This document shows, piece by piece, positions 1 through 64,000 of a DNA stretch of 64,000 nucleotides. The position numbers and the translations under genes are program-made. Source of the stretch: Rahnella aquatilis CIP 78.65 = ATCC 33071. Its GTDB lineage: Bacteria; Pseudomonadota; Gammaproteobacteria; Enterobacterales; Enterobacteriaceae. The DNA is taken from positions 3,658,001-3,722,000 of the forward strand of contig NC_016818.1 in the NCBI RefSeq assembly GCF_000241955.1. The letters run 5' to 3'. Position 1 is the stretch's first letter, and each line of letters opens with the position of its first letter. The notes under the pieces are model-generated. The model did not search any database, was not told where the DNA came from, and worked only from the letters and a program-made list of their open reading frames with translations.

Positions 1-314
1 AACTCCCTGTTCCTGTATTTGAATTTAAGATCACCAAATTGTTCATATAGCATCAGACTACTTTTGCCCTTCAGATACCCCATGAAGCTCGATACACTCA
101 TCTTCGGCGGGATTTCCACAAGCATATGGATGTGATCTGCACAGCATTCTGCTTCCAGAATGTGCACATTTTTCCATTCACACAGTTTTCTTAAAATACT
201 CCCTACTGCACGGCGTTTCTCGCCGTAGAAGACCTGCCTTCGGTATTTAGGCGCGAAAACTATGTGATATTTACAGTTCCATCGGGTGTGCGCTAAGCTC
301 TTTTCGTCCCCCAT
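1..314 (-). CDS. tnpA: IS200-family transposase TnpA (Y1 HUH), C-terminus beyond window edge
   Basis: The frame begins with ATG at 312-314 and stays open for 104 codons to the edge; the family is about 150 residues long. The protein starts MGDEKSLAHTRWNCKYHIVF and contains ADHIHM with the His-hydrophobic-His pair at residues 61-63, the metal-binding motif of HUH single-strand transposases. The catalytic tyrosine would lie in the missing part. The sequence is very close to enterobacterial IS200 transposases as I know them, and no frameshift is seen in the visible part, so the copy may be intact. The ribosome binding site lies in a leader stem, which should keep translation low. Confidence 0.9.
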   Translation of the reverse strand, partial: MGDEKSLAHTRWNCKYHIVFAPKYRRQVFYGEKRRAVGSILRKLCEWKNVHILEAECCADHIHMLVEIPPKMSVSSFMGYLKGKSSLMLYEQFGDLKFKYRNRE

Positions 315-320
315 TGGGAC

Positions 321-389
321 CCCCTTTTGATTTCTTGTTTGACCAATGCAGTTGCCAGACCGCAAGGTGTTTTAACAAATCAAAAGGGG
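321..389 (-). promoter_or_regulatory. Leader stem of tnpA that hides its ribosome binding site
   Basis: Perfect 13-bp inverted repeat, 321-333 against 377-389, in the tnpA leader. The G-rich Shine-Dalgarno stretch just before the ATG is part of the stem. In IS200 such a leader fold is known to block ribosome entry and works together with an antisense RNA. The sequence shows the fold; that it works the same way here is inferred from the family. Confidence 0.75.
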
Positions 390-424
390 TTTTTATATCC
401 GGCTCAAAGCTGGAAGCTTTACGG

Positions 425-447
425 AACCCCCAGCCTAGCTGGGGGTT
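425..447. repeat. IS200 left-end hairpin
   Basis: Perfect 10-bp arms 425-434 and 438-447 around a 3-base loop, followed by a T run on the plus strand. In IS200 this end hairpin is both the transposase recognition structure and a transcription terminator that shields tnpA from outside transcription. Confidence 0.75.
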
Positions 448-457
448 TTCTATAGAC

Positions 458-493
458 AAAAAGGGGGGTCAGCGATGCTGCCCCCCTTTTTTT
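458..493. terminator. Rho-independent terminator of thiI
   Basis: Stem of six G/C pairs plus CAGC/GCTG around a 3-base loop (463-486), with a T run on both strands. It lies 17 bases past the thiI stop codon (510) and works in that direction. The IS200 end abuts its distal T run. Confidence 0.85.
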
Positions 494-509
494 ACATCCG
501 GAATTTCGT

Positions 510-1958
510 TTACGGACGATAGACTTTCACGTTGTGGAAGCCCTGCTCTTTCAGATACAGCGCCTGTAAACGACTCATTACGCCACGATCACAATACAGC
601 AGATAAGTTTTGCTCTGATCCAGAGAGCCAAACTGAGTGGCCAGTTTGTAGAACGCCAGCGGCTTCACTTCAACGTTTTCCAGTGCCAGCGGCTGCGCCT
701 CTACTTCATCCGGTGCGCGAACATCCAGAACGATGTCTGTTGACACGAACTCCGCTACCGTTTCCACTTCCGGCACCACTTCCGCCGCCTGGGTAGCAAT
801 TTCGCGGATATCGACATTCCGCGCTTCGCTGACCACTTTATCCAACACGTTAAAATCGAACATCGCTTCTTCGGCTTCGATCTTCGCTTTAACCGCTTTC
901 ACGGTCGGGCTTTTCGAAATCACACCGCAATATTCCGGCATGGTTTTCGCAAAATCTTCCGTCCCGATTTCACGGGCAATCTTAATGATGTGCTCTTTAT
1001 CGTGAGAAATCAGCGGACGCAGAATGAGCGTGTCAGAAACATTGTCGATTAAACGCAAATTGGTCAGCGTCTGGCTGGAAACCTGACCCAACGCTTCGCC
1101 TGTCACCAGTGCCTGCACGCCGTAGCGCTCAGCAATAGCCGACGCCGCACGCACCATCATGCGTTTTAGCACCACGCCCATCTGGCCATCTTCGACTTTT
1201 TCGAGTATTTCACCCACCACTGGTTCGAAATCAACCGCGATAAAACGCACACGGTGCGAGCTGCCAAAACGGTTCCACAGATAATGCGCCACCTGTTTCA
1301 CACCGATTTCATGCGCTGCGCCGCCGAGATTAAAGAAACAATAATGCACACGACAGCCACGGCGCATCAGCATATAACTGGAGACGCCGGAGTCGAAACC
1401 GCCGGAAATCAGTGACAACACATCTTCCTGCGTGCCAATCGGGTAGCCGCCCTGGCCTTCGAGGCGGCTTTTCACCAGCACCAGCTTATCGTCGTTAATT
1501 TCCAGTTTCACCGTAACCTGCGGAGCGGTCAGGCTAACTTTTGCCGATTCAATGTGCTGATTCAGGCCGCCGCCAACATAGCGCTCAACTTCGGTAGACG
1601 TGAAGTCATGCTTGCCACGACGTTTAACACGCACGCAGAACGTTTTTCCTTCCACTTCAGCACGATAAGCTTCCAGCGTTTGCTCGAAGATATTATGGAC
1701 ATCGGTGTAAGGACGGTCTTCAACTTCTTCAACATAACGGATCCCCGGAATGCGGCAGAGCAATTCCTGAATCAGGTCGTGTTTGCTTTCGTCTTTGCTG
1801 CGAACTTCGATATGATCCCAGTGGCGAACCACCGCCAGCGTCTCATCATGCGGTCGCACGATATTGCGAATGCTGCTTGAGAGGATCTTAATGAAGCGCA
1901 AACGCACAGATTGGCTCTTGATGGTGATTTCAGGGAACAATTTAATGATAAACTTCAT
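510..1958 (-). CDS. thiI: tRNA 4-thiouridine synthase / thiamine sulfurtransferase ThiI
   Basis: A 482-residue protein, the full enterobacterial length. An N-terminal ferredoxin-like/THUMP region for tRNA binding is followed by a PP-loop ATPase with the motif SGGFDSG near residue 185, which adenylates U8 of tRNA. A C-terminal rhodanese domain carries the persulfide cysteine C456 in YCDRGVMS, the same number as in E. coli. The enzyme takes sulfur from IscS to make 4-thiouridine in tRNA and also feeds thiazole synthesis by sulfurating ThiS. It is divergent from xseB-ispA-dxs, the usual order. Its downstream neighbour is an IS200 copy instead of the gene found there in E. coli. Confidence 0.97.
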
Positions 1959-2022
1959 GGCAGTCTTTTGTTAGCGGGTGAAAAAACGGGGTAGTAAGTC
2001 GCTGAATAAGGATCTAGGATCC

Positions 2023-2076
2023 TATTATTGCTAAGCCAAATGTTCGTTCTGTGTCACATTGGGCTTAGCAATAATA
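2023..2076. repeat. Long inverted repeat between thiI and xseB
   Basis: Arms of 20 bases, 2023-2042 and 2057-2076, pair with one mismatch around a 14-base loop. It sits in the divergent promoter region of thiI and xseB. There is no clean T run after it on either strand and it resembles no ERIC or REP element I know, so it may be a small palindromic mobile repeat or a regulatory hairpin. Confidence 0.8.
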
Positions 2077-2233
2077 TCTGCGGCGCAGAGTATATCACTT
2101 AAAATGGATGCTCTGCGCACAAAACCCTGCAGCAGATGTCATGCTGGACAGGAATGTCTCTTGAGGCTGAGCGCTGACTCTGTTGCCTCAGTACTTCGAT
2201 CATCCATTCTGATCAACGATATTAAAGAGAATT

Positions 2234-2476
2234 ATGCCAAAAAAATCTGCATCACCTGCCAATTTTGAAACTGCTCTGGCCGAACTGGAACAGATCGTGT
2301 CCCGCCTCGAATCAGGCGAGTTGCCTTTAGAAGACGCACTCAATGAATTTGAGCAGGGCGTCCAGCTGGCGCGTCAGGGGCAGCAAAAGCTGCAACAGGC
2401 AGAGCAACGTGTTCAGATCCTGCTCGACAGCGACAACGACGCTCCGCTAACCCCGTTCACCCCAGAAGCCGAGTAA
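2234..2476 (+). CDS. xseB: Exodeoxyribonuclease VII small subunit
   Basis: An 80-residue protein, the normal length for XseB. The sequence shows the family pattern: a [19 protein letters not shown] helix followed by a helix rich in Gln and Glu. Several small subunits wrap the helical part of XseA to form exonuclease VII, which degrades single-stranded DNA from both ends. The ATG is preceded by AAAGAGA. The ispA start follows 6 bases after its stop, so xseB, ispA and dxs form one operon, as in E. coli. Confidence 0.96.
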
Positions 2477-2482
2477 CTGGTC

Positions 2483-3412
2483 ATGTCTGAAGCGATTTCC
2501 CTTTCCAGCGCTGACGGATTTACGCATGAGCTGCGCGCGATGCAAAAGCGTGTCGATGAGGCATTAACAGCCTATGTCAGCACTCAGCCGCTGGCCGATT
2601 TACCGCTGGTTGAAGCCATGCGCTACGGCGCGCTGCTGGGCGGTAAACGTCTGCGTCCGTATCTTGTTTACGCCAGCGGCCAATTGTTCAGCCTCGATCT
2701 GAAAAACCTCGATGCGCCTGCGGCTGCCGTGGAATGCATTCATGCCTATTCGCTGATACATGATGATTTACCGGCCATGGACGACGACGATTTGCGCCGT
2801 GGTCAGCCGACCTGTCACATTAAATTTGGCGAAGCCAACGCGATTCTGGCGGGTGATGCCCTGCAAACACTGGCCTTCTCCATTCTGGCCGACGGCGAAA
2901 TGCCGGATGTCGCCGTAAAAGATCGGCTGGCGATGATTTCCGAACTGGCCCGCGCCAGCGGAGTCAGCGGTATGTGTGGCGGTCAGGCTCTGGATTTAGC
3001 CGCTGAAGGTCAGCAGGTCGGCCTTGAAGCACTGGAACAAATTCATCGCCATAAAACCGGCGCACTGATCCGCGCCGCCGTGCGCATGGGTGCGCTGGCT
3101 GCCGGTGAAACAGGACGTGCCGTTTTACCGATACTGGATAACTACGCGCAGGCCATTGGTTTAGCGTTTCAGGTTCAGGACGATATTCTGGATGTCATAG
3201 GCGATACCGCCACGCTCGGCAAACGCCAGGGCGCTGATCAGCAACTGGGTAAAAGCACATACCCTGCGCTGCTGGGGCTGGATGGCGCAAAAGCCAAGGC
3301 AGCAGATCTGTATCAGGAAGCCGTTGAAGCGCTGGATCAGCTTGCGGCACGTTCTTACAACACAGCGCCACTTCTCGCGTTAGCCCGCTTTATCATTGAA
3401 CGCGATAATTAA
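2483..3412 (+). CDS. ispA: Farnesyl diphosphate synthase
   Basis: A 309-residue class I trans-prenyltransferase. The first Asp-rich motif is at residues 94-103 (DDLPAMDDDD) and the second is DDILD in the C-terminal half. Both bind the Mg-diphosphate of the allylic substrate. The enzyme joins isopentenyl diphosphate to dimethylallyl and then geranyl diphosphate to give farnesyl diphosphate for undecaprenyl, quinone and heme O chains. It lies between xseB and dxs, so the enzyme using the products of the DXP pathway is made together with the first enzyme of that pathway. Confidence 0.97.
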   Translation: MSEAISLSSADGFTHELRAMQKRVDEALTAYVSTQPLADLPLVEAMRYGALLGGKRLRPYLVYASGQLFSLDLKNLDAPAAAVECIHAYSLIHDDLPAMDDDDLRRGQPTCHIKFGEANAILAGDALQTLAFSILADGEMPDVAVKDRLAMISELARASGVSGMCGGQALDLAAEGQQVGLEALEQIHRHKTGALIRAAVRMGALAAGETGRAVLPILDNYAQAIGLAFQVQDDILDVIGDTATLGKRQGADQQLGKSTYPALLGLDGAKAKAADLYQEAVEALDQLAARSYNTAPLLALARFIIERDN

Positions 3413-3430
3413 ACTTACTATGAGCAACTG

Positions 3431-5293
3431 ATGAGTCTTGAATTAGCCAAATACCCGACACTGGCGCTGGCGGAGAATCCTGAAGATCTTCGTTCGCTTC
3501 CTAAAGAGAGCTTACCTAAGCTCTGCGATGAGCTGCGCCAATATTTATTGGCCAGCGTCAGTCAGTCCAGCGGACACTTTGCGTCCGGTCTGGGGACGGT
3601 TGAACTGACCGTGGCGATGCATTATGTCTATAAGACGCCGTTCGACCACGTAGTCTGGGATGTCGGCCATCAGGCCTATCCGCACAAAATTCTGACCGGC
3701 CGCCGTGACCGTATTTCCACCATCCGCCAGAAAGGCGGTCTGCACCCGTTCCCGTGGCGCGGTGAAAGCGAATACGACACCTTGTCCGTCGGTCACTCAT
3801 CGACCTCCATCAGTGCAGGCCTCGGTATGGCGGTGGCGGCTGAACGTGAAGGCAAAGGCCGTCGCACCGTTTGTGTGATTGGCGATGGCGCGATCACGGC
3901 GGGTATGGCGTTTGAAGCGATGAACCATGCAGGTGACATCAAACCTGACATGCTGGTGATCCTCAACGACAACGAGATGTCGATTTCCGAAAACGTCGGG
4001 GCGCTCAATAATCATCTGGCACAACTGCTGTCCGGCAAACTGTATTCACGTCTGCGTGAAGGCGGTAAGAAAGTCCTGTCTGGCCTGCCACCGATTAAAG
4101 AACTGGTACGCCGTACTGAAGAACATCTGAAAGGCATGATGGTGCCGGGTACGCTGTTTGAAGAGCTGGGCTTTAACTATATCGGGCCGGTAGATGGTCA
4201 CGATGTGCTGGCGCTGGCGCAGACACTGAAAAACATGCGTGACCTGAAAGGCCCGCAGCTACTGCATATCATGACTAAAAAAGGCAAAGGCTACGCGCCA
4301 GCCGAAAAAGATCCGATCAGTTTCCATGCTGTGCCTAAATTTGATCCGGCTTCCGGCACGTTGCCGAAAAGCAAAGAAGGTCTGCCAACTTATTCGAAGA
4401 TTTTTGGCGACTGGTTGTGCGAAACCGCCGCCAAAGACAGCAAGCTGATGGCTGTCACACCGGCAATGCGTGAAGGATCTGGTATGGTGCGTTTCTCACG
4501 TGAATACCCGCAGCAGTATTTCGATGTGGCCATTGCCGAACAACACGCCGTTACCTTTGCGGCGGGTCTGGCGATTGGCGGATACAAGCCGATTGTGGCG
4601 ATCTACTCCACGTTCCTGCAACGCGCCTATGATCAGGTTATCCACGATGTGGCGATCCAGAATCTGCCGGTACTGTTTGCTATCGACCGCGGCGGCATTG
4701 TCGGGGCTGATGGACAGACGCATCAGGGCGCGTTCGATCTCTCCTTCCTGCGCTGCATTCCGAACATGACCATCATGACGCCGAGCGACGAAAACGAATG
4801 TCGTCAGATGCTGCACACCGGTTATCACCATAACAACGGGCCGGTTGCTGTGCGTTATCCGCGTGGTAGTGGTACCGGCGCTACCTGTGAACCGCTGGCT
4901 TCACTGCCAGTCGGTAAAGGTGTCGTGCGCCGTGAAGGGGAGAAAGTGGCGATTCTTAACTTCGGCACATTGTTGCCTGAAGCGCTGGCCGTGGCAGAAA
5001 AACGCAACGCGACCGTTGTGGATATGCGCTTTGTGAAACCGCTCGATGAAGCACTTATCCAGGAACTGGCTTCAAGTCATGAAGTACTGGTCACACTGGA
5101 AGAAAACGCCATCATGGGCGGTGCAGGCAGCGGCGTAAATGAACTGCTGATGTCCAGACGTATTCTGGTGCCGGTGCTGAATATCGGTCTGGCGGACAAT
5201 TTTGTGCCACAAGGCACACAGGACGAAATCCGTCACGATGTTGGTCTGGATGCCGAAGGCATTGACCGTCAGATAACCGACTGGCTGGCCTGA
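3431..5293 (+). CDS. dxs: 1-deoxy-D-xylulose-5-phosphate synthase
   Basis: A 620-residue thiamine-diphosphate enzyme, the same length as in E. coli. The cofactor-binding GDGAITAGM is near residue 152 with the matching NDNEMSIS later. The pyrimidine-binding transketolase domain contains [12 protein letters not shown] and the C-terminal transketolase domain follows. It condenses pyruvate with glyceraldehyde 3-phosphate, the first step of the non-mevalonate isoprenoid pathway; the product also feeds thiamine and pyridoxal synthesis. It is the last gene of the xseB operon, with a terminator right after it. The next gene, a YajO-type reductase, has its own upstream region. Confidence 0.98.
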
Positions 5294-5300
5294 CTCTTCA

Positions 5301-5332
5301 CCCCTCTTTCTGCCTGAAAGAGGGGATTTTCC
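5301..5332 (+). terminator. Terminator after dxs
   Basis: Perfect 10-bp stem (5301-5310 with 5316-5325), 5-base loop, then ATTTTCCT. It starts 8 bases after the dxs stop and ends the xseB-ispA-dxs operon. Confidence 0.85.
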
Positions 5333-5476
5333 TCTCTGACTTCCTCCTCTGTCACACGATCCTGCCGTTCTGTAAGCTACAGTTATAGCGTGCTAACCAT
5401 TTCAATCAATTTCTGCTAGTTTGGTTATCGATAAAAAACAATCAGATAGCCACACAAACCGCCATGGAGAAACGCT

Positions 5477-6451
5477 ATGCAATACACGACATTGGGACAA
5501 ACCGGACTCAAAGTTTCGAAGCTGTGTCTCGGCTGTATGACTTTTGGCGAACCTGATCGCGGCACACACGCGTGGACCTTGCCCGAGGAGAGCAGCCGCC
5601 CGATCATCCAACAAGCGCTGGATGCCGGCATTAACTTCTTTGATACCGCCAACAGCTATTCTGACGGCAGCAGCGAGGAAATCGTCGGTCGTGCCCTGAA
5701 GGATTTCGCAAAACGCGATGAGATTGTCGTGGCGACCAAAGTGTACCACGCCGTCACCGGCTTAAAGCCGGGACTGTCACGCGCCTCGATAATGCAATCC
5801 ATCGATGACAGCCTGCGCCGTCTGGGCATGGATTATGTCGACCTGCTGCAAATCCACCGCTGGGATTACGAGACGCCGATAGAAGAAACCCTGGAAGCGC
5901 TGAATGACGTCGTAAAAGCCGGCAAAGCGCGCTTTATCGGCGCATCTTCTATGCACGCCCATCAGTTCAAACACGCACTGGATGTTTCTGAGCAAAATGG
6001 CTGGGCGAGTTTTGTCTCGATGCAGGATCAGTACAATCTGATCCAGCGTGAAGAAGAAAACGAGATGTACCCGTTGTGTCTGGAAAGGAACATTGCGGTG
6101 CTGCCGTGGAGTCCGCTGGCGCGCGGCAAGCTGACCCGTCCGTGGGGAGAAACCACCGCGCGTTCAGTTTCCGATAATTTTGCCAAAACACTGTATGACG
6201 CCACTGATGAGGCCGACGGTAAAGTCGCTGAGCGTGTGGGGAAAATTGCCGAAGATCATGGGGTGCCACGCGCACAAATCGCACTTGCGTGGATCCTGAG
6301 TAAACACGTCGTGACCGCGCCAATTATCGGTGCTTCGCGCCCCGCTCATCTGGAAGATGCTATCGCGGCCCTGCAAGTGAAGCTTTCCATCGAGGAAATC
6401 GCTGAGCTGGAAATGGCGTACGTGCCGCATCAGGCGACCGGTTTCCAGTAA
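5477..6451 (+). CDS. yajO: Aldo-keto reductase, YajO type
   Basis: A 324-residue TIM-barrel aldo-keto reductase, the same length as E. coli YajO and very similar to it (LCLGCMTFGEPDRG near the N-terminus, then INFFDTANSYSDG with the catalytic Asp and Tyr). The catalytic Lys lies in VVATKVYH, and the NADPH-binding segment near the C-terminus includes IIGASRPAHLED. YajO has been linked to forming 1-deoxyxylulose from ribulose 5-phosphate, which fits its place next to dxs. The natural substrate here is not proved by sequence. The ATG follows a GGAG site. A TTATCGATAA palindrome lies at 5425-5434 upstream. Confidence 0.9.
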   Translation: MQYTTLGQTGLKVSKLCLGCMTFGEPDRGTHAWTLPEESSRPIIQQALDAGINFFDTANSYSDGSSEEIVGRALKDFAKRDEIVVATKVYHAVTGLKPGLSRASIMQSIDDSLRRLGMDYVDLLQIHRWDYETPIEETLEALNDVVKAGKARFIGASSMHAHQFKHALDVSEQNGWASFVSMQDQYNLIQREEENEMYPLCLERNIAVLPWSPLARGKLTRPWGETTARSVSDNFAKTLYDATDEADGKVAERVGKIAEDHGVPRAQIALAWILSKHVVTAPIIGASRPAHLEDAIAALQVKLSIEEIAELEMAYVPHQATGFQ

Positions 6452-6462
6452 TGTGAGGTTGT

Positions 6463-6503
6463 AAAAAAGGCGTTGTCAGGGAAAACCCGGCAACGCCTTT
6501 TTT
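6463..6503. terminator. Bidirectional terminator between yajO and pgpA
   Basis: Perfect 13-bp arms 6463-6475 and 6491-6503, with A run and T run on the two sides. It serves the convergent yajO and pgpA transcripts. Confidence 0.85.
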
Positions 6504-6521
6504 ATGAGTATCTGAAACCGA

Positions 6522-7082
6522 TCAGAGCAGGCCCAGCGGCCAGTGATGCCCGACCAGATAGATAATCGCTGCGCCAAGCACCCCGGCAACCACATCATCG
6601 ATCATGATGCCCATTCCGCCCTGCACGTTGCGGTCAAACCAGCGGATCGGCCACGGCTTCCAGATATCCAGCACGCGGAAAACGATAAAGCCGATCAATA
6701 CCCAGCGCCAGTCGTTTACCGGGATCGCCATCAGGGTGATCCACATGCCGACGAATTCATCCCATACGATACTGCCGTGGTCATGAACCCGCATATCACG
6801 TGCGGTCTGGCGGCAAAGATAAACCCCGATACAAATGCTGAACATGACGATCATGGAATACACCTGCCACGGCAGGTAGGTCATGACAATCCAGAACGGG
6901 ATCGCGGCGATGGAGCCCGCCGTGCCCGGACCAACAGGGAATAAACCGCTGCCAAAACCGGTCGCCAGCAAATGCCACGGATTACGCAGATCAAGACGTT
7001 TTTTGGCCGCGGCCATGTCCTGAACCGGATCACCGGTTTTTCCTTTATACCCAGCCGGGCGTTTTTTACGGCCTGTATTCAC
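6522..7082 (-). CDS. pgpA: Phosphatidylglycerophosphatase A
   Basis: A 186-residue inner membrane protein, slightly longer at the N-terminus than the 172-residue E. coli enzyme. The conserved blocks [17 protein letters not shown]-like [19 protein letters not shown] and [12 protein letters not shown] are present, with hydrophobic segments between them. It removes phosphate from phosphatidylglycerol phosphate to give phosphatidylglycerol. The start is GTG at 7082, overlapping the thiL stop by four bases (GTGA), so translation is probably coupled to thiL. It is the last gene of the nrdR-to-pgpA chain. Confidence 0.95.
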
Positions 7083-8065
7083 AACAATTCCTCTGCGGCA
7101 AAGTGGTCAAAACCTTGCCATTCCAGTTCTACCGGCACGCCTGAACGCATAAACTTAATACCTTCTGAAAGCGGCGCAATCTGCCCGACACAGGTAAATT
7201 TGACACCCAGATGGCTCAGCGCCGCATCCAGCGCGCCGCGGTTAATTTCCGGCACCGTGAAGCAAAGTTCATAATCCTCACCTCCGGTCAGCGCCCATTT
7301 CAGCGCCTGCTCCGGGCCGGCAACCTTATTCAATGCAGCCGATAACGGGATCGCATCCAAATCAAGCCGCGCGCCGCATTCGCTGGCATTGAGTATATGT
7401 TTAAGATCCGAAATCAGCCCGTCGGAGAGATCGATGGCTGACGTCGCTAAATCGCGCAGCGCCTGCCCTTGCAGAACGCGTGGCGAAGGCCGCAGATGGC
7501 GTTTGAGCAGGAATTCGCGGAGGGCGGTATCAGTGACATTTAGCTGTTCCAGCAAAATAGCCAGCCCTGCGGCGCTGTCACCGAGCGTTCCGGTCACAAA
7601 GATCCAGTCGCCGATGCCTGCACCGGAACGGGTTAACGCACGTCCCGCAGGCACCAGCCCCTGAATAGTTAACGTCATGCTCAGCGGGCCACGCGTGGTG
7701 TCGCCGCCAATCAGCTGCATGCCGTAATAATTAAGTTGTTCAAACAGACTGTCGCTGAATGCCTGCAACCAGTCGGTGTTCACTTCCGGCAACGTCAGTG
7801 CCAGCGAAACCCAGGCCGGGTCCGCGCCCATGGCCGCCAGATCGCTCAGGTTGACCGCCAGCGCTTTATAGCCCAGGTCAGACGGTGAAATCGTTTTTAG
7901 AAAATGGATGCCTTCGACCAGCGTATCGGTGCTGACTGCTAATAGCTGCTTCTCGCCAACCGTCAGTAAGGCACAATCATCACCAATGCCCAAATGCACA
8001 TCCTGCCGGGCAGTTCTGAAACGGTTAAAGTAGCGAGTGATTACATCAAATTCGCCGCATGCCAT
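7079..8065 (-). CDS. thiL: Thiamine-monophosphate kinase
   Basis: A 328-residue ATP-dependent kinase of the PurM-like fold. The N-terminal GIGDDCALL and LVEGIHFL, then [12 protein letters not shown], are the usual metal and ATP-binding segments; GGEDYEL lies in the C-terminal half. It phosphorylates thiamine phosphate to the active cofactor thiamine diphosphate, which dxs and thiI in this window also use or feed. It follows nusB after 164 bases and overlaps pgpA. A strong hairpin lies at 8092-8117 just before its ribosome binding site. Confidence 0.96.
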
Positions 8066-8091
8066 AGTACATTTCCAAATCGTTAGAATGC

Positions 8092-8117
8092 CTTAAGGCC
8101 GGAAATCCGGCCTTAAG
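8092..8117 (-). repeat. Hairpin in the nusB-thiL spacer
   Basis: Perfect 11-bp stem, 8092-8102 with 8107-8117, and a 4-base loop, placed 27 bases before the thiL start. No T run follows on the minus strand, so it is not a classical terminator. It could protect or attenuate the thiL part of the operon message. Confidence 0.7.
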
Positions 8118-8229
8118 AAGGGTGTCACACAAAAGATAAACGTGGTGACATCACCAGATTATCAACAGAGCCAGAAATCATCCAAAATGACTGTCGCCAT
8201 TTGTGATCGAGGTTGACCCTTTTTGACGA

Positions 8230-8643
8230 TCATTTTTTACGAATATGCGGACCTGCTTTATCCAGCACACCGTTGACGAACTTATGGCTGTCTTCAGCGC
8301 CGAAGGTTTTCGCCAGTTCGATAGCTTCGTTGATCGCCACTTTGTAAGGAACGTCCTGGCGTTTGCTCAGTTCGAACAGAGCCAGACGCAAAATCGCTCT
8401 TTCCACCTGGCCCAGTTCATCCAGCTGGCGGGACAGATATGGCGCCATCAGTGCATCGAGTTTCTCAGCACTGTTTGCTACACCAGCCAGCAGTTCACGG
8501 AAATAGGCAATGTCTACGTCTTTGACATCCTGCTCGGTCAGGAATTCTAATTCAACATCGGCGATGTCATTTTTCGACAACTGCCAGGAGTAAAGCGCCT
8601 GAACGGCACATTCACGGGCGCGGCGACGAGCAGCAGGTTTCAC
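8230..8643 (-). CDS. nusB: Transcription antitermination factor NusB
   Basis: A 137-residue all-helical protein, close to the 139 residues of E. coli NusB. The basic start [20 protein letters not shown] is the RNA-binding end. The C-terminal part [14 protein letters not shown]...KFVNGVLDK is typical of the family. With NusE (ribosomal protein S10) it binds boxA RNA and keeps RNA polymerase from terminating early in rRNA operons. It follows ribH by 20 bases, the same ribD-ribH-nusB-thiL-pgpA order as in E. coli. Confidence 0.96.
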
Positions 8644-8663
8644 GGATTTCCCCTTAACTAGAT

Positions 8664-9134
8664 TCAGGCCTTAATAGCCTTGATAACATTAATCATTTCA
8701 AGCGCGGTCAGTGCAGCTTCTGCACCCTTGTTACCGGCTTTTGTCCCTGCGCGTTCGATGGCTTGTTCAATGCTTTCTGTGGTCAGCACACCAAAGGCAA
8801 CCGGGATTTCGCTGTTCATGGCAACGCTGGACAGGCCAGAGCTGCATTCGCCCGCTACAAATTCAAAGTGGGCAGTGCCCCCGCGGATCACGGTGCCAAG
8901 TGCAACAACCGCATCATACTTACCGCTTTCAGCCAGTGCGCGGGTTGCCAGAGGCAATTCGTATGCACCCGGGACCCAGACTACGGTGATGTTGTCATCG
9001 CTGACCTGACCAATACGTTTCAACGCATCAACAGCGCCGGAAAGCAGGCTGTCGTTAATAAAATTGTTAAAACGAGCAATCGCGATCGCTACGCGCGCGT
9101 TAGGCGTGGCTACAACACCTTCGATAACGTTCAT
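8664..9134 (-). CDS. ribH: 6,7-dimethyl-8-ribityllumazine synthase
   Basis: A 156-residue subunit of the 60-subunit lumazine synthase shell. Conserved blocks seen: IAIARFN near the N-terminus, [28 protein letters not shown] (substrate and phosphate binding, with the catalytic His), and [11 protein letters not shown]. It condenses the pyrimidinedione made by RibD with dihydroxybutanone phosphate, the step before riboflavin synthase. Called ribE in E. coli. It lies between ribD and nusB. Confidence 0.97.
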
Positions 9135-9257
9135 AGTTTTCCTTAAAGTGGGTTCAGGAGTTTCTCAACCCCAGCCGCAGGGGGGCGGATTCTATCATAA
9201 AATAACCCTGCCTGGACATGCGCTTTTAAAGCCATTCAGCAGGGAGGAGTAAAATTC

Positions 9258-10406
9258 TCAATACACCGGTTTCAGGCGCAAACGTAAGTCAGGGCCAACC
9301 TGGCGGATATCACTGAAAATGAATTCAGGCGCATCCGCCAGATGTTGCAATCCTGGCAGTTCACACAGTGCGCGACCATTATCGCCCAATAACTTAGGGG
9401 CCATATAAACGATTAATTCATCAACCAGACCGGCTTGTAATAAGGCACCGGCCAGTTGCGCGCCTGCCTCCACCCAGATGCAATTTATCTGACGTTTCGC
9501 CAGTTGCATCATCAGCAGAACCAGATCAATGCGGTTATCGCGCCCCGCCACGCGCCATTGTTCGACGGACTCCGGCCAGACTTGTGTGTCAGTTTCCAGC
9601 CGTGCGAGCCATACTTCACCAGGTAAGTTCATCAGCTGATGCTGTGGCGTTACGCGGTTCTGGCTGTCGAGAATAATCCGCAGCGGCTGACGCAGATTTT
9701 TCTCGGGATAAATCGCCTGCACGTCACTGCCCAGTTCGCTCCAGCGTACATTAAGCGAAGGATTGTCCGCGAGAACCGTCGCACTGGTGCTCAGAATAGC
9801 CGAGCTTTCAGCACGAAAACGCTGAACGTCAGCGCGGGCAGCCGCTGACGTTATCCACTGGCTTTCGCCCGAGGCCATCGCGGTCCTGCCATCTATAGAC
9901 GCGCCCATTTTGAGCTGAACATAAGGAAAACCGGTACGCATACGTTTCAGGAAACCGAGGTTCACCGCTTCAGCCTGCGGATGCATCAGCCCGTGGCTGA
10001 CATCCACTCCGTTTTGTTTCAGGCGGTATAAACCACGCCCCGCGACCTCCGGGTTAGGATCCTGCATCGCGGCAACGACGCGGGCGATACCTGCCGCCAG
10101 TAAGGCATCAGCACATGGCGGCGTCCGACCATGATGACTGCATGGCTCCAGCGTCACATAGGCTGTGGCCCCTTTCGCTTTCTCACCGGCCATACGTAAT
10201 GCGTGGACTTCGGCATGGGGTTCGCCGGCACGCAAATGATAACCCTCACCGACGATTTCGCCATTTAAAACAATGACACAACCGACGTTGGGATTAGGTG
10301 TGGTCGTGAAACGGCCGCGTCGAGCAAGCTCGAAAGCCCGCGCCATGTAGCGTTCATCAGCATGATTTTCGGCGAGTTGTTGTTCTGCAGGTTGTTCAGG
10401 CGACAT
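9258..10406 (-). CDS. ribD: Bifunctional riboflavin deaminase/reductase RibD
   Basis: A 382-residue protein, some 14 residues longer at the N-terminus than E. coli RibD; an internal Met at residue 21 matches the more usual start region. The N-terminal deaminase domain has the zinc motif HAEVHA and PCSHHGRTPPC. The C-terminal reductase domain (from about residue 160: QLKMGASIDGRTAMASGESQW) uses NADPH to reduce the ribosyl side chain. Together they convert the GTP cyclohydrolase II product to the precursor used by RibH. The start lies 9 bases past the nrdR stop, so nrdR and ribD are transcribed together. Confidence 0.96.
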   Translation of the reverse strand: MSPEQPAEQQLAENHADERYMARAFELARRGRFTTTPNPNVGCVIVLNGEIVGEGYHLRAGEPHAEVHALRMAGEKAKGATAYVTLEPCSHHGRTPPCADALLAAGIARVVAAMQDPNPEVAGRGLYRLKQNGVDVSHGLMHPQAEAVNLGFLKRMRTGFPYVQLKMGASIDGRTAMASGESQWITSAAARADVQRFRAESSAILSTSATVLADNPSLNVRWSELGSDVQAIYPEKNLRQPLRIILDSQNRVTPQHQLMNLPGEVWLARLETDTQVWPESVEQWRVAGRDNRIDLVLLMMQLAKRQINCIWVEAGAQLAGALLQAGLVDELIVYMAPKLLGDNGRALCELPGLQHLADAPEFIFSDIRQVGPDLRLRLKPVY

Positions 10407-10415
10407 CAGTTTTCC

Positions 10416-10865
10416 TTAATCCTGAAGACGGGCGATCTCTTCACCAAATTCACGAATATCTTCGAAGCTGCGATACACCGACGCAAAACGAATATACGCG
10501 ACTTTATCCAGCCCTTTCAGGGCGTCCATCACCAGATTGCCGATCATCTTGGCCGGAATTTCACGTTCACCTGTCGCGCGCAGCTGCGACTTAATGTGGC
10601 TGATGGCCGTTTCGACGTCATCAGAACTGACCGGACGTTTTTCCAGTGCTTTCAGAAAGCCACCGCGAAGTTTGTCTTCGTTGAACGGTTCACGAACCTC
10701 ATTGCTTTTAATGACGCGCGGCATCACCAGTTCCGCCACTTCAAACGTGGTGAAACGCTCATGACACACCAGGCACTGACGGCGACGGCGGACCTGCGAT
10801 CCATCGCCTACCAGACGGGAATCGATGACTTTAGTATCAACAGCGGCACAAAATGGGCAATGCAT
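10416..10865 (-). CDS. nrdR: Transcriptional repressor NrdR
   Basis: 149 residues from the ATG at 10863-10865, the same length as in E. coli. A longer frame from a TTG upstream is rejected, because the zinc ribbon starts at MHCPFC and an AGGAAG site lies 7 bases before this ATG. The zinc ribbon has CPFC and CLVCHERF; the ATP-cone domain contains the conserved [15 protein letters not shown]. NrdR senses ATP/dATP and represses ribonucleotide reductase genes. It is first in the nrdR-ribD-ribH-nusB-thiL-pgpA chain. Confidence 0.96.
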
Positions 10866-10898
10866 AGCACTTCCTGATCGCGAACTCAATTGGACATT

Positions 10899-10962
10899 AG
10901 TTTAACCCGAAGTGTGCCGACAACAAAGGCTGTCGCTACTTTCATCGACATCGGGTTAAACT
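10899..10962. repeat. 12-bp inverted repeat between nrdR and yajI
   Basis: Perfect 12-base arms AGTTTAACCCGA (10899-10910) and its complement (10951-10962), 40 bases apart, in the divergent promoter region. It does not match the NrdR box. It could be paired operator half-sites or a stem. Confidence 0.7.
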
Positions 10963-11025
10963 TAGTTATTGATATTGGTGCCCGGACGGAATGTTTCAAC
11001 GGGCTGATGAAAGGAAGTCTCTGAA

Positions 11026-11586
11026 ATGACAAAACACCCACGCCTTTTGCTGGCCTGCGCCACATTGTTCAGCCTGACGGGCTGCGCGACGCAAAATTCA
11101 CAAATACCGGCGTTGAAAACAGAAGTCGGTCAGCTTAATCAAAAGCTGCAACGCCTGACGGATCTGGCCATCGCACTGGAGCAGCAAACTACGCTAAACC
11201 GTCAGTCAGATAATGGTGTCTATTTGTTACCGGCGGCCAAAAGTGCCGCCTTGCTCAAAAGTAACATTGGTGAATTAAGCGTTCAGCTGACCCGCATCGC
11301 TCCGGATGCCAGCGGCGTACAGGCTGTGCTGGAAATCAAAAATAATGCCGGACAGCCATTGCCGCCATTTACGGCTTCCCTGAGCTGGGGGCAGCTCGAT
11401 CCGGTGACAGGCAAGCCGCTGACTGTCGATATGCAAACCCAGACCCTTACCGTCGAGCCAGATCTCCTGCCGGGCCCGGTGAAAACAGTCGATGTGAAGT
11501 TTAATCAGGTCACCGTCGAAACTCTGGGATTTGTTCAGTTGCATAATATCGTGGCGACACCGCCGTCCCCGGTTGTAACAAAGTAA
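11026..11586 (+). CDS. yajI: DUF3251 outer/inner membrane lipoprotein, YajI type
   Basis: A 186-residue lipoprotein. The signal peptide ends in a lipobox LTGC with Cys at residue 20, followed by A-T rather than Asp at +2, which favours outer membrane sorting. After a short coiled segment (VGQLNQKLQRL) comes a beta-rich domain (ASLSWGQLDPVTGKPL) of the DUF3251 type. E. coli yajI also sits next to nrdR, which supports the assignment. Its function is not known. It is divergent from nrdR, and a bidirectional terminator follows. Confidence 0.85.
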   Translation: MTKHPRLLLACATLFSLTGCATQNSQIPALKTEVGQLNQKLQRLTDLAIALEQQTTLNRQSDNGVYLLPAAKSAALLKSNIGELSVQLTRIAPDASGVQAVLEIKNNAGQPLPPFTASLSWGQLDPVTGKPLTVDMQTQTLTVEPDLLPGPVKTVDVKFNQVTVETLGFVQLHNIVATPPSPVVTK

Positions 11587-11604
11587 AGACAGCGAATAAC
11601 AGAT

Positions 11605-11634
11605 AAAAAAAACCCCGCAATGCGGGGTTTTCCT
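11605..11634. terminator. Bidirectional terminator between yajI and secF
   Basis: Stem of ten pairs (11610-11619 with 11621-11630, tight loop) with A and T runs at both sides, between the convergent yajI and secF genes. Confidence 0.85.
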
Positions 11635-11659
11635 GTTCCGGCAACGAACCATCGGCAAC

Positions 11660-12631
11660 TTACGGAAGAATGGAAGGCTGATCGGCGCCCTCTTTTTCCA
11701 CTTTCTGCTGCAACATGTGTTCACGCTTCATGCCCAGTTTCAGAGCCAGCGCCGAAGCAACGTAAATCGATGAAGCCGTACCGATTGAAACACCAATCAA
11801 CATGGTCAGTGAGAAACCACTCAGCAATGCACCACCAAACAAATACAGCATCAGGATCACGACTAACGTGGTACCGGATGTGATTAATGTTCTGTGCAAC
11901 GTCTGGGTCAACGACACGTTAAAGATTTCGTAAGATGTCCCGCGACGGATCTTGCGGAAGTTCTCACGAATACGGTCCGATACCACTATGCTGTCGTTAA
12001 GCGAGTAACCGATAACTGACATCAACGAAGCGACGATGGTCAGGTCAACCTCGATATGGAACAACGAGAGCACACCCATGGTGATCACAACGTCGTGAGC
12101 AAGCGCGATAACAACACCTGCTGCCAGACGCCACTCGAAGCGAAAACCAACGTAAATCAAGATAGCGATCAATGCCACTAACAGCGCCATAGCACCATTT
12201 TGCGCCAAATCAGCCCCTACGCTTGGGCCAACGAACTCGATACGTTTCACCTGAGCATTCTGGCTGGTCGTTTCGTTAATCACGCTAAGAACTTTAGCAC
12301 CCAGTTCCTGTCCGCCTGTTTCACCCTTAGTCGGTGGCATACGAACCATGATGTCACGGCTGCTACCAAAATTCTGTACCAGCGGTTCTGCAAAGCCTGC
12401 TTTCTCAAGCGAAGCGCGCATCACGTCCAAATCCGCAGGTTTTTCCAGCGAGATTTCAATGACCGTACCGCCGGTGAAATCCAGACCCCAGTTGAAACCT
12501 TTCACGCCAATAATGGCGATAGAAAGGATCAACAGGAAACCAGAGATACCGAAAGCCCAGTAATCCCAGCGCATAAAGTCATAGACTCTACGGCCGTGGT
12601 TTAATTGTTCAACAGTATATTCCTGTGCCAC
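11660..12631 (-). CDS. secF: Protein translocase subunit SecF
   Basis: A 323-residue inner membrane protein with six predicted membrane segments and a periplasmic loop after the first. Conserved [12 protein letters not shown] near the N-terminus, [10 protein letters not shown] in the loop, and [17 protein letters not shown] in segment 4-5, the region shared with RND transporters. With SecD and YajC it uses the proton gradient to finish protein export by SecYEG. It follows secD by 10 bases, in the order yajC-secD-secF. Confidence 0.97.
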
Positions 12632-12641
12632 AACGCACTCC

Positions 12642-14489
12642 TCAGATAGACAGCTTTTTGATGCGCTTGCCGCCGTACAACAGATTTACGAGGGCACGGG
12701 TACCGACGATTGCGGTAAACATTGACGTCGCTACACCAATACCGGTAGTAATCGCAAAGCCTTTAATTGCCCCGGTGCCGACGGCATACAGGATGATGAC
12801 CTTGATTAGCGTCGTGACGTTGGCATCAAAGATGGAGCTGAACGCGCCTTTGTAACCTTCATCAATAGCCTGCTGTACTGAACGTCCGTTACTAAGTTCT
12901 TCCTTAATACGTTCGTTGATCAGTACGTTGGCATCAACCGCTACGGCAAGGGTTAATACGATACCCGCAATACCCGGCATAGTGAGTGTTGCCCCTGGTA
13001 TCAGAGACATGATCCCAACAATAAGCACCAGGTTAGCAATCAGCGCAGAGGTCGCAATCAGACCAAACTTCTTATAGAAGAACAGCATGAAGATAATTGA
13101 GACCACAAGTCCTGCCAGACAGGCTTCCAGACCTTGCTTGATATTTTCCATCCCTAAGGTCGGGCCGATAGTACGTTCTTCAACAATCTGAATTGGCGCG
13201 ATCAACGCACCGGCCCGCAGCAGAAGGGACAACTGACGGGCTTCATTCGGATCGTTCACCCCGGTGATGCGGAAGCTGTTACCCAGGCGTGACTGAATAG
13301 TTGCCACGTTGATGACTTCTTCCTGTTTCGCCAGTATTGAACGGCCATTGGCATCTTTCTTACCGCTGTCTTTGTATTCCACGAACAGGGTCGCCATCGG
13401 TTTACCGATATTGTCCTTCGTGAAGTTAGACATGGCGTTACCGCCAGCGCTGTCGAGAGAGATGTTAACCTGCGGCTGATTGTACTCATCCATGCTGGAT
13501 GTAGAATCAGTGATGTGGTCACCGGTCAGTATCACGCGTTTGTACAGAACTACCGGACGGCCATCACGCATGTCTTTCACTTCGCTGTCGCCCGGTACAC
13601 GACCGGTTGAAGCAGCAGAAGCATCCACATTGGTGTTAACCAGACGGAATTCCAGTGTCGCGGTCGCGCCTAAAATTTCTTTAGCACGCGCAGTATCCTG
13701 AATACCTGGCAACTCAACCACGATACGGTCAGCACCCTGACGCTGTACCAGCGGCTCGGCGACACCCAGTTGGTTGACACGGTTACGCAGGATGGTGATG
13801 TTTTGCTGAACGGCATACTCGCGCGCTTCACTCAGGCGAGCATCAGTCATCATCACGCGAGCTGCATTATCGCCGCTGTTGGTGATCACTAAATCGCGGT
13901 GACGTGGGCTCAGATAGCTGACCGCAGAATCACGGGTAGCAGCATCGCGGAAACGCACTTCAACGCCATAGTTGTCGAGCTTACGCACCGTGGCATAAGG
14001 AATATTCTTGTCGCGCAGGTCACTGCGCATGTTGTCCATCGTTTGCTCTTGCAGCTTACTCAGCGCGGTATCCATATCCACTTCCATCAGGAAGTGCACA
14101 CCACCACGCAAGTCGAGGCCCAGCTTCATCGGCTCAGCACCCAGCATGCTTAACCAGCGCGGCGTTGCCGGCGCGAGGTTCAGTGCAATAACAAACTTGT
14201 CGCCCAGCGCTTCAGTCAGCGCTTCACGTGCACGAAGCTGTATATCCGTGTCTTTGAAACGGGCAAGAATAGCGCCATTCTCCAGAGCAACTGATTTGAT
14301 CTGGATTTTGTTTTGATCTAATACGTTACGGACTTGGTCCAGCGTTGCTTCACTGGCGTCGGAACCCCGAGCACCAGTGATTTGAACAGCCGGATCCTCA
14401 CCATATAGGTTGGGAAGTGCATAAAGCAGCCCGACGATGATCACAACGATCAGCATCAGATACTTCCACGCAGGATAACGGTTTAACAC
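12642..14489 (-). CDS. secD: Protein translocase subunit SecD
   Basis: A 615-residue inner membrane protein, the E. coli length. One N-terminal membrane segment is followed by a large periplasmic domain (P1) with [15 protein letters not shown], and then five membrane segments. [17 protein letters not shown] marks the conserved fourth segment with the proton-relay Asp. Partner of SecF; the complex pulls translocating chains into the periplasm. It begins 27 bases after yajC. Confidence 0.97.
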
Positions 14490-14516
14490 GGCAGTTCCCT
14501 TCGGGAAAATCGAAAA

Positions 14517-14849
14517 TTAGATAGACTTCATTGTGCCTTTTGGCAGAACTGCTGCCACGAAGTCACGTTTGATCATCACTTCGTTGGTGTCGTTCAGTGC
14601 GATAACCACATAACCGGTTTCGGCTACTTTGGTTACGCGACCGATCAGGCCACCCGTGGTCATGACTTCGTCACCTTTACCGATAGAGTCCATCAGTTTT
14701 TTGTGTTCTTTAGAACGTTTCTGCTGCGGGCGCAGGATCATGAAATAGAAAATCAGACCAAAAACCACCAGCATGATAACCAGAGAGTAAGGACTTCCCT
14801 GTGACGGTGCGCCGGTCGCTGCGACTGCATCAGAAATGAAAAGGCTCAT
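14517..14849 (-). CDS. yajC: Sec translocon accessory subunit YajC
   Basis: A 110-residue protein with one membrane segment (about residues 19-40: YSLVIMLVVFGLIFYFMILRP) followed by the conserved cytoplasmic RPQQKRSKEHKKL and GDEVMTTGGLIGRV. It binds SecDF-YidC and also AcrB in E. coli. It is first in yajC-secD-secF and follows tgt after 162 bases that hold a short G/C hairpin but no gene. Confidence 0.96.
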   Translation of the reverse strand: MSLFISDAVAATGAPSQGSPYSLVIMLVVFGLIFYFMILRPQQKRSKEHKKLMDSIGKGDEVMTTGGLIGRVTKVAETGYVVIALNDTNEVMIKRDFVAAVLPKGTMKSI

Positions 14850-15011
14850 TTAAATTCCCTCATTGTTGTTGTGAAGCAAATTGATATAAAACAAACCGAG
14901 AATCCGACCCGGAGTCTGGCGATAAAACGTCTCGCACAATACCCCATAATGCCGGTTCAAGAAATTATAAAATCGGCACCCCCTTTCGAAGATGCCGACG
15001 CGAGAAAGAAA

Positions 15012-16244
<1,233 letters not shown>

Positions 16245-16250
16245 TCAAGG

Positions 16251-17321
16251 TTACTGGCCGACCACTTCCTGCGGCGCCAGCGGGTTACGGTTGATGAACA
16301 TCGCATCGCCATAACTGAAGAAACGGTACTGCTCTGCGACGGCCTGATGATAGGCATTCATCGTATTTTTATAGCCGGCAAACGCCGACACCAGCATGAT
16401 CAACGTTGATTCAGGCAGGTGGAAATTGGTGATCAGGGAATCAATCACCTGATAGTGATAGCCCGGATAGATGAAAATCTTGGTATCGCCAAAGAACGGC
16501 GCAATCAGCGCATCTTCACTGGCCTTCGCCGCACTTTCCAGCGAACGCACAGACGTTGTGCCCACGGCCACCACTTTATTGCCGCGCGCTTTGCAGGCCA
16601 GCACCGCATCCACCACGTCCTGAGGCACTTCGGCATACTCAGCGTGCATGATGTGGTCTTCAATGGTGTCTACACGCACCGGCTGAAAAGTCCCTGCGCC
16701 CACGTGCAATGTCACAAATGCCAGCTCGACGCCTTTGGCTTTCAGTGCATCCAGCAGCGGCTGATCGAAATGCAAACCGGCAGTCGGGGCAGCGACCGCA
16801 CCCGGACGCTCACTGTAGACCGTCTGATACAATTCACGGTCAGCCTCTTCATCGGGGCGATCGATATACGGCGGCAGCGGCATATGACCGATTTCGTTGA
16901 GCAGAGTAAAGACATCACGATCTTCATTAAATTCCAGCTCAAACAAGGTATCGTGACGCGCCAGCATGGTCGCTTTAATATCTTCTTTATCACCGAGCAG
17001 CAGTTCAGCGCCCGGTTTTGGCGATTTAGACGCACGCACATGGGCCAGAACGCGGTGTGAATCCAGCACGCGCTCAACCAGCACTTCAATTTTACCGCCG
17101 CTGACCTTACGGCCAAACACGCGCGCCGGGATCACCCGGGTATTGTTAAATACCAGCAAATCGCCGGGATGAATTTTATCGAGAATATCGGTGAACACGC
17201 CGTGCGTTAACTCACCGCTTGGCCCGTCCAGAGACAACAAACGACAGCCGCTGCGCTGGGTCTGCGGATAGCGGGCAATCAGGGATTCAGGGAGTTCAAA
17301 AGAAAAATCGGCAACACGCAT
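16251..17321 (-). CDS. queA: S-adenosylmethionine:tRNA ribosyltransferase-isomerase
   Basis: A 356-residue QueA. The start [19 protein letters not shown] is the family start, and the conserved blocks [22 protein letters not shown] and [11 protein letters not shown] are present. The enzyme moves and rearranges the ribosyl part of S-adenosylmethionine onto preQ1 in tRNA, giving epoxyqueuosine. It precedes tgt, 114 bases apart; that spacer holds only short G/C-rich repeats. It is divergent from acpH. Confidence 0.98.
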
Positions 17322-17455
17322 GGCTTTTCACTTCACTTAACGACAAAAACAGGCGGCTTAGTCTAGTGGGACGGGGCATCCCCTGCAAGCATCTGCGTCA
17401 ATAAAGGCATCCGCTGCCCTGTCAGAGATCAACTTTCCTGCGTTATACTTCGCGA

Positions 17456-18037
17456 ATGAATTTTTTAGCCCACCTCCATCTGGCCTCGCTGGCCAAAAGC
17501 TCCCTGACCGGCAACCTGCTGGCAGACTTCGTTCGCGGCAATCCTGACGGCCAGTTCGCTGAAGAGATCGTCCGCGGTATCCGTATGCACCGCCGCGTAG
17601 ATGTCATGACTGATTCGCTGCCGGAAGTGAAAATTGCCCGCAGCTATTTCCGTGAGGATTTTCGCCGCGTCGCGCCGATAACGCTTGATGTCGTCTGGGA
17701 TCACTTCCTTTCCCGCCACTGGGCCACCATTCATCCGCAGCAATCACTGGAAGATTTTCTTGACGACTGTCAGCAGGAAATTGAACCTCAGTTGCCTCAC
17801 ATGCCAGAACGTTTCCAAAATCTGAACGCTTATCTCTGGCCGGAACGCTGGATGGAACGCTATGCCGCGCTGCCTTTTATTGCTGACGTCTTACGCGGTA
17901 TGGCCAACCGGCGGCCAAAACTTGCCGCACTGACCGGCTCCTTCCATGATATCGAACTCAATTACGATGCCCTCGAGCAACTGTTTTGGCAGTTTTATCC
18001 GGTGATGATGCAACAGGCGGGAGACCGGCAAATCTGA
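17456..18037 (+). CDS. acpH: Acyl carrier protein phosphodiesterase
   Basis: A 193-residue protein, the same length as E. coli AcpH (YajB). It starts [20 protein letters not shown] and contains [10 protein letters not shown], the HR-rich IRMHRRVD and [12 protein letters not shown], which form the HD-like metal site. It cleaves the 4-phosphopantetheine arm from holo-ACP. Divergent from queA, as in E. coli. Confidence 0.95.
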
Positions 18038-18126
18038 CAAATACCGCAAATTTTGTGGATTACTCCTCAATTCTCTGCAAGACAAAAGCAGTTGTTAAAA
18101 AAGTATGAGACTTACTTCAAAGACTG

Positions 18127-18141
18127 ATAGCCGGATGCTAT
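18127..18141. promoter_or_regulatory. Candidate OxyR half-site upstream of the peroxiredoxin gene
   Basis: ATAG, seven bases, CTAT, matching the outer elements of the OxyR repeat; a second, weaker ATTG-GTACGAT copy starts at 18149 at the expected 7-base spacing. A TATACT box lies at 18186-18191. The position upstream of a peroxide-detoxifying gene fits OxyR activation. The second half is poor, so this stays a candidate. Confidence 0.45.
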
Positions 18142-18261
18142 CTGATTGATTGGTACGATGGGGTTTATTCACCCGGGTGTTGCCCCTATACTGGCAGTCG
18201 TTTTGTTCACACCTTCCTTCTCACCTACGACGCCCGTAAGGGTTTCATAAGGAGTAATAAT

Positions 18262-18864
18262 ATGGTTCTGGTAACTCGTCCAGCCCCTGATTTCACCGCA
18301 GCAGCAGTACTGGGCAGCGGCGAAGTAGTTGAAAACTTCAACTTCAAAAAACACACTGCAGGCAAACCTACTGTTATCTTCTTCTGGCCAATGGATTTCA
18401 CTTTCGTCTGTCCTTCTGAACTGATCGCTTTCGATCACCGTTACGAAGAATTCCAGAATCGTGGCGTAGAAGTGGTAGGCGTGTCCTTCGACTCCGAGTT
18501 CGTTCACAACGCATGGCGTAACACCCCGGTTGAGAAAGGCGGTATCGGTCCTGTTAAGTACGCGATGGTTGCTGACATCAAGCGTGAAATTCAGAAAGCC
18601 TACGGTATCGAACATCCGGACGCTGGCGTTGCACTGCGCGGCTCTTTCCTGATCGACAAAGAGGGCGTTGTTCGTCACCAGGTCGTTAACGATCTGCCAC
18701 TGGGTCGTAACATCGACGAAATGCTGCGTATGGTTGACGCGCTGCAATTCCACGAAGAGCACGGCGAAGTGTGCCCGGCTCAGTGGGAAAAAGGCAAAAA
18801 AGGCATGGGCGCATCTCCGGACGGCGTCGCTAAATACCTGTCTGAAAACGCGTCAAACCTGTAA
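18262..18864 (+). CDS. tsaA: Typical 2-Cys peroxiredoxin (AhpC/TSA family)
   Basis: A 200-residue peroxiredoxin of the Prx1/TSA type. The peroxidatic Cys50 lies in DFTFVCPSE and the resolving Cys171 in GEVCPAQW, so it forms intersubunit disulfides. RGSFLIDKEG and the C-terminal helical tail are typical. It reduces hydrogen and organic peroxides at the expense of thioredoxin or AhpF-like reductants. E. coli K-12 lacks a gene here, but Salmonella has one next to acpH and queA. GGAG precedes the ATG. Its codons look strongly optimised, as expected for an abundant protein. Confidence 0.92.
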   Translation: MVLVTRPAPDFTAAAVLGSGEVVENFNFKKHTAGKPTVIFFWPMDFTFVCPSELIAFDHRYEEFQNRGVEVVGVSFDSEFVHNAWRNTPVEKGGIGPVKYAMVADIKREIQKAYGIEHPDAGVALRGSFLIDKEGVVRHQVVNDLPLGRNIDEMLRMVDALQFHEEHGEVCPAQWEKGKKGMGASPDGVAKYLSENASNL

Positions 18865-18889
18865 TCCTTACACGGATTTCATGGTCAAT

Positions 18890-18919
18890 AACGGTCAGCC
18901 CCGCTGGCCGTTTTTTTTT
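18890..18919 (+). terminator. Terminator after the peroxiredoxin gene
   Basis: Nine-bp stem (18891-18899 with 18903-18911, one G-T pair) followed by nine T residues. Confidence 0.85.
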
Positions 18920-19119
18920 GCCTGTCACCCGGCACGATCACAGTTTCTCGTCTTATCTCCTCACTCCCGGTCATTTACGTCTACGCTGAAAACGGTCTGA
19001 CTACGTCATTGTGGCGTGCCGTTTGCATAAAACGGTTGGACAAAATTCATAAAAAAGCGTTATCACACAATAGCCTGAAGGTTATGACTCAAAAGACAGG
19101 GTAATAGACAGGAGCCTAT

Positions 19120-20871
19120 ATGTTACGGAAATCACTCATCGCGCTGGCCATGCTGACCAGTTTGCCGTTGTACGCGGCATCAAATCCCGCAGTGGAAGCT
19201 AAAAATGGCATGGTCGTCACCTCGCAATATCTGGCGTCTCAGGTCGGCGTCGATATTCTGAAAATGGGGGGTAATGCCATCGATGCCGCCGTGGCTGTCG
19301 GCTACGCACAGGCCGTCGTCAACCCATGCTGTGGCAATATCGGCGGCGGAGGCTTCATGACGGTGCATCTTGCCGACGGTAAAGACACCTTCATCAACTT
19401 CCGCGAAACCGCCCCCGCGGCCGCCAGCGCTAATATGTATCTGGATGCCGACGGTAACGTGAAGAAAGGTGCCAGCCTGTATGGTTATCTCGCTGCAGGT
19501 GTGCCGGGTACGGTACTGGGCATGGATACCGTGCAAAAGGAATACGGCAAACTGACACGTCAGCAGGTCATGGCACCGGCGATTAAACTGGCCCGCCAGG
19601 GCTTCGTGCTGACCCGCGCCGATACCGATATTCTCGATACCACCGTCAAACGCTTCAAAGAGGATCCTGAAGCCGCACGTATCTTCCTGCGCAAAGACGG
19701 CAGCGCGCTGCAACCCGGTGACAAACTGGTGCAAACTGATCTGGCCAACACGCTGGAATCCATTTCCAGACACGGGCCGGATGCGTTCTATAAAGGCAAA
19801 ATCCCGGCGGCGGTAGAAGCGGCGTCGAAGAAAGGCGGCGGTATCCTGACAGCGGCTGATTTCGCAAACTATAAGGTCACAGAAGACACCCCGATCACCT
19901 GCAGCTATCGCGGCTATAAATTCGTCTCTGCTCCCCCGCCAAGCTCCGGCGGCGTCACCCTGTGTGAAATCCTCAACATCGTTGAAGGCTATGACCTGAA
20001 AAGTATGGGCTTCAACTCGGCGGCCTCGATTCACATTCTCACTGAGGCCATGCGCCATGCGTATATGGACCGTAATACCTATCTCGGCGATCCGGAATTT
20101 GTAAAAAACCCAATCGACCGTCTGGTGAGCAAAAGTTATGCCGAAGAAATCCGTAAGAAAATAGAAGCCGATAAAGCTACGCCATCCACGGCGGTTCAGC
20201 CGGGTATGGAACCGCATGAGAAACCCGAAACTACGCATTATTCTATTGTCGATAACATGGGTAATGCAGTGTCCACCACTTATACGGTGAATGGCCGCTT
20301 TGGTTCGGTAGTGATTGCACCGGGTACCGGCTTTTTCCTCAATGACGAGATGGATGACTTTACGACCAAAGTCGGCGAGAAAAACCTGTACGGTCTGGTG
20401 CAGGGCATCAAAAATGCCATCGCCCCCGGTAAGCGCCCGCTATCGTCTATGAGCCCGAGCCTGGTGACTAAAGACGGTAAAATATTCATGGTTCTGGGGT
20501 CACCCGGCGGTTCGCGTATCATCACCATTACTTTGCAGGCGGCACTGAATGTCATCGACTACGGTATGGCACCTCAGGAAGCGGTGGATGCGCCACGTAT
20601 TCACCATCAGTGGCTGCCGGATGAGGTCTATTACGAGCAGCGTGGCGTGTCGCAGGACAGCCTGAACATACTGCAGAAGATGGGGTATAAAATGGTGGAA
20701 CAGACGCCATGGGGCGCGACAGAGCTGATTATGGTGGGATTACCGGGGGCTGCTGGCGTGACATCGGCGAACTCAGGTAATGACTCTGCGGTGTCAGGCA
20801 AGGTTCGCGAAGGTTATCTCTACGGTGCGAATGATGTACGGCGACCAGCAGGTGCCGCGATAGGTTACTAA
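19120..20871 (+). CDS. ggt: Gamma-glutamyltranspeptidase
   Basis: A 583-residue precursor, like the 580-residue E. coli protein. A Sec signal peptide (MLRKSLIALAMLTSLPLYA) directs it to the periplasm. NPCCGNIGGGGFM lies in the large-subunit half. Self-cleavage before the Thr of ETTHYSIVD yields the small subunit with that Thr as nucleophile. PLSSMSPSLV and GSPGGSRIITI line the substrate pocket. It splits glutathione and other gamma-glutamyl compounds, returning Glu and Cys-Gly. In this organism it sits between a peroxiredoxin and proY. Confidence 0.97.
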   Translation: MLRKSLIALAMLTSLPLYAASNPAVEAKNGMVVTSQYLASQVGVDILKMGGNAIDAAVAVGYAQAVVNPCCGNIGGGGFMTVHLADGKDTFINFRETAPAAASANMYLDADGNVKKGASLYGYLAAGVPGTVLGMDTVQKEYGKLTRQQVMAPAIKLARQGFVLTRADTDILDTTVKRFKEDPEAARIFLRKDGSALQPGDKLVQTDLANTLESISRHGPDAFYKGKIPAAVEAASKKGGGILTAADFANYKVTEDTPITCSYRGYKFVSAPPPSSGGVTLCEILNIVEGYDLKSMGFNSAASIHILTEAMRHAYMDRNTYLGDPEFVKNPIDRLVSKSYAEEIRKKIEADKATPSTAVQPGMEPHEKPETTHYSIVDNMGNAVSTTYTVNGRFGSVVIAPGTGFFLNDEMDDFTTKVGEKNLYGLVQGIKNAIAPGKRPLSSMSPSLVTKDGKIFMVLGSPGGSRIITITLQAALNVIDYGMAPQEAVDAPRIHHQWLPDEVYYEQRGVSQDSLNILQKMGYKMVEQTPWGATELIMVGLPGAAGVTSANSGNDSAVSGKVREGYLYGANDVRRPAGAAIGY

Positions 20872-20880
20872 ACCCGACGA

Positions 20881-20920
20881 AAAAGCCCCCGGCATCTGAT
20901 GATATCGGGGGCTTTTCTTT
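20881..20920. terminator. Bidirectional terminator between ggt and proY
   Basis: Eleven-bp stem (20882-20892 with 20907-20917) with A and T runs, between the convergent ggt and proY genes. Confidence 0.85.
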
Positions 20921-20940
20921 ACCGGAAGGTAAGTGCTTGC

Positions 20941-22371
20941 TTACGCTTTGTTGCTCAGCGCCAGCGCGGCTTTCTTGCGATCGTTACGGCGTTTGAAGGC
21001 ATAACCCACCAGTAATGCCACCACCCAAACCATCCCGACATACAGCGAAACACGGGTATCCGGGAAGTAACCGATCAGGCCGATGATAAACACCAGAAAA
21101 ATAATCCCGAACACCGAGGTATAGACGCCGCCACGCAGCGGGAACTCCAGCTCTTTTACCTGTTGTTTGCTCAGCTTGCGACGGAAACCAATCTGGGAAA
21201 ACAGGATCATAATCCACACCCAGACCGTTGCGAAGGTCGCCAGAGACGCGATCACCAGGAACACGTTAGACGGCATGATGTAGTTCAGGTAAACCGCCAC
21301 CAGCAGCGCCGCCATCATCACCAGCACGGTGACCCACGGTGTCCCCAGACGCGATACCTTACTGAACATTTTCGGTGCCTGTCCCTGCTCTGCCATCCCG
21401 TGCAGCATACGGCCCACGCCGAACACATCACTGTTAATGGCCGAAAGCGACGCGGTGATCACCACAAAGTTCAGGATTGCCGCCGCCGCCGTAATGCCCA
21501 TGTGCTGGAAAGTCAGCACGAACGGACTGCCCTGCGTCCCCACCTGATTCCAGGGGAAAATAGACATGATCACAAACAGCGTACCCACATAAAACACCAG
21601 AATACGCAGCGGTACGGAATTGATCGCTTTAGGGATAGATTGCTTTGGGTTTTCCGCTTCACCGGCGGTGATCCCGATGATTTCAATGCCGCCGTAAGCA
21701 AACATCACCAGTTGTAAGGACAGAATTGTCCCCATGATACCCTGACTGAAGAAGCCGCCGTTACTCCACAGATTGTGGATGCCGGTCGCCTGCCCGCCAT
21801 TGCCGATACCCCAGAAGATAATGCCAAAGCCTGCCACAATCATGATGATAATGGTCAGTACCTTGAAGAAGGAGAACCAAAACTCCAGCTCGCCAAACAC
21901 TTTTACGCTGACCAGATTGATGGCACCGATGATCAGCACAACGCTGAGAACCCAGGTCCATTGCGGCACATCCGGGAACCAGACGCCCATATAAATGCCG
22001 AACGCGGTCACATCGGCGATGGCGACGATGAGGATTTCGAAACAGTACGTCCAGCCGGTGATGTAACCCGCCAGCGGTCCGAGGTAATCCTGCGCATAAC
22101 GCGAGAATGATCCGCTCTGCGGGTTGTTAACAGACATCTCGCCGAGGGCACGCATGATGATAAAGGCGATAATCCCGCCGACCAGATACGCCAGCAAGAC
22201 GCTCGGCCCCGCCATTTTAATCGCGTCTGCCGAGCCATAAAACAAACCGGTTCCGATGGCTGAGCCCAGTGCCATAAAGCGGATATGGCGCGTTGTCAGG
22301 CCACGTTTTAACGTCGTGCCCGGCGCTTCTTGTTGCGCAGTTGGTTGTTCAGCTTCTTGCTGCATGTGCAT
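20941..22371 (-). CDS. proY: Amino acid permease ProY (APC family)
   Basis: A 476-residue transporter with about 12 membrane segments. The start of the core, [25 protein letters not shown], is the APC signature. [28 protein letters not shown] and [12 protein letters not shown] are nearly the same as in E. coli ProY. The N-terminal tail is about 20 residues longer. ProY is thought to be a cryptic proline transporter; the substrate has not been firmly shown. It follows brnQ, but a terminator lies between them, so it may have its own promoter in the AT-rich stretch at 22375-22430. Confidence 0.88.
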
Positions 22372-22436
22372 TAACCCGTGTTGTTTTTTTTAATATCAAA
22401 AATCGTATTCTAAAAAAATGACTTTTAGCCTGCCAA

Positions 22437-22468
22437 TGAAAAAGCCACGGAAGGGTTCTCCGTGGCCT
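22437..22468 (-). terminator. Terminator after brnQ
   Basis: Eight-bp stem (22444-22451 with 22459-22466) followed on the minus strand by a T run. It separates brnQ from proY. Confidence 0.8.
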
Positions 22469-22528
22469 GATTGGCGAAACATTCGTCAGACGATCATGCG
22501 TTTATATCTTCGAACATTCACCCGGTGA

Positions 22529-23848
22529 TCACTGGTGCGCGGTTACGCTGCGCGGGCCGCTGATTTTGTCATAAATTCCGACCAGCACCAGCATTAATAA
22601 TGACGGTGGTAACCAGGCAAGACCTTGTGCAGCCAGGGGCAGGTTCGCCGTCCAGGCGGGCATCAGGTCAACAAAAGCAGACGCCTTGATACCATCAACA
22701 ATGCCAAACACCAGGCTTACCAGCATCACCGGCGCCACGATACGCGTGGTGCTGTTCCACCAGCGCAGAGTGAAACTCAGTACAACCAGCGCGATACATG
22801 GCGGATAAATCGCTGTCAGCACTGGCACTGAAATCGCAATCAGATGGCTCAGCCCCAGGTTGGACACCAGCATGGAGAACAGACCCAGAATGAAAACCAG
22901 CGTCTTATAAGACAGCGGCAGATACTGAGCAAAGAATTCCGCACAGGCGCAGGTCAGGCCAACCGCCGTCACCATGCAGGCGATAAAGATCAGCGCACCG
23001 AGGAAGAAGCTGCCAACACCGCCAAAGGTATGTGCCACATACGCATGCAGAATAATCGCACCGTTGGTCGCATCCGGCACCAGTGAAGCACTATTTTCGC
23101 CGAGTTTGAACAGGCTCAGGTAAACCAGCATCAGACCCAGACCGGCAATCAGCCCCGCCAGCACCGTATAACGGGTCAGCAGTTTGGCGTCAGACACACC
23201 ACGGGAACGCGCGGCATTGACGATAACGATACCAAACACCAGCGCACCCAGCGTATCCATGGTCAGATAGCCGTTAACGAAACCGCTGGAGAACGGCACG
23301 GTCTGATAAGCATCCACCGCAGGCATCGGAGAACCGGCTGGCCACAGTACGGCAGCGATACCCAGCGCAGCCAGGGCGACCATTTTCAGCGGCGCGAGGA
23401 AATGTCCGACGGTATCGAGCAGACGACCCGGATACAGAGAAATGCCGATGACCAGGGCGAAATAGATCACGCTGTAAATCAGCAAAGGCAGCGGGCCATC
23501 ACCGGTCATCGGTGCGATACCGACTTCAAAAGAAACCGTCGCCGTGCGTGGCGTGGCAAACAGCGGACCCACCGCCAGATAACACACGGTGGCCAAAAGG
23601 ATACCGGCACCCCGACCAATAGGCGTACTCAGGGCATCCACACCGCCGCCAACGCGTGCGAGTGCAATGACCGTCATCACCGGTAGCCCGACTGCGGTGA
23701 TCATAAATCCGGCGGCAGCCCACCAGACGTCATGACCTGCCTGCAAGCCAACCATTGGCGGGAAAATAATGTTCCCGGCCCCGACGAATAAGGCGAAGGT
23801 CATGAACCCCAGCGCCAGAATATCTTTATTTGTTAAACGAGTACTCAT
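22529..23848 (-). CDS. brnQ: Branched-chain amino acid transporter BrnQ
   Basis: A 439-residue LIVCS-family carrier with about 12 membrane segments. The N-terminal [24 protein letters not shown] is the family signature. It takes up leucine, isoleucine and valine with sodium or protons. E. coli has the same brnQ-proY order next to phoR. The gene is preceded by a 443-base spacer that holds its promoter. Confidence 0.96.
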
Positions 23849-24291
23849 GATGGGTGTCGTGTTGCCTGTTCAAATGAATAAAGTGTCCGATGCTGCCGTC
23901 GTGCCACGTCGTCAAAAGGATGAATGACCTGAAAAAGCCAGAGACCACCAATGTAAGATTCGAAGTGAGCAAAACGCCTGATGATATGCAGATGATTACG
24001 TTGTTATGCAGGGAGTATCGAGCGACAGCGGAGGCTAAGGTAATCTTTTATAGCGTATAAAGGCAAGCCGTGATCTAAAAAGCAGAGCCTTTGACCAGAT
24101 TAACCCATCAAAGCAGGTATATTCACTAAATACAGAGAAAAATGCACCATATGATATGTATGATTTTTGCACTAACAAAGCACAAGATATGCTCCGATAA
24201 GACGAAAAATGCGTGAAATCACCATTCCCGGAGGGTTTCACGCACAATATCCAGCATATTTAAGAGGCCAGAATTTGACCTCTTTCAGGGA
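23849..24291. other. Non-coding spacer between brnQ and the MetE-like gene
   Basis: No supported gene in 443 bases. It holds the brnQ promoter region, a TTTATA-GCG-TATAAA palindrome at 24047-24061 and, at its right end, a terminator for the MetE-like gene. The rest is AT-rich with no recognised motif. Confidence 0.7.
24205..24243 (-). terminator. Terminator of the MetE-like gene
   Basis: Arms 24211-24218 and 24236-24243 (8 bp) with a T run after them on the minus strand, 49 bases past the stop codon. Confidence 0.65.
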
Positions 24292-25395
24292 TTACCAGAC
24301 GCGGGCAGCAATATCGACCACCAGTTTCAGTTTTTCCCACTGTTGCGCTTCGGTCAGGCTGTTACCCTCTTCGGTAGACGCAAAGCCGCATTGCGGGCTG
24401 AGGCAAATCTGGTTGATATCCAGATATTCCGCGGCTTCGGCCAGACGTGATTCCACCGTTTTCGCCAGTTCAAGCTCACCGGTTTTGGTGGTGATCAGTC
24501 CCAGAACGGCCTGCTGATGGCCTTTCTTAATGAAACGCAGCGGCTCGAAGCCCCCGGAGCGCTCGTTGTCATACTCCAGGAAGAAGGCATCGATGTTCAC
24601 GCCGCCAAACAGGATCTCCGCGACCGGCTCATAGCCGCCTTCAGAAATCCAGGTTGAACGGAAGTTGCCGCGACAGACATGCAGACCAATCACCAGATCG
24701 TCCGGTTTACCGGCAATCGCTTTATTCAACACGTCAGCGTAAGTACGTGCTAACTCTTCCGGAGAGTCGCCACGTTCGCGGATTTGCTTCTTCTGATCTT
24801 CAGAACACAGGTAAGCCCAGACGGTGTCATCGAGTTGCAGATAACGGCAACCGGCATCGTAAAACGCTTTAATCGCGTCACGGTAAACCTGCGCCAGATC
24901 GTCAAAATAGTCTTTCAGATCCGGGTACACCTCTTTGCTGATGGCATTACGGCCACCCCGGAAATGCATCACGCTTGGGCTTGGAATGGTCATTTTCGGC
25001 ACCGCTGTTCCGCTGATGCTTTTCAGAAAACGGAAATCTTCCAGCATCGGGTGCGAACCGAAACCGAGTTTGCTGATCACTTTAATACTGCGTGCTTTGG
25101 TCTGCACGCCGTTGAACTGGATCCCCTGCACCGCATCGTAACCTTCCACGCCTTCCAGACCTTCGAAGAAATCGAAGTGCCACCACGCGCGGCGAAATTC
25201 ACCGTCAGTCACCACTTGCAGACCGGCTTCGCGCTGTAAATCCACCACGCGGCGGATTTCCGCATCTTCCACGGCGCGCAGTTGCGTGGCATCAATCTCA
25301 CCGTCCTGAAATTGCTTACGGGCTTCTTTAATCGCCGCAGGGCGCAGGAAACTGCCAACGACATCAGCGCGGAACGGAGGGGTTGTACGTTGCAT
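24292..25395 (-). CDS. MetE C-terminal-domain-like methyltransferase (YxjG/YxjH type)
   Basis: A 367-residue protein corresponding to the catalytic half of cobalamin-independent methionine synthase, without the N-terminal half of the 750-residue MetE. The zinc ligands are in place: HVCRGN (His and Cys), a Glu in FFLEYDNERSG, and Cys in SPQCGFAS. YLQLDDTVWAYL is the substrate-binding region. Such short forms, called YxjG/YxjH in Bacillus, probably methylate homocysteine from a donor other than the usual folate, but the donor is not settled. Three contiguous MetJ boxes upstream (25478-25501) tie it to methionine control. Confidence 0.85.
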   Translation of the reverse strand: MQRTTPPFRADVVGSFLRPAAIKEARKQFQDGEIDATQLRAVEDAEIRRVVDLQREAGLQVVTDGEFRRAWWHFDFFEGLEGVEGYDAVQGIQFNGVQTKARSIKVISKLGFGSHPMLEDFRFLKSISGTAVPKMTIPSPSVMHFRGGRNAISKEVYPDLKDYFDDLAQVYRDAIKAFYDAGCRYLQLDDTVWAYLCSEDQKKQIRERGDSPEELARTYADVLNKAIAGKPDDLVIGLHVCRGNFRSTWISEGGYEPVAEILFGGVNIDAFFLEYDNERSGGFEPLRFIKKGHQQAVLGLITTKTGELELAKTVESRLAEAAEYLDINQICLSPQCGFASTEEGNSLTEAQQWEKLKLVVDIAARVW

Positions 25396-25477
25396 GTATG
25401 ACTCCTTTTAGGTACCCCGCTGCATGTAGCGGAATACGAATAATTCACATAATAAATAATTACGTCGCGTTATATTT

Positions 25478-25501
25478 AGACTTCTGGATGTCTAAACGTC
25501 T
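25478..25501 (-). promoter_or_regulatory. Three tandem MetJ boxes
   Basis: AGACTTCT, GGATGTCT and AAACGTCT follow one another without gap. The MetJ box is AGACGTCT, and the three copies match at 7, 6 and 7 of 8 positions. MetJ binds such tandem arrays as stacked dimers when S-adenosylmethionine is plentiful. They lie 83 bases before the MetE-like start. Confidence 0.85.
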
Positions 25502-25638
25502 TTATAACGATACTGTCATGCAGATTGTTCAGGGGCAACAGAGGAATCCTCATGGGGCTTGAATAAAATTCATGATCGTTTCGCGATGTTTCATGATGCT
25601 GAACAATATTTGTCCCGTTGCGATCTGTGGTAATAAAT

Positions 25639-25646
25639 ACTATAGT
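25639..25646. promoter_or_regulatory. Palindrome in the toxin-antitoxin promoter
   Basis: ACTATAGT, flanked by A/T stretches that extend the dyad imperfectly to 25636-25652, 23 bases before the toxin start. Self-repression by the Xre antitoxin is common in such pairs, so this is the likeliest operator. Confidence 0.45.
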
Positions 25647-25668
25647 TATTTTTACCAGGGACGATAGC

Positions 25669-26064
25669 ATGAACTGTTTACGTATTTTCGTTACAGAGGA
25701 TTTTCACGACTTCATGACCGCCAGCAAACTGTCGGAAAAGGATATCCTCAGGTCGGCACATGAACTGGCAAACGGACTTTTTGATGCGGATTTATCCGGC
25801 AACGTTTACAAGAAGAGAATTGCACCGACAGGGAGATCGAAATCAGGGTTTGGCCGGGCCGTTGTCGCTTTCCGTTTGGAGGATAAGATTTTTTTTATCG
25901 ATGGCTGGCTGAAACACAGTGTCCGTAAGAAGGGACCTGAAATTCCCGACAAACTTTTGTCTTTGTATAAGGCCATTGCTAAAGATTTGCTCAATTTCAC
26001 AGAGTTGCAACTCGAAACAGAACTTCGAACTGGATTAATTAAAGAGGTGATTTCTAATGGTTGA
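25669..26064 (+). CDS. RelE-like toxin (PF06296 type) of a type II toxin-antitoxin pair
   Basis: 131 residues from the ATG at 25669, which has CAGGGA before it; an upstream in-frame start at 25618 lacks a good site. The core KKRIAPTGRSKSGFGRAVVAFRLEDKIFFIDGWLK matches the RelE subgroup formerly called DUF1044, with the basic residues expected of an mRNA-cleaving or ribosome-targeting toxin. The antitoxin gene overlaps its 3' end by 8 bases. The toxin-first order is that of HigBA-type pairs. Activity cannot be judged from sequence. Confidence 0.85.
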   Translation: MNCLRIFVTEDFHDFMTASKLSEKDILRSAHELANGLFDADLSGNVYKKRIAPTGRSKSGFGRAVVAFRLEDKIFFIDGWLKHSVRKKGPEIPDKLLSLYKAIAKDLLNFTELQLETELRTGLIKEVISNG

Positions 26065-26389
26065 TGAACGTTTGCTAAAAATGCAGCGGATGGCTCAACG
26101 CTTCCATGACTCATCTGGCGTGGTTTCACAAACCACGATGCGTGAAATTAACAAAATTGTTGATGAGGCCGTTCAGGAAGAAAGACTGAAAGCCTTTGCA
26201 GAAAGCTCTGCTGAACGCATTCGTGCGTTGCGGGAAAAAGAAAAAATCAGTCAGGGTGTGCTGGCCAGACTCATTAATATGTCGGCTAACAGCATTCAAA
26301 AATGGGAACGTAACGAAACGAAACCAACGGGTGCCGCCCTGCTTTTACTGCTGTTAATCGAAGAAAAAGGTTTACAGATCATTTGCTAA
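26057..26389 (+). CDS. Xre-family antitoxin partner
   Basis: A 110-residue protein with a helix-turn-helix of the Xre type at about residues 55-100 (IRALREKEKISQGVLARLINMSANSIQKWE). The N-terminal half is helical and charged, likely the toxin-neutralising part. It overlaps the toxin gene by 8 bases, so the two are translated together. It probably represses its own promoter. A terminator follows at 26391. Confidence 0.87.
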   Translation: MVDERLLKMQRMAQRFHDSSGVVSQTTMREINKIVDEAVQEERLKAFAESSAERIRALREKEKISQGVLARLINMSANSIQKWERNETKPTGAALLLLLLIEEKGLQIIC

Positions 26390-26390
26390 A

Positions 26391-26425
26391 AGAAGCCACA
26401 GCTTGTTGCTGTGGCTTGATTTTTA
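26391..26425. terminator. Bidirectional terminator between antitoxin and phoR
   Basis: Ten-bp stem 26393-26402 with 26408-26417 and T/A runs. It separates the convergent antitoxin and phoR genes. Confidence 0.8.
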
Positions 26426-27742
26426 TCCCTTCACATCGCTTTGGCTGGCCTGTTCCTGAGGAACAATCAACTTCGGTGCCAGCGTAAACATAAAGCGCGT
26501 ACCCACCCCCACTTCACTCATGACTTCAAGTTTCGTGTGGTGATGGCTGAGCGCATGTTTGACGATCGCCAGCCCGAGGCCGCTGCCGCCGGTCTGGCGT
26601 GAGCGGGCTTTGTCAACGCGGTAGAAACGTTCGGTCAGGCGCGGCAGGTGCTGCGGCGCAATGCCCGGCCCGTTATCACTGATCTGGAACTGTGCGCCAT
26701 GCGGCGTTTGCTGCCAGCTGACTTCAATCCGCGTACCGGCTGGCGTGTGGTTGACGGCGTTATACACCAGATTCGACACCGCGCTGCGCAACTGATCTTC
26801 ATTACCAAAGACCTTCAGCTTGTCATTAATGCGAAACACCACTTCATGCCTGCCGTTGCTTAACGTTTGCACTTCACGTTCGAGCATACCGAGCATCACC
26901 GGAATATCGACTTTTTCATGCAAATCAATATTCGCTGAAGCTTCGATTTTCGACAGTGTCAGCAACTGTTTCACCAGCCCGTCCATCCGCCGCGTCTGTT
27001 CCTGCATGGTATCGAGCGCTTTGCTGCGAAAAGGCTCTTCCAGCTTGGCGTCTTCCATCATTTCCAGATACCCCTGCAAGACAGTCAGCGGCGTTCTCAG
27101 TTCATGACTGACGTTAGCGAAGAAGTTACGCCGCGCGCCTTCGAGCTGACGCATCTGGGTCACGTCGCGCGCGACCATCAGCAATTGCCCTTCGGAATAG
27201 GGCATGACGCGAAACTCGACGTAATGCTCATTATTGAGTTGCAGATTCAGCGCCCGGCTGAAATCGCGGGTCTGGATCCACAGCCGGAATTCCGGATAAC
27301 GCAGCAGGTTGAAGATATGTTGTCCGTTATCCTCCGGCCAGCGGAAACCGAGCAAATCCTGCGCCAGCCCGTTGCACCAGAAAATATTGCCGTCTTCCGT
27401 GGTCAGCACCACAGCATCCGGCAGTGATTCGGCCCCGCTGCGAAAGCGTTTGATGAGCTGACCTAATTCGCGACGCCGGCGCCGGTTGCGCATCTGCATC
27501 TGGTTCAGCCCGTAAAACAGCGGCTCCCAGCTCCAGCGACCATTCGGCGGCGTAATGCTGCGGTCAAGCCACAACCAGTGTGAGAGTTTGAGCTGATTGT
27601 AATAATTCCAGCCCAGTGCCGCAGCCAGCGACACAAAAAGGAGCCAGCCGAAATGGCCGACGAAGATACCGAGAATTAACGCTGGCAGGCAAAAAAGAAA
27701 TAATTCACCGGCCAATCGTTTCCATGACAAACGTTCTAGCAC
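26423..27742 (-). CDS. phoR: Phosphate regulon sensor kinase PhoR
   Basis: A 439-residue histidine kinase. Two membrane segments near the N-terminus (residues 13-45) have no large periplasmic loop. A PAS domain at about 100-195 and the HisKA domain with His213 in [17 protein letters not shown] follow, then the ATPase domain ([28 protein letters not shown]). It phosphorylates PhoB when phosphate is low, and in excess it removes the phosphate with the help of PstSCAB and PhoU. The start lies 22 bases after phoB. Confidence 0.97.
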
Positions 27743-27764
27743 ACAGATTCTCCGCTGTGAGGAC

Positions 27765-28454
27765 TCAATAACGCGTTGAAAAACGGTATCCGGTACCGCG
27801 AACAGTCTGGATCATTCTGTCATGTCCGCTGGTTTCCAGCGCCTTACGCAAACGACGAATATGCACGTCTACCGTGCGATCTTCCACATAAACGTTAGTG
27901 CCCCAAACGTTATTGAGCAACTGTTCCCTGCTGTATACCCGTTCGGAATGGGTCATAAAGAAGTGTAATAACTTGAATTCGGTCGGCCCCATATCGAGCG
28001 CCTGCTCATTGGCCATCACACGGTGAGACGACGGATCCAGGCTTAAACCCTGCATGTCGATCACTTCTTCCACCGCCATTGGCGAGATGCGACGCATCAC
28101 GGCTTTAATGCGGGCAACCAGTTCTTTCGGAGAAAACGGTTTGGTGATGTAATCATCGGCACCGACTTCAAGGCCGCGCACCCGATCTTCTTCTTCACCG
28201 CGTGCGGTCAACATCATCACCGGAATTTCGCGGGTCAGTGCTTCACGTTTAAGATGCTTAATAAACTGGATACCGGAACCGCCAGGTAACATCCAGTCGA
28301 GCAGGATCAGCTCAGGGTAAGGTTCAACAAGTTGCCCGATCGCTGAATCAAAATCCTCAGCTTCTACGGCCTGATAGCCATTTTGTTCCAGTACAAAACA
28401 CACCATTTCACGGATTGGAGCTTCGTCTTCAACCACCAATATACGTCTAGCCAT
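27765..28454 (-). CDS. phoB: Phosphate regulon response regulator PhoB
   Basis: 229 residues from ATG 28452-28454, the same length as E. coli PhoB; AGGA lies 8 bases before it. A longer frame from TTG at 28469 is rejected. The receiver domain has Asp53 in [11 protein letters not shown] and the C-terminal winged-helix domain ends [13 protein letters not shown]...[10 protein letters not shown]. It activates phosphate-starvation genes by binding Pho boxes; one lies in front of this gene, so the operon is self-activated. Confidence 0.98.
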
Positions 28455-28508
28455 CGTAGGTCCTGCCAATAGGTTAGCGATCTTTTATTTGATTGCGGGC
28501 GCCATTAT

Positions 28509-28526
28509 GCGTCAGTTTTGTGACAG
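28509..28526 (-). promoter_or_regulatory. Pho box of phoBR
   Basis: On the minus strand the site reads CTGTCAC AAAA CTGACGC, two 7-base direct repeats with a 4-base A/T spacer, 55 bases before the phoB start. This matches the CTGTCAT-like Pho box with few changes. Confidence 0.8.
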
Positions 28527-28692
28527 ATTTATGAATGAAAAGAATGGTTCATTACAGTCAACTATGACAGATACATTTCTTCTATTTAGCGGCCATCTTG
28601 CTGAAATTGGTCTGATTTATCGGGGACAGCTTCCCCCGCTGGCGTTTATACTTTGCCCCATCGTCGTCATCCAGGGTTCATACGGGAGTCTC

Positions 28693-29931
28693 ATGCGCCT
28701 GATCCACACGTCAGACTGGCATCTCGGCCAGTACTTTTTCACTAAAAGCCGTGCAGCCGAACATCAGGCATTTTTGCGCTGGCTGACCGGTCAGGTGCAG
28801 CAACATCAGGTCGATGCCGTGATTGTCGCGGGCGATATTTTCGATACCGGATCGCCGCCCAGTTATGCCCGCGAATTGTATAACCGCTTCGTGGTGGAAT
28901 TACAACACACCGGCTGCCAGCTGGTGGTGCTGGCGGGCAACCACGATTCCGTCGCCACACTCAATGAATCGCGCGAGCTACTTTCCTGCCTGAACACGCG
29001 GGTGATTGCTACCGTCGGTGAAAACCTTTCTGAACAGGTTTTAGTGCTCCGTCAGCGTGACGGAAAACCGGGCGCGGTACTGTGCGCCATCCCGTTTTTA
29101 CGTCCGCGTGATCTGCTCGCCAGCCAGGCCGGTCAGTCCGGCAGCGACAAACAACTGGCGTTGCAGGAAGCCATCGCCGCGCATTATGACGCACTGTGGC
29201 AGGCCGCGCAGGCCAGACGTGACGAACTGGGCGTGCCGCTGCCCATTATTGCGACCGGCCATCTGACGACTGTCGGCGTCAGTACCTCTGATTCCGTGCG
29301 CGACATCTATATAGGCACGCTTGATGCGTTTCCGGCGCAGGCCTTTCCGCCGGTCGATTATGTGGCATTGGGGCATATTCACCGCGCGCAGTGCGTCGCC
29401 AAAACGCATCATATCCGTTACAGCGGCTCGCCGATTGCCCTGAGTTTTGACGAGCTGAGCAAGGCCAAAAGCGTATATCTGCTCGATTTCGACGGCGCAA
29501 CGCTCAACACCATCGAGACACTGGAAATCCCCGTTTTCCAGCCAATGCAGATAATCAAAGGCTCGCTGGCGGAGATTGAAAAGCAACTGGCGCAGTTCGA
29601 AGGCGGCGATGCGCAAAAAACCGTCTGGCTGGATATCGAAGTCGCCACGCAGGATTACCTCAGTGATATTCAACGGCGCATTCAGGCGCTAACGGCCGAT
29701 CTGCCGGTGGAAGTCGTATTGTTACGCCGCAGCAAAGAACAACGCATCAGCAGTATTGGGCAGCAGGAAAAAGAAACCCTCAGCGAACTGAGTGTCAGCG
29801 ACGTCTTTGAACGGCGGCTGGCGCTGGAGCCGGCCCCTGATGAACCCCGTCAGGCGCGGATGCGCACATTGTTCGCGCAGGTTGTTGAACAGGTCACCAG
29901 CGGTCAGAGCGCGGAGGACAGCCCACGATGA
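28693..29931 (+). CDS. sbcD: Exonuclease subunit SbcD
   Basis: 412 residues from ATG 28693, which has GGGAG upstream; the open frame runs back 68 more codons, but that part resembles nothing in the family. Phosphoesterase motifs are [24 protein letters not shown] and the late ATGHLTT and GHIHRAQ. It is the Mn-dependent nuclease half of SbcCD, the bacterial Mre11-Rad50, which cuts hairpins and protein-blocked ends. The stop overlaps the sbcC start by four bases (ATGA). Confidence 0.97.
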
Positions 29932-32900
29932 AAATTCTCAGCCTTCGTTTAAAAAACCTGAACTCGCTGGAAGGCGAATGGAAAATTGATTTCACCGCCG
30001 AGCCGTTTGCCAGCAACGGATTATTCGCCATCACCGGCCCGACCGGCGCCGGGAAAACCACCCTGCTCGATGCTATTTGTCTGGCGCTTTATCATCAGAC
30101 GCCACGGCTGAATATCACGCCAAGTCAGAACGAACTGATGACCCGCCACACTGCCGAATCACTGGCGGAAGTGGAGTTTGAAGTGAAAGGTGTGGGTTAC
30201 CGCGCATTCTGGAGCCAGCGGCGTGCCAAAAATTCCCCTGACGGGAATCTGCAGGCACCGAAAGTCGAGCTGGCGTTACTGGCCGACGGCAAAATCCTGG
30301 CCGATAAAGTACGCGACAAACTCGACGCCATCGCCACCCTGACCGGGCTGGATTTTGGCCGTTTCACCAAATCGATGATGCTGTCTCAGGGGCAGTTCGC
30401 CGCGTTTCTGAATGCCGATGCCAATGACCGCGCCGAACTGCTGGAAGAACTGACCGGCACCGAAATTTACGGGTTGCTGTCTGAACGCGTGTTTGAACAA
30501 CATAAAGAAGCGCGTATTGCGCTGGACGGCCTGCATCAGCGCATGGCCGGAATCGAACTGCTCAGCGAAGAGCAGCGCCAGACGCTGGAAGCGCAACGTG
30601 CTGAACTGAACGCGCAGGAAATCAGTCTCAGCCAGCAGGCGCAGCAACGCCAGCAGGATCTGAACTGGCTGCAACAATGGCAGCAGATGCAGCAAAAACA
30701 GCAGCAATTTCAGCAGCAACTGGCCGCCGCAGAGCAGGAAAATCTGGCCGCCGCGCCGCAGTTACAGCAACTGGCGCGCAGTGAACCGGCAGAAAAACTG
30801 CGTCCGTTACTCGTTGATCGCCAGCGTTGTCAGGACGAATCACAACGCCTTCAGCAATGGCTGACACAACTGACGCAGCAGCAGGAACAGCAGCTTGTGC
30901 AGCTGACGCCGCTGAAACAGGCGCAAGAACAGGCTCAAACGGCACGGCAGACACAGGCCGAAGAACAGCGCCGGATGCAGACGCTGATCGAAGAAAAAAT
31001 CCTGCCGCTGGACGGCGAAATCACTCAATGGCGCAAATCGCTGGCGGAAACACAGCAGGCGGTGGGTGAGTCGCAGAAACAGGCCGCTGAACAAAGCGCG
31101 ACGTTGCTGCAAATCACGGCGGAACGCCAGAAGCTGGATGAAGAAAGTCGTCAGCATCAGACCCGCCAGACCGCACTAACCGAAGCCCTTAACGCCGCAC
31201 AGCAGCGCCAGACCGGACTGGAAAAGCAGCACCCGCTGGCGGCCTTGCAGAAACGGCAAAAGGAACTGATGCTGCTCAGGCCGGTGCGTCAGCAGTTGTT
31301 TTCACTCGCGCAAATTTTCCCGCAACTGAACCAGCGCGTGCAGCAACAACATAAAGATTTTGCGCAATATCAGACGCAACTGACAGAGGAAGAACAGCGC
31401 CTGGGTGCGATCCGCCAGCAATGCCAGAAACAGCTGGAACATCTGAATGACGTCAAAGCGCTGCATAAACAGGAAATGCTGATCGTCAGTCTCGAAGCCG
31501 AACGCGCGAATTTGCAAAGCGGCCAGGCCTGCCCGCTGTGCGGCTCGACATCACATCCGGCGGTTGAACACTATCAGGAGATCAAACCTTCTGAAACGGC
31601 GCAGCGCGTCGAGAAAATGCAACTGGAATTCGATGCGGCAAAAGCCAGCGGTATCGAACTGGCGGCGAAGATCAAAAACCTGAAAGAACAGCAAACGCGT
31701 CTGCAAACCCAGATGGAGCAGGATCAGCAGCAACTGAATGCGCATACCGCCAACTGGCAACAGCTCAGTACGCCGCTGAATCTGACATTTACGCTGCATG
31801 ACACCGCCGACATCACACAATGGCTGACTGCCCGCGACGAAGAAGAGCAGCAGACTCAGGCACTGATCAGCCAGCATGAACAACTGACGCGGGAGCTGCA
31901 ACAGGCCAAAGATGCGCTGACTGACGCCCTGAACCAGCAGCAGAAAGTCCGGCAGCAAAGTGCCTTGCTGACCGAACGCATTACCGGGCTGGAAGAGATG
32001 CAGGCGAAATCTCAGCAAGATCTTGTGCGGTTGCAAAAACAACTGACGGAGGGTGAAAAAAACCTTTCTGCGCTGAATGCCCTGCGTCTCGAGCTGTTCG
32101 GTGAGCGCCAGGTGGCTCAGGTTCGCGAGCACTTACATCAGCAACAGCAGGCGGCAGAAAAAGCGCTCAGTGATGCACAAGCCGCGCTGCATAAAGCGCA
32201 GGAACAGCGCGACCAGTTGGCCGGTCAGTTGGCCAGTACGCAGCAGCGACAGTTACAGACCGCCGCACAACTGACGCAGGCGGAACAGGCGTGGCAGCAG
32301 GCGCTGAGCGCCAGCGGATTCGCCGATGAAATCGCAGTGAAAGAGGCACTGCTTGACGACGCGCTGCGTCAGCAACTTCAGCAACGCAAAGAACATCTGC
32401 AACAGCAACTGGCGCAGGTACAGGCGTTACTGATCGACGCCAAAGACATGCTGGAAAAGCACCGCCTTGCCCGTCCTGCACATCTGAGTGAAACCGACAG
32501 TGATCTCAACGCCCTGACGGTGCAGCAGACGGAACTGGCACAACAGCTGAAAGCGTTACAACAGCGTCTGGGCGAAGTGAAAAATCAGCTGGAAAGCGAC
32601 AAACAGCGGCACAGCGGACAACAGGCATTGATCGCTAAGATTGCCCAGGCGCAGCTGACCTGCGATGACTGGGGTTATCTCAATCAGATGATTGGTTCCA
32701 GCGACGGCGCGAAATTCCGTAAATTCGCGCAGGGTCTGACGCTCGATCATCTGGTATATCTGGCGAACCGTCAGCTGGAAAAACTGCACGGGCGCTATCT
32801 GTTGCAGCGCAAAACCAGCGATGCGCTGGAGTTGCAGGTGGTCGATACCTGGCAGGCCGATGCCGTGCGCGACACCCGCACGTTATCCGGTGGCGAAAGC

Positions 32901-33176
32901 TTCCTGGTCAGTCTGGCACTGGCGCTGGCGCTCTCCGATCTGGTCAGTGATAAAACCCGTATTGACTCACTGTTCCTTGATGAAGGTTTCGGCACGCTCG
33001 ATGCCGACACACTGGATACCGCGCTGGATGCGCTGGACAGCCTCAATGCCTCGGGTAAAACCATCGGCGTAATAAGCCATGTCGAAGCGATGAAAGATCG
33101 CATTCCGGTACAAATCAAAGTCACCAAGGTAAATGGTCTGGGTGTCAGTCGCCTGAGCAGTGAATTTAAAGTCTGA
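29928..33176 (+). CDS. sbcC: Exonuclease subunit SbcC
   Basis: A 1082-residue SMC-like ATPase. N-terminal Walker [10 protein letters not shown] is near residue 39; long glutamine-rich coiled coils span about 180-530 and 560-900. The zinc hook CPLCG lies near residue 535. The C-terminal signature LSGGESF and Walker [13 protein letters not shown] complete the ABC head. It forms the ATPase arm of SbcCD. Its Gln-rich coils make the DNA look repetitive, but no tandem repeat unit is seen. A hairpin at 33191 follows. Confidence 0.97.
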
Positions 33177-33190
33177 CCGCCGTTTTTTGC

Positions 33191-33230
33191 CAGGGCATGC
33201 CGCTAGTGAGATTGCTAGCGATATGCCCTG
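33191..33230. repeat. Long imperfect hairpin after sbcC
   Basis: Outer 8-bp arms (33191-33198, 33223-33230) and inner 6-bp arms (33201-33206, 33215-33220) with a 2-base internal mismatch. It has no T run downstream; it may cap the sbcDC message. Confidence 0.6.
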
Positions 33231-33362
33231 TTGTGGATCCTGATTGTGAGCATCTGCACAAAAATCGCACCAGCGCAGTGCGTTCTCCTGTGCCAACCTG
33301 CTGAATTTCGGCTAATTCCCACCCGCCAGTAAACTGGCACGCCCTGTGCTTAACGTTATGTA

Positions 33363-33386
33363 TACAAGTTGCAGTACAAGTTGCAA
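33363..33386. promoter_or_regulatory. 12-bp tandem repeat upstream of the ABC importer
   Basis: TACAAGTTGCAG followed directly by TACAAGTTGCAA, 30 bases before the binding-protein start, preceded by a TGTATACA palindrome. Two identical helical-phase copies in a promoter suggest an operator, but the regulator is not encoded beside it. Confidence 0.5.
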
Positions 33387-33415
33387 CGCCTTCATAACCG
33401 CTAAGGGAACCGCCC

Positions 33416-34438
33416 ATGAAAAACATCAAACCCGAATGCCTTCCGGTGGATAAAAAACGCCGCCAGCTGATGAAATGGCTCGCTATCACCGGCGGCGTAT
33501 CCACCCTTGGCGGCATGATCCCGACGTCCGTTTTTGCAGCCGACGATGACGAAATCCGTATTGGTTACTGGCCGATTGTCGGCGGTTTACCGCTGTATGT
33601 GGCGCTGGAACAGGGCTTTTTTAAAGAAGCCGGGCTGAATGTGAAAGGCGTTAAATTCGCCAGCGCCCAGCAAATTGTCGAAGGGATGATCACCGGCAGG
33701 ATCCACGGCTGCGCCAACGGTACGGCAACCGGCGCGCTGGGACTGGGGGCGATCACCTCACCGGGTCTGTTCAAAATTATCTGTTCTAACCCGTCAAACC
33801 ATAAGCTGGTGCTGGATGAATTCCTGGTGCCGCTGAACAGCACGGCAAAAGCGATCAGTGACCTGAAAGGTAAGAAAATCGCCTGCGGACCGGGGATCCA
33901 GAACGTCACTATGGCAAAGATCATTCTGGAGAAAAATGGTTTCACTAATCCTTCAGTGATCGAACTGCCGGTGGGACAACATGTGCCTGCGCTGGCCGCC
34001 GGACAAATTGACGGCGTGTATACGCTCGAACCGACCGGCACTGTCGGGCGAATGAAAAACCTTTCCCGCACGCTGGAAACCGGCGTGATTTCGAAATACG
34101 TGCTCGGCAACGCCGACGCCCCGTGGTTCGGCGGCGCGGCGGCACTGAACGCCAGTTTTATCGCTGAGAAACCGGAACAAACCAAAAAGTTTATTGCCGC
34201 TTATCAGAAAGCGGTGGACTTCATTGCAGCTCACCCTGATAAAGCGCGCGAAAACGTCGCCGGTTACACCAGCATTGAACCGGCGCTGGTGAAGGAAGTG
34301 CCGCTGCCGGGTTTTGTGATGTACCCGGATTTGAAAGGCGACAACCTGCAATGGTTCCAGAAGTTTTATGACGTATTTACCGAAAGAAAAATCTTCAGCA
34401 AGCCGGTGGATGTCGCCTCGCTGATTTATCAGGGATAA
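33416..34438 (+). CDS. ABC importer substrate-binding protein, NMT1/SsuA-like, Tat-type signal
   Basis: A 340-residue periplasmic binding protein. The N-terminus has KKRRQLMKWLAITGG, a twin-arginine-like signal with Ala-rich cleavage region PTSVFAAD around residue 42. The mature part begins with IRIGYWPIVGGLPLYVALEQG and has the two-lobe pattern of the NMT1/SsuA/NrtA families that bind sulfonates, nitrate or pyrimidine precursors. The ligand cannot be named. First gene of a three-gene operon; GGG lies near the ATG. Export folded would fit a cofactor-like or metal-bound ligand, but that is inference. Confidence 0.75.
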   Translation: MKNIKPECLPVDKKRRQLMKWLAITGGVSTLGGMIPTSVFAADDDEIRIGYWPIVGGLPLYVALEQGFFKEAGLNVKGVKFASAQQIVEGMITGRIHGCANGTATGALGLGAITSPGLFKIICSNPSNHKLVLDEFLVPLNSTAKAISDLKGKKIACGPGIQNVTMAKIILEKNGFTNPSVIELPVGQHVPALAAGQIDGVYTLEPTGTVGRMKNLSRTLETGVISKYVLGNADAPWFGGAAALNASFIAEKPEQTKKFIAAYQKAVDFIAAHPDKARENVAGYTSIEPALVKEVPLPGFVMYPDLKGDNLQWFQKFYDVFTERKIFSKPVDVASLIYQG

Positions 34439-34449
34439 GGAGAAACAGG

Positions 34450-35214
34450 ATGACATCACGCTGGTCTTCAAGGTTACTGCCGCTGGTCGGCCCGGTACTG
34501 CTGTTTTTATTCTGGCAACTGGCCGTCAGCGCGAAATGGCTCAATCCGGTGCTTCTGCCCTCGCCCGTCGAGACAATCGGCTACATGTTCCAGTCGTTTT
34601 CGGATGCGTCCATGCGCACCGACATCGGCGCAACCCTTTACCGCACGCTGGTGTCCTTTGCTTTTGCCGCGGTGACTGGCGTGCCGCTCGGCGTCATTTT
34701 AGGCAGTAACGAAAAGGTCTACCGCAGCCTGGAATTCCTGATCGACTTCTTCCGTTCAACACCTTCCTCAGCGCTTATCCCGCTGTTTATGTTGATTTTC
34801 GGTATCACAGATGCCAACAAAATCGCTATCGCCGCCTTTGCCGCCGTGCTGGTCATCCTGTTCAACAGCGCCTACGGCGTGATGAATGCCAGGAAAACCC
34901 GCCTGATGGCGGCCAGGGTCATGGGCATTTCCCGCTGGCATATTTTCAAAGACATCATGCTGATGGAAAGCCTGGCGCAAACTTTTGTTGGCCTGCGTAC
35001 CGGCGTGTCGATTGCGCTGGTGATCGTGATCGTCGCCGAAATGTTTATCGGCTCCGAAACCGGCCTCGGCCACCGGATCATCGATGCCCAGCAGGTGTTC
35101 AATATCAAAGACATGTACGCCTCGATCCTGATCACCGGCGCGCTGGGTTATCTGCTTAATCTGGCCTTTTTGCTGATCGAGAAAAAAACCGTCCACTGGA
35201 GTAGCAAAGCATGA
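34450..35214 (+). CDS. ABC importer permease (SsuC/TauC-like)
   Basis: A 254-residue inner membrane protein with about six membrane segments. It contains the family loop AARVMGISRWHIFKDIMLMESLAQTFVGLRTG, the EAA motif region that contacts the ATPase. AGGAG precedes the ATG, and the gene begins 11 bases after the binding-protein gene. It is related to the sulfonate/taurine/nitrate permeases. The stop overlaps the ATPase start by four bases. Confidence 0.8.
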   Translation: MTSRWSSRLLPLVGPVLLFLFWQLAVSAKWLNPVLLPSPVETIGYMFQSFSDASMRTDIGATLYRTLVSFAFAAVTGVPLGVILGSNEKVYRSLEFLIDFFRSTPSSALIPLFMLIFGITDANKIAIAAFAAVLVILFNSAYGVMNARKTRLMAARVMGISRWHIFKDIMLMESLAQTFVGLRTGVSIALVIVIVAEMFIGSETGLGHRIIDAQQVFNIKDMYASILITGALGYLLNLAFLLIEKKTVHWSSKA

Positions 35215-36032
35215 CGCAACCTCTCTCGCTTAACCCGGATTATAAAGGCCCCCAGTTGCCGCAATACGCCACCCGCCCCGACACACATGTGACGATCCGC
35301 GGACTGAGCAAGGCATTTGCCGGACAGCCGCTGTACACCGATCTCAATCTGGATTTACCGCGCGGCAAAATTGTGTCGATCTTCGGCCCGAATGGCTGCG
35401 GGAAATCGACCTTAATGAATATGATCGCCGGGCTGATCCCGGTCGATATTGGCGACATTCTGTTTGACGGCAAAACGCTGGCACAGACCACCATCGGCTA
35501 TGTGTTTCAGAACTACCGCGATGCGCTGTTTCCGTGGATGAGCGCGCGTGCCAACATCGCCTACCCCCTGATCCGCCACGGCATGAACAAAGCGGATGTG
35601 AATGCGCGGGTGGAGGAACTGACACAAATGTTTGATATCCGCTTTGACCTGAAACGCTATCCGTATGAGCTTTCCGGCGGCCAGCAGCAAACCGTGTGTA
35701 TCATGCGGGCGCTGGCAACGCGGCCAGAAGTGATGTTCCTTGACGAACCCTTCTCGGCGCTGGATTTCGAGATGACGTTGTTTATCCGCGATAAATTGCA
35801 GGAAGTGCAACTGGCGACCGGCGTCACCATGCTGATTGTGTCGCATGATCTGGAAGATGCCGTGTTTCTGGCGGATGAGATTTTACTGCTGACACGGCGG
35901 CCAACGCAGATTGCCGAAATTGTACCGTTCGACCTGCCGCGTCCTCGCGCGTCGGAAATCATGAGCCATCCGGAATTTATCCGCGTGAAGGCGCATACCC
36001 TGGAAGTGTTTAAGCGGGAGATGGCGCTTTAG
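35211..36032 (+). CDS. ABC importer ATPase (SsuB/TauB-like)
   Basis: A 273-residue ATPase with Walker A GPNGCGKST, Q-loop VFQNYRDALFPW, signature LSGGQQQ, Walker B VMFLDEPF and switch His in IVSHDLEDA. The QNYRDALFPWMSARANI stretch is typical of the nitrate/sulfonate/bicarbonate group. It shares an ATGA overlap with the permease. The operon is convergent with mak. Confidence 0.82.
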   Translation: MTQPLSLNPDYKGPQLPQYATRPDTHVTIRGLSKAFAGQPLYTDLNLDLPRGKIVSIFGPNGCGKSTLMNMIAGLIPVDIGDILFDGKTLAQTTIGYVFQNYRDALFPWMSARANIAYPLIRHGMNKADVNARVEELTQMFDIRFDLKRYPYELSGGQQQTVCIMRALATRPEVMFLDEPFSALDFEMTLFIRDKLQEVQLATGVTMLIVSHDLEDAVFLADEILLLTRRPTQIAEIVPFDLPRPRASEIMSHPEFIRVKAHTLEVFKREMAL

Positions 36033-36045
36033 CTGGCGACAGGAT

Positions 36046-36070
36046 CAGGGGCGCAAACTCTGCGCCCCTG
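36046..36070. terminator. Hairpin between the ABC operon and mak
   Basis: Perfect 10-bp G/C-rich stem (36046-36055 with 36061-36070), 5-base loop, between convergent genes. No strong T run, so it may act as a transcript end stabiliser or a weak terminator. Confidence 0.5.
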
Positions 36071-36086
36071 AAGATTGATTAAGAAA

Positions 36087-37007
36087 TTACAACGCAAAAC
36101 GTGATTGCGGCCACAGCCAGGCAGCGCCGCGTACCCCGCTCGAATCTCCGTGAACGGCTTTGAGGATCGGCGTTTCACATTCCCCGCCGAACACCCATTG
36201 TTTAATCAGCAGCGGCACCGTCTGATACAAACGATCCACGTTACTCATGCCGCCCCCCAAGACAATCACATCCGGGTCGAGGATATTCACCACGTTCGCC
36301 AGCGCCTTGGCCAGACGGCGTTCATAGCGCCCGAGCGCCTGCTCTGCGGTTTCGTCCCCCTGCTCCACCAGTGCAATAATTTCTGCGCCTTTGAGCCGCT
36401 GGCCGGACAAACGGAAGTAGTCTTCTGCAAAACCGGTGCCGGAAACAAAGGTTTCGACGCAGCCTGATTTCCCGCAATAGCACGGCACCTCACGGGCAAA
36501 CTGAATTTCTTCATCATCCGGCCACGGCAGCGGGTTATGTCCCCATTCCCCGGCATTGCCATTGCCGCCCGCATGCGCCGCGCCGTGCAGCGCAACACCC
36601 GAGCCGCAGCCGGTGCCGATAATCACGGCAAATACGGTCTGACGGCCCGCGCCCGCGCCGTCAGTGGCTTCTGACACCGCCAGGCAATTGGCATCGTTGG
36701 CAATATGCACTTCGCGTTTTAACAGCAGCGCCAGATCCTCATCCAGTTGTTGTCCGTTCAGCCAGACCGAGTTGGAATTTTTTACCTTGCCGGTAAAGGG
36801 CGACAATGTGCCGGGGATCCCCAGCCCCACGCTGCCGCGCTGACCGGTGGCTTTTTCGGCGTCCAGCACCAGCCCCTCAATCGCCTTGAGTGTACGCTCG
36901 TAATCGTTTCTCGGCGTATCGACCCGTTTGCGGAACAGCTCTTTACCTTCACCAGATAACGCAATGACTTCTATTTTTGTGCCGCCTAAATCAATGCCAA
37001 TTCGCAC
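36087..37007 (-). CDS. mak: Fructokinase (ROK family)
   Basis: A 306-residue ROK sugar kinase. N-terminal phosphate loop DLGGTKIE, catalytic Asp in [19 protein letters not shown] and the zinc motif [17 protein letters not shown] are all there. It is close to E. coli Mak, which phosphorylates fructose, and it is next to rdgC as in E. coli. AAGGAG lies before the start. It is divergent from rdgC. Confidence 0.94.
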
Positions 37008-37216
37008 GTGTTGTTCTCCTTTTACACTTTGCAGGGTCAGTTTTTTTGAGTTTATTCAGTTTAGAAGCCAGACGCGACTGTCACCAGAATAAGCTGTTAT
37101 GCAATGTTACAGGGTGCGGCGATTTCTTAACGACGACTGACGCTCAATTGGTTATCATGCCGCCCTGCATTCATTTATTCAGCGTACCACGAGTGCGCCG
37201 GGACAGGGATAACGCC

Positions 37217-38131
37217 ATGTTATGGTTTAAGAATTTGTTGGTTTACCGTTTGAGCCGTGAAGTTTCGTTATCTGCTGACGAAATGGAAAAACAGCTCAGT
37301 GCTTTCACCTTTACCCCGTGCGGCAGCCAGGATATGGCGAAAACCGGCTGGGTCTCACCGATGGGTTCTCACGGTGGTGACGCCCTGACGCATGTCAACG
37401 GCGGTCAGATCCTGATCTGCGCCCGTAAAGAAGAAAAAATTCTGCCTTCTCCGGTGATCAAACAGGAGCTACAGGCCAAAATTGAACAGCTCGAAGGTGA
37501 ACAACACCGCAAGCTGAAGAAAACCGAAAAAGATTCCCTGAAAGATGAAGTGTTGCACAGCCTGATGCCGCGCGCCTTCAGCCGTTTCAGTCAGACTTTC
37601 ATGTGGATTGATACCGTTAACGGTCTGATCATGGTTGATGCCGCCAGTGCCAAGAAAGCGGAAGACATGCTGGCGCTGCTGCGTAAAAGTCTCGGTTCGC
37701 TGCCGGTGGTACCGCTGACCATGGAAAGCCCGATCGAACTGACGCTGACCGAATGGGTGCGTTCAGGCGATACCCCGGCTGGTTTTGCGTTGCAGGATGA
37801 AGCTGAGCTGAAAGCAATTCTGGAAGAAGGCGGCGTGATCCGCTGTAAGAAACAGGCGCTGGTCAGCGATGAAATTGCCACTCATATTGAGAATGGCAAA
37901 CTGGTGACCAAGCTGGCAGTGGACTGGCAGGAACGCATTGCGATGATGCTGGCGGACGATGGCAGCATTAAGCGCCTGAAATTCAGCGACGTCATTCGTG
38001 ATCAAAACGAAGATATCGACCGCGAAGATTTCGCTGGCCGTTTTGATGCCGATTTCGTGCTGATGACCGGTGAACTGGCGGCGCTAATTCAGAACCTGAT
38101 CGAAGCCTTAGGCGGCGAAGCGCAGCGTTAA
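37217..38131 (+). CDS. rdgC: Recombination-associated protein RdgC
   Basis: 304 residues from ATG 37217 ([12 protein letters not shown]), the usual RdgC start; the frame is open for 80 more codons upstream, but these lie across the mak promoter and are not like the family. [28 protein letters not shown] and [12 protein letters not shown] are conserved blocks. RdgC forms a DNA-encircling dimer and limits RecA activity. A terminator follows. Confidence 0.96.
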
Positions 38132-38152
38132 TCTCTCACCCTGCAAAAATAA

Positions 38153-38183
38153 GAAAAGGCGCTCATTGGCGCCTTTCTTGTTT
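38153..38183. terminator. Terminator after rdgC
   Basis: Eight-bp stem (38155-38162 with 38169-38176) with flanking A and T tracts, between convergent rdgC and ppnP. Confidence 0.75.
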
Positions 38184-38200
38184 CGACCGTGTCTGAATAA

Positions 38201-38491
38201 CTATTTCGTTAAATACTTACAGAGATACGACGTGGTCTCACCGACCTGTAAGTTGAATTCACTTTTACCCGGAATGTAGAACGTTTCGCCTGGCTTAAAC
38301 ACCTGCCAGTCCGGCGATCCCGGGATCAGCACTTTCAGTGAGCCGCTGATCACCGTCATTTCTTCCGGCTTTGCAGTGCCGAAAGTGTATTCACCGACGG
38401 CCATCACGCCCACACTGGCTGAACCCGTACTTTCGCTGTCGAAACCAATCGACTTCACTTTCCCGTCAAAATACTCATTATTTTTCAACAT
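38201..38491 (-). CDS. ppnP: Pyrimidine/purine nucleoside phosphorylase PpnP
   Basis: 96 residues from ATG 38489-38491, which has an AAGGG site before it; E. coli PpnP (YaiE) has 94. A single cupin domain with [32 protein letters not shown] and the C-terminal TSYLCKYL. It phosphorolyses several nucleosides. It lies beside rdgC and aroM, as in E. coli. Confidence 0.94.
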
Positions 38492-38672
38492 AGATTGGCC
38501 CTTTGCGATAAATTTCAGAGCCTTCATATTAGGGGGAGAAAGCGTCTTCTGTCACTGATTATTACGGCTTTATCCGCACGAGACGACACCGCCCGCAAAG
38601 CGATAGCGCTGATTTGATTTTACCGTCACACAGTGCCATTGTGGGTAGCTGTTCGCCCCGCCAGTCGTACCT

Positions 38673-39350
38673 TCAAACCACCAGTTCCGCCGCCAGCTTC
38701 GCCATCAGGACATTCGGTAACAACACCGGAATATTCAGATGCTTTTTCAGCACATCGGCGTGATGACGGTTAAAGCCGATGCAATCGAGCACCACGACTT
38801 CCGCCCCCTGTTCAGCCAGTTGCATCGCGGCTTGTGTCAGCGCCTCATCGTCAGAAAGATACGGGCTGGCAACAGCAAAACACGGCGCTTTAGCTAATTT
38901 GCGCCATTTGTTCGCCTGTTCAACCACCTGCGATTCAACCGGCACCACAATACCCGCACGATGCTGGCCAACCATTGCGCCGATCAACGGTGGAATAATG
39001 CGGTCAGGTTCCAGCAACAGCGCATTGTTAGCCTGCAGGTGATGAAACTGGCCGGTGCAAAGCAGCAGAATGGTCATGCAACCCAGCGCTTCCAGTAACG
39101 CGATTTTTTCCTGTAATCCTCGCTCCACACGGTGCGCAGCCATCGTGACCTGCGAACCATCAAGCAGGCGGGTGACCAGTACCGCCTCGCCCTCTGCGGC
39201 AGCATAGCGCTGTTCAATTTGCTCCGTACTTAACCCGTCGAGTAAGCCCACATGGGTGACAGACCCGGCTGGCAGATGTGCCATCAGCAGCGACATAATA
39301 TCGCTGCGTGGCGCCTGTCCGATTGTTAACGTCGCAAGGGATGTCATCAT
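38673..39350 (-). CDS. aroM: AroM-family protein
   Basis: 225 residues from ATG 39348-39350, exactly the length of E. coli AroM. The start lies 4 bases past the stop of the DUF1177 gene and uses GGAAG inside that gene as its site, so the two are coupled. The sequence carries TLTIGQAPRSD at the N-terminus, then LEPDRIIPPL, and the C-terminal VVVLDCIGFNRHH with a Cys typical of Asp/Glu-racemase-like folds. In E. coli aroM is next to aroL with no known enzyme role. Here it is the last gene of an IclR-OPT-DUF1177 operon, which hints at a metabolic role with those genes. Confidence 0.88.
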   Translation of the reverse strand: MMTSLATLTIGQAPRSDIMSLLMAHLPAGSVTHVGLLDGLSTEQIEQRYAAAEGEAVLVTRLLDGSQVTMAAHRVERGLQEKIALLEALGCMTILLLCTGQFHHLQANNALLLEPDRIIPPLIGAMVGQHRAGIVVPVESQVVEQANKWRKLAKAPCFAVASPYLSDDEALTQAAMQLAEQGAEVVVLDCIGFNRHHADVLKKHLNIPVLLPNVLMAKLAAELVV

Positions 39351-39354
39351 CGTG

Positions 39355-40284
39355 TTACTTCCGGTTTTGCAGGTGGCGCAAGCTTCCGTACAGCGACAAC
39401 AGGAGTTGATATTCATCGGCATCAAAAAACTGACAGGTGCCGCGGCCAAACTCTTTCGCGACTTCAACGGCAAATTTTGCCGCCAGCGCGATATCCACTT
39501 CATGACTTGCCCCGGTGCCACAACCCGGTACAACCGATTCCGCCGTAATAGCCACACCGACCACCGGTACGGTAGTCGCCGTTGACGGTTGCAGAATACT
39601 GTTCAGATGATGCACGCCGTTGCCGTAAGGCGTGATGTCCTGCGTGGTAATCGGGAAAGTGACCGCCGGTTTGCCGCTGGTCATTTCCATGATGCGCAGT
39701 AAATCTTCAGAAACACGCAGGATGTAACCCTCTTTCACCGTCGGCGAAATCGCGTATCCCTTGTGACTGATGATGCGGTTGCCTTTGGTGGTGTCGATAG
39801 ACAGGATGGCATCGACGCCGTCCACCACTTCATTATCATTCATGGTCACGTCATCAATCGGCGAATCCATGAAATCGACCGGATCATGCGGGCGGGTCGG
39901 TGCGTTCGGGCAAATATGGGTAGTGATAATCACGTCGCCGTCGAGCACATCGCCCTTGCGCTGCATGTCAGCCAGCTTGAGTGCGCTGCTGACAGCGGCA
40001 ATCGCACCATCGCCATCAGAGACCAGACCGATACGCGTCGGACGCGCACCAATCCCGCCAAGACGGCCGATAATCCCGAGCGTTGGCGCTGTGCCGCCAC
40101 GGCTTTTCCCCTGGCTGCCCGGCACGGTGATACGCACAAAATCGGTGCCGCCTTTCGGGCCGTCAGCGCGGTGGGTGCTGGCGGTGATGCCCGGATAGCG
40201 GGCGAACAAGTCCACAATGTCCTGGCCGCTGACATAGGCGCTGTCAATCAGTTCGAATACCGTTAATGTCTGTTGCAAACTCAT
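39355..40284 (-). CDS. DUF1177 protein of unknown function
   Basis: 309 residues from ATG 40282-40284, with an AGAGGA site 7 bases upstream; a GTG one codon earlier is less likely. Recognised as the DUF1177 family. Conserved-looking parts are ADGPKGGTDFVRI, GLVSDGDGAIAAV, THICPNAPTRPHDPVDFMDSP, ISHKGYAIS and GASHEVDIALAAKFAVEVAKEFG. The His, Asp and Cys residues of the middle block could form a metal site, but this is a guess. No signal peptide or membrane segment. It lies between an OPT transporter and aroM and probably acts on what the transporter brings in. Confidence 0.8.
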   Translation of the reverse strand: MSLQQTLTVFELIDSAYVSGQDIVDLFARYPGITASTHRADGPKGGTDFVRITVPGSQGKSRGGTAPTLGIIGRLGGIGARPTRIGLVSDGDGAIAAVSSALKLADMQRKGDVLDGDVIITTHICPNAPTRPHDPVDFMDSPIDDVTMNDNEVVDGVDAILSIDTTKGNRIISHKGYAISPTVKEGYILRVSEDLLRIMEMTSGKPAVTFPITTQDITPYGNGVHHLNSILQPSTATTVPVVGVAITAESVVPGCGTGASHEVDIALAAKFAVEVAKEFGRGTCQFFDADEYQLLLSLYGSLRHLQNRK

Positions 40285-40419
40285 CACAAAGTCCTCTTAA
40301 AACATCGCGACCGGCGTATGTCACGCAGTAGCCAAAACGGTCGCGGGTGCTGTTCATCGTGGAACAGTCAGGTGTTTAATGCTGGCTGAACATCAGCCCT
40401 GGTGTTGGTGCGGTACTCG

Positions 40420-41997
40420 TTATTTTTTGGCACTGAAAATCGAGGTGAAGAAGCTGTAAAGTGCATCACCGGCAATAAAGCCTGCCGCCAGCACTTCCAT
40501 TGGCGTACGCCCTTTTTCACCCCAGATTCGGATAATGATAATGCGCAGCACGATGCCGCAGACTACGGCCCATCCGGCCATCACGCTGTTGATCAGCAAA
40601 CCGGTCGCCAGCAGCACGCCAAGCTGGCGTTTCGGGCCGCCAATCAGCTGAATCAATGCGCCCGGAATCGCCCAGATCAGCAGGCTGTGCGCAATGCCCG
40701 GCTGGGCACCGGCCTGAATAGTTTTGGCATAAACCCGCGCGACCGGCGGTACTAAATCCTGGGCGAAGTAACCGTAATGGGCGTACCACACAACGGGAAT
40801 GGCGATGATAAATGCCAGCAATGCAGCGAATAACTGGATGCGGCGGCCATAGAGTTCAGCCTGCAAATCTTTGCCATAACCGCGCAAAATGAATCCGGCT
40901 TTCAGGTCAAAGCCCATATCGGCAAATGCCGGGCCGGTAGCCGCAGTAAAGCCGGTCAGTACGCACAACGCCAGTGGCGGGAAGCCGAGCAGAATGCCGA
41001 TAATTAAGGTAATCAGCGCCACGGCAAAGGCAGGGAACCAGCCGGAATGCATCGCGGCAATCCCGACAATCAGCTCATGGAAGAAAGCAGCAAAGGCAGC
41101 GTAAATCACGAACGCGATCAGCATGCCGACCGACATTTCACTGTACAGCCCGCCTGCCAGCGCCAGCAGTGCAGCAATAGCAATATAACCGAATGCGCCC
41201 AGACCGAGCGCTTTACGCACCTCTTTCGCCGGTTGGGTAAACGTGGCTTTGGCGTCGGCGTTTTTAGCGCGCACCACCTGAATCACCTGCAGCAACGACA
41301 CCAGCCCCGCGCCAACCATCATGCCGTGCGGAATATACAGCGCGTTAAGATCCAGCCCGGCGACCGGCTGCGCATAAGCGCGGATCAGCAAGCCGATACC
41401 AAACATACTGAGCGCCCAGATATTGCCGATAAATGCCGTACCGAAAGCCGCCATCGGGATTTTAAGCATCGCGCCCCCCAGCCCGACAACCACACCCGCG
41501 ACCAGCAGCCAGGCCTGACGGCCGCCGTTATCACCCGCTTTGATGGCTTCAGCCGCCGCAACACCCGGTGGCCAGGCATTGCTGGCAGGGAACACTTTGG
41601 TGTCGAACAGACGGTAAAGCAGATAGGCATCGAGCAACATCGCTGCGGCTACGCCGGTAAACATCGGCATGATCAGTTGCGGCTGCCCCATGACATAAGG
41701 GATAGCGATCGGCATCAGCAAACTGTTTGCCGCGCCAAAGGTCGCAGAAGAAATAACGGTTTGCGCCAGATTCTGCGTATGAACAGAACGGTAGCGGTGA
41801 AAAGCCTGCATCGGAATGCGCGCCAGTAGCATGGCAAACAGCGCGCCGATAATCGACGTATTTGGCGTAACGCCTAACGTGGTAATCAGTTGAACACCGA
41901 TGATTGCGCCTAAAACAGACAGCAAAATCATCACGATGAGCGTGCCAATATCCTTTAGCGGATTTTCCTTATTATGTTTTGCAGGTTGATCTGACAT
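40420..41997 (-). CDS. OPT-family oligopeptide or metal-chelate transporter
   Basis: 525 residues from ATG 41995-41997, with AGGGG before it; ten more codons upstream are in frame but less likely. About 14 hydrophobic segments. The ASNAWPPGVAAAEAIKAG block is the OPT signature, and MGFDLKAGFILRG-YGKDLQAE lies in a loop. OPT carriers move peptides, glutathione or nicotianamine/siderophore-like metal chelates with protons. The substrate here is unknown. It is followed after 132 bases by the DUF1177 gene and preceded by an IclR regulator on the same strand. Confidence 0.85.
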   Translation of the reverse strand: MSDQPAKHNKENPLKDIGTLIVMILLSVLGAIIGVQLITTLGVTPNTSIIGALFAMLLARIPMQAFHRYRSVHTQNLAQTVISSATFGAANSLLMPIAIPYVMGQPQLIMPMFTGVAAAMLLDAYLLYRLFDTKVFPASNAWPPGVAAAEAIKAGDNGGRQAWLLVAGVVVGLGGAMLKIPMAAFGTAFIGNIWALSMFGIGLLIRAYAQPVAGLDLNALYIPHGMMVGAGLVSLLQVIQVVRAKNADAKATFTQPAKEVRKALGLGAFGYIAIAALLALAGGLYSEMSVGMLIAFVIYAAFAAFFHELIVGIAAMHSGWFPAFAVALITLIIGILLGFPPLALCVLTGFTAATGPAFADMGFDLKAGFILRGYGKDLQAELYGRRIQLFAALLAFIIAIPVVWYAHYGYFAQDLVPPVARVYAKTIQAGAQPGIAHSLLIWAIPGALIQLIGGPKRQLGVLLATGLLINSVMAGWAVVCGIVLRIIIIRIWGEKGRTPMEVLAAGFIAGDALYSFFTSIFSAKK

Positions 41998-42070
41998 AAG
42001 GCCCCTGGTGTTGAGCAAGTATTTCACATAGCAAATAATCCGGGTCCGTTATAGGTCATTATCCTGACGG

Positions 42071-42853
42071 CTACATTGCCGTTTTAGATAAATGCCAATA
42101 CTCATCACCCAATTTTTCGGCGATTTGCCGGGTTACAGCAATCAGCCCTTCTTTTATGCCTTGCGGAATTTCTTTCCCCGGCGCGGGCGAAGGGAAAGAT
42201 AAACATAATCCGACGGTCTCATTACGGTGCTTATTAAAAATACTGGTGGCTAAGGTACTTATTCCCAATAACGTTTCGTTGCTGGCAAATGACACACCGT
42301 GCTGCCGGACTTCCGCCAGCCGGGATAACAGAATCTCCCTGCTTGCCGGCGAATTAGCAGAATTCACCTGATATTTGTCGCTGTAGCGTGCCAGAACTTC
42401 ATCATCGGTATATCGTGCCAAAATCGCGCGCCCGATGGCTGTTTCATGCGCGGGCAACAGGCTTCCGGCCGGAGTGACCACTTGCAGATACGTTCTGCCC
42501 GGAAACATGCGCATGACCATGATGTCGCGCCCTTCCAGCATGGAGATATAGCCGGTGCATTGCGTCAGCTGGCTGAGTTGCGCCATATAAGGCGACGCTA
42601 AATCGACCAGCGGAGCCGATAAATAATGGCTGGAAACAGCCAGTAATAATCGTCCGATTCGGTACAAACGGCTGTCAGGATCACGTTCGAGCAGCCCTTC
42701 TGTTTCCATCGTCATCAGCAAACGGGAAACCGTACTTTTCGGTAATTTTAAATCTTCGACCACATCACTGAATGACAAACCCGGATGTCCCTGCCGGACT
42801 CCTTGTTTTGAAAATAATTTCAGTACCGCAGCCGCATTTTCTAATGTGGTCAT
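42071..42853 (-). CDS. IclR-family transcriptional regulator
   Basis: A 260-residue protein. The N-terminal winged helix-turn-helix (about residues 20-60: SDVVEDLKLPKSTVSRLLMTMETEGLL) is followed by the IclR effector domain, with HETAIGRAILA and GVSFASNETLLGISTLATSIF. AAAGGAG lies before the ATG. It is the first gene of a same-strand group with the OPT transporter, DUF1177 and AroM, so it likely controls that group. A GGAAC/GTTCC palindrome lies just upstream. Confidence 0.9.
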   Translation of the reverse strand: MTTLENAAAVLKLFSKQGVRQGHPGLSFSDVVEDLKLPKSTVSRLLMTMETEGLLERDPDSRLYRIGRLLLAVSSHYLSAPLVDLASPYMAQLSQLTQCTGYISMLEGRDIMVMRMFPGRTYLQVVTPAGSLLPAHETAIGRAILARYTDDEVLARYSDKYQVNSANSPASREILLSRLAEVRQHGVSFASNETLLGISTLATSIFNKHRNETVGLCLSFPSPAPGKEIPQGIKEGLIAVTRQIAEKLGDEYWHLSKTAM

Positions 42854-42863
42854 AAAGGAGTGA

Positions 42864-42888
42864 GTTCCGGTATATGGAACAGGGTTCC
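42864..42888 (-). promoter_or_regulatory. Candidate IclR operator
   Basis: GTTCC, seven bases, GGAAC, three bases, GTTCC, 11 to 35 bases before the IclR start. The inner GGAAC-AGG-GTTCC dyad resembles the GGAA-N5-TTCC core of known IclR sites. Location and form suggest self-control. Confidence 0.55.
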
Positions 42889-43073
42889 TGTTAAGTTAAA
42901 TAAAAAGTAAAGCTGATACGTGTCAGCGTCAAGTCGTTTATTTTTCATGCAGAACACATAAGGAAAATTAATATGCTTAAAGAAATTCTTAAAGCCATTA
43001 TATTGAGGGGCAGGGAAATTGAATGCCGGATATTAATGAGGTGAAGCACGTAAAACACAGCAGATTATCGTGA
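42889..43073. other. Non-coding spacer upstream of the iclR gene
   Basis: AT-rich stretch with a short TGATACGTGTCA-like dyad near 42913. No gene can be supported and no further motif was recognised. It is followed by the small membrane peptide gene. Confidence 0.5.
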
Positions 43074-43193
43074 TTAAATATTACGCAAAATATAAAGGGC
43101 GATGCAGGTTTCGACGAGAATAATGGTGACTGACCAGATAGCCGGCATCGCTTTGGCGTGCTGACTGAAGAACGACTTCAGGGCTTTCATCAT
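43074..43193 (-). CDS. Putative small membrane peptide, 39 residues
   Basis: An ATG-ATG start with CGGA five bases ahead opens a 39-codon frame ending in TAA. The peptide has a basic amphipathic start (MMKALKSFFSQHAKAMP) and one hydrophobic segment (AIWSVTIILVETCIALYIL) ending in RNI, as in bacterial small membrane proteins with cytoplasmic N-terminus. It is too short for usual gene calling and I recognise no named family. A perfect dyad lies at 43256-43274 upstream. Codon use is like the neighbours. It might also be a chance frame. Confidence 0.5.
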   Translation of the reverse strand: MMKALKSFFSQHAKAMPAIWSVTIILVETCIALYILRNI

Positions 43194-43255
43194 GGGTTCC
43201 GTTGAAAAGCGTTAATGTAATCACATAAGTTATTATTTTACCCCCACATATACAC

Positions 43256-43274
43256 CAGTACAATACTTGTACTG
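43256..43274. promoter_or_regulatory. Perfect dyad upstream of the small membrane peptide
   Basis: CAGTACAA-TAC-TTGTACTG, 8-bp arms, 63 to 81 bases before the peptide start. Its form is that of a dimer operator. The binding protein is unknown. Confidence 0.5.
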
Positions 43275-43353
43275 ACGTGATCCCCGTCACATGAAGTGGC
43301 CCATTTTGTTTACACCGTTCTCTCATGCGGCTTTGAGTCACAACGTACAGGCA

Positions 43354-43382
43354 TAAAAAAACGAGCCACCCGGGCTCGTTTT
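43354..43382 (-). terminator. Terminator of aroL
   Basis: Seven-bp stem (43361-43367 with 43373-43379) and seven T on the minus strand, 18 bases past the aroL stop. Confidence 0.85.
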
Positions 43383-43399
43383 GTCAGACGAAGAGGAAT

Positions 43400-43924
43400 T
43401 CAGCGCACCATTGGCAGCGCCAGCGCGTCCATAATCAGGTTCACGACAGTCTGCGGCTCCTGCGTTCCGTCAACAACATGATGGGCGGCCTCCTGATAAA
43501 GCGCCTCGCGCTCATTCAGTACTTCCATCATTTCTTCAGTAATCGGTTTGCCCGTCAATGTCGGGCGCTGATCTTCCAGCGGCGTATCTTCCAGACGATT
43601 TGCCAGGGTTGATGCCGGGGAACGCAGATAAATGACAGTACCGTTTTCACACATAAAGTCGCGATTTTCCTGGGACAACACCACGCCGCCACCTGTGGCA
43701 ACTACGGTCAGTGGCGAGCAGATGGCTTTGAGTGTCTCAGTTTCACGGCGGCGAAAGCCTTCCCAGCCTTCGCGCTCAACAATATCTGCCACGCTGAGGC
43801 CAGAAGTGCACAGCAACGCCAGATCGGTATCGACAAATTTGTAGCCCAGCGTTTTAGCCAGAGCACTGCCCACCGTCGTTTTACCTGCACCGCGCGCGCC
43901 GACCATGAAAATGGTTTGTGTCAT
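43400..43924 (-). CDS. aroL: Shikimate kinase II
   Basis: A 174-residue P-loop kinase, as in E. coli. Walker [12 protein letters not shown] at residues 8-18, shikimate-binding [17 protein letters not shown], the [12 protein letters not shown] block and ATGGGVVL are present. It phosphorylates shikimate at O3 on the way to chorismate. E. coli aroL is next to yaiA and aroM; here the yaiA gene is absent and a transporter operon separates aroL from aroM. TyrR and TrpR control it in E. coli; a weak TrpR-like site lies at 44015-44034. Confidence 0.96.
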
Positions 43925-44014
43925 TACCGCTATCCTTTATTCCCCGGGAGCCGTTAGCCCGCCTGATGAAAATCCATCATCAATATGAAGTGTGTGTGTC
44001 AAAAATGGGTCATT

Positions 44015-44034
44015 GTACTGGTCTGCCGGTGTAC
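44015..44034 (-). promoter_or_regulatory. Weak TrpR-like site upstream of aroL
   Basis: GTACTGGTCTGCCGGTGTAC, with GTAC at both ends and GGT inside, about 90 bases before aroL. It matches about 10 of 18 positions of the trp operator. In E. coli aroL has such a site. Low confidence. Confidence 0.3.
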
Positions 44035-44049
44035 TCGCCAAATAGTACA

Positions 44050-44095
44050 ACAAAAAAGCCTCACTGGCAGATTTTTGTCACCTGCCGGTGAAGCT
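44050..44095 (-). terminator. Terminator of the methyltransferase gene
   Basis: Arms 44058-44070 and 44082-44094 (13 bases, two mismatches) with a T run on the minus strand, about 105 bases past the stop codon. Confidence 0.7.
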
Positions 44096-44199
44096 TCTGT
44101 AGCGTTTTATTTACGCCATTAAGGGCATCATACTTAAAAATCCTTGCTGCGCAATGGCCTGCAATAAGCTTTGCGAGCCCTATCCGCTAAGTGACTGTA

Positions 44200-44778
44200 T
44201 CAGCGAGGTTTACAGATATACACCAGGGCGGGCGGAAAATTCTTCACCACGCGGATTTTTTTCCAGGTGAAATAGCGTGATAACAACTTCTCTGACAGCT
44301 GGCTGTACTGGAATAAAACCAGCACGCCGTCTTTTTCTTTCAGCTGTTGCCGTGTGGACTGCAAAATCCGGATGCTGGTACGCAGAGGCATCGACAACAG
44401 CGGCAGACAGGAAAACACAGCGTCATACTGCGTGCTCATATGCTCGGCAGAATGCGCCATCACCTGCAAACGGCTATCTTTCATCTGATTAAGCTTACGC
44501 ACAAACGCGGGCTGGATTTCAAAAGCCTCAAGCCTGGCATCTGCCCGCATCCGGCTCAGAATGCGGCGTGTCAGAACGCCGTCTGCCGCGCCCAGCTCGG
44601 CGATATCCAGCGATGTCGTCCAGTCAATCTGGCTGAGCATTGCATGGCACAACCACGGCGATGAGGGCATAAGCGTGCCCATGGTGCGTGGTGAAGTAAT
44701 AAAATTCTGCAAATAAAAAAACTGATTCTGAATCGAAATCCCGGTGTTCTTAATCGTCATTTTTGCGGCATTCAACAT
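44200..44778 (-). CDS. Class I SAM-dependent methyltransferase (COG3963-like)
   Basis: A 192-residue protein starting with the FFYLQNFITSPRTMGTLMPSS block of the phospholipid N-methyltransferase-like group (COG3963). The SAM-binding motif is ELGAADGVLTRRIL, with FEIQP for motif II and AVFSCLPLLSM for motif IV. The C-terminal LFQYS-LSEKLL and WKKIRVVKNFPPALVYICKPR resemble the same group. Substrate unknown: a phospholipid headgroup or an rRNA-like target are the options. No membrane segment. It stands alone, with its own upstream region and terminator. Confidence 0.7.
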   Translation of the reverse strand: MLNAAKMTIKNTGISIQNQFFYLQNFITSPRTMGTLMPSSPWLCHAMLSQIDWTTSLDIAELGAADGVLTRRILSRMRADARLEAFEIQPAFVRKLNQMKDSRLQVMAHSAEHMSTQYDAVFSCLPLLSMPLRTSIRILQSTRQQLKEKDGVLVLFQYSQLSEKLLSRYFTWKKIRVVKNFPPALVYICKPR

Positions 44779-44931
44779 TCAAACGTCCTCCTGAGGATAT
44801 AGACCCTTATATCACTTTTAAATTCTTAAGAAATGATTATTAAGGGAAAAAATCGGCAGAAAGATTCATATGAAATAAATCCCATGAGATGATTCTCAAA
44901 ATAAATATTATTAGCGAAAGAGTAAAAGGAA

Positions 44932-44965
44932 TAAAAAGGCCAATGTCAGCTGACATTGGCCTTCT
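44932..44965. terminator. Palindromic terminator after the DUF1471 gene
   Basis: 28-bp perfect palindrome without spacer (44936-44963) with an A run on one side, which gives a T run on the minus strand. It lies 70 bases past the DUF1471 stop. Confidence 0.8.
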
Positions 44966-45035
44966 CAACTCCTCTAACGCCACTGAGGCGAATAAGAATC
45001 AGACGAATCAAACTTTCCGTTTAAATATCTGTTTC

Positions 45036-45311
45036 TTATTTATACAACTCAACGCTGGCACGGGTCAGACTTGAATCCCCCGGGGTGTCTGCCCCGATCA
45101 CACGGTAATGGCTCGCACCTTTGTCGGTGGCAATCTGGTTAAGCTGGTCGTGCAGGCTGCCCGGCACGGTACTGGACGCACTGACCGACACCGTGCCCAG
45201 TGACTGGTAGTTACCGCTTTGCGCCTGCATTTCAGAGATAGGCGTTGCAGCCAGGGCTGAGAATGAAGCAACGGTAATAGCAACAGCTGTGATTGCAGGT
45301 AACAGTTTCAT
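45036..45311 (-). CDS. DUF1471 (YhcN/BhsA-like) small periplasmic protein
   Basis: 91 residues from ATG 45309-45311; an upstream GTG lacks spacing from the AAAGG site. A Sec signal peptide (MKLLPAITAVAITVASFSALAA) is followed by the DUF1471 domain: a small alpha/beta fold with LGTVSVSASS, LHDQLNQIATDKGASHYRVIGADTP and SSLTRASVELYK. The family (BhsA, McbA, YdgH, YhcN) is often induced by acid, peroxide, copper or biofilm conditions. Which member this is cannot be told. A palindromic terminator follows. Confidence 0.88.
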   Translation of the reverse strand: MKLLPAITAVAITVASFSALAATPISEMQAQSGNYQSLGTVSVSASSTVPGSLHDQLNQIATDKGASHYRVIGADTPGDSSLTRASVELYK

Positions 45312-45699
45312 ATTACGCACCTTTCTTTCGTTAGTTTCGTTAATTAATGGAGCGGAAGCAATCCGTTGAATTAATTATCTGCGAAGCAATGAAAGCGGAC
45401 GTAATCGAATGTAAAGAATTTCAACCATTGTGGTAAAAATAAGGAGGCAATGAAAATAAACATTTCAGATAGCGTAAACGATGGAGAATTAACGATATTT
45501 AATGGAGAAAGTATGAAGAGTTTTCAAAGTTATTTATAACCCGGACAACATTCGCACAAATCGACGCTGGCATGCAATCACTGTTATGATTATTTTGTAT
45601 GAATTTTCTGTGGCTGTGATCGCCTGCACTGTCAGGGCTACAGAGTTCGGGTTCCCGCGTGCGCGGAGAACATTGGCATAATGATAAAAGGGAGTATTT
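45312..45699. other. Spacer upstream of the DUF1471 gene and yedI
   Basis: AT-rich 388-base divergent promoter region. It holds a possible 29-codon frame at 45450-45539 with an AAGGAGG site but only two bases of spacing, and a GTTC-CGCG hairpin at 45651-45671. No other gene is seen. Confidence 0.6.
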
Positions 45700-46620
45700 A
45701 TGGCGGGTGGTAGTCTTCTGGCCTTAATCGATGACATCGCATCGATTCTTGATGATGTGGCGGCAATGAGTAAAGTCGCTGCGAAAAAAACAGCCAGCGT
45801 GCTGGGCGATGATCTGGCGCTGAATGCACAACAGGTTACGGGAGTGAAAGCCGATCGCGAATTGCCGATCGTCTGGGCGGTCGCCAAAGGCTCAATGATC
45901 AACAAAGCCATTCTGGTTCCGCTGGCTTTACTGATCAGTGCGTTTATCCCCTGGGCCGTCACCCCGTTGCTGATGATTGGCGGTGCGTATCTGTGTTACG
46001 AGGGTTTCGAAAAAATCGCCCATAAACTCATGCCGGGCGAGCATCATGAAGAAGAAAAACCGGCAGCCACCGAAATAAAAACAGAAGCAGATGCCAAAAA
46101 TCACGAAAAAGATAAGATCAAAGGCGCGGTGCGCACCGACTTTATTCTTTCGGCTGAAATCATTGTGATCTCGCTCGGTATTGTCTCATCAGCGCCCTTC
46201 CTTAATCAGGTCACCGTAATGGTGCTGATTGCGGTGGCAATGACTGTCGGTGTTTACGGGCTGGTGGGCGCGATTGTCAAAATTGACGACGCCGGTTTGT
46301 ACCTGAGCAAACTAAACGGTGAAAGCAGCATCATGAACGGTGTACGCGCCTTTGGCCGCGGCATCGTGAATCTCGCCCCCTGGCTGATGAAAGCCCTGTC
46401 GGTTGTGGGGACTGTGGCGATGTTCCTGGTCGGTGGCAGCATTATCAGCCACGGTCTGCCGTTTATGCACAGCCTGATTGAGCCCCTGATGCACGGGCAC
46501 CAAAGCTGGGTGAATACGCTGATTACCGGTGCCACTGATTTAGTCGTCGGTCTGGTGGTAGGTGCCGCCGTGCTGGTGCTGGCAATGATTGGAAAGAAAG
46601 TATTGGGCAAGAAACAATAA
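45700..46620 (+). CDS. yedI: DUF808 inner membrane protein YedI
   Basis: A 306-residue protein, like E. coli YedI (305). The N-terminal [31 protein letters not shown] is the DUF808 start. About seven hydrophobic segments and a charged His/Glu/Lys-rich loop ([15 protein letters not shown]) near residues 105-135. The function is unknown. GGGAG lies before the ATG. It is convergent with the YafE-like gene. Confidence 0.9.
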
Positions 46621-46631
46621 AGCCGAAACTC

Positions 46632-46659
46632 TGCGCCCTTCCTGCGGGGGAAGGGCGCA
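46632..46659. terminator. Hairpin between yedI and the YafE-like gene
   Basis: Eleven-bp perfect stem (46632-46642 with 46649-46659), 6-base loop, 11 bases past the yedI stop. It lacks a clear T run; it probably ends both convergent transcripts. Confidence 0.55.
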
Positions 46660-46676
46660 ACTTACTGCTTTTGTCT

Positions 46677-47447
46677 TCAGTTTTTCCTGGCCACCAGCAT
46701 CATGATATCGCTGGTGAACGTACCGTCAGGCTGGATCTCAAAATGTTTTACCACCTCATCCGACATCTTTTTTTGCAGCTCGCGGATAGCGACGGCGAAA
46801 TGTTCCGGTGTGCGCATGCGGGCGATCCAACTGGTGAACTCCAGCGGCAGACGGTCAGTCGTCACTTCACAGGCAATCAGCCCGGCTTCAGCCGCCATGT
46901 TCAACCATTCTCCTGGTGAATAGTTGCAAACATGCGAGGTGTCGCGCAGCACTTCGACGGTTTGCAGATAAATATTCAGCAACGGATGCCCCGGCGAAAC
47001 CACATCCATCATGATAAATTTACCGCCCGGCTTCAGCACACGCGCCACTTCACGCAGCGCCTGTCCGACATCATGCCAGTGATGTGCGGAATAGCGGCTG
47101 ATAATCACATCCGCGCTGTGGTCGTCGAACGGCAGCGATTCCGCCACGCCCTGTTGCACGGTGATATTCGTCAGTTGCTTATCCCGGGCAGCCTGCGTGA
47201 CCACGTCCAGCATCTGCGCCGACAAATCATAGGCAATGACATTTTTAACCACACCTGCTGCGACAAAACTGGCGTGCCCCGCGCCACAACCCAGATCAAT
47301 CACCTGCGCATGCGGAAAGGGTGCCAGCAGCGTCGCCAGACGTTGTAAATCCGCCCCCTGCGAGTGCACGGCGCTGGTCAGATAATCCTGCGCCTGTGAA
47401 CCAAACTGCTTATCGACCGCCTGACTGTGGGTATTTTTTGTGTTCAT
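46677..47447 (-). CDS. yafE: SAM-dependent methyltransferase, YafE-like
   Basis: 256 residues from ATG 47445-47447, with AGGAG five bases before it. A UbiE/COQ5-type class I methyltransferase with VDKQFGSQAQDYL, the SAM motif VIDLGCGAGHASFVAAG, AYDLSAQMLDVV, ISRYSAHHWHDVGQALREVARVLKPGG. It is close to E. coli YafE, whose substrate is unknown. It is divergent from an Xre-type regulator gene, which probably controls it. Confidence 0.88.
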   Translation of the reverse strand: MNTKNTHSQAVDKQFGSQAQDYLTSAVHSQGADLQRLATLLAPFPHAQVIDLGCGAGHASFVAAGVVKNVIAYDLSAQMLDVVTQAARDKQLTNITVQQGVAESLPFDDHSADVIISRYSAHHWHDVGQALREVARVLKPGGKFIMMDVVSPGHPLLNIYLQTVEVLRDTSHVCNYSPGEWLNMAAEAGLIACEVTTDRLPLEFTSWIARMRTPEHFAVAIRELQKKMSDEVVKHFEIQPDGTFTSDIMMLVARKN

Positions 47448-47521
47448 CATTGCTCCTGTCTGTCTTGTTTTTGTAATGAGAATGCGGGTTTCAAATGACC
47501 TCAAAATCACTATAGGCATTG

Positions 47522-47537
47522 TTGTATACGGGTACAA
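47522..47537. promoter_or_regulatory. Candidate operator between yafE-like and the regulator gene
   Basis: TTGTA-TACGGG-TACAA, an inverted repeat with 5-bp arms, in the 138-base divergent region. Regulators of this MmyB-like group often bind next to their own gene. Confidence 0.45.
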
Positions 47538-47585
47538 TATGAGCATTTATACTGGTATCAATTACACCCTGTTTAAGTGAATGTG

Positions 47586-48377
47586 ATGATTGATAACGCA
47601 GAATCGCTCAGCGGACCGAAAGCGCTGGGCATGTTTTTACGTACTCACCGCGAACGTGTCACGCCTGAAATGGTCGGGCTTCCCGGTTCTTCACGCCGCA
47701 GAACCAGCGGTTTGCGCCGTGAAGAACTGGCACAAATCAGCGGGATCAGCGCAACGTGGTATACGTGGATTGAGCAGGGCCGTGATGTATCCATTTCCGC
47801 CGCCACGCTCGACAGCCTGGCAAAAGCGTTACGGCTGGAGCCCGCCGCGCGCGAGTATTTATTCAGTTTAGCCTCGGTTAAAGATCCGCAGGCGTTGCCC
47901 TCCTCCGGCGCGCCGGACGACAGCCTGAAAGATTGCGTGAATCAGCTGACCTGCCCCGGCTATCTGCTCGACAGTGGCTGGAATGTGCTGGCGTGGAATC
48001 CGCAAGCCGGGGCGTTGTTCAGTGGCTGGCTGGGCGTGGATGAACATCCTAATCTGCTGGATTTTATGTTCCTGCATCCGCTGGCCCGCGAACTGGTCAC
48101 CAACTGGCCGGAACGCGCTAAACGCGTGGTGGCGGAGTTTCGTGCTGAGACCAGTCATTACGCCCATTCTGAAGCGGTCCGCCAGTCGGTGATAAACCTG
48201 CGGGAGCGCAGCCACGAATTCAATCAGTGGTGGTCGCAGCAGGAAGTGCTGGCGCGCGAAGGGGGTGAACGGCGTTTCCATCATCCGCTTCAGGGCGAAA
48301 TCTGTTACCGGCAGCAGACATTTTTTCCTGCCGGATATGCAGAATGTAAACTGGTGATCCTGGTACCGGAAACGTAA
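47586..48377 (+). CDS. Xre-type transcriptional regulator with MmyB-like domain
   Basis: 263 residues from ATG 47586; a GTG three codons earlier is possible. The N-terminal helix-turn-helix is at about 10-70 (RTSGLRREELAQISGISATWYTWIEQGRDVSIS). The C-terminal MmyB-like ligand-binding domain has GYLLDSGWNVLAWNPQAGALF, HPLARELVTNWPERAKRVVAEFRAET and the usual FFPAGYA tail. Members often repress a neighbouring short-chain dehydrogenase or methyltransferase gene. Divergent from the yafE-like gene. Confidence 0.88.
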   Translation: MIDNAESLSGPKALGMFLRTHRERVTPEMVGLPGSSRRRTSGLRREELAQISGISATWYTWIEQGRDVSISAATLDSLAKALRLEPAAREYLFSLASVKDPQALPSSGAPDDSLKDCVNQLTCPGYLLDSGWNVLAWNPQAGALFSGWLGVDEHPNLLDFMFLHPLARELVTNWPERAKRVVAEFRAETSHYAHSEAVRQSVINLRERSHEFNQWWSQQEVLAREGGERRFHHPLQGEICYRQQTFFPAGYAECKLVILVPET

Positions 48378-48514
48378 AAACCGCTAGCGGGCAGTCTGCT
48401 GTTTTTTCTCGTTTAATGGGCGTTCTCACCAATTGACATACAGATGCCGGATATGTGAGGCTGACTTTTTCGGTTTGCTAAATAATTGGTTTCCTCCATG
48501 ACAGGATAACGCTC

Positions 48515-49063
48515 ATGATGACACGCCAGATTTATCAGGATGAAGAGTTCGAAATTCGTGTAGCGACTGAGCTTGAGGCCGTCACACATTTTGCGGCAGT
48601 TAAAGCCTCCGTGAAGGATATTGGCGCATGGGAATCCTGGTGCACTGAGAAATATTCGCCTGAAGACAGCCGGAAATATCTGGCTGACAGCGAGCAGAAA
48701 CGCCATCGCGGGACAGAATTCAATTTCTGTGTATTTGAACGTACAGGCGGTCAGCTGATTGGCAGCGTGGGCATCAACCGCATCATCCCGGAGTATAAAT
48801 TCGCCAATCTCGGTTACTGGATCCGTACCGGTTATACCGGTCGCGGGCTGGCGACGCTGGCAGCCAGAACGGCGGCGCGCTTTGCATTTACCGCACTGGA
48901 GCTGACCCGTCTGGAAATCGTGGTGATGGAAGGCAACGACCGCAGCCGCCGGGTGGCGGAAAAAACGGGCGCGATATCAGAAGGCCTGCACCGCAACCGG
49001 CTTTATTATCACGGTCAGCCGCGTGATGCCTGGATGTATTCCCTGATCCCGGGCGATCTCTGA
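48515..49063 (+). CDS. GNAT-family N-acetyltransferase (RimJ/RimL-like)
   Basis: A 182-residue protein. The acetyl-CoA site is seen in the GYTGRGLATLAARTAARFAF segment (the R/Q-x-x-G-x-A motif). LGYWIRTGYTG and LEIVVMEGNDRSRRVAEKTGAISEG are typical of the ribosomal-protein or small-molecule acetyltransferases of the RimJ/RimL type. Substrate unknown. AGGATAA lies before the ATG. It is followed on the same strand by sseA after 34 bases, but the two functions do not obviously connect. Confidence 0.82.
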   Translation: MMTRQIYQDEEFEIRVATELEAVTHFAAVKASVKDIGAWESWCTEKYSPEDSRKYLADSEQKRHRGTEFNFCVFERTGGQLIGSVGINRIIPEYKFANLGYWIRTGYTGRGLATLAARTAARFAFTALELTRLEIVVMEGNDRSRRVAEKTGAISEGLHRNRLYYHGQPRDAWMYSLIPGDL

Positions 49064-49097
49064 GACTGGCTTCACAAAAAAGATAAGGCAACAGAAC

Positions 49098-49943
49098 ATG
49101 ACTTTTTCTACCCATACCGTATCTACCGACTGGCTGGCGAAGAATCTGAACTCACCGGACGTGGTCATTATCGATTGTCGTAAATCCAAGCCGGGCATTA
49201 CACCCCCTATCGATTTCCACGCAAAATATCTCGAAACGCACATTCCCAACGCGATTTATGTGGAAGTCGACAGCATCTCTGATTGCACTACCGGCCTGCC
49301 ACACATGATGCCGACAGCGGAAGAATTCGCTGCGTCGATGAGCCGTTTAGGCGTAGCCGATACGCAAACCATCGTACTGTATGACGAAGGCGATTTGTTC
49401 TCTGCGCCGCGCGTCTGGTGGATGCTGACCAGCTTTGGTGCCAAAAGTGTACGCGTGCTGGATGGCGGGCTGAATGCGTGGATGGCCGAAGGTAAACCGA
49501 CACAAAGCGGCGAGCACACCCGCGTGCCCACGACCTTTAATGCCAGACTGGTGCGTCCGGTGGTGGTCAGTGCTGAGCAGGTTAAAGATGCCATCGGCAA
49601 GGTACAAATCATTGACGCACGCTCCCTGGCACGCTTTAAAGCCGAGGCACCGGAACCGCGTCCGGGGCTGCACGGCGGCCATATTCCCGGCAGCCTGAGT
49701 GTTCCGTTTACCGAACTGACACACGACGGGCACCTGAAATCGCCACAAGATTTGAAGGCAACGTTTGAACGTCTGGGCGTGGATCTGAATAAACCGGTGA
49801 TCACCAGTTGCGGGTCAGGTGTTACCGCCGCGGCACTGGCCTTCGGGCTGGATTCTCTGGGGGTAAAAGACGTGCTGCTGTATGACGGTTCATGGGCTGA
49901 ATGGGGCGATATTAACGAAGATTTTCCGATCGAAACGCACTGA
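49098..49943 (+). CDS. sseA: 3-mercaptopyruvate sulfurtransferase
   Basis: A 281-residue tandem rhodanese, the E. coli length. The N-terminal inactive domain contains DCRKSKPG; the C-terminal domain has Cys238 in CGSGVTAA, the sulfur-carrying loop typical of mercaptopyruvate enzymes rather than thiosulfate ones. It moves sulfur from mercaptopyruvate to thiols or cyanide and may protect against oxidative stress. A terminator follows. Confidence 0.96.
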   Translation: MTFSTHTVSTDWLAKNLNSPDVVIIDCRKSKPGITPPIDFHAKYLETHIPNAIYVEVDSISDCTTGLPHMMPTAEEFAASMSRLGVADTQTIVLYDEGDLFSAPRVWWMLTSFGAKSVRVLDGGLNAWMAEGKPTQSGEHTRVPTTFNARLVRPVVVSAEQVKDAIGKVQIIDARSLARFKAEAPEPRPGLHGGHIPGSLSVPFTELTHDGHLKSPQDLKATFERLGVDLNKPVITSCGSGVTAAALAFGLDSLGVKDVLLYDGSWAEWGDINEDFPIETH

Positions 49944-49965
49944 TACCCTGATGCAGGTAAACGAC

Positions 49966-49992
49966 AACCGGGCACGATGCCCGGTTTTTTTA
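49966..49992 (+). terminator. Terminator after sseA
   Basis: Nine-bp stem (49966-49974 with 49978-49986) then T run. It is 23 bases past the sseA stop. Confidence 0.85.
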
Positions 49993-50796
49993 TGCTGTTT
50001 TTTGGCATACCGGCATCAGATCACTGACACCAAATGTCTGTGCTAACGCTTTCATCTGACTGATCATGCGGTAAGCCTGACGCGGCACTTCGGTGAATTC
50101 TTCAATAAGTAAGGGCTCACTGACCGGCTCATGCGCGATATCGCGTAACGCCTGTCGCAAAATCGCCAGATCTTGCGAAGAGGTCTGCGGGGAGGTAATC
50201 AACGGTAAACCCGGCACAGCGGCAGTTTGTCCGATCACCGCCAGTCCGCTGAGGATGTGGGGTTCGCTACGACGCAGGAGTTCCAGCGTCACGCAATCAA
50301 TCGCGGCAAGATCGGCAAGATTCTGCTGAACGTAATGAAGCGATTCGCGGTGACTGCCGGTGGCCGTCGCCTGTGAGAAGAATCTCCCGTCTTTCGCCAG
50401 CGGCGCAACCAGCGCACGCAGGCTGTTATAACCTGACTGGGAATCGGTGCTGTTAAACGCCAGCCGCCGGTGGCGGAAACCGGCCAGATGTAATCCTGCG
50501 TCTTCTTCACGCACCAGCAAAAAGCTGCGGTAGCGGAAACCCTCGCAGCCGGGGGCCCGGTAACTGAATGTGCCGACCAGTTGAACCTGCGGCAAACTTT
50601 CCATCAGCGGAAAACCGCAGGTCTGGCTGAGCAGCAAATCCGGGGCCTGCCAGTGGCAGAACAAATCCTGCGGCCAGTTCAGCGCGTCCGGCGTGGAGAC
50701 GAGGCCAAGTTGCTTCAGTTTTTGGCGTAATACCCCGGCGAAGGCTTCCACATCGGCGGGAGAAATCGCATACATCGGCAAAGACATCAGCATCAC
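49990..50796 (-). CDS. PhnD-like substrate-binding protein without signal peptide
   Basis: A 268-residue protein with the fold of phosphate/phosphonate ABC binding proteins (COG3221): TCGFPLMESLPQVQLVGTFSY, FLLVREEDAGLHL near the start, FNSTDSQSGYNSLRALV, and VGTFSYRAPGCEG. In contrast to PhnD it has no export signal, so it should act in the cytoplasm. Starts possible are GTG at 50796 (GGAG seven bases before) or ATG at 50793. It begins 12 bases after the desaturase gene, with which it forms an operon. Its role there is unknown. Confidence 0.65.
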   Translation of the reverse strand: MMLMSLPMYAISPADVEAFAGVLRQKLKQLGLVSTPDALNWPQDLFCHWQAPDLLLSQTCGFPLMESLPQVQLVGTFSYRAPGCEGFRYRSFLLVREEDAGLHLAGFRHRRLAFNSTDSQSGYNSLRALVAPLAKDGRFFSQATATGSHRESLHYVQQNLADLAAIDCVTLELLRRSEPHILSGLAVIGQTAAVPGLPLITSPQTSSQDLAILRQALRDIAHEPVSEPLLIEEFTEVPRQAYRMISQMKALAQTFGVSDLMPVCQKTA

Positions 50797-50808
50797 ATGG
50801 CCACTCCG

Positions 50809-51816
50809 TCAGGGGATTTCCTGCTGATAATCATAGCCGCTGCGCCCGGATTGCGCCGGAGATTTCCCGGCGGCAAAAGGATGTGCTTCGACCTCAACGG
50901 GTGTCCGCGTGTGGTCGCGGAACCACTGCCGGTAACCGTAGACCACAAAACCCTCGCTGCGCTGAATATACGCCTCGCGGTCGGCAACATAGACCTGGCG
51001 CAACGCATACCACGGCACGCCGGGCAAATCATGATGCACCAGATGATAATTCAGATTCAGAAACAGCAAACGCCACACAAAACCGGCTTCATTCAGCGTC
51101 GATCGGGCCTGCGGCGAGTGCTCTGCGCGGTGTTCAAAGAAAGAACGGACTTTGGTCAGACTCAGCGCCGGATAACTCACTGCCAGAACAAAATACAGCG
51201 GCGATAACCCGCGTTGCGCCATCCAGCTGAACAGGAGCATCAGCAATAAACCCTGTATCAGCCACATACTCACCGTGCGCCACTCACCGCGCAATACAGC
51301 CATTAGCGCGCCGTTCAGCGTACTGACAATATCCAGCAACGGGCCGATGAGCATTCTTCCCGGCAAGGTATTGCGCAGACGGACAACAGCTTTCATTGCA
51401 GGCGACAGCTCTCCCCAACGGGCACGGCTGAAATAATAAGCTTCAGGATCGTCACCGGGCAGCGTCAGATGTTCATTGCGGTGATGTTGCAGATGCGTAT
51501 CGCGATACAGGCCATAGGGAAACCAGACCGCCAGCGGCAGTGTGCCGAACAGCTGATTCAGCCAGGGTTTGCGGGTCGGATGCCCGTGGATAAGTTCATG
51601 TTGCAGCGACATATACCAGGCGGTGAACCAGATAAGCCACGGCGTCCCGAGCCACGGACCCAGATCGCGCCAGAAGAACACACCGGCAAACCAGCCGCTG
51701 TAGACCGCGACAATCAGCAGCCAGGTGGGCACTTCCAGCCGCCACCAGGCATGGCGCGAGCGGAGGGTAATTTCGGCCCGCTGGCGGGCGCTGAGGTAAA
51801 ACGAAGAGGACGCCAT
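50809..51816 (-). CDS. Membrane fatty acid desaturase
   Basis: A 335-residue protein of the FA_desaturase family. The three His boxes are QHELIHGHPTRK, HLQHHRNEH and HLVHHDLPGVPW, which hold the di-iron centre. Hydrophobic segments lie between boxes at about 30-70 and 165-200. It should put double bonds into acyl chains at the inner membrane. E. coli makes its unsaturated fatty acids another way and lacks it. The ATG at 51814-51816 has no usual ribosome binding site and lies inside an 11-bp hairpin. PhnD-like gene follows. Confidence 0.85.
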   Translation of the reverse strand: MASSSFYLSARQRAEITLRSRHAWWRLEVPTWLLIVAVYSGWFAGVFFWRDLGPWLGTPWLIWFTAWYMSLQHELIHGHPTRKPWLNQLFGTLPLAVWFPYGLYRDTHLQHHRNEHLTLPGDDPEAYYFSRARWGELSPAMKAVVRLRNTLPGRMLIGPLLDIVSTLNGALMAVLRGEWRTVSMWLIQGLLLMLLFSWMAQRGLSPLYFVLAVSYPALSLTKVRSFFEHRAEHSPQARSTLNEAGFVWRLLFLNLNYHLVHHDLPGVPWYALRQVYVADREAYIQRSEGFVVYGYRQWFRDHTRTPVEVEAHPFAAGKSPAQSGRSGYDYQQEIP

Positions 51817-51850
51817 AATGTGCCAGAGTCAGAAACCTTTGGCACATTAT
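51815..51850 (-). promoter_or_regulatory. Hairpin over the desaturase start codon
   Basis: Perfect 11-bp arms ATAATGTGCCA (51815-51825) and its complement (51840-51850), loop of 14 bases. In the mRNA the start codon pairs within the stem. It could act as an RNA thermometer or translational switch, or as a DNA operator for a repressor. The structure is seen; function is inferred. Confidence 0.65.
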
Positions 51851-51867
51851 CGGGCAACGGAGGGGGA

Positions 51868-51908
51868 CCGCTAACTAACTTAAAACACTATCTATTGCCA
51901 GTTAGCGG
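51868..51908. repeat. 9-bp inverted repeat between desaturase and agp-like genes
   Basis: CCGCTAACT (51868-51876) and its complement (51900-51908), 23 bases apart. No T run. Either a promoter dyad of the desaturase gene or the end signal of the agp-like transcript. Confidence 0.5.
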
Positions 51909-51917
51909 CTAACGGAC

Positions 51918-53219
51918 TCAGCCCTGCAGATCTTTTTGCAGCGCCTGAGTAAACTGTTCCATCGGGCAGAAACCCTGCTTGTCGGTGGTACATCCTTCGA
52001 TTTGCAGCGTGACGCGTTCCGGAGGATTTTTCAGGCTCAGCGCCACATTGTTGCGGATCTGACGGGCAGTCGGATAAACATATTCAATTTTCATCAGATC
52101 CTTATCCGCTTTCTTGTCATGCCAGCGCTGGAAAACTACCGTGCCGCTGATAGGCGTGCGTTCGTACTGCCCCGGCAACCGGTAATCCTGCGTTTTCAGA
52201 GCGGCAAGCAGTGAAGCGATATTCGAATCATGCCCGACCAGCACCGCCAGTTTTGCCTGTTGTGCGGTTTTCTGATCGGCTGTTGAAGTCAGCTTCGGAT
52301 CGAGCGCACCGGCGATAAAGGTCAGCAACGGTTTAGCCGCGTTGGCAGCAATCGCTGGCGAACCGAACAGCGTTTCATGATACAGATTTTTGATGGCTTC
52401 CAGCTTCGTCCATTGGTCTGGCGTATCAATTTTTCCCCAGGCGATATCCTTCATCGGGAAACCTTCGTAATACTGCAACATGAACGCGTCGGTCGCGCCG
52501 GTGGCCATCCGCAGCGGGCCGGTAATGCCTGGTTCTTTGCCCTGCGTCAGCACCACGTCCGACGGCTGCGAAGCCAGATCGCACTGTTGTTTCTCTTTGC
52601 AGATTTTACTGTTTTTATAATCGAGAATGCTTTCCAGCAACTGGTAATTCGGCCTGAGACGCTGATTCAACCCCGACAGACCGCCCTCACCGGCATGCTG
52701 ATTAATGGAATTCAGGGCGCCGGTTTTGAAGGTGTCGTTCACCTCTGCGGTAATAATCGGGTTAAATACCGGATCCATTTTGCCGATTTCTACGCGGTTA
52801 AGCACCGGGACCTCACAGCCGGGGAAAGCGCCGCTGGTGAAGTGTTTCGCGGTATCAATGGTGCGCGGCAAACTGTTGGCATAGGTAAAGACCTGCGCAT
52901 TTTCAGGGCATCCGGCGGCAGGCAACAGTTTGTCTTTCGCCAGCCAGGCGCGGAAATAATGCCCCATATGTTCGGAAACCTGACCGCCTTTCGGCGTCAG
53001 CAGACCGCCTTCGGTTTTCCATACCGGCCAGGTATGCGTCGTTGATTCGGCAAGCACATCGCCATAATTGACCAGCGGTGCGCGGATACCGTGGCGGCTG
53101 AGCACCAGAACCTGTTGCAGTTCTAAATTATCGGACTGGGCGGCCTGAGCGGCGGGTAAAGAAAGAGGTAAAACGCAGGCAAGTGCAGACAAGGCAAGAT
53201 AACGGGATGCTTTTTTCAC
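51918..53219 (-). CDS. agp: Periplasmic histidine acid phosphatase, glucose-1-phosphatase-like
   Basis: 433 residues from GTG 53217-53219, which has GAGGA seven bases before it; a longer frame upstream is rejected because the signal peptide (MKKASRYLALSALACVLPLSLPAAQA) starts here. The phosphatase motif RHGIRAP near residue 50 and the late GHDSN carry the catalytic His and the proton donor Asp. The protein aligns along its whole length with E. coli Agp, sharing YYEGFPM, FQRWHDKKADKDLMKIEYVYP. Agp has RHNLRAP, so this copy keeps the classical Gly of phytase-type enzymes. Substrate may be glucose 1-phosphate or phytate. Confidence 0.85.
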   Translation of the reverse strand: MKKASRYLALSALACVLPLSLPAAQAAQSDNLELQQVLVLSRHGIRAPLVNYGDVLAESTTHTWPVWKTEGGLLTPKGGQVSEHMGHYFRAWLAKDKLLPAAGCPENAQVFTYANSLPRTIDTAKHFTSGAFPGCEVPVLNRVEIGKMDPVFNPIITAEVNDTFKTGALNSINQHAGEGGLSGLNQRLRPNYQLLESILDYKNSKICKEKQQCDLASQPSDVVLTQGKEPGITGPLRMATGATDAFMLQYYEGFPMKDIAWGKIDTPDQWTKLEAIKNLYHETLFGSPAIAANAAKPLLTFIAGALDPKLTSTADQKTAQQAKLAVLVGHDSNIASLLAALKTQDYRLPGQYERTPISGTVVFQRWHDKKADKDLMKIEYVYPTARQIRNNVALSLKNPPERVTLQIEGCTTDKQGFCPMEQFTQALQKDLQG

Positions 53220-53261
53220 GAGTGATCCTCTTGATGAAGTGTTTTGTAGATTCCCTGAAAA

Positions 53262-53310
53262 CAAAAAACACCGCAGGAGCCAACAGATTGATTCCTGCGG
53301 TGAATTTTTA
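53262..53310 (-). terminator. Terminator after pagP
   Basis: Ten-bp stem (53269-53278 with 53293-53302) and a T run on the minus strand, about 90 bases past the pagP stop. Confidence 0.8.
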
Positions 53311-53391
53311 GCATAGTGGAATATTCATCAGAAGTGGGGGATCAGGTTCACAACCTGTGTCCGGGCTTTGTTCAGTCACAAAGAAAGCGGA

Positions 53392-54003
53392 TCAGAACTG
53401 ATAACGCAGCCATGCAAAGAACACATTGCCGTTGTTGTAGGTTCCCGGAATATATGTCGCCTGGAAGGTCAGTTTGTTATAGCCGACGGAAGCCAGCGGT
53501 AAAACAATCGGGATAGGAATATATTTATAGTCGTCACGCGCCGTCACCGCGGCGGTATACCCCAGACCTAATCGGAAGTTTTTATCCTCTGCAGTGGTCC
53601 ATATTTTTTCCCAGCCGTAACCGCCGATAGGTTCCCATTTATTATGGGAGTCTTTAAACGCCATAAAATAGATGCCATTCCAGTTACCTTTTTCATCGTA
53701 CCGGGAAATACCATAGCCTCCGCCCCACGGACGTTCGTTATATTTATCGGTTTTCTCTTTATCGTAGGTCAGACGGTTATGCCAGGTGATCACCGGCAGA
53801 TACAGATCCTGCGACTGAGGTTCACTCCAGGTGGTTGACACCTTCTCTGTAAACGACGACCAGATACCGGGAAGGATGGATTCTTTGTGCACCTTGTTAG
53901 GATCGCTGACGGGATTCCCTCCGTTACTGGCGGCAAAAGCTGGAATACAAAAAGACAGTGAAATAGTGAGACTTAAGTCTCTGATTAATTTTTTATAAAA
54001 CAT
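53392..54003 (-). CDS. pagP: Lipid A palmitoyltransferase PagP
   Basis: 203 residues from ATG 54001-54003; an in-frame TTG four codons earlier sits too close to the GGGAG site. A signal peptide ending in CIPAFA is followed by an amphipathic helix and an eight-strand barrel. Conserved active-site parts are [10 protein letters not shown] (His) and [18 protein letters not shown] (Asp-Ser). PagP moves palmitate from phospholipids to lipid A in the outer membrane. In other enterobacteria the PhoP system turns it on; a TGTTTA half-box and TATAAT lie upstream. Confidence 0.93.
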
Positions 54004-54035
54004 CTTTTCAAACAACTCCCTGACGTAATGTTTTT

Positions 54036-54069
54036 ATTATACCTAACCCCGGTCAGGGATAATTAAACA
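54036..54069 (-). promoter_or_regulatory. Promoter of pagP with a PhoP half-box
   Basis: On the minus strand TGTTTA (54064-54069) lies, with PhoP-box spacing, before a TATAAT (54036-54041). The second half of the box is poor, so PhoP control is a candidate only. Confidence 0.4.
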
Positions 54070-54202
54070 ACCGAAAAACAGAAAGCCTGAATAACTTTAA
54101 TTGACTGATATCTCAGGAATTTAAGGTTTTATTATGGGAGCATTCCTAGCCGGATAAATAAGAAAAAATATGAACAGCGGGTAAAAAATAAGTCAGGGCC
54201 AT

Positions 54203-54238
54203 AAAAAAATCCGCAGGCTTTCGCACTGCGGATTTTTA
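54203..54238 (-). terminator. Terminator after purL
   Basis: Ten-bp stem (54207-54216 with 54226-54235) and a T run on the minus strand, 21 bases past the purL stop. Confidence 0.85.
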
Positions 54239-54258
54239 TTACTGATGCTTATTAAGCA

Positions 54259-57200
54259 TTAGCCAAGCTGTTTACGCGCATTGCGGAACATGCGCATCCA
54301 CGGGCTGTCTTCGCCCCACTCTTCCGGATGCCAGGAGTTGCTGACCGTGCGGAAAACACGCTCCGGGTGCGGCATCATTACAGTGACGCGACCTGACAAG
54401 TTGGTCACCGCCGTGATGCCGTTCGGAGATCCGTTCGGGTTCGCCGGATAGTTTTCGGTCGCCTGTCCGTTATTATCCACGAAGCGCAGGGTCACCAGAT
54501 TGCTGTGTTCGATTTGCGCCAGATGCGCCGCGTCACGCACTTCAACATGCCCTTCGCCATGAGACACCGCGATTGGCATATGTGAACCGGCCATGCCCTG
54601 CATAAACATCGACGGGCTGGCAGCCACTTCCACCAGACTGAAACGCGCTTCGAAGCGGTCAGACAGGTTACGCACGAAGCGTGGCCAGTGTTCTGCGCCC
54701 GGGATCAGCTCTTTCAGGTTAGACATCATCTGACAGCCGTTACACACGCCCAGTGCCAGCGTCTGCGGACGGTGGAAGAATTCCTCGAACTCTTCACGCA
54801 CGCGGTCATTGAACAGAACTGATTTCGCCCAACCTTCACCTGCGCCCAGCACGTCACCGTAAGAGAATCCGCCGCACGCGACCAGCGTGTGGAAATCCTG
54901 CAAATCACGGCGACCGGCCAGCAGGTCACTCATGTGCACATCAACCGCATCGAAACCGGCACGGTGGAAGGCAGCCGCCATTTCAACGTGTGAGTTCACG
55001 CCCTGCTCACGCAGAACGGCGACTTTCGGACGCGCACCTTTGGCAATGTATGGCGCAGCCACATCTTCATCCGGGGCAAAAGTCAGTTTGACGTTCAGAC
55101 CCGGATCGAGATCGTTGGTTTTCGCCTGATGTTCCTGATCGGCACATTCCGGGTTATCACGCAGACGCTGCATCTGCCAGGTGGTTTCTGCCCACCAGGT
55201 ACGCAGCGTGGTACGGCTTTCGCTGTACACCGGCTTGTCAGCAGAAGTGATGATGAAGCGATCGCCGGTTTCAACAGTCCCGAGGTAATGCGTACAATCC
55301 GCCAGACCAAAGTCGGCCAGCGTTTTCTCAACGGCTTCACGGTCAGACGCACGCACCTGAATCACGGCACCCAGTTCTTCGTTGAACAGCGCGGCCAGCG
55401 AATCGTTGCCCAGCGCCGCGATATCTGCGGTCAGGCCGCAATGCCCTGCGAAGGCCATTTCAGCCAGCGTCACCAGCAAACCACCGTCGGAGCGGTCATG
55501 GTATGCCAGCAATTTTTGCTCAGAAACCAGAGCCTGCATGGCGTTGAAGAAGCCGCCAAGTTGCTCTGCGCTGCGAACGTCAGCAGGCGTGTTACCGAGC
55601 TGACGGTAAACCTGCGCCAGCGCCGTTGCGCCCAGAGCGTTATGGCCGGCCCCCAGATCCACCAGCAGCAACGCGGTGTCACCTTTGTCGGTACGCAGTT
55701 GCGGCGTCACGGTATGGCGGACATCTTCGACACGGGCAAACGCGGTGATCACCAGTGACAGCGGAGAGGTCATCTCGCGTTGTTCGTTACCTTCCTGCCA
55801 GCGGGTTTTCATCGACATGGAGTCTTTTCCCACCGGGATGGTAATGCCCAGCGCCGGACAAAGCTCTTCGCCTACCGCTTTCACGGCGGCGTATAAACCG
55901 GCATCTTCTCCCGGATGACCGGCCGCAGACATCCAGTTAGCAGAAAGCTTAACGCGTTTCAGGCTGCCGATTTCTACCGCCGCGATATTCGTCAGTGCTT
56001 CGCCAACGGCCATGCGACCGGAAGCGGCAAAGTCCAGCAAAGCAACCGGAGCACGTTCGCCCAGTGACATCGCTTCGCCGTGGTAGCTGTCGAGGCTGGC
56101 GGTGGTGACTGCGCAGTCGGCTACCGGGATCTGCCACGGGCCGACCATCTGGTCACGCGCGACCATACCGGTGACAGTGCGGTCGCCGATGGTGATCAGG
56201 AAGGTTTTCTCGGCAACGGCAGGCAGATGCAGAACACGATTTACCGCTTCAGCAATCTGGATATTTTCTGCATTCAGGTCATCGCCTTTCGCTTTCAGCG
56301 TGGTGACGTCGCGGGTCATTTTTGGCGTTTTGCCCAGCAGGACATCCAGCGGCATATCAATTGGCTGGTTATCGAAATGGCTGTCTTCCAGAGAAAGATG
56401 CATTTCTTCGGTGGCTTCACCGATGACCGCATAAGGGGCGCGTTCGCGCTGGCAGATCGCATCGAACTGTTCGAGCTGTGCGGGAGAAACCGCCAGCACG
56501 TAACGTTCCTGCGATTCGTTACACCAGACTTCCAGCGGGCTCATGCCCGGCTCGTCGTTCAGGATGTCGCGCAACTGGAAACGGCCGCCACGGTGACCAT
56601 CACTGACCAGTTCCGGCATCGCGTTGGATAAACCGCCTGCACCGACGTCATGGATAAACAAAATCGGGTTGGCTTCGCCCAGTTGCCAGCAGCGGTCGAT
56701 GACTTCCTGACAACGACGTTCCATTTCCGGGTTGTCGCGCTGTACGGAAGCAAAATCCAGATCGGCATCAGACTGACCGGACGCCATAGAAGACGCCGCG
56801 CCGCCGCCCAGACCGATATTCATCGCCGGACCGCCGAGGACGATCAACTTCGCGCCAACGGTGATTTCACCTTTCTGCACATGATCGGCACGGATGTTGC
56901 CGATACCGCCCGCCAGCATGATCGGTTTATGGTAACCACGCAGTTCAGGGCCATTGTGACTGTTGACGTTTTCTTCGTAAGTACGGAAGTAGCCCAGCAG
57001 CGCCGGACGACCAAATTCGTTGTTAAATGCTGCGCCGCCCAGCGGGCCGTCGGTCATGATATCCAGCGCGGTAACGATACGATCCGGCTTACCGAAATCT
57101 TCTTCCCACGGCTGTTCAAAACCCGGAATCCGCAGGTTAGAAACGGAGAAACCGACCAGTCCGGCTTTCGGTTTTGCGCCGCGACCGGTTGCCCCTTCGT

Positions 57201-58149
57201 CACGGATTTCACCGCCGGAACCGGTAGCCGCACCCGGCCACGGAGAGATCGCCGTCGGGTGGTTATGGGTTTCTACCTTCATCAGGATATGCGCCTGCTC
57301 CTGATGGAAATCGTACAGACCGTCTTTCGCATCGGCATAGAAACGACCGACCTGCGAACCTTCCATCACGGCGGCGTTATCTTTATACGCCGACAGCACG
57401 TGATCAGGGGTATGTTCGAAGGTGTTCTTAATCATCTTAAACAGAGATTTCGGCTGCGTTTCACCGTCGATAATCCAGTCTGCGTTGAAGATTTTGTGAC
57501 GACAGTGTTCTGAGTTGGCCTGTGCGAACATATACAATTCGATGTCCGTCGGGTTGCGCCCCAACGACGTAAAGGCATCCATCAGATAATCAATTTCGTC
57601 CTGCGCCAGCGCCAGGCCTAATTTGGTGTTGGCGGCCTCCAGTGCGCCACGGCCTTCGCTGAGGATATCCACATGCTGCACCGGGGCAGGCTGATGCTGC
57701 GCAAACAGCGCGCTGGCATCTTCCAGATGGCCAAAGACGGTTTCCATCATACGGTCATGCAGCAATGCGCCCAGTTCGCTCCACTGTGCTTCGGTCAGTT
57801 GCGGGGCCTGAACATAAAATGCCAGACCGCGTTCCAGACGCAAAACCTGCGACAGGCCGCAATTATGTGCGATATCGGTAGCTTTGGAAGACCACGGAGA
57901 AATGGTGCCGGGGCGCGGGGTAACCAACAGTAAACGACCAGAAGGAGCGTGTTCAGCGAGAGAAGGACCGTATTTCAGGAGGCGTTGTAGCTTGGTTTGT
58001 TCGTCCGAATTCAGCGGCGCGCTGACATCGGCAAAGTGTACATATTCGGCGTAGATATCGCTGACCGGAAGGCGGGCTTCCTGACAACGGGACAACAATT
58101 TGTTAATGCGAAAAGCCGACAAAGCGGGCGAACCACGCAGTATTTCCAT
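54259..58149 (-). CDS. purL: Phosphoribosylformylglycinamidine synthase
   Basis: 1296 residues from ATG 58147-58149, next to E. coli PurL with 1295; 12 more codons upstream are in frame but not family. The synthetase part contains [35 protein letters not shown] and the C-terminal glutaminase has Cys in [13 protein letters not shown] and the His-Glu pair in PHPERVFR. It makes formylglycinamidine ribotide from formylglycinamide ribotide, ATP and Gln in purine synthesis. A PurR box lies upstream. Confidence 0.98.
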
Positions 58150-58246
58150 AATGACAGATCTCTCGTCTTCGAAGACACTGACCACAGTGCTTCATTGGGC
58201 GCAACAGGGGGAAAACGCGGGCTATTATAAAGAAAGCTGGCGTCCG

Positions 58247-58262
58247 ACGAAACCGTTTGCGC
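58247..58262 (-). promoter_or_regulatory. PurR box upstream of purL
   Basis: ACGAAACCGTTTGCGC matches the PurR palindrome ACGCAAACGTTTGCGT at 13 of 16 positions. It lies 98 bases before the purL ATG, just upstream of TATAAT (58224-58229), where bound PurR would block the polymerase. Confidence 0.8.
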
Positions 58263-58427
58263 AGGGAAACTTGATATTCATTTATCGCCCTGCAAATCTT
58301 GCGGGTATCATGAATAAAGTTGCAGACTGCCGTTTTGTTGAGCAAAATGCGTCAGCACTGGGGATATAACCATACGAACTGCACAGCATAGCGTAAAAAA
58401 ACAAGAGCGCCGCAGCGAGATAACTAT

Positions 58428-59888
58428 TTGACGCGACTAAAAATTAATTATGTCCTGATGGGGATCGCCGCTCTGTTACTGGCGCTGGCTTTATGGCCGG
58501 CAGTCCCGTGGCACAGAGGTGAAGGCGACCAACTGGATCAAATAAAATCCCGTGGAGAATTGCGCGTAAGCACGCTCAATTCTCCACTGACTTTTATGGA
58601 CACTCCGGAAGGCAATCTCGGCTTCGATTACGAACTGGCGAAACGCTTTGCAGATTATCTGGGCGTGCAGCTGGTCGTGACACAGCGCACCACCATCGAG
58701 AGCATGTTTGACGATCTGGATCACGGCAATACTGACATCCTGGCTTCCGGCCTGGTGTACAACAATGAGCGGCTGAAAGGCTACCGTGCTGGTCCGGAAT
58801 ACTATTCCGTTTCCCAGCAGCTGGTTTACCGGCAGGGTGCCGCGCGTCCGAAAAGCTTCGCGGATATCAAAGGTTCGCTGATGGTGTCTGCGGGTAGCGC
58901 GCATATCGCCACACTGGAAGCCGCCAGCAAAAAATACCCCGACCTCGCGTGGAGCACGACCGATAAGATGTCACCACGCGATCTGTTGCAGCAGGTCGAG
59001 AACGGTAAACTCGATTATACGCTGGGCGACTCGGTTACCATCGCCCTGATGCAGCGCGTTTATCCGCGTCTCGCGGTGGCTTTTGATGCCACTGACGACG
59101 AACCTGTGACCTGGTATTACCGCAAGCAGCCTGACGACGACAGTCTTTCTGCCGCCATGCTGGACTTTTTCAGCCAGATTTCAGAAGACGGTACGCTGGA
59201 AAAGCTGGATGAGAAATATCTCGGGCACGTGGGTGATTTTGATTACGTCGATACCCGGACTTTCCTCAAAGCCATCGACAGTACGCTGCCGGATTTACAG
59301 CCGCTGTTTGAAAAATATGCGGGGAATATTGACTGGCGGTTACTGGCGGCCATCGCCTATCAGGAATCCCACTGGGATCCCCTGGCGAAATCCCCGACCG
59401 GCGTACGGGGTGTGATGATGCTGACCCGCGCGACCGCTGGCGGGCTGAACGTAGAAGACCGTACCGATGCCGAACAGAGCATTCGCGGCGGTGCGCAGTA
59501 TCTGTCGCATCTGATGGATAAAATGCCGGAATCTGTTCCACAGGATGAACGGATCTGGTTTGCACTTGCAGCTTATAACATGGGTTATGGCCATATGCTG
59601 GATGCCCGTAAGCTGACGGCGCAGCAAAAAGGCAATCCCGACAGCTGGGCGGATGTGAAGCAACGTCTGCCGATGCTGAATCAGAAACGCTTCTTCAGCC
59701 GGACGAATTACGGGTATGCGCGCGGCACGCAGGCATATAACTATGTGGAAAATATCCGTCGATATCAGCTGAGCCTGGTGGGATATCTGATGGAAAAGGA
59801 AAAACAGCAGGCACAGAAAGCGGCCTTGCAGGCTCAGTTAGGTCAAGGGTATCCGGTGGTGAATGCACAGGAAGCGCTGGCTCCCTGA
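58428..59888 (+). CDS. mltF: Membrane-bound lytic transglycosylase F
   Basis: 486 residues from a TTG start at 58428; the frame begins [24 protein letters not shown] as in E. coli MltF (518 residues). An N-terminal membrane anchor is followed by a solute-binding-like domain (about 40-265) and an SLT domain with catalytic Glu in [11 protein letters not shown], then [14 protein letters not shown] and [11 protein letters not shown]. It cuts glycan strands of murein in the periplasm with 1,6-anhydro ends. The murQP genes further on use those products. Divergent from purL. Confidence 0.95.
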
Positions 59889-59906
59889 GACGGGCAGGCC
59901 CGTTTT

Positions 59907-59907
<1 letters not shown>
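59889..59907 (+). terminator. Possible terminator after mltF
   Basis: Short G/C stem with a very tight loop (ACGGGC / GCCCGT) and five T. It lies 2 bases past the mltF stop. Weak by geometry. Confidence 0.4.
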
Positions 59908-60467
<560 letters not shown>

Positions 60468-60505
60468 TTACCGGCAGACATTTTATCTGATTTTTGCGCT
60501 GGCCG

Positions 60506-61144
60506 TTATTCCAGTTGCTGTAACTCACCCTGTTTACTGACGCGAAAACGGTGCTCGCAAAAGAACAACAACGGATTGTCCTGTTTGCTGTCGCTGTATC
60601 CGCTGTACAGCTTAAGCGGTGAGCCAATGCGGCTTTCGAGTTGCACGACTTTCTCCTCACCCAGGCAACGCAAGGTCAACACCCATCCGCCTTTGCCACG
60701 GGCAATCCGGCTGCCGACCAGACGAACCTTCGGCAAAAACAGGGAAGTATGATAAACCTGCTTCACCAGATTTTCCGGTGACCCGGTGATCAGCCAGACT
60801 TCAGTATCATCGCTGTCGAGATATTCACGCAGCCTGCGCTGCACCACCGGAAACTCCACCACTTTCTCGCGAAACGCGGCGACAAATTGCAGCTCCAGTG
60901 CTTTCAGGCGTGCTTCACCGTGGCCGAAGGTAATCGACCACAGTAACAGGCTCATTGGCCAGCGTGCGGCGCGCCCGTGGATAAACAGTCCGATCCCCAC
61001 CAGCGGCAGAACCGGGACGACTAAAATCAGATTCTGCGGCATCCGCCTCAACAAAAACCGCAGAAAGCTGCCGAACATATCCTGCTGGTGCAGCGTGCCA
61101 TCAAGATCAAAAAAGACTACCCGCCGATCAGGCTTCGTACTCAA
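60506..61144 (-). CDS. pgpC: Phosphatidylglycerophosphatase C
   Basis: A 212-residue HAD-family phosphatase. The first motif DLDGTLHQQDMFGSF and later LITGSPENLV and GYSDSKQDNPLL are clear, with one membrane segment at about 36-60. It is close to E. coli PgpC (YfhB). The start is TTG 61142-61144; its GAGGAG site is the end of murP, whose stop codon lies between, so translation is coupled to murP. PgpA, another enzyme of this reaction, is also in this window. Confidence 0.93.
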   Translation of the reverse strand: MSTKPDRRVVFFDLDGTLHQQDMFGSFLRFLLRRMPQNLILVVPVLPLVGIGLFIHGRAARWPMSLLLWSITFGHGEARLKALELQFVAAFREKVVEFPVVQRRLREYLDSDDTEVWLITGSPENLVKQVYHTSLFLPKVRLVGSRIARGKGGWVLTLRCLGEEKVVQLESRIGSPLKLYSGYSDSKQDNPLLFFCEHRFRVSKQGELQQLE

Positions 61145-61148
61145 TCCG

Positions 61149-62531
61149 TTACTCCTCGGGATCGTTGAACCCCATCAACCAGGTAAAAATAAAACCAGCC
61201 AATACCGTAATGACTAAACCCGTCAGATACAACACCACTTTGCCGGAAATAATGGTCAGCGCCAGCGGCAGCCCGGAAATGCCAAACGTGATGACTGTCG
61301 CGACTTTCCAGTAACAGATTAGCGCACCACCGACGGCTCCGCCCAAACATGCGCCAATAAAAGGCCGGCCGAGCGGCAGTGTGACACCGAATATCAGCGG
61401 TTCACCGATGCCGAGAATACCCACCGGCAGCGCGCCTTTAATCACTTTTTTTAGCCGCGCGTTGCGGGTTTTCATATAAACCGCGATCGCCGCCCCTACC
61501 TGCCCCACACCGGCCATCGCTAAAATCGGCAGCAGCGGATTAGAACCATGCGCCTGGATCAGCTCAACGTGGATCGGCACCAGCCCCTGATGCAGTCCGG
61601 ATAATACCAGCGGCAGAAATGTTCCCGCCAACACCGCGCCCACCAGTAATCCGCCTTTATCGATAGCAATATTGACCCCGTGGGCTATGCCATCCGAAAT
61701 GTAACCGCCGATGGGTTGCAGGATCACAATCGCCAGCGTGGCGGTGATCAACGTGGTGATCAGCGGATTGAGGATCAGTTCGACAGATTCCGGCAGCCAC
61801 TGACGCAGCCTTTTCTCCAGCCAGCACATCAGCGCGACGACCAGTAATACGGCAATCACACCGCCGCGACCGGGCTGTAAAGTTTCGCCAAACAGGGTAA
61901 TTTGCGCCAGCGCCGGACTGGAGAGAATCCCCGCCATTACGCCGCCCATGGCCTGAGAACCGCCGAAAACGCGCGCCGCATTCACGCCGACTAAAATATT
62001 CATGATGGCAAACACAGCACCACCAAAAATTGCCAGCAGGCCAAGCACATTAGGATAATCAAGAGCAATGGAACCGGCGATATCAGGCCGTTTGAGCAAG
62101 TTAATAATGCCCATAATCAGCCCTGAAGCGATAAATGCCGGGATCAGCGGGATAAATACATCGGCCAGTTTGCGCAGCGCCCCGCTCATCGGCGCAGAAT
62201 ATTTCGCTTTGGCGCTGGCTTTATTGCGGACAATTTCGCTTTCATCCGACGAACTGGCCGTCCCGGCAGGGCTCAACAGCAGACGCATCGCATCCACCAC
62301 TTTTGCCGCCGCGCCCGGACCAACAATAAACTGATGCTGGTCACCTTGTTTCAGATAACCTTTGATACCTTCAAGCGTTTTCAGGCTGGTCAGATCCAAC
62401 CGACCATCATCGTGCACTTCCACACGCACACGGGTCATACAGTTTTCCAGTTTGCGGATATTCCGCTCACCGCCCACACCTTGCAGAATCTGAGAAGCCA
62501 GTCTCTGCGTTTTATCCATTGCCATCGCCAT
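61149..62531 (-). CDS. murP: PTS EIIBC component for N-acetylmuramic acid
   Basis: 460 residues from ATG 62529-62531, with AGGAG six bases before it; 29 more codons upstream are in frame but run into murQ. EIIB domain at about 1-85 with phospho-Cys in LENCMTRVRVEV, then the EIIC domain with about ten membrane segments (FIPLIPAFIASGLIMGI, GLHQGLVPIHVEL, GIGEPLIFGVTLP). It has no EIIA and should use the glucose EIIA (Crr). It brings in MurNAc as the 6-phosphate, which MurQ then cleaves. Gene order murQ-murP, 16 bases apart. Confidence 0.93.
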   Translation of the reverse strand: MAMAMDKTQRLASQILQGVGGERNIRKLENCMTRVRVEVHDDGRLDLTSLKTLEGIKGYLKQGDQHQFIVGPGAAAKVVDAMRLLLSPAGTASSSDESEIVRNKASAKAKYSAPMSGALRKLADVFIPLIPAFIASGLIMGIINLLKRPDIAGSIALDYPNVLGLLAIFGGAVFAIMNILVGVNAARVFGGSQAMGGVMAGILSSPALAQITLFGETLQPGRGGVIAVLLVVALMCWLEKRLRQWLPESVELILNPLITTLITATLAIVILQPIGGYISDGIAHGVNIAIDKGGLLVGAVLAGTFLPLVLSGLHQGLVPIHVELIQAHGSNPLLPILAMAGVGQVGAAIAVYMKTRNARLKKVIKGALPVGILGIGEPLIFGVTLPLGRPFIGACLGGAVGGALICYWKVATVITFGISGLPLALTIISGKVVLYLTGLVITVLAGFIFTWLMGFNDPEE

Positions 62532-62547
62532 ACTCAACTCCTTGAGG

Positions 62548-63453
62548 TTAATCAGCCAGTGCGGCGCGCAGGAATCCGTGGTGCTTAGCCAGACGTATTT
62601 TTGCCTGCTCCGCGTCAATACCTGCCAGCAGCATCAGAATAGCCGGTTTAACTTCAAAATCCGTCCTGGAAAGTGCCGCTTCGGCATCACTGCGTGCCGC
62701 GCCCGTGGCCTCGACAACGATCCGGCAGGCACGATCGACCAGCTTCACGTTGGTCGCTTTCACATCCACCATCAGGTTCTGATAAACCTTGCCACTTTTA
62801 ACCATTGCTCCGGTTGAAATCATATTCAGCACCAGTTTCTGCGCCGTGCCGGATTTCAAACGGGTTGAGCCGGTCAGTGCTTCCGGCCCTACAACCGGAG
62901 AAATCGCGATGCTGGCTTCACGCGCTATCGGAGAATCCGGGTTACAGGAAATTGCCACCGTGGCGCAGCCCATTTCTGATGCATAGCGTAAAGCACCTAT
63001 GACGTAAGGCGTGCGTCCACTTGCGGCTAATCCGACAACGGTGTCATCCGCGTGCAGATTGAGATTTTTTAAGTCCTCCACACCCAGCGATTCACTGTCT
63101 TCAGCACCTTCTACCGCTTTGAGCAGCGCGCCCGGCCCGCCGGCAATCAGCCCGACAACCATACCGTGCGGGACACCAAACGTCGGCGGACATTCAGACG
63201 CATCAAGAACGCCGAGGCGACCACTGGTACCTGCACCAAGATAAATCAGACGCCCGCCAGCCTGAAATGACGCAGCGGCTTTATCGACAGCCCGGGCGAT
63301 GTGCGGCAGGACTTTATTGATAGCCTCCGGCACTTTACGGTCTTCCTGATTGAAACAGGTCACCAGTTCCAGCGTAGACATTTGATCTAAATTCATCGTA
63401 TCCGGATTGCGGCTTTCTGAAACCAGCGCACCAAGGTTGAGGCTCGTCTTCAT
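62548..63453 (-). CDS. murQ: N-acetylmuramic acid 6-phosphate etherase
   Basis: A 301-residue SIS-fold enzyme. [25 protein letters not shown] is the phosphosugar site with the catalytic Glu region. [12 protein letters not shown] and [21 protein letters not shown] are conserved. It splits the lactyl ether of MurNAc-6-phosphate into GlcNAc-6-phosphate and lactate, so wall sugar is recycled. GGAG lies before the ATG. Divergent from the regulator gene, with two dyads in the shared promoter. Confidence 0.97.
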
Positions 63454-63473
63454 GTTTCACTCCTGAATTTTTA

Positions 63474-63511
63474 ATTCAAATTTATTACTCAATATTTGAA
63501 TATATTATTCA
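63474..63511. promoter_or_regulatory. Two overlapping dyads in the murQ / regulator spacer
   Basis: ATTCAAAT (63474-63481) with ATTTGAAT (63494-63501), and TGAATA-TAT-TATTCA (63497-63511). They lie 21 to 58 bases before murQ. The RpiR-type regulator encoded next door is the likely binder. Confidence 0.55.
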
Positions 63512-63595
63512 TCAATGCGAGGAAAATTTGCTATTTTAGATAACATAATCCGTAAAACGTGATGCAAGTATTCAGAGACGCCGGGATAACCCACC

Positions 63596-64000
63596 ATGAG
63601 TTGTATGATCCGTATCCGCCAGCTTTATCCGACACTGGCGCAAAATGACCGCAAACTGGCCGATTTCCTGCTCGCTCAGCCGGAAAAAGCACGTCATATG
63701 AGTTCGCAGAAACTGGCTGAAAAGGCCGGCGTCAGCCAGTCTGGTGTGGTGAAATTTGCCCAAAAACTGGGCTATAAAGGCTTCCCCGCGCTAAAACTGG
63801 CCATGAGTGAATCACTCGCATCGCAGGAAAACAGTGAGCCGGTCACTGTACATAATCAGATTTTAAGCACCGACAGCCTGCATGTTGTGGGGGAGAAATT
63901 ACTGGCAGAAAAACAGTCGGCACTTCGTGCAACGCTGGATATCAACAGCGAGTCCCGTCTGCAAATTGCTTTGGCGATGCTCGCCGGTGCCCGAAAAATT
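63596..64000 (+). CDS. MurR/RpiR-family regulator, YfhH-like, C-terminus beyond window edge
   Basis: 135 residues are visible; the family has about 280. The N-terminal RpiR helix-turn-helix (about 20-75: NDRKLADFLLAQPEKARHMSSQKLAEKAGVSQSGVVKFAQKLGYKGFPALKLAM) is complete, and the sugar-binding SIS domain begins at the edge. By position (next to pgpC and tadA) and by sequence it looks like E. coli YfhH rather than MurR. Here it is divergent from murQP and likely controls them with MurNAc-6-phosphate as the signal. Confidence 0.87.
   Translation, partial: MSCMIRIRQLYPTLAQNDRKLADFLLAQPEKARHMSSQKLAEKAGVSQSGVVKFAQKLGYKGFPALKLAMSESLASQENSEPVTVHNQILSTDSLHVVGEKLLAEKQSALRATLDINSESRLQIALAMLAGARKI

Follow-up and report, generated by a model that had tools for sequence, protein, structure and literature searches.

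Described systems related to the locus

In E. coli K-12, the gene order is aroL-yaiA-aroM-ppnP-rdgC-mak. The name aroM, after the aromatic pathway, dates from at least 1986 (according to the reference list of PMC11055893), and the AroM family is described as experimentally uncharacterised in that paper (PMC11055893). The same source reports cyclodipeptide-oxidase clusters without a cyclodipeptide synthase, with AroM, PF01177 racemases, DUF917, OPT transporters and peptidases encoded beside the oxidases; DUF1177 is not mentioned in its main text (PMC11055893). A 2013 study called the bacterial enzymes that cleave cyclic dipeptides unclear (PMC3852281). Our literature searches returned no report joining AroM with OPT and a racemase, and none on a cyclodipeptide oxidase in a catabolic operon. 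For DUF1177, the match obtained concerns fungal DUF1996 proteins. Further searches led to work on cyclodipeptide oxidases, diketopiperazine degradation and caprolactamase.

The hydantoin-utilisation (hyu) gene sets share with the present locus the plan of a racemase, an amide hydrolase and a transporter, and AroM occurs in a hyu-like set at one locus (L270, with IclR, M20, amidohydrolase, AroM and NCS1 permease). However, hydantoinase and carbamoylase are absent from the four genes of the unit described here, and none was found among the nine neighbouring genes scanned by profiles.

Organization of the locus

The window analysed is a 64-kb stretch of Rahnella aquatilis DNA. It contains a four-gene unit, iclR-OPT-DUF1177-aroM, between aroL and ppnP (Table 1). 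A preliminary description had placed iclR, OPT and DUF1177 between aroL and aroM in a single direction; coordinates and Pfam assignments agree, with all six genes, the two landmarks included, on the minus strand. The close coupling that it noted is seen as well: four bases separate the DUF1177 stop (39357-39355) from the first ATG of aroM (39350-39348), and a ribosome-site-like GGAAG stretch lies inside the final DUF1177 codons ahead of aroM. The OPT protein is well over the PF03169 cut-off (117.4 bits vs. 25.8), and its sequence gives only chance-level matches to solved structures.

Table 1. Features of the aroL-ppnP region in the window
Feature	Position	Strand	Length	Assignment and remarks
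iclR-type regulator	42071..42853	-	260 aa	Pfam IclR_C 2.7e-23, HTH_IclR 1.9e-11
OPT-family transporter	40420..41997	-	525 aa	Pfam PF03169 9.9e-34
Hairpin RNA element, OPT-DUF1177 gap	40285..40407	-		Abuts DUF1177 start; covariation alignment
DUF1177 protein	39355..40284	-	309 aa	Pfam DUF1177 1.7e-134; predicted zinc-exopeptidase fold
aroM	38673..39350	-	225 aa	PF07302 7.9e-72; predicted two-cysteine racemase-type (C98, C190)
aroL, flanking landmark outside unit	43400..43924	-		NF002988 shikimate kinase AroL
ppnP, flanking landmark outside unit	38201..38527	-		PF06865, NF007875

The comparison with E. coli, where yaiA links aroL to aroM, is correct in its gene order. That yaiA is gone holds for the window, where none was found (tblastn, E. 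coli YaiA query, E 1e-4), but not for the locus at large: 17 of the 20 relatives at the aroL locus, drawn from the best 80 of at least 512 DUF1177 relatives, keep yaiA beside iclR-OPT-DUF1177. Among the three relatives without this combination, one (L035) runs off the contig end. The absence of yaiA is therefore local to the Rahnella lineage and lies outside the unit.

Conservation of the unit

The iclR-OPT-DUF1177-aroM arrangement is a real, conserved and coupled unit. DUF1177 itself is spread over bacteria and archaea, with at least thousands of protein clusters. Neighbourhoods were compared at the best 80 of at least 512 confirmed DUF1177 relatives (20 at the aroL locus, 60 away from it, gene orders based on tblastn), and the counts therefore lean towards close kin. 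The co-occurrence of DUF1177, OPT and AroM, which the preliminary description had made the mark of a real unit, is frequent in this set: AroM is present in 72 loci, in 70 of them directly after DUF1177, and OPT in 61, or 75 if dipeptide-type ABC transporters are included. Beyond the loci, AroM accompanies DUF1177 in whole genomes, both in the Bacilli (13/14 genomes with DUF1177 vs. 2/186 others) and in the same family (18/21 vs. 61/177, Fisher p 7e-6).

Leaving AroM and IclR aside, the genes that recur most often in these best 80 loci encode transporters (OPT or dipeptide-type ABC) and peptidases (PepE, M29 or M20). Away from aroL, 49 of 60 loci carry such a peptidase, vs. none of the 20 at aroL, and the PepE dipeptidase gene is present in 19/80; in the genome of the window, a PepE-family gene is present elsewhere. 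Other neighbours in the same 80 loci are a second racemase (29), DUF917 (18) and hydantoinase/oxoprolinase A (4). Genes resembling cyclodipeptide oxidase A and B occur together in five of the 80, all away from aroL, a likeness to the clusters of PMC11055893. In Niallia, the best PDB match is AlbA for one gene of the pair (E 7e-24) and AlbB for the other (E 4e-4). Such an oxidase pair is, however, without tblastn match in the 64-kb window and in the 20 aroL-locus loci. Within the window, tblastn also returned no match for oxoprolinase-type HyuA/HyuB, DUF917 or M20.

AroM and its two cysteines

The AroM of the window exceeds the curated cut-off of PF07302 (241.7 bits vs. 23.8) and falls below that of PF01177. 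As noted earlier for the family, the fold is racemase-like: the structure model (pLDDT 92.5) has hydantoin racemase 2eq5 as its best Foldseek match in the PDB (E 4.7e-7), followed by allantoin racemase and others. The top 32 rows consist of racemases, arylmalonate decarboxylase, maleate isomerase and one unnamed protein (4ix1). An alignment with clustered PF01177 proteins (probability 96.4, E 1.4e-9) pairs both C98 and C190 with cysteines, at positions that we take to be catalytic in the racemases. Operon-type AroM thus shares with the PF01177 Asp/Glu/hydantoin racemase superfamily a modelled fold and two cysteine positions, although it belongs to a separate Pfam family and its identity to the listed racemase-type structures is about 9-17%. 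This fits a predicted PF01177-like two-cysteine racemase or epimerase.

The two cysteines follow gene context. In 173 distinct AroM proteins of 200-260 aa (identical ones removed), both are present in all 104 proteins linked to DUF1177, in 5/5 AroMs located elsewhere without DUF1177 and in 2/2 from the genomes with a deletion scar (see below), and both are kept in just 2 of the 62 solitary AroMs. In E. coli AroM, a serine replaces C98. Despite the loss, solitary AroM sequences appear constrained (dN/dS, hand-picked pairs, 7 solitary and 8 with an aroL-locus operon or scar).

Predicted fold of DUF1177

DUF1177 is predicted from modelling to adopt a zinc-exopeptidase fold (M20/M28/M17 type). By sequence, it differs from these peptidases: searches against solved structures, as single sequence or as profile, gave chance-level matches only, and the profile had no significant match to clustered M20 peptidases. 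In the alignment and the comparison with the M20 profile, the usual zinc-ligand motifs are not evident, and there is no HxD at R74-G76. Conserved residues include D90, C125, D164, D216 and H226 in 141/141 rows and H123 in 140 (the window being counted twice).

Proposed function

The unit likely serves to break down small peptide amides that are cyclic or racemic, judging from gene content and modelled folds. IclR would control the operon, and the substrate, taken up by OPT, would be a small amide resembling a peptide. The most likely candidates are cyclic dipeptides and other dipeptides carrying D/L or blocked residues. AroM would then epimerise the imported compound, and DUF1177 would hydrolyse the amide. 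Peptidases encoded elsewhere would finish the product; relatives encode PepE, M29 or M20 in the cluster itself. The preliminary description had suggested uptake of a peptide or a metal chelate, with DUF1177 and a racemase-fold AroM acting on it. The first suggestion fits the predicted exopeptidase fold, the racemase cysteines and the peptidase neighbours; the second is not supported, with no metal-related family among the identified recurrent neighbours.

The explanation draws on gene order, conservation, predicted folds, the cysteine pattern, a deletion scar in two relatives and RNA structure. Taken together, a catabolic peptide-amide operon (IclR, OPT, AroM, DUF1177) at aroL-ppnP, of which E. 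coli aroM is the remnant, is a reading that we consider about evenly balanced between right and wrong. A more specific version, with DUF1177 as a cyclic-dipeptide ring-opening hydrolase, AroM as a mixed-D/L epimerase, E. coli AroM as an exapted one-cysteine descendant and a hairpin RNA that controls DUF1177-aroM, is put forward only tentatively.

Catabolism of hydantoins or cyclic ureides, in place of dipeptides, is a less likely alternative: AroM would act like a hydantoin racemase, the class of its best fold match (with allantoin racemase among those that follow), and DUF1177 would open or trim a cyclic amide. DUF917 and hydantoinase/oxoprolinase neighbours of DUF1177, the resemblance of L270 to a hydantoin set and an AroM-less DUF1177 locus with an NCS1 permease and a carbon-nitrogen hydrolase (L088) agree with it. 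The commonest partners, OPT and dipeptide-type ABC transporters and the peptidases, argue against it, and the genes resembling cyclodipeptide oxidase suggest diketopiperazines.

It is rather unlikely that the unit performs ordinary salvage of dipeptides (for example D/L- or Asp-containing ones), in which DUF1177 would be no more than a dipeptidase and AroM would racemise the amino acids once released. The predicted exopeptidase fold, the racemase fold and the recurrence of PepE in the clusters are all compatible with such a role. A plain dipeptidase would, however, be redundant in most loci away from aroL because they encode PepE, M29 or M20; moreover, canonical zinc ligands are seemingly absent from DUF1177, and enzymes of cyclic amides recur in the clusters.

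AroM of E. coli and the history of the locus

Under the peptide-amide reading, the unit would have arrived between aroL and ppnP in a common ancestor of several enterobacterial groups. The solitary aroM of E. coli is probably the survivor of the operon after loss of the other three genes, because the 37 AroMs of the aroL locus form one clade (support 100/100). Within it, E. coli-type AroMs are nested with the operon AroMs of Pantoea (support 99/88), and a quick tree agrees; the careful tree has 69 hand-picked rows, with those from outside the aroL locus drawn mostly by the DUF1177 search. The DUF1177 and OPT trees are broadly congruent. In same-family genomes with AroM not beside DUF1177, AroM is at the aroL locus in 62/62. 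Loss at this locus is seen in two genomes of the same genus (G035/G173), where OPT and most of DUF1177 are gone, a scar is left and iclR is retained (L144/L145, 81% identity).

The gene order of the window is probably older than that of E. coli, and the E. coli aroM therefore a derived, left-over state. The E. coli locus shares the position between aroL and ppnP and the AroM clade, but it lacks iclR, OPT and DUF1177. Among 20,395 E. coli records, none matches the DUF1177-OPT-iclR stretch (blastn, "distant" mode), and remnants of the three genes sought in the E. coli yaiA-aroM gap gave chance-level matches only. In the E. coli line, iclR, OPT and DUF1177 would have been lost and aroM retained; aroM would then have lost a racemase cysteine and probably gained another role.

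That solitary aroM is instead ancestral at aroL-ppnP, with the iclR-OPT-DUF1177 block a later insertion into the loci of Rahnella, Hafnia, Rouxiella and Pantoea, is improbable. In its favour, E. coli is without trace of the lost genes and an AroM tree grouping all operon-bearing rows with the scar genomes is not rejected (p-AU 0.19). Against it, the aroL-locus clade has DUF1177-linked AroMs as its closest outgroup (rows drawn mostly by the DUF1177 search), the DUF1177-AroM adjacency would have to be rebuilt by chance, the scars show loss at the same locus, and the solitary AroMs L163 and L192, early in the E. coli-type clade (modest support), retain both cysteines.

If aroM is the survivor of a peptide-amide operon, its lack of a known aromatic role is explained. 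The placement also provides AroM with an ancestral activity that can be tested, and under it the E. coli protein should no longer be a two-cysteine racemase. DUF1177 thereby gains a predicted fold and a proposed pathway, and the unit offers candidate genes for the cleavage of cyclic dipeptides in bacteria. New here are the predicted fold of DUF1177, the cysteine pattern of AroM, the peptidase, racemase, DUF917 and oxidase-like neighbours, the reading of scar and relic, and the hairpin RNA.

A hairpin RNA between OPT and DUF1177

The hairpin RNA in the OPT-DUF1177 gap has no Rfam match. (A weak, sub-threshold Rfam snoRNA match inside iclR is taken as chance.) With strict filters, the hairpin occurs as a single match per genome in 6/198 genomes; this, with 1 match in 25 sources, rules out a dispersed repeat. 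In an alignment of 11 sequences, 16 pairs are kept throughout and 7 of them are changed on both sides (covariation). The hairpin is still present in the scars of both genomes without OPT.

Gene order and coupling in the window

The positions of the four genes in the preliminary description were confirmed, all on the - strand between aroL and ppnP (see table). Its view of DUF1177 and aroM as coupled also holds: the DUF1177 stop lies 4 bases ahead of the first ATG of aroM, and a ribosome-site-like stretch (GGAAG) lies inside DUF1177. The statement that yaiA is gone is correct for the window, where yaiA was not found, but not for the relatives. Among the 20 loci with the operon at aroL, yaiA is kept in 17, is absent from L034 and L046, and L035 is cut by a contig end. 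A small hydrophobic protein of 39 residues occurs between aroL and iclR, with an identity of 79%–82% in L034, L144, and L145 and of 45% in Hafnia (L036).

Features of the operon region, in window coordinates
Feature	Position	Strand	Remark
Small protein	43074-43193	-	candidate small membrane protein
iclR	42853-42071	-	between aroL and ppnP
OPT transporter gene	41997-40420	-
Conserved hairpin RNA	40285-40407	-	covariation; no Rfam family matched by the window element
DUF1177 gene	40284-39355	-
aroM	39350-38673	-

Distribution of the unit

The proposal that the four genes form one unit is borne out by neighborhoods and co-occurrence counts, with a wider spread than first stated. As the co-occurrence check suggested there shows, DUF1177 and AroM associate in whole genomes. 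In the window's family (198 genomes), DUF1177 occurs in 21, AroM in 79, and both in 18, adjacent in 17 (Fisher p = 7e-6). In Bacilli, the class of Niallia (200 genomes), the numbers are 14, 15, and 13 (p = 2e-17), with AroM ∼9 kb from DUF1177 in three of the 13 (G643, G738, G770). In the phylum sample (398 genomes), AroM is found in 14 and DUF1177 in three, all three also with AroM; in the 11 genomes with AroM alone, it is at the aroL locus in eight and beside DUF917 and a hydantoinase/oxoprolinase gene in three.

A scan with one genome per species gave at least 512 confirmed relatives; the best 80, each with up to 10 kb of flank per side, were scored for gene content by tblastn. In these best 80, AroM is present in 72 loci (immediately after DUF1177 in 70) and OPT in 61, while OPT or a dipeptide-type ABC transporter is present in 75. 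Twenty loci are at aroL/rdgC (Rahnella, Rouxiella, Hafnia, Serratia, Pantoea, Erwinia, and one further enterobacterium), 19 of them with AroM. The remaining 60, away from aroL, are for the most part from Proteobacteria, Bacilli, and Acidobacteria. Klebsiella and Sodalis plasmids carry the order iclR-OPT-DUF1177-aroM-pepE-racemase, and a haloarchaeal plasmid DUF917-DUF1177-AroM-aminopeptidase with a racemase close by. The six-gene form on a Klebsiella pneumoniae plasmid typed as conjugative (L028) is flanked by transposase genes. In G028, scored 49% complete, the DUF1177 and AroM matches are fragmented, at both a PepE-type operon and the aroL locus (L265, L266).

Origin of E. coli aroM

By locus and phylogeny, E. 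coli aroM is a probable relic of the operon; this likely origin, together with the accompanying cysteine loss, is the most useful finding. Among the same-family genomes, 62 have an AroM that does not adjoin DUF1177, and in all 62 it is at the aroL locus (one, G188, has DUF1177 elsewhere). Two of these, from the window's own genus (G035 and G173, loci L144 and L145), have the order aroL-iclR-aroM, in which the aligned ends of the last two genes are ∼290 bp apart. This gap retains a match to window 40418-40257, the OPT-DUF1177 gap and first DUF1177 codons, followed by aroM; a 31-codon frame from the DUF1177 start survives in both, its stop overlapping the aroM start. The gap is a deletion scar. 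At the E. coli aroM locus, no readable trace of the other operon genes was found. The opposite loss is seen in Serratia sp. Ag1 (L046), with aroL-iclR-OPT-DUF1177-ppnP and neither aroM nor yaiA found at the locus.

A single clade of the 69-row AroM tree holds all 37 aroL-locus AroMs (support 100/100). Operon-bearing rows by themselves form no clade (AU p = 0.0003); AroMs of the E. coli type group with those from Pantoea operons (99/88). The test does not reject an alternative tree that separates operon-bearing and scar rows from the E. coli type (p = 0.19). The DUF1177 and OPT trees broadly agree with a single arrival at aroL; transfer out is likely in Buttiauxella, and the branching of Chromobacterium and Serratia sp. 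Ag1 is unsure.

Cysteines at the two positions aligned with those of PF01177 racemases (C98 and C190 in the window) were counted over 173 distinct AroM proteins. Both are present in 104/104 with DUF1177, 5/5 elsewhere without it, 2/2 from scar genomes, and 2/62 solitary AroMs (at aroL without DUF1177), the second being retained in 49 of the 62. In E. coli K-12, the first is Ser and the second is kept. The two solitary AroMs with both (L163, whose genome has the operon also at another place, and L192) branch early in the E. coli-type clade, with modest support, which suggests that the partner genes were lost first and the cysteine afterward. Solitary AroM looks constrained rather than freely drifting, with dN/dS of 0.05–0.10 in six usable pairs (dS < 1 in only two, 0.08 and 0.10); with operon or scar, the range is 0.04–0.14 (seven usable pairs). 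Its divergence relative to RdgC is greater (median ratio 3.15 vs. 2.26; 5/5 shared distance bins, barely in one). A changed function is likely. The AroM fold matches include arylmalonate decarboxylase, a superfamily member with one cysteine.

A conserved RNA before DUF1177

The OPT-DUF1177 gap of Rahnella, Hafnia, Rouxiella, and kin contains a conserved RNA: ACACCAGGGC with a short stem is followed by a long hairpin that carries an 11-base bulge, just upstream of the DUF1177 ribosome site. In the 11-sequence alignment, 176/176 cells are paired (27%–43% in slid controls) and seven of 16 pairs are changed on both sides. Four of five measures exceed all 500 shuffles, the exception being the number of further pair types. 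The model finds a single copy per genome in 6/198 genomes, each at the aroL locus or scar, all six being training-set members or identical to one. Pantoea-type loci lack the RNA: their gap spans ∼20 bases, and a search of five of them gave no match. The scar genomes have lost OPT and most of DUF1177 but retain the RNA, which may therefore act on aroM.

Possible substrates

Among the 60 loci away from aroL (from the best 80 of at least 512), a PepE, M29, or M20 peptidase occurs in 49, a PF01177 racemase in 29, DUF917 in 18, and hydantoinase/oxoprolinase A in four; none of these was found in the 20 aroL loci. PepE prefers N-terminal Asp. A nitroreductase-like gene with a small partner is present in five of the 60; in the PDB, the two Niallia genes best match AlbA (E = 7e-24) and AlbB (E = 4e-4), the subunits of cyclodipeptide oxidase. 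From gene content, we read the common plan as small-amide uptake by a transporter combined with a set of hydrolases and a racemase, and a first guess for the substrate would be cyclic dipeptides. The chemistry is narrowed relative to the peptide or metal chelate proposed initially, but unproven. AroM, DUF917, racemases, OPT, and peptidases have independently been found next to cyclodipeptide oxidases (PMC11055893, the main text of which does not name DUF1177). The diketopiperazines tested in PMC3852281 were uncut by the 15 peptidases tried there; Paenibacillus chibensis cleaved cyclo(Asp-Phe) and cyclo(Asp-Asp), by enzymes called unclear. An oxoprolinase-like enzyme opens a lactam (PMC6061476).

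DUF917 and hydantoinase/oxoprolinase genes adjoin DUF1177 in L104 and L032, where AroM was not found; L160 and L184 have IclR-OPT-PepE-DUF1177 and no AroM, with a class-V aminotransferase between OPT and PepE in L160. An IclR gene adjoins DUF1177 in the AroM-less loci of Providencia (L082, L088) and of three further genomes (L157–L159). L088 also has an NCS1 permease together with a carbon-nitrogen hydrolase, and the hydrolase occurs in L157 as well. In L270, AroM (among the weaker matches, E = 9e-30) is grouped with IclR, M20, an amidohydrolase, and an NCS1 permease.
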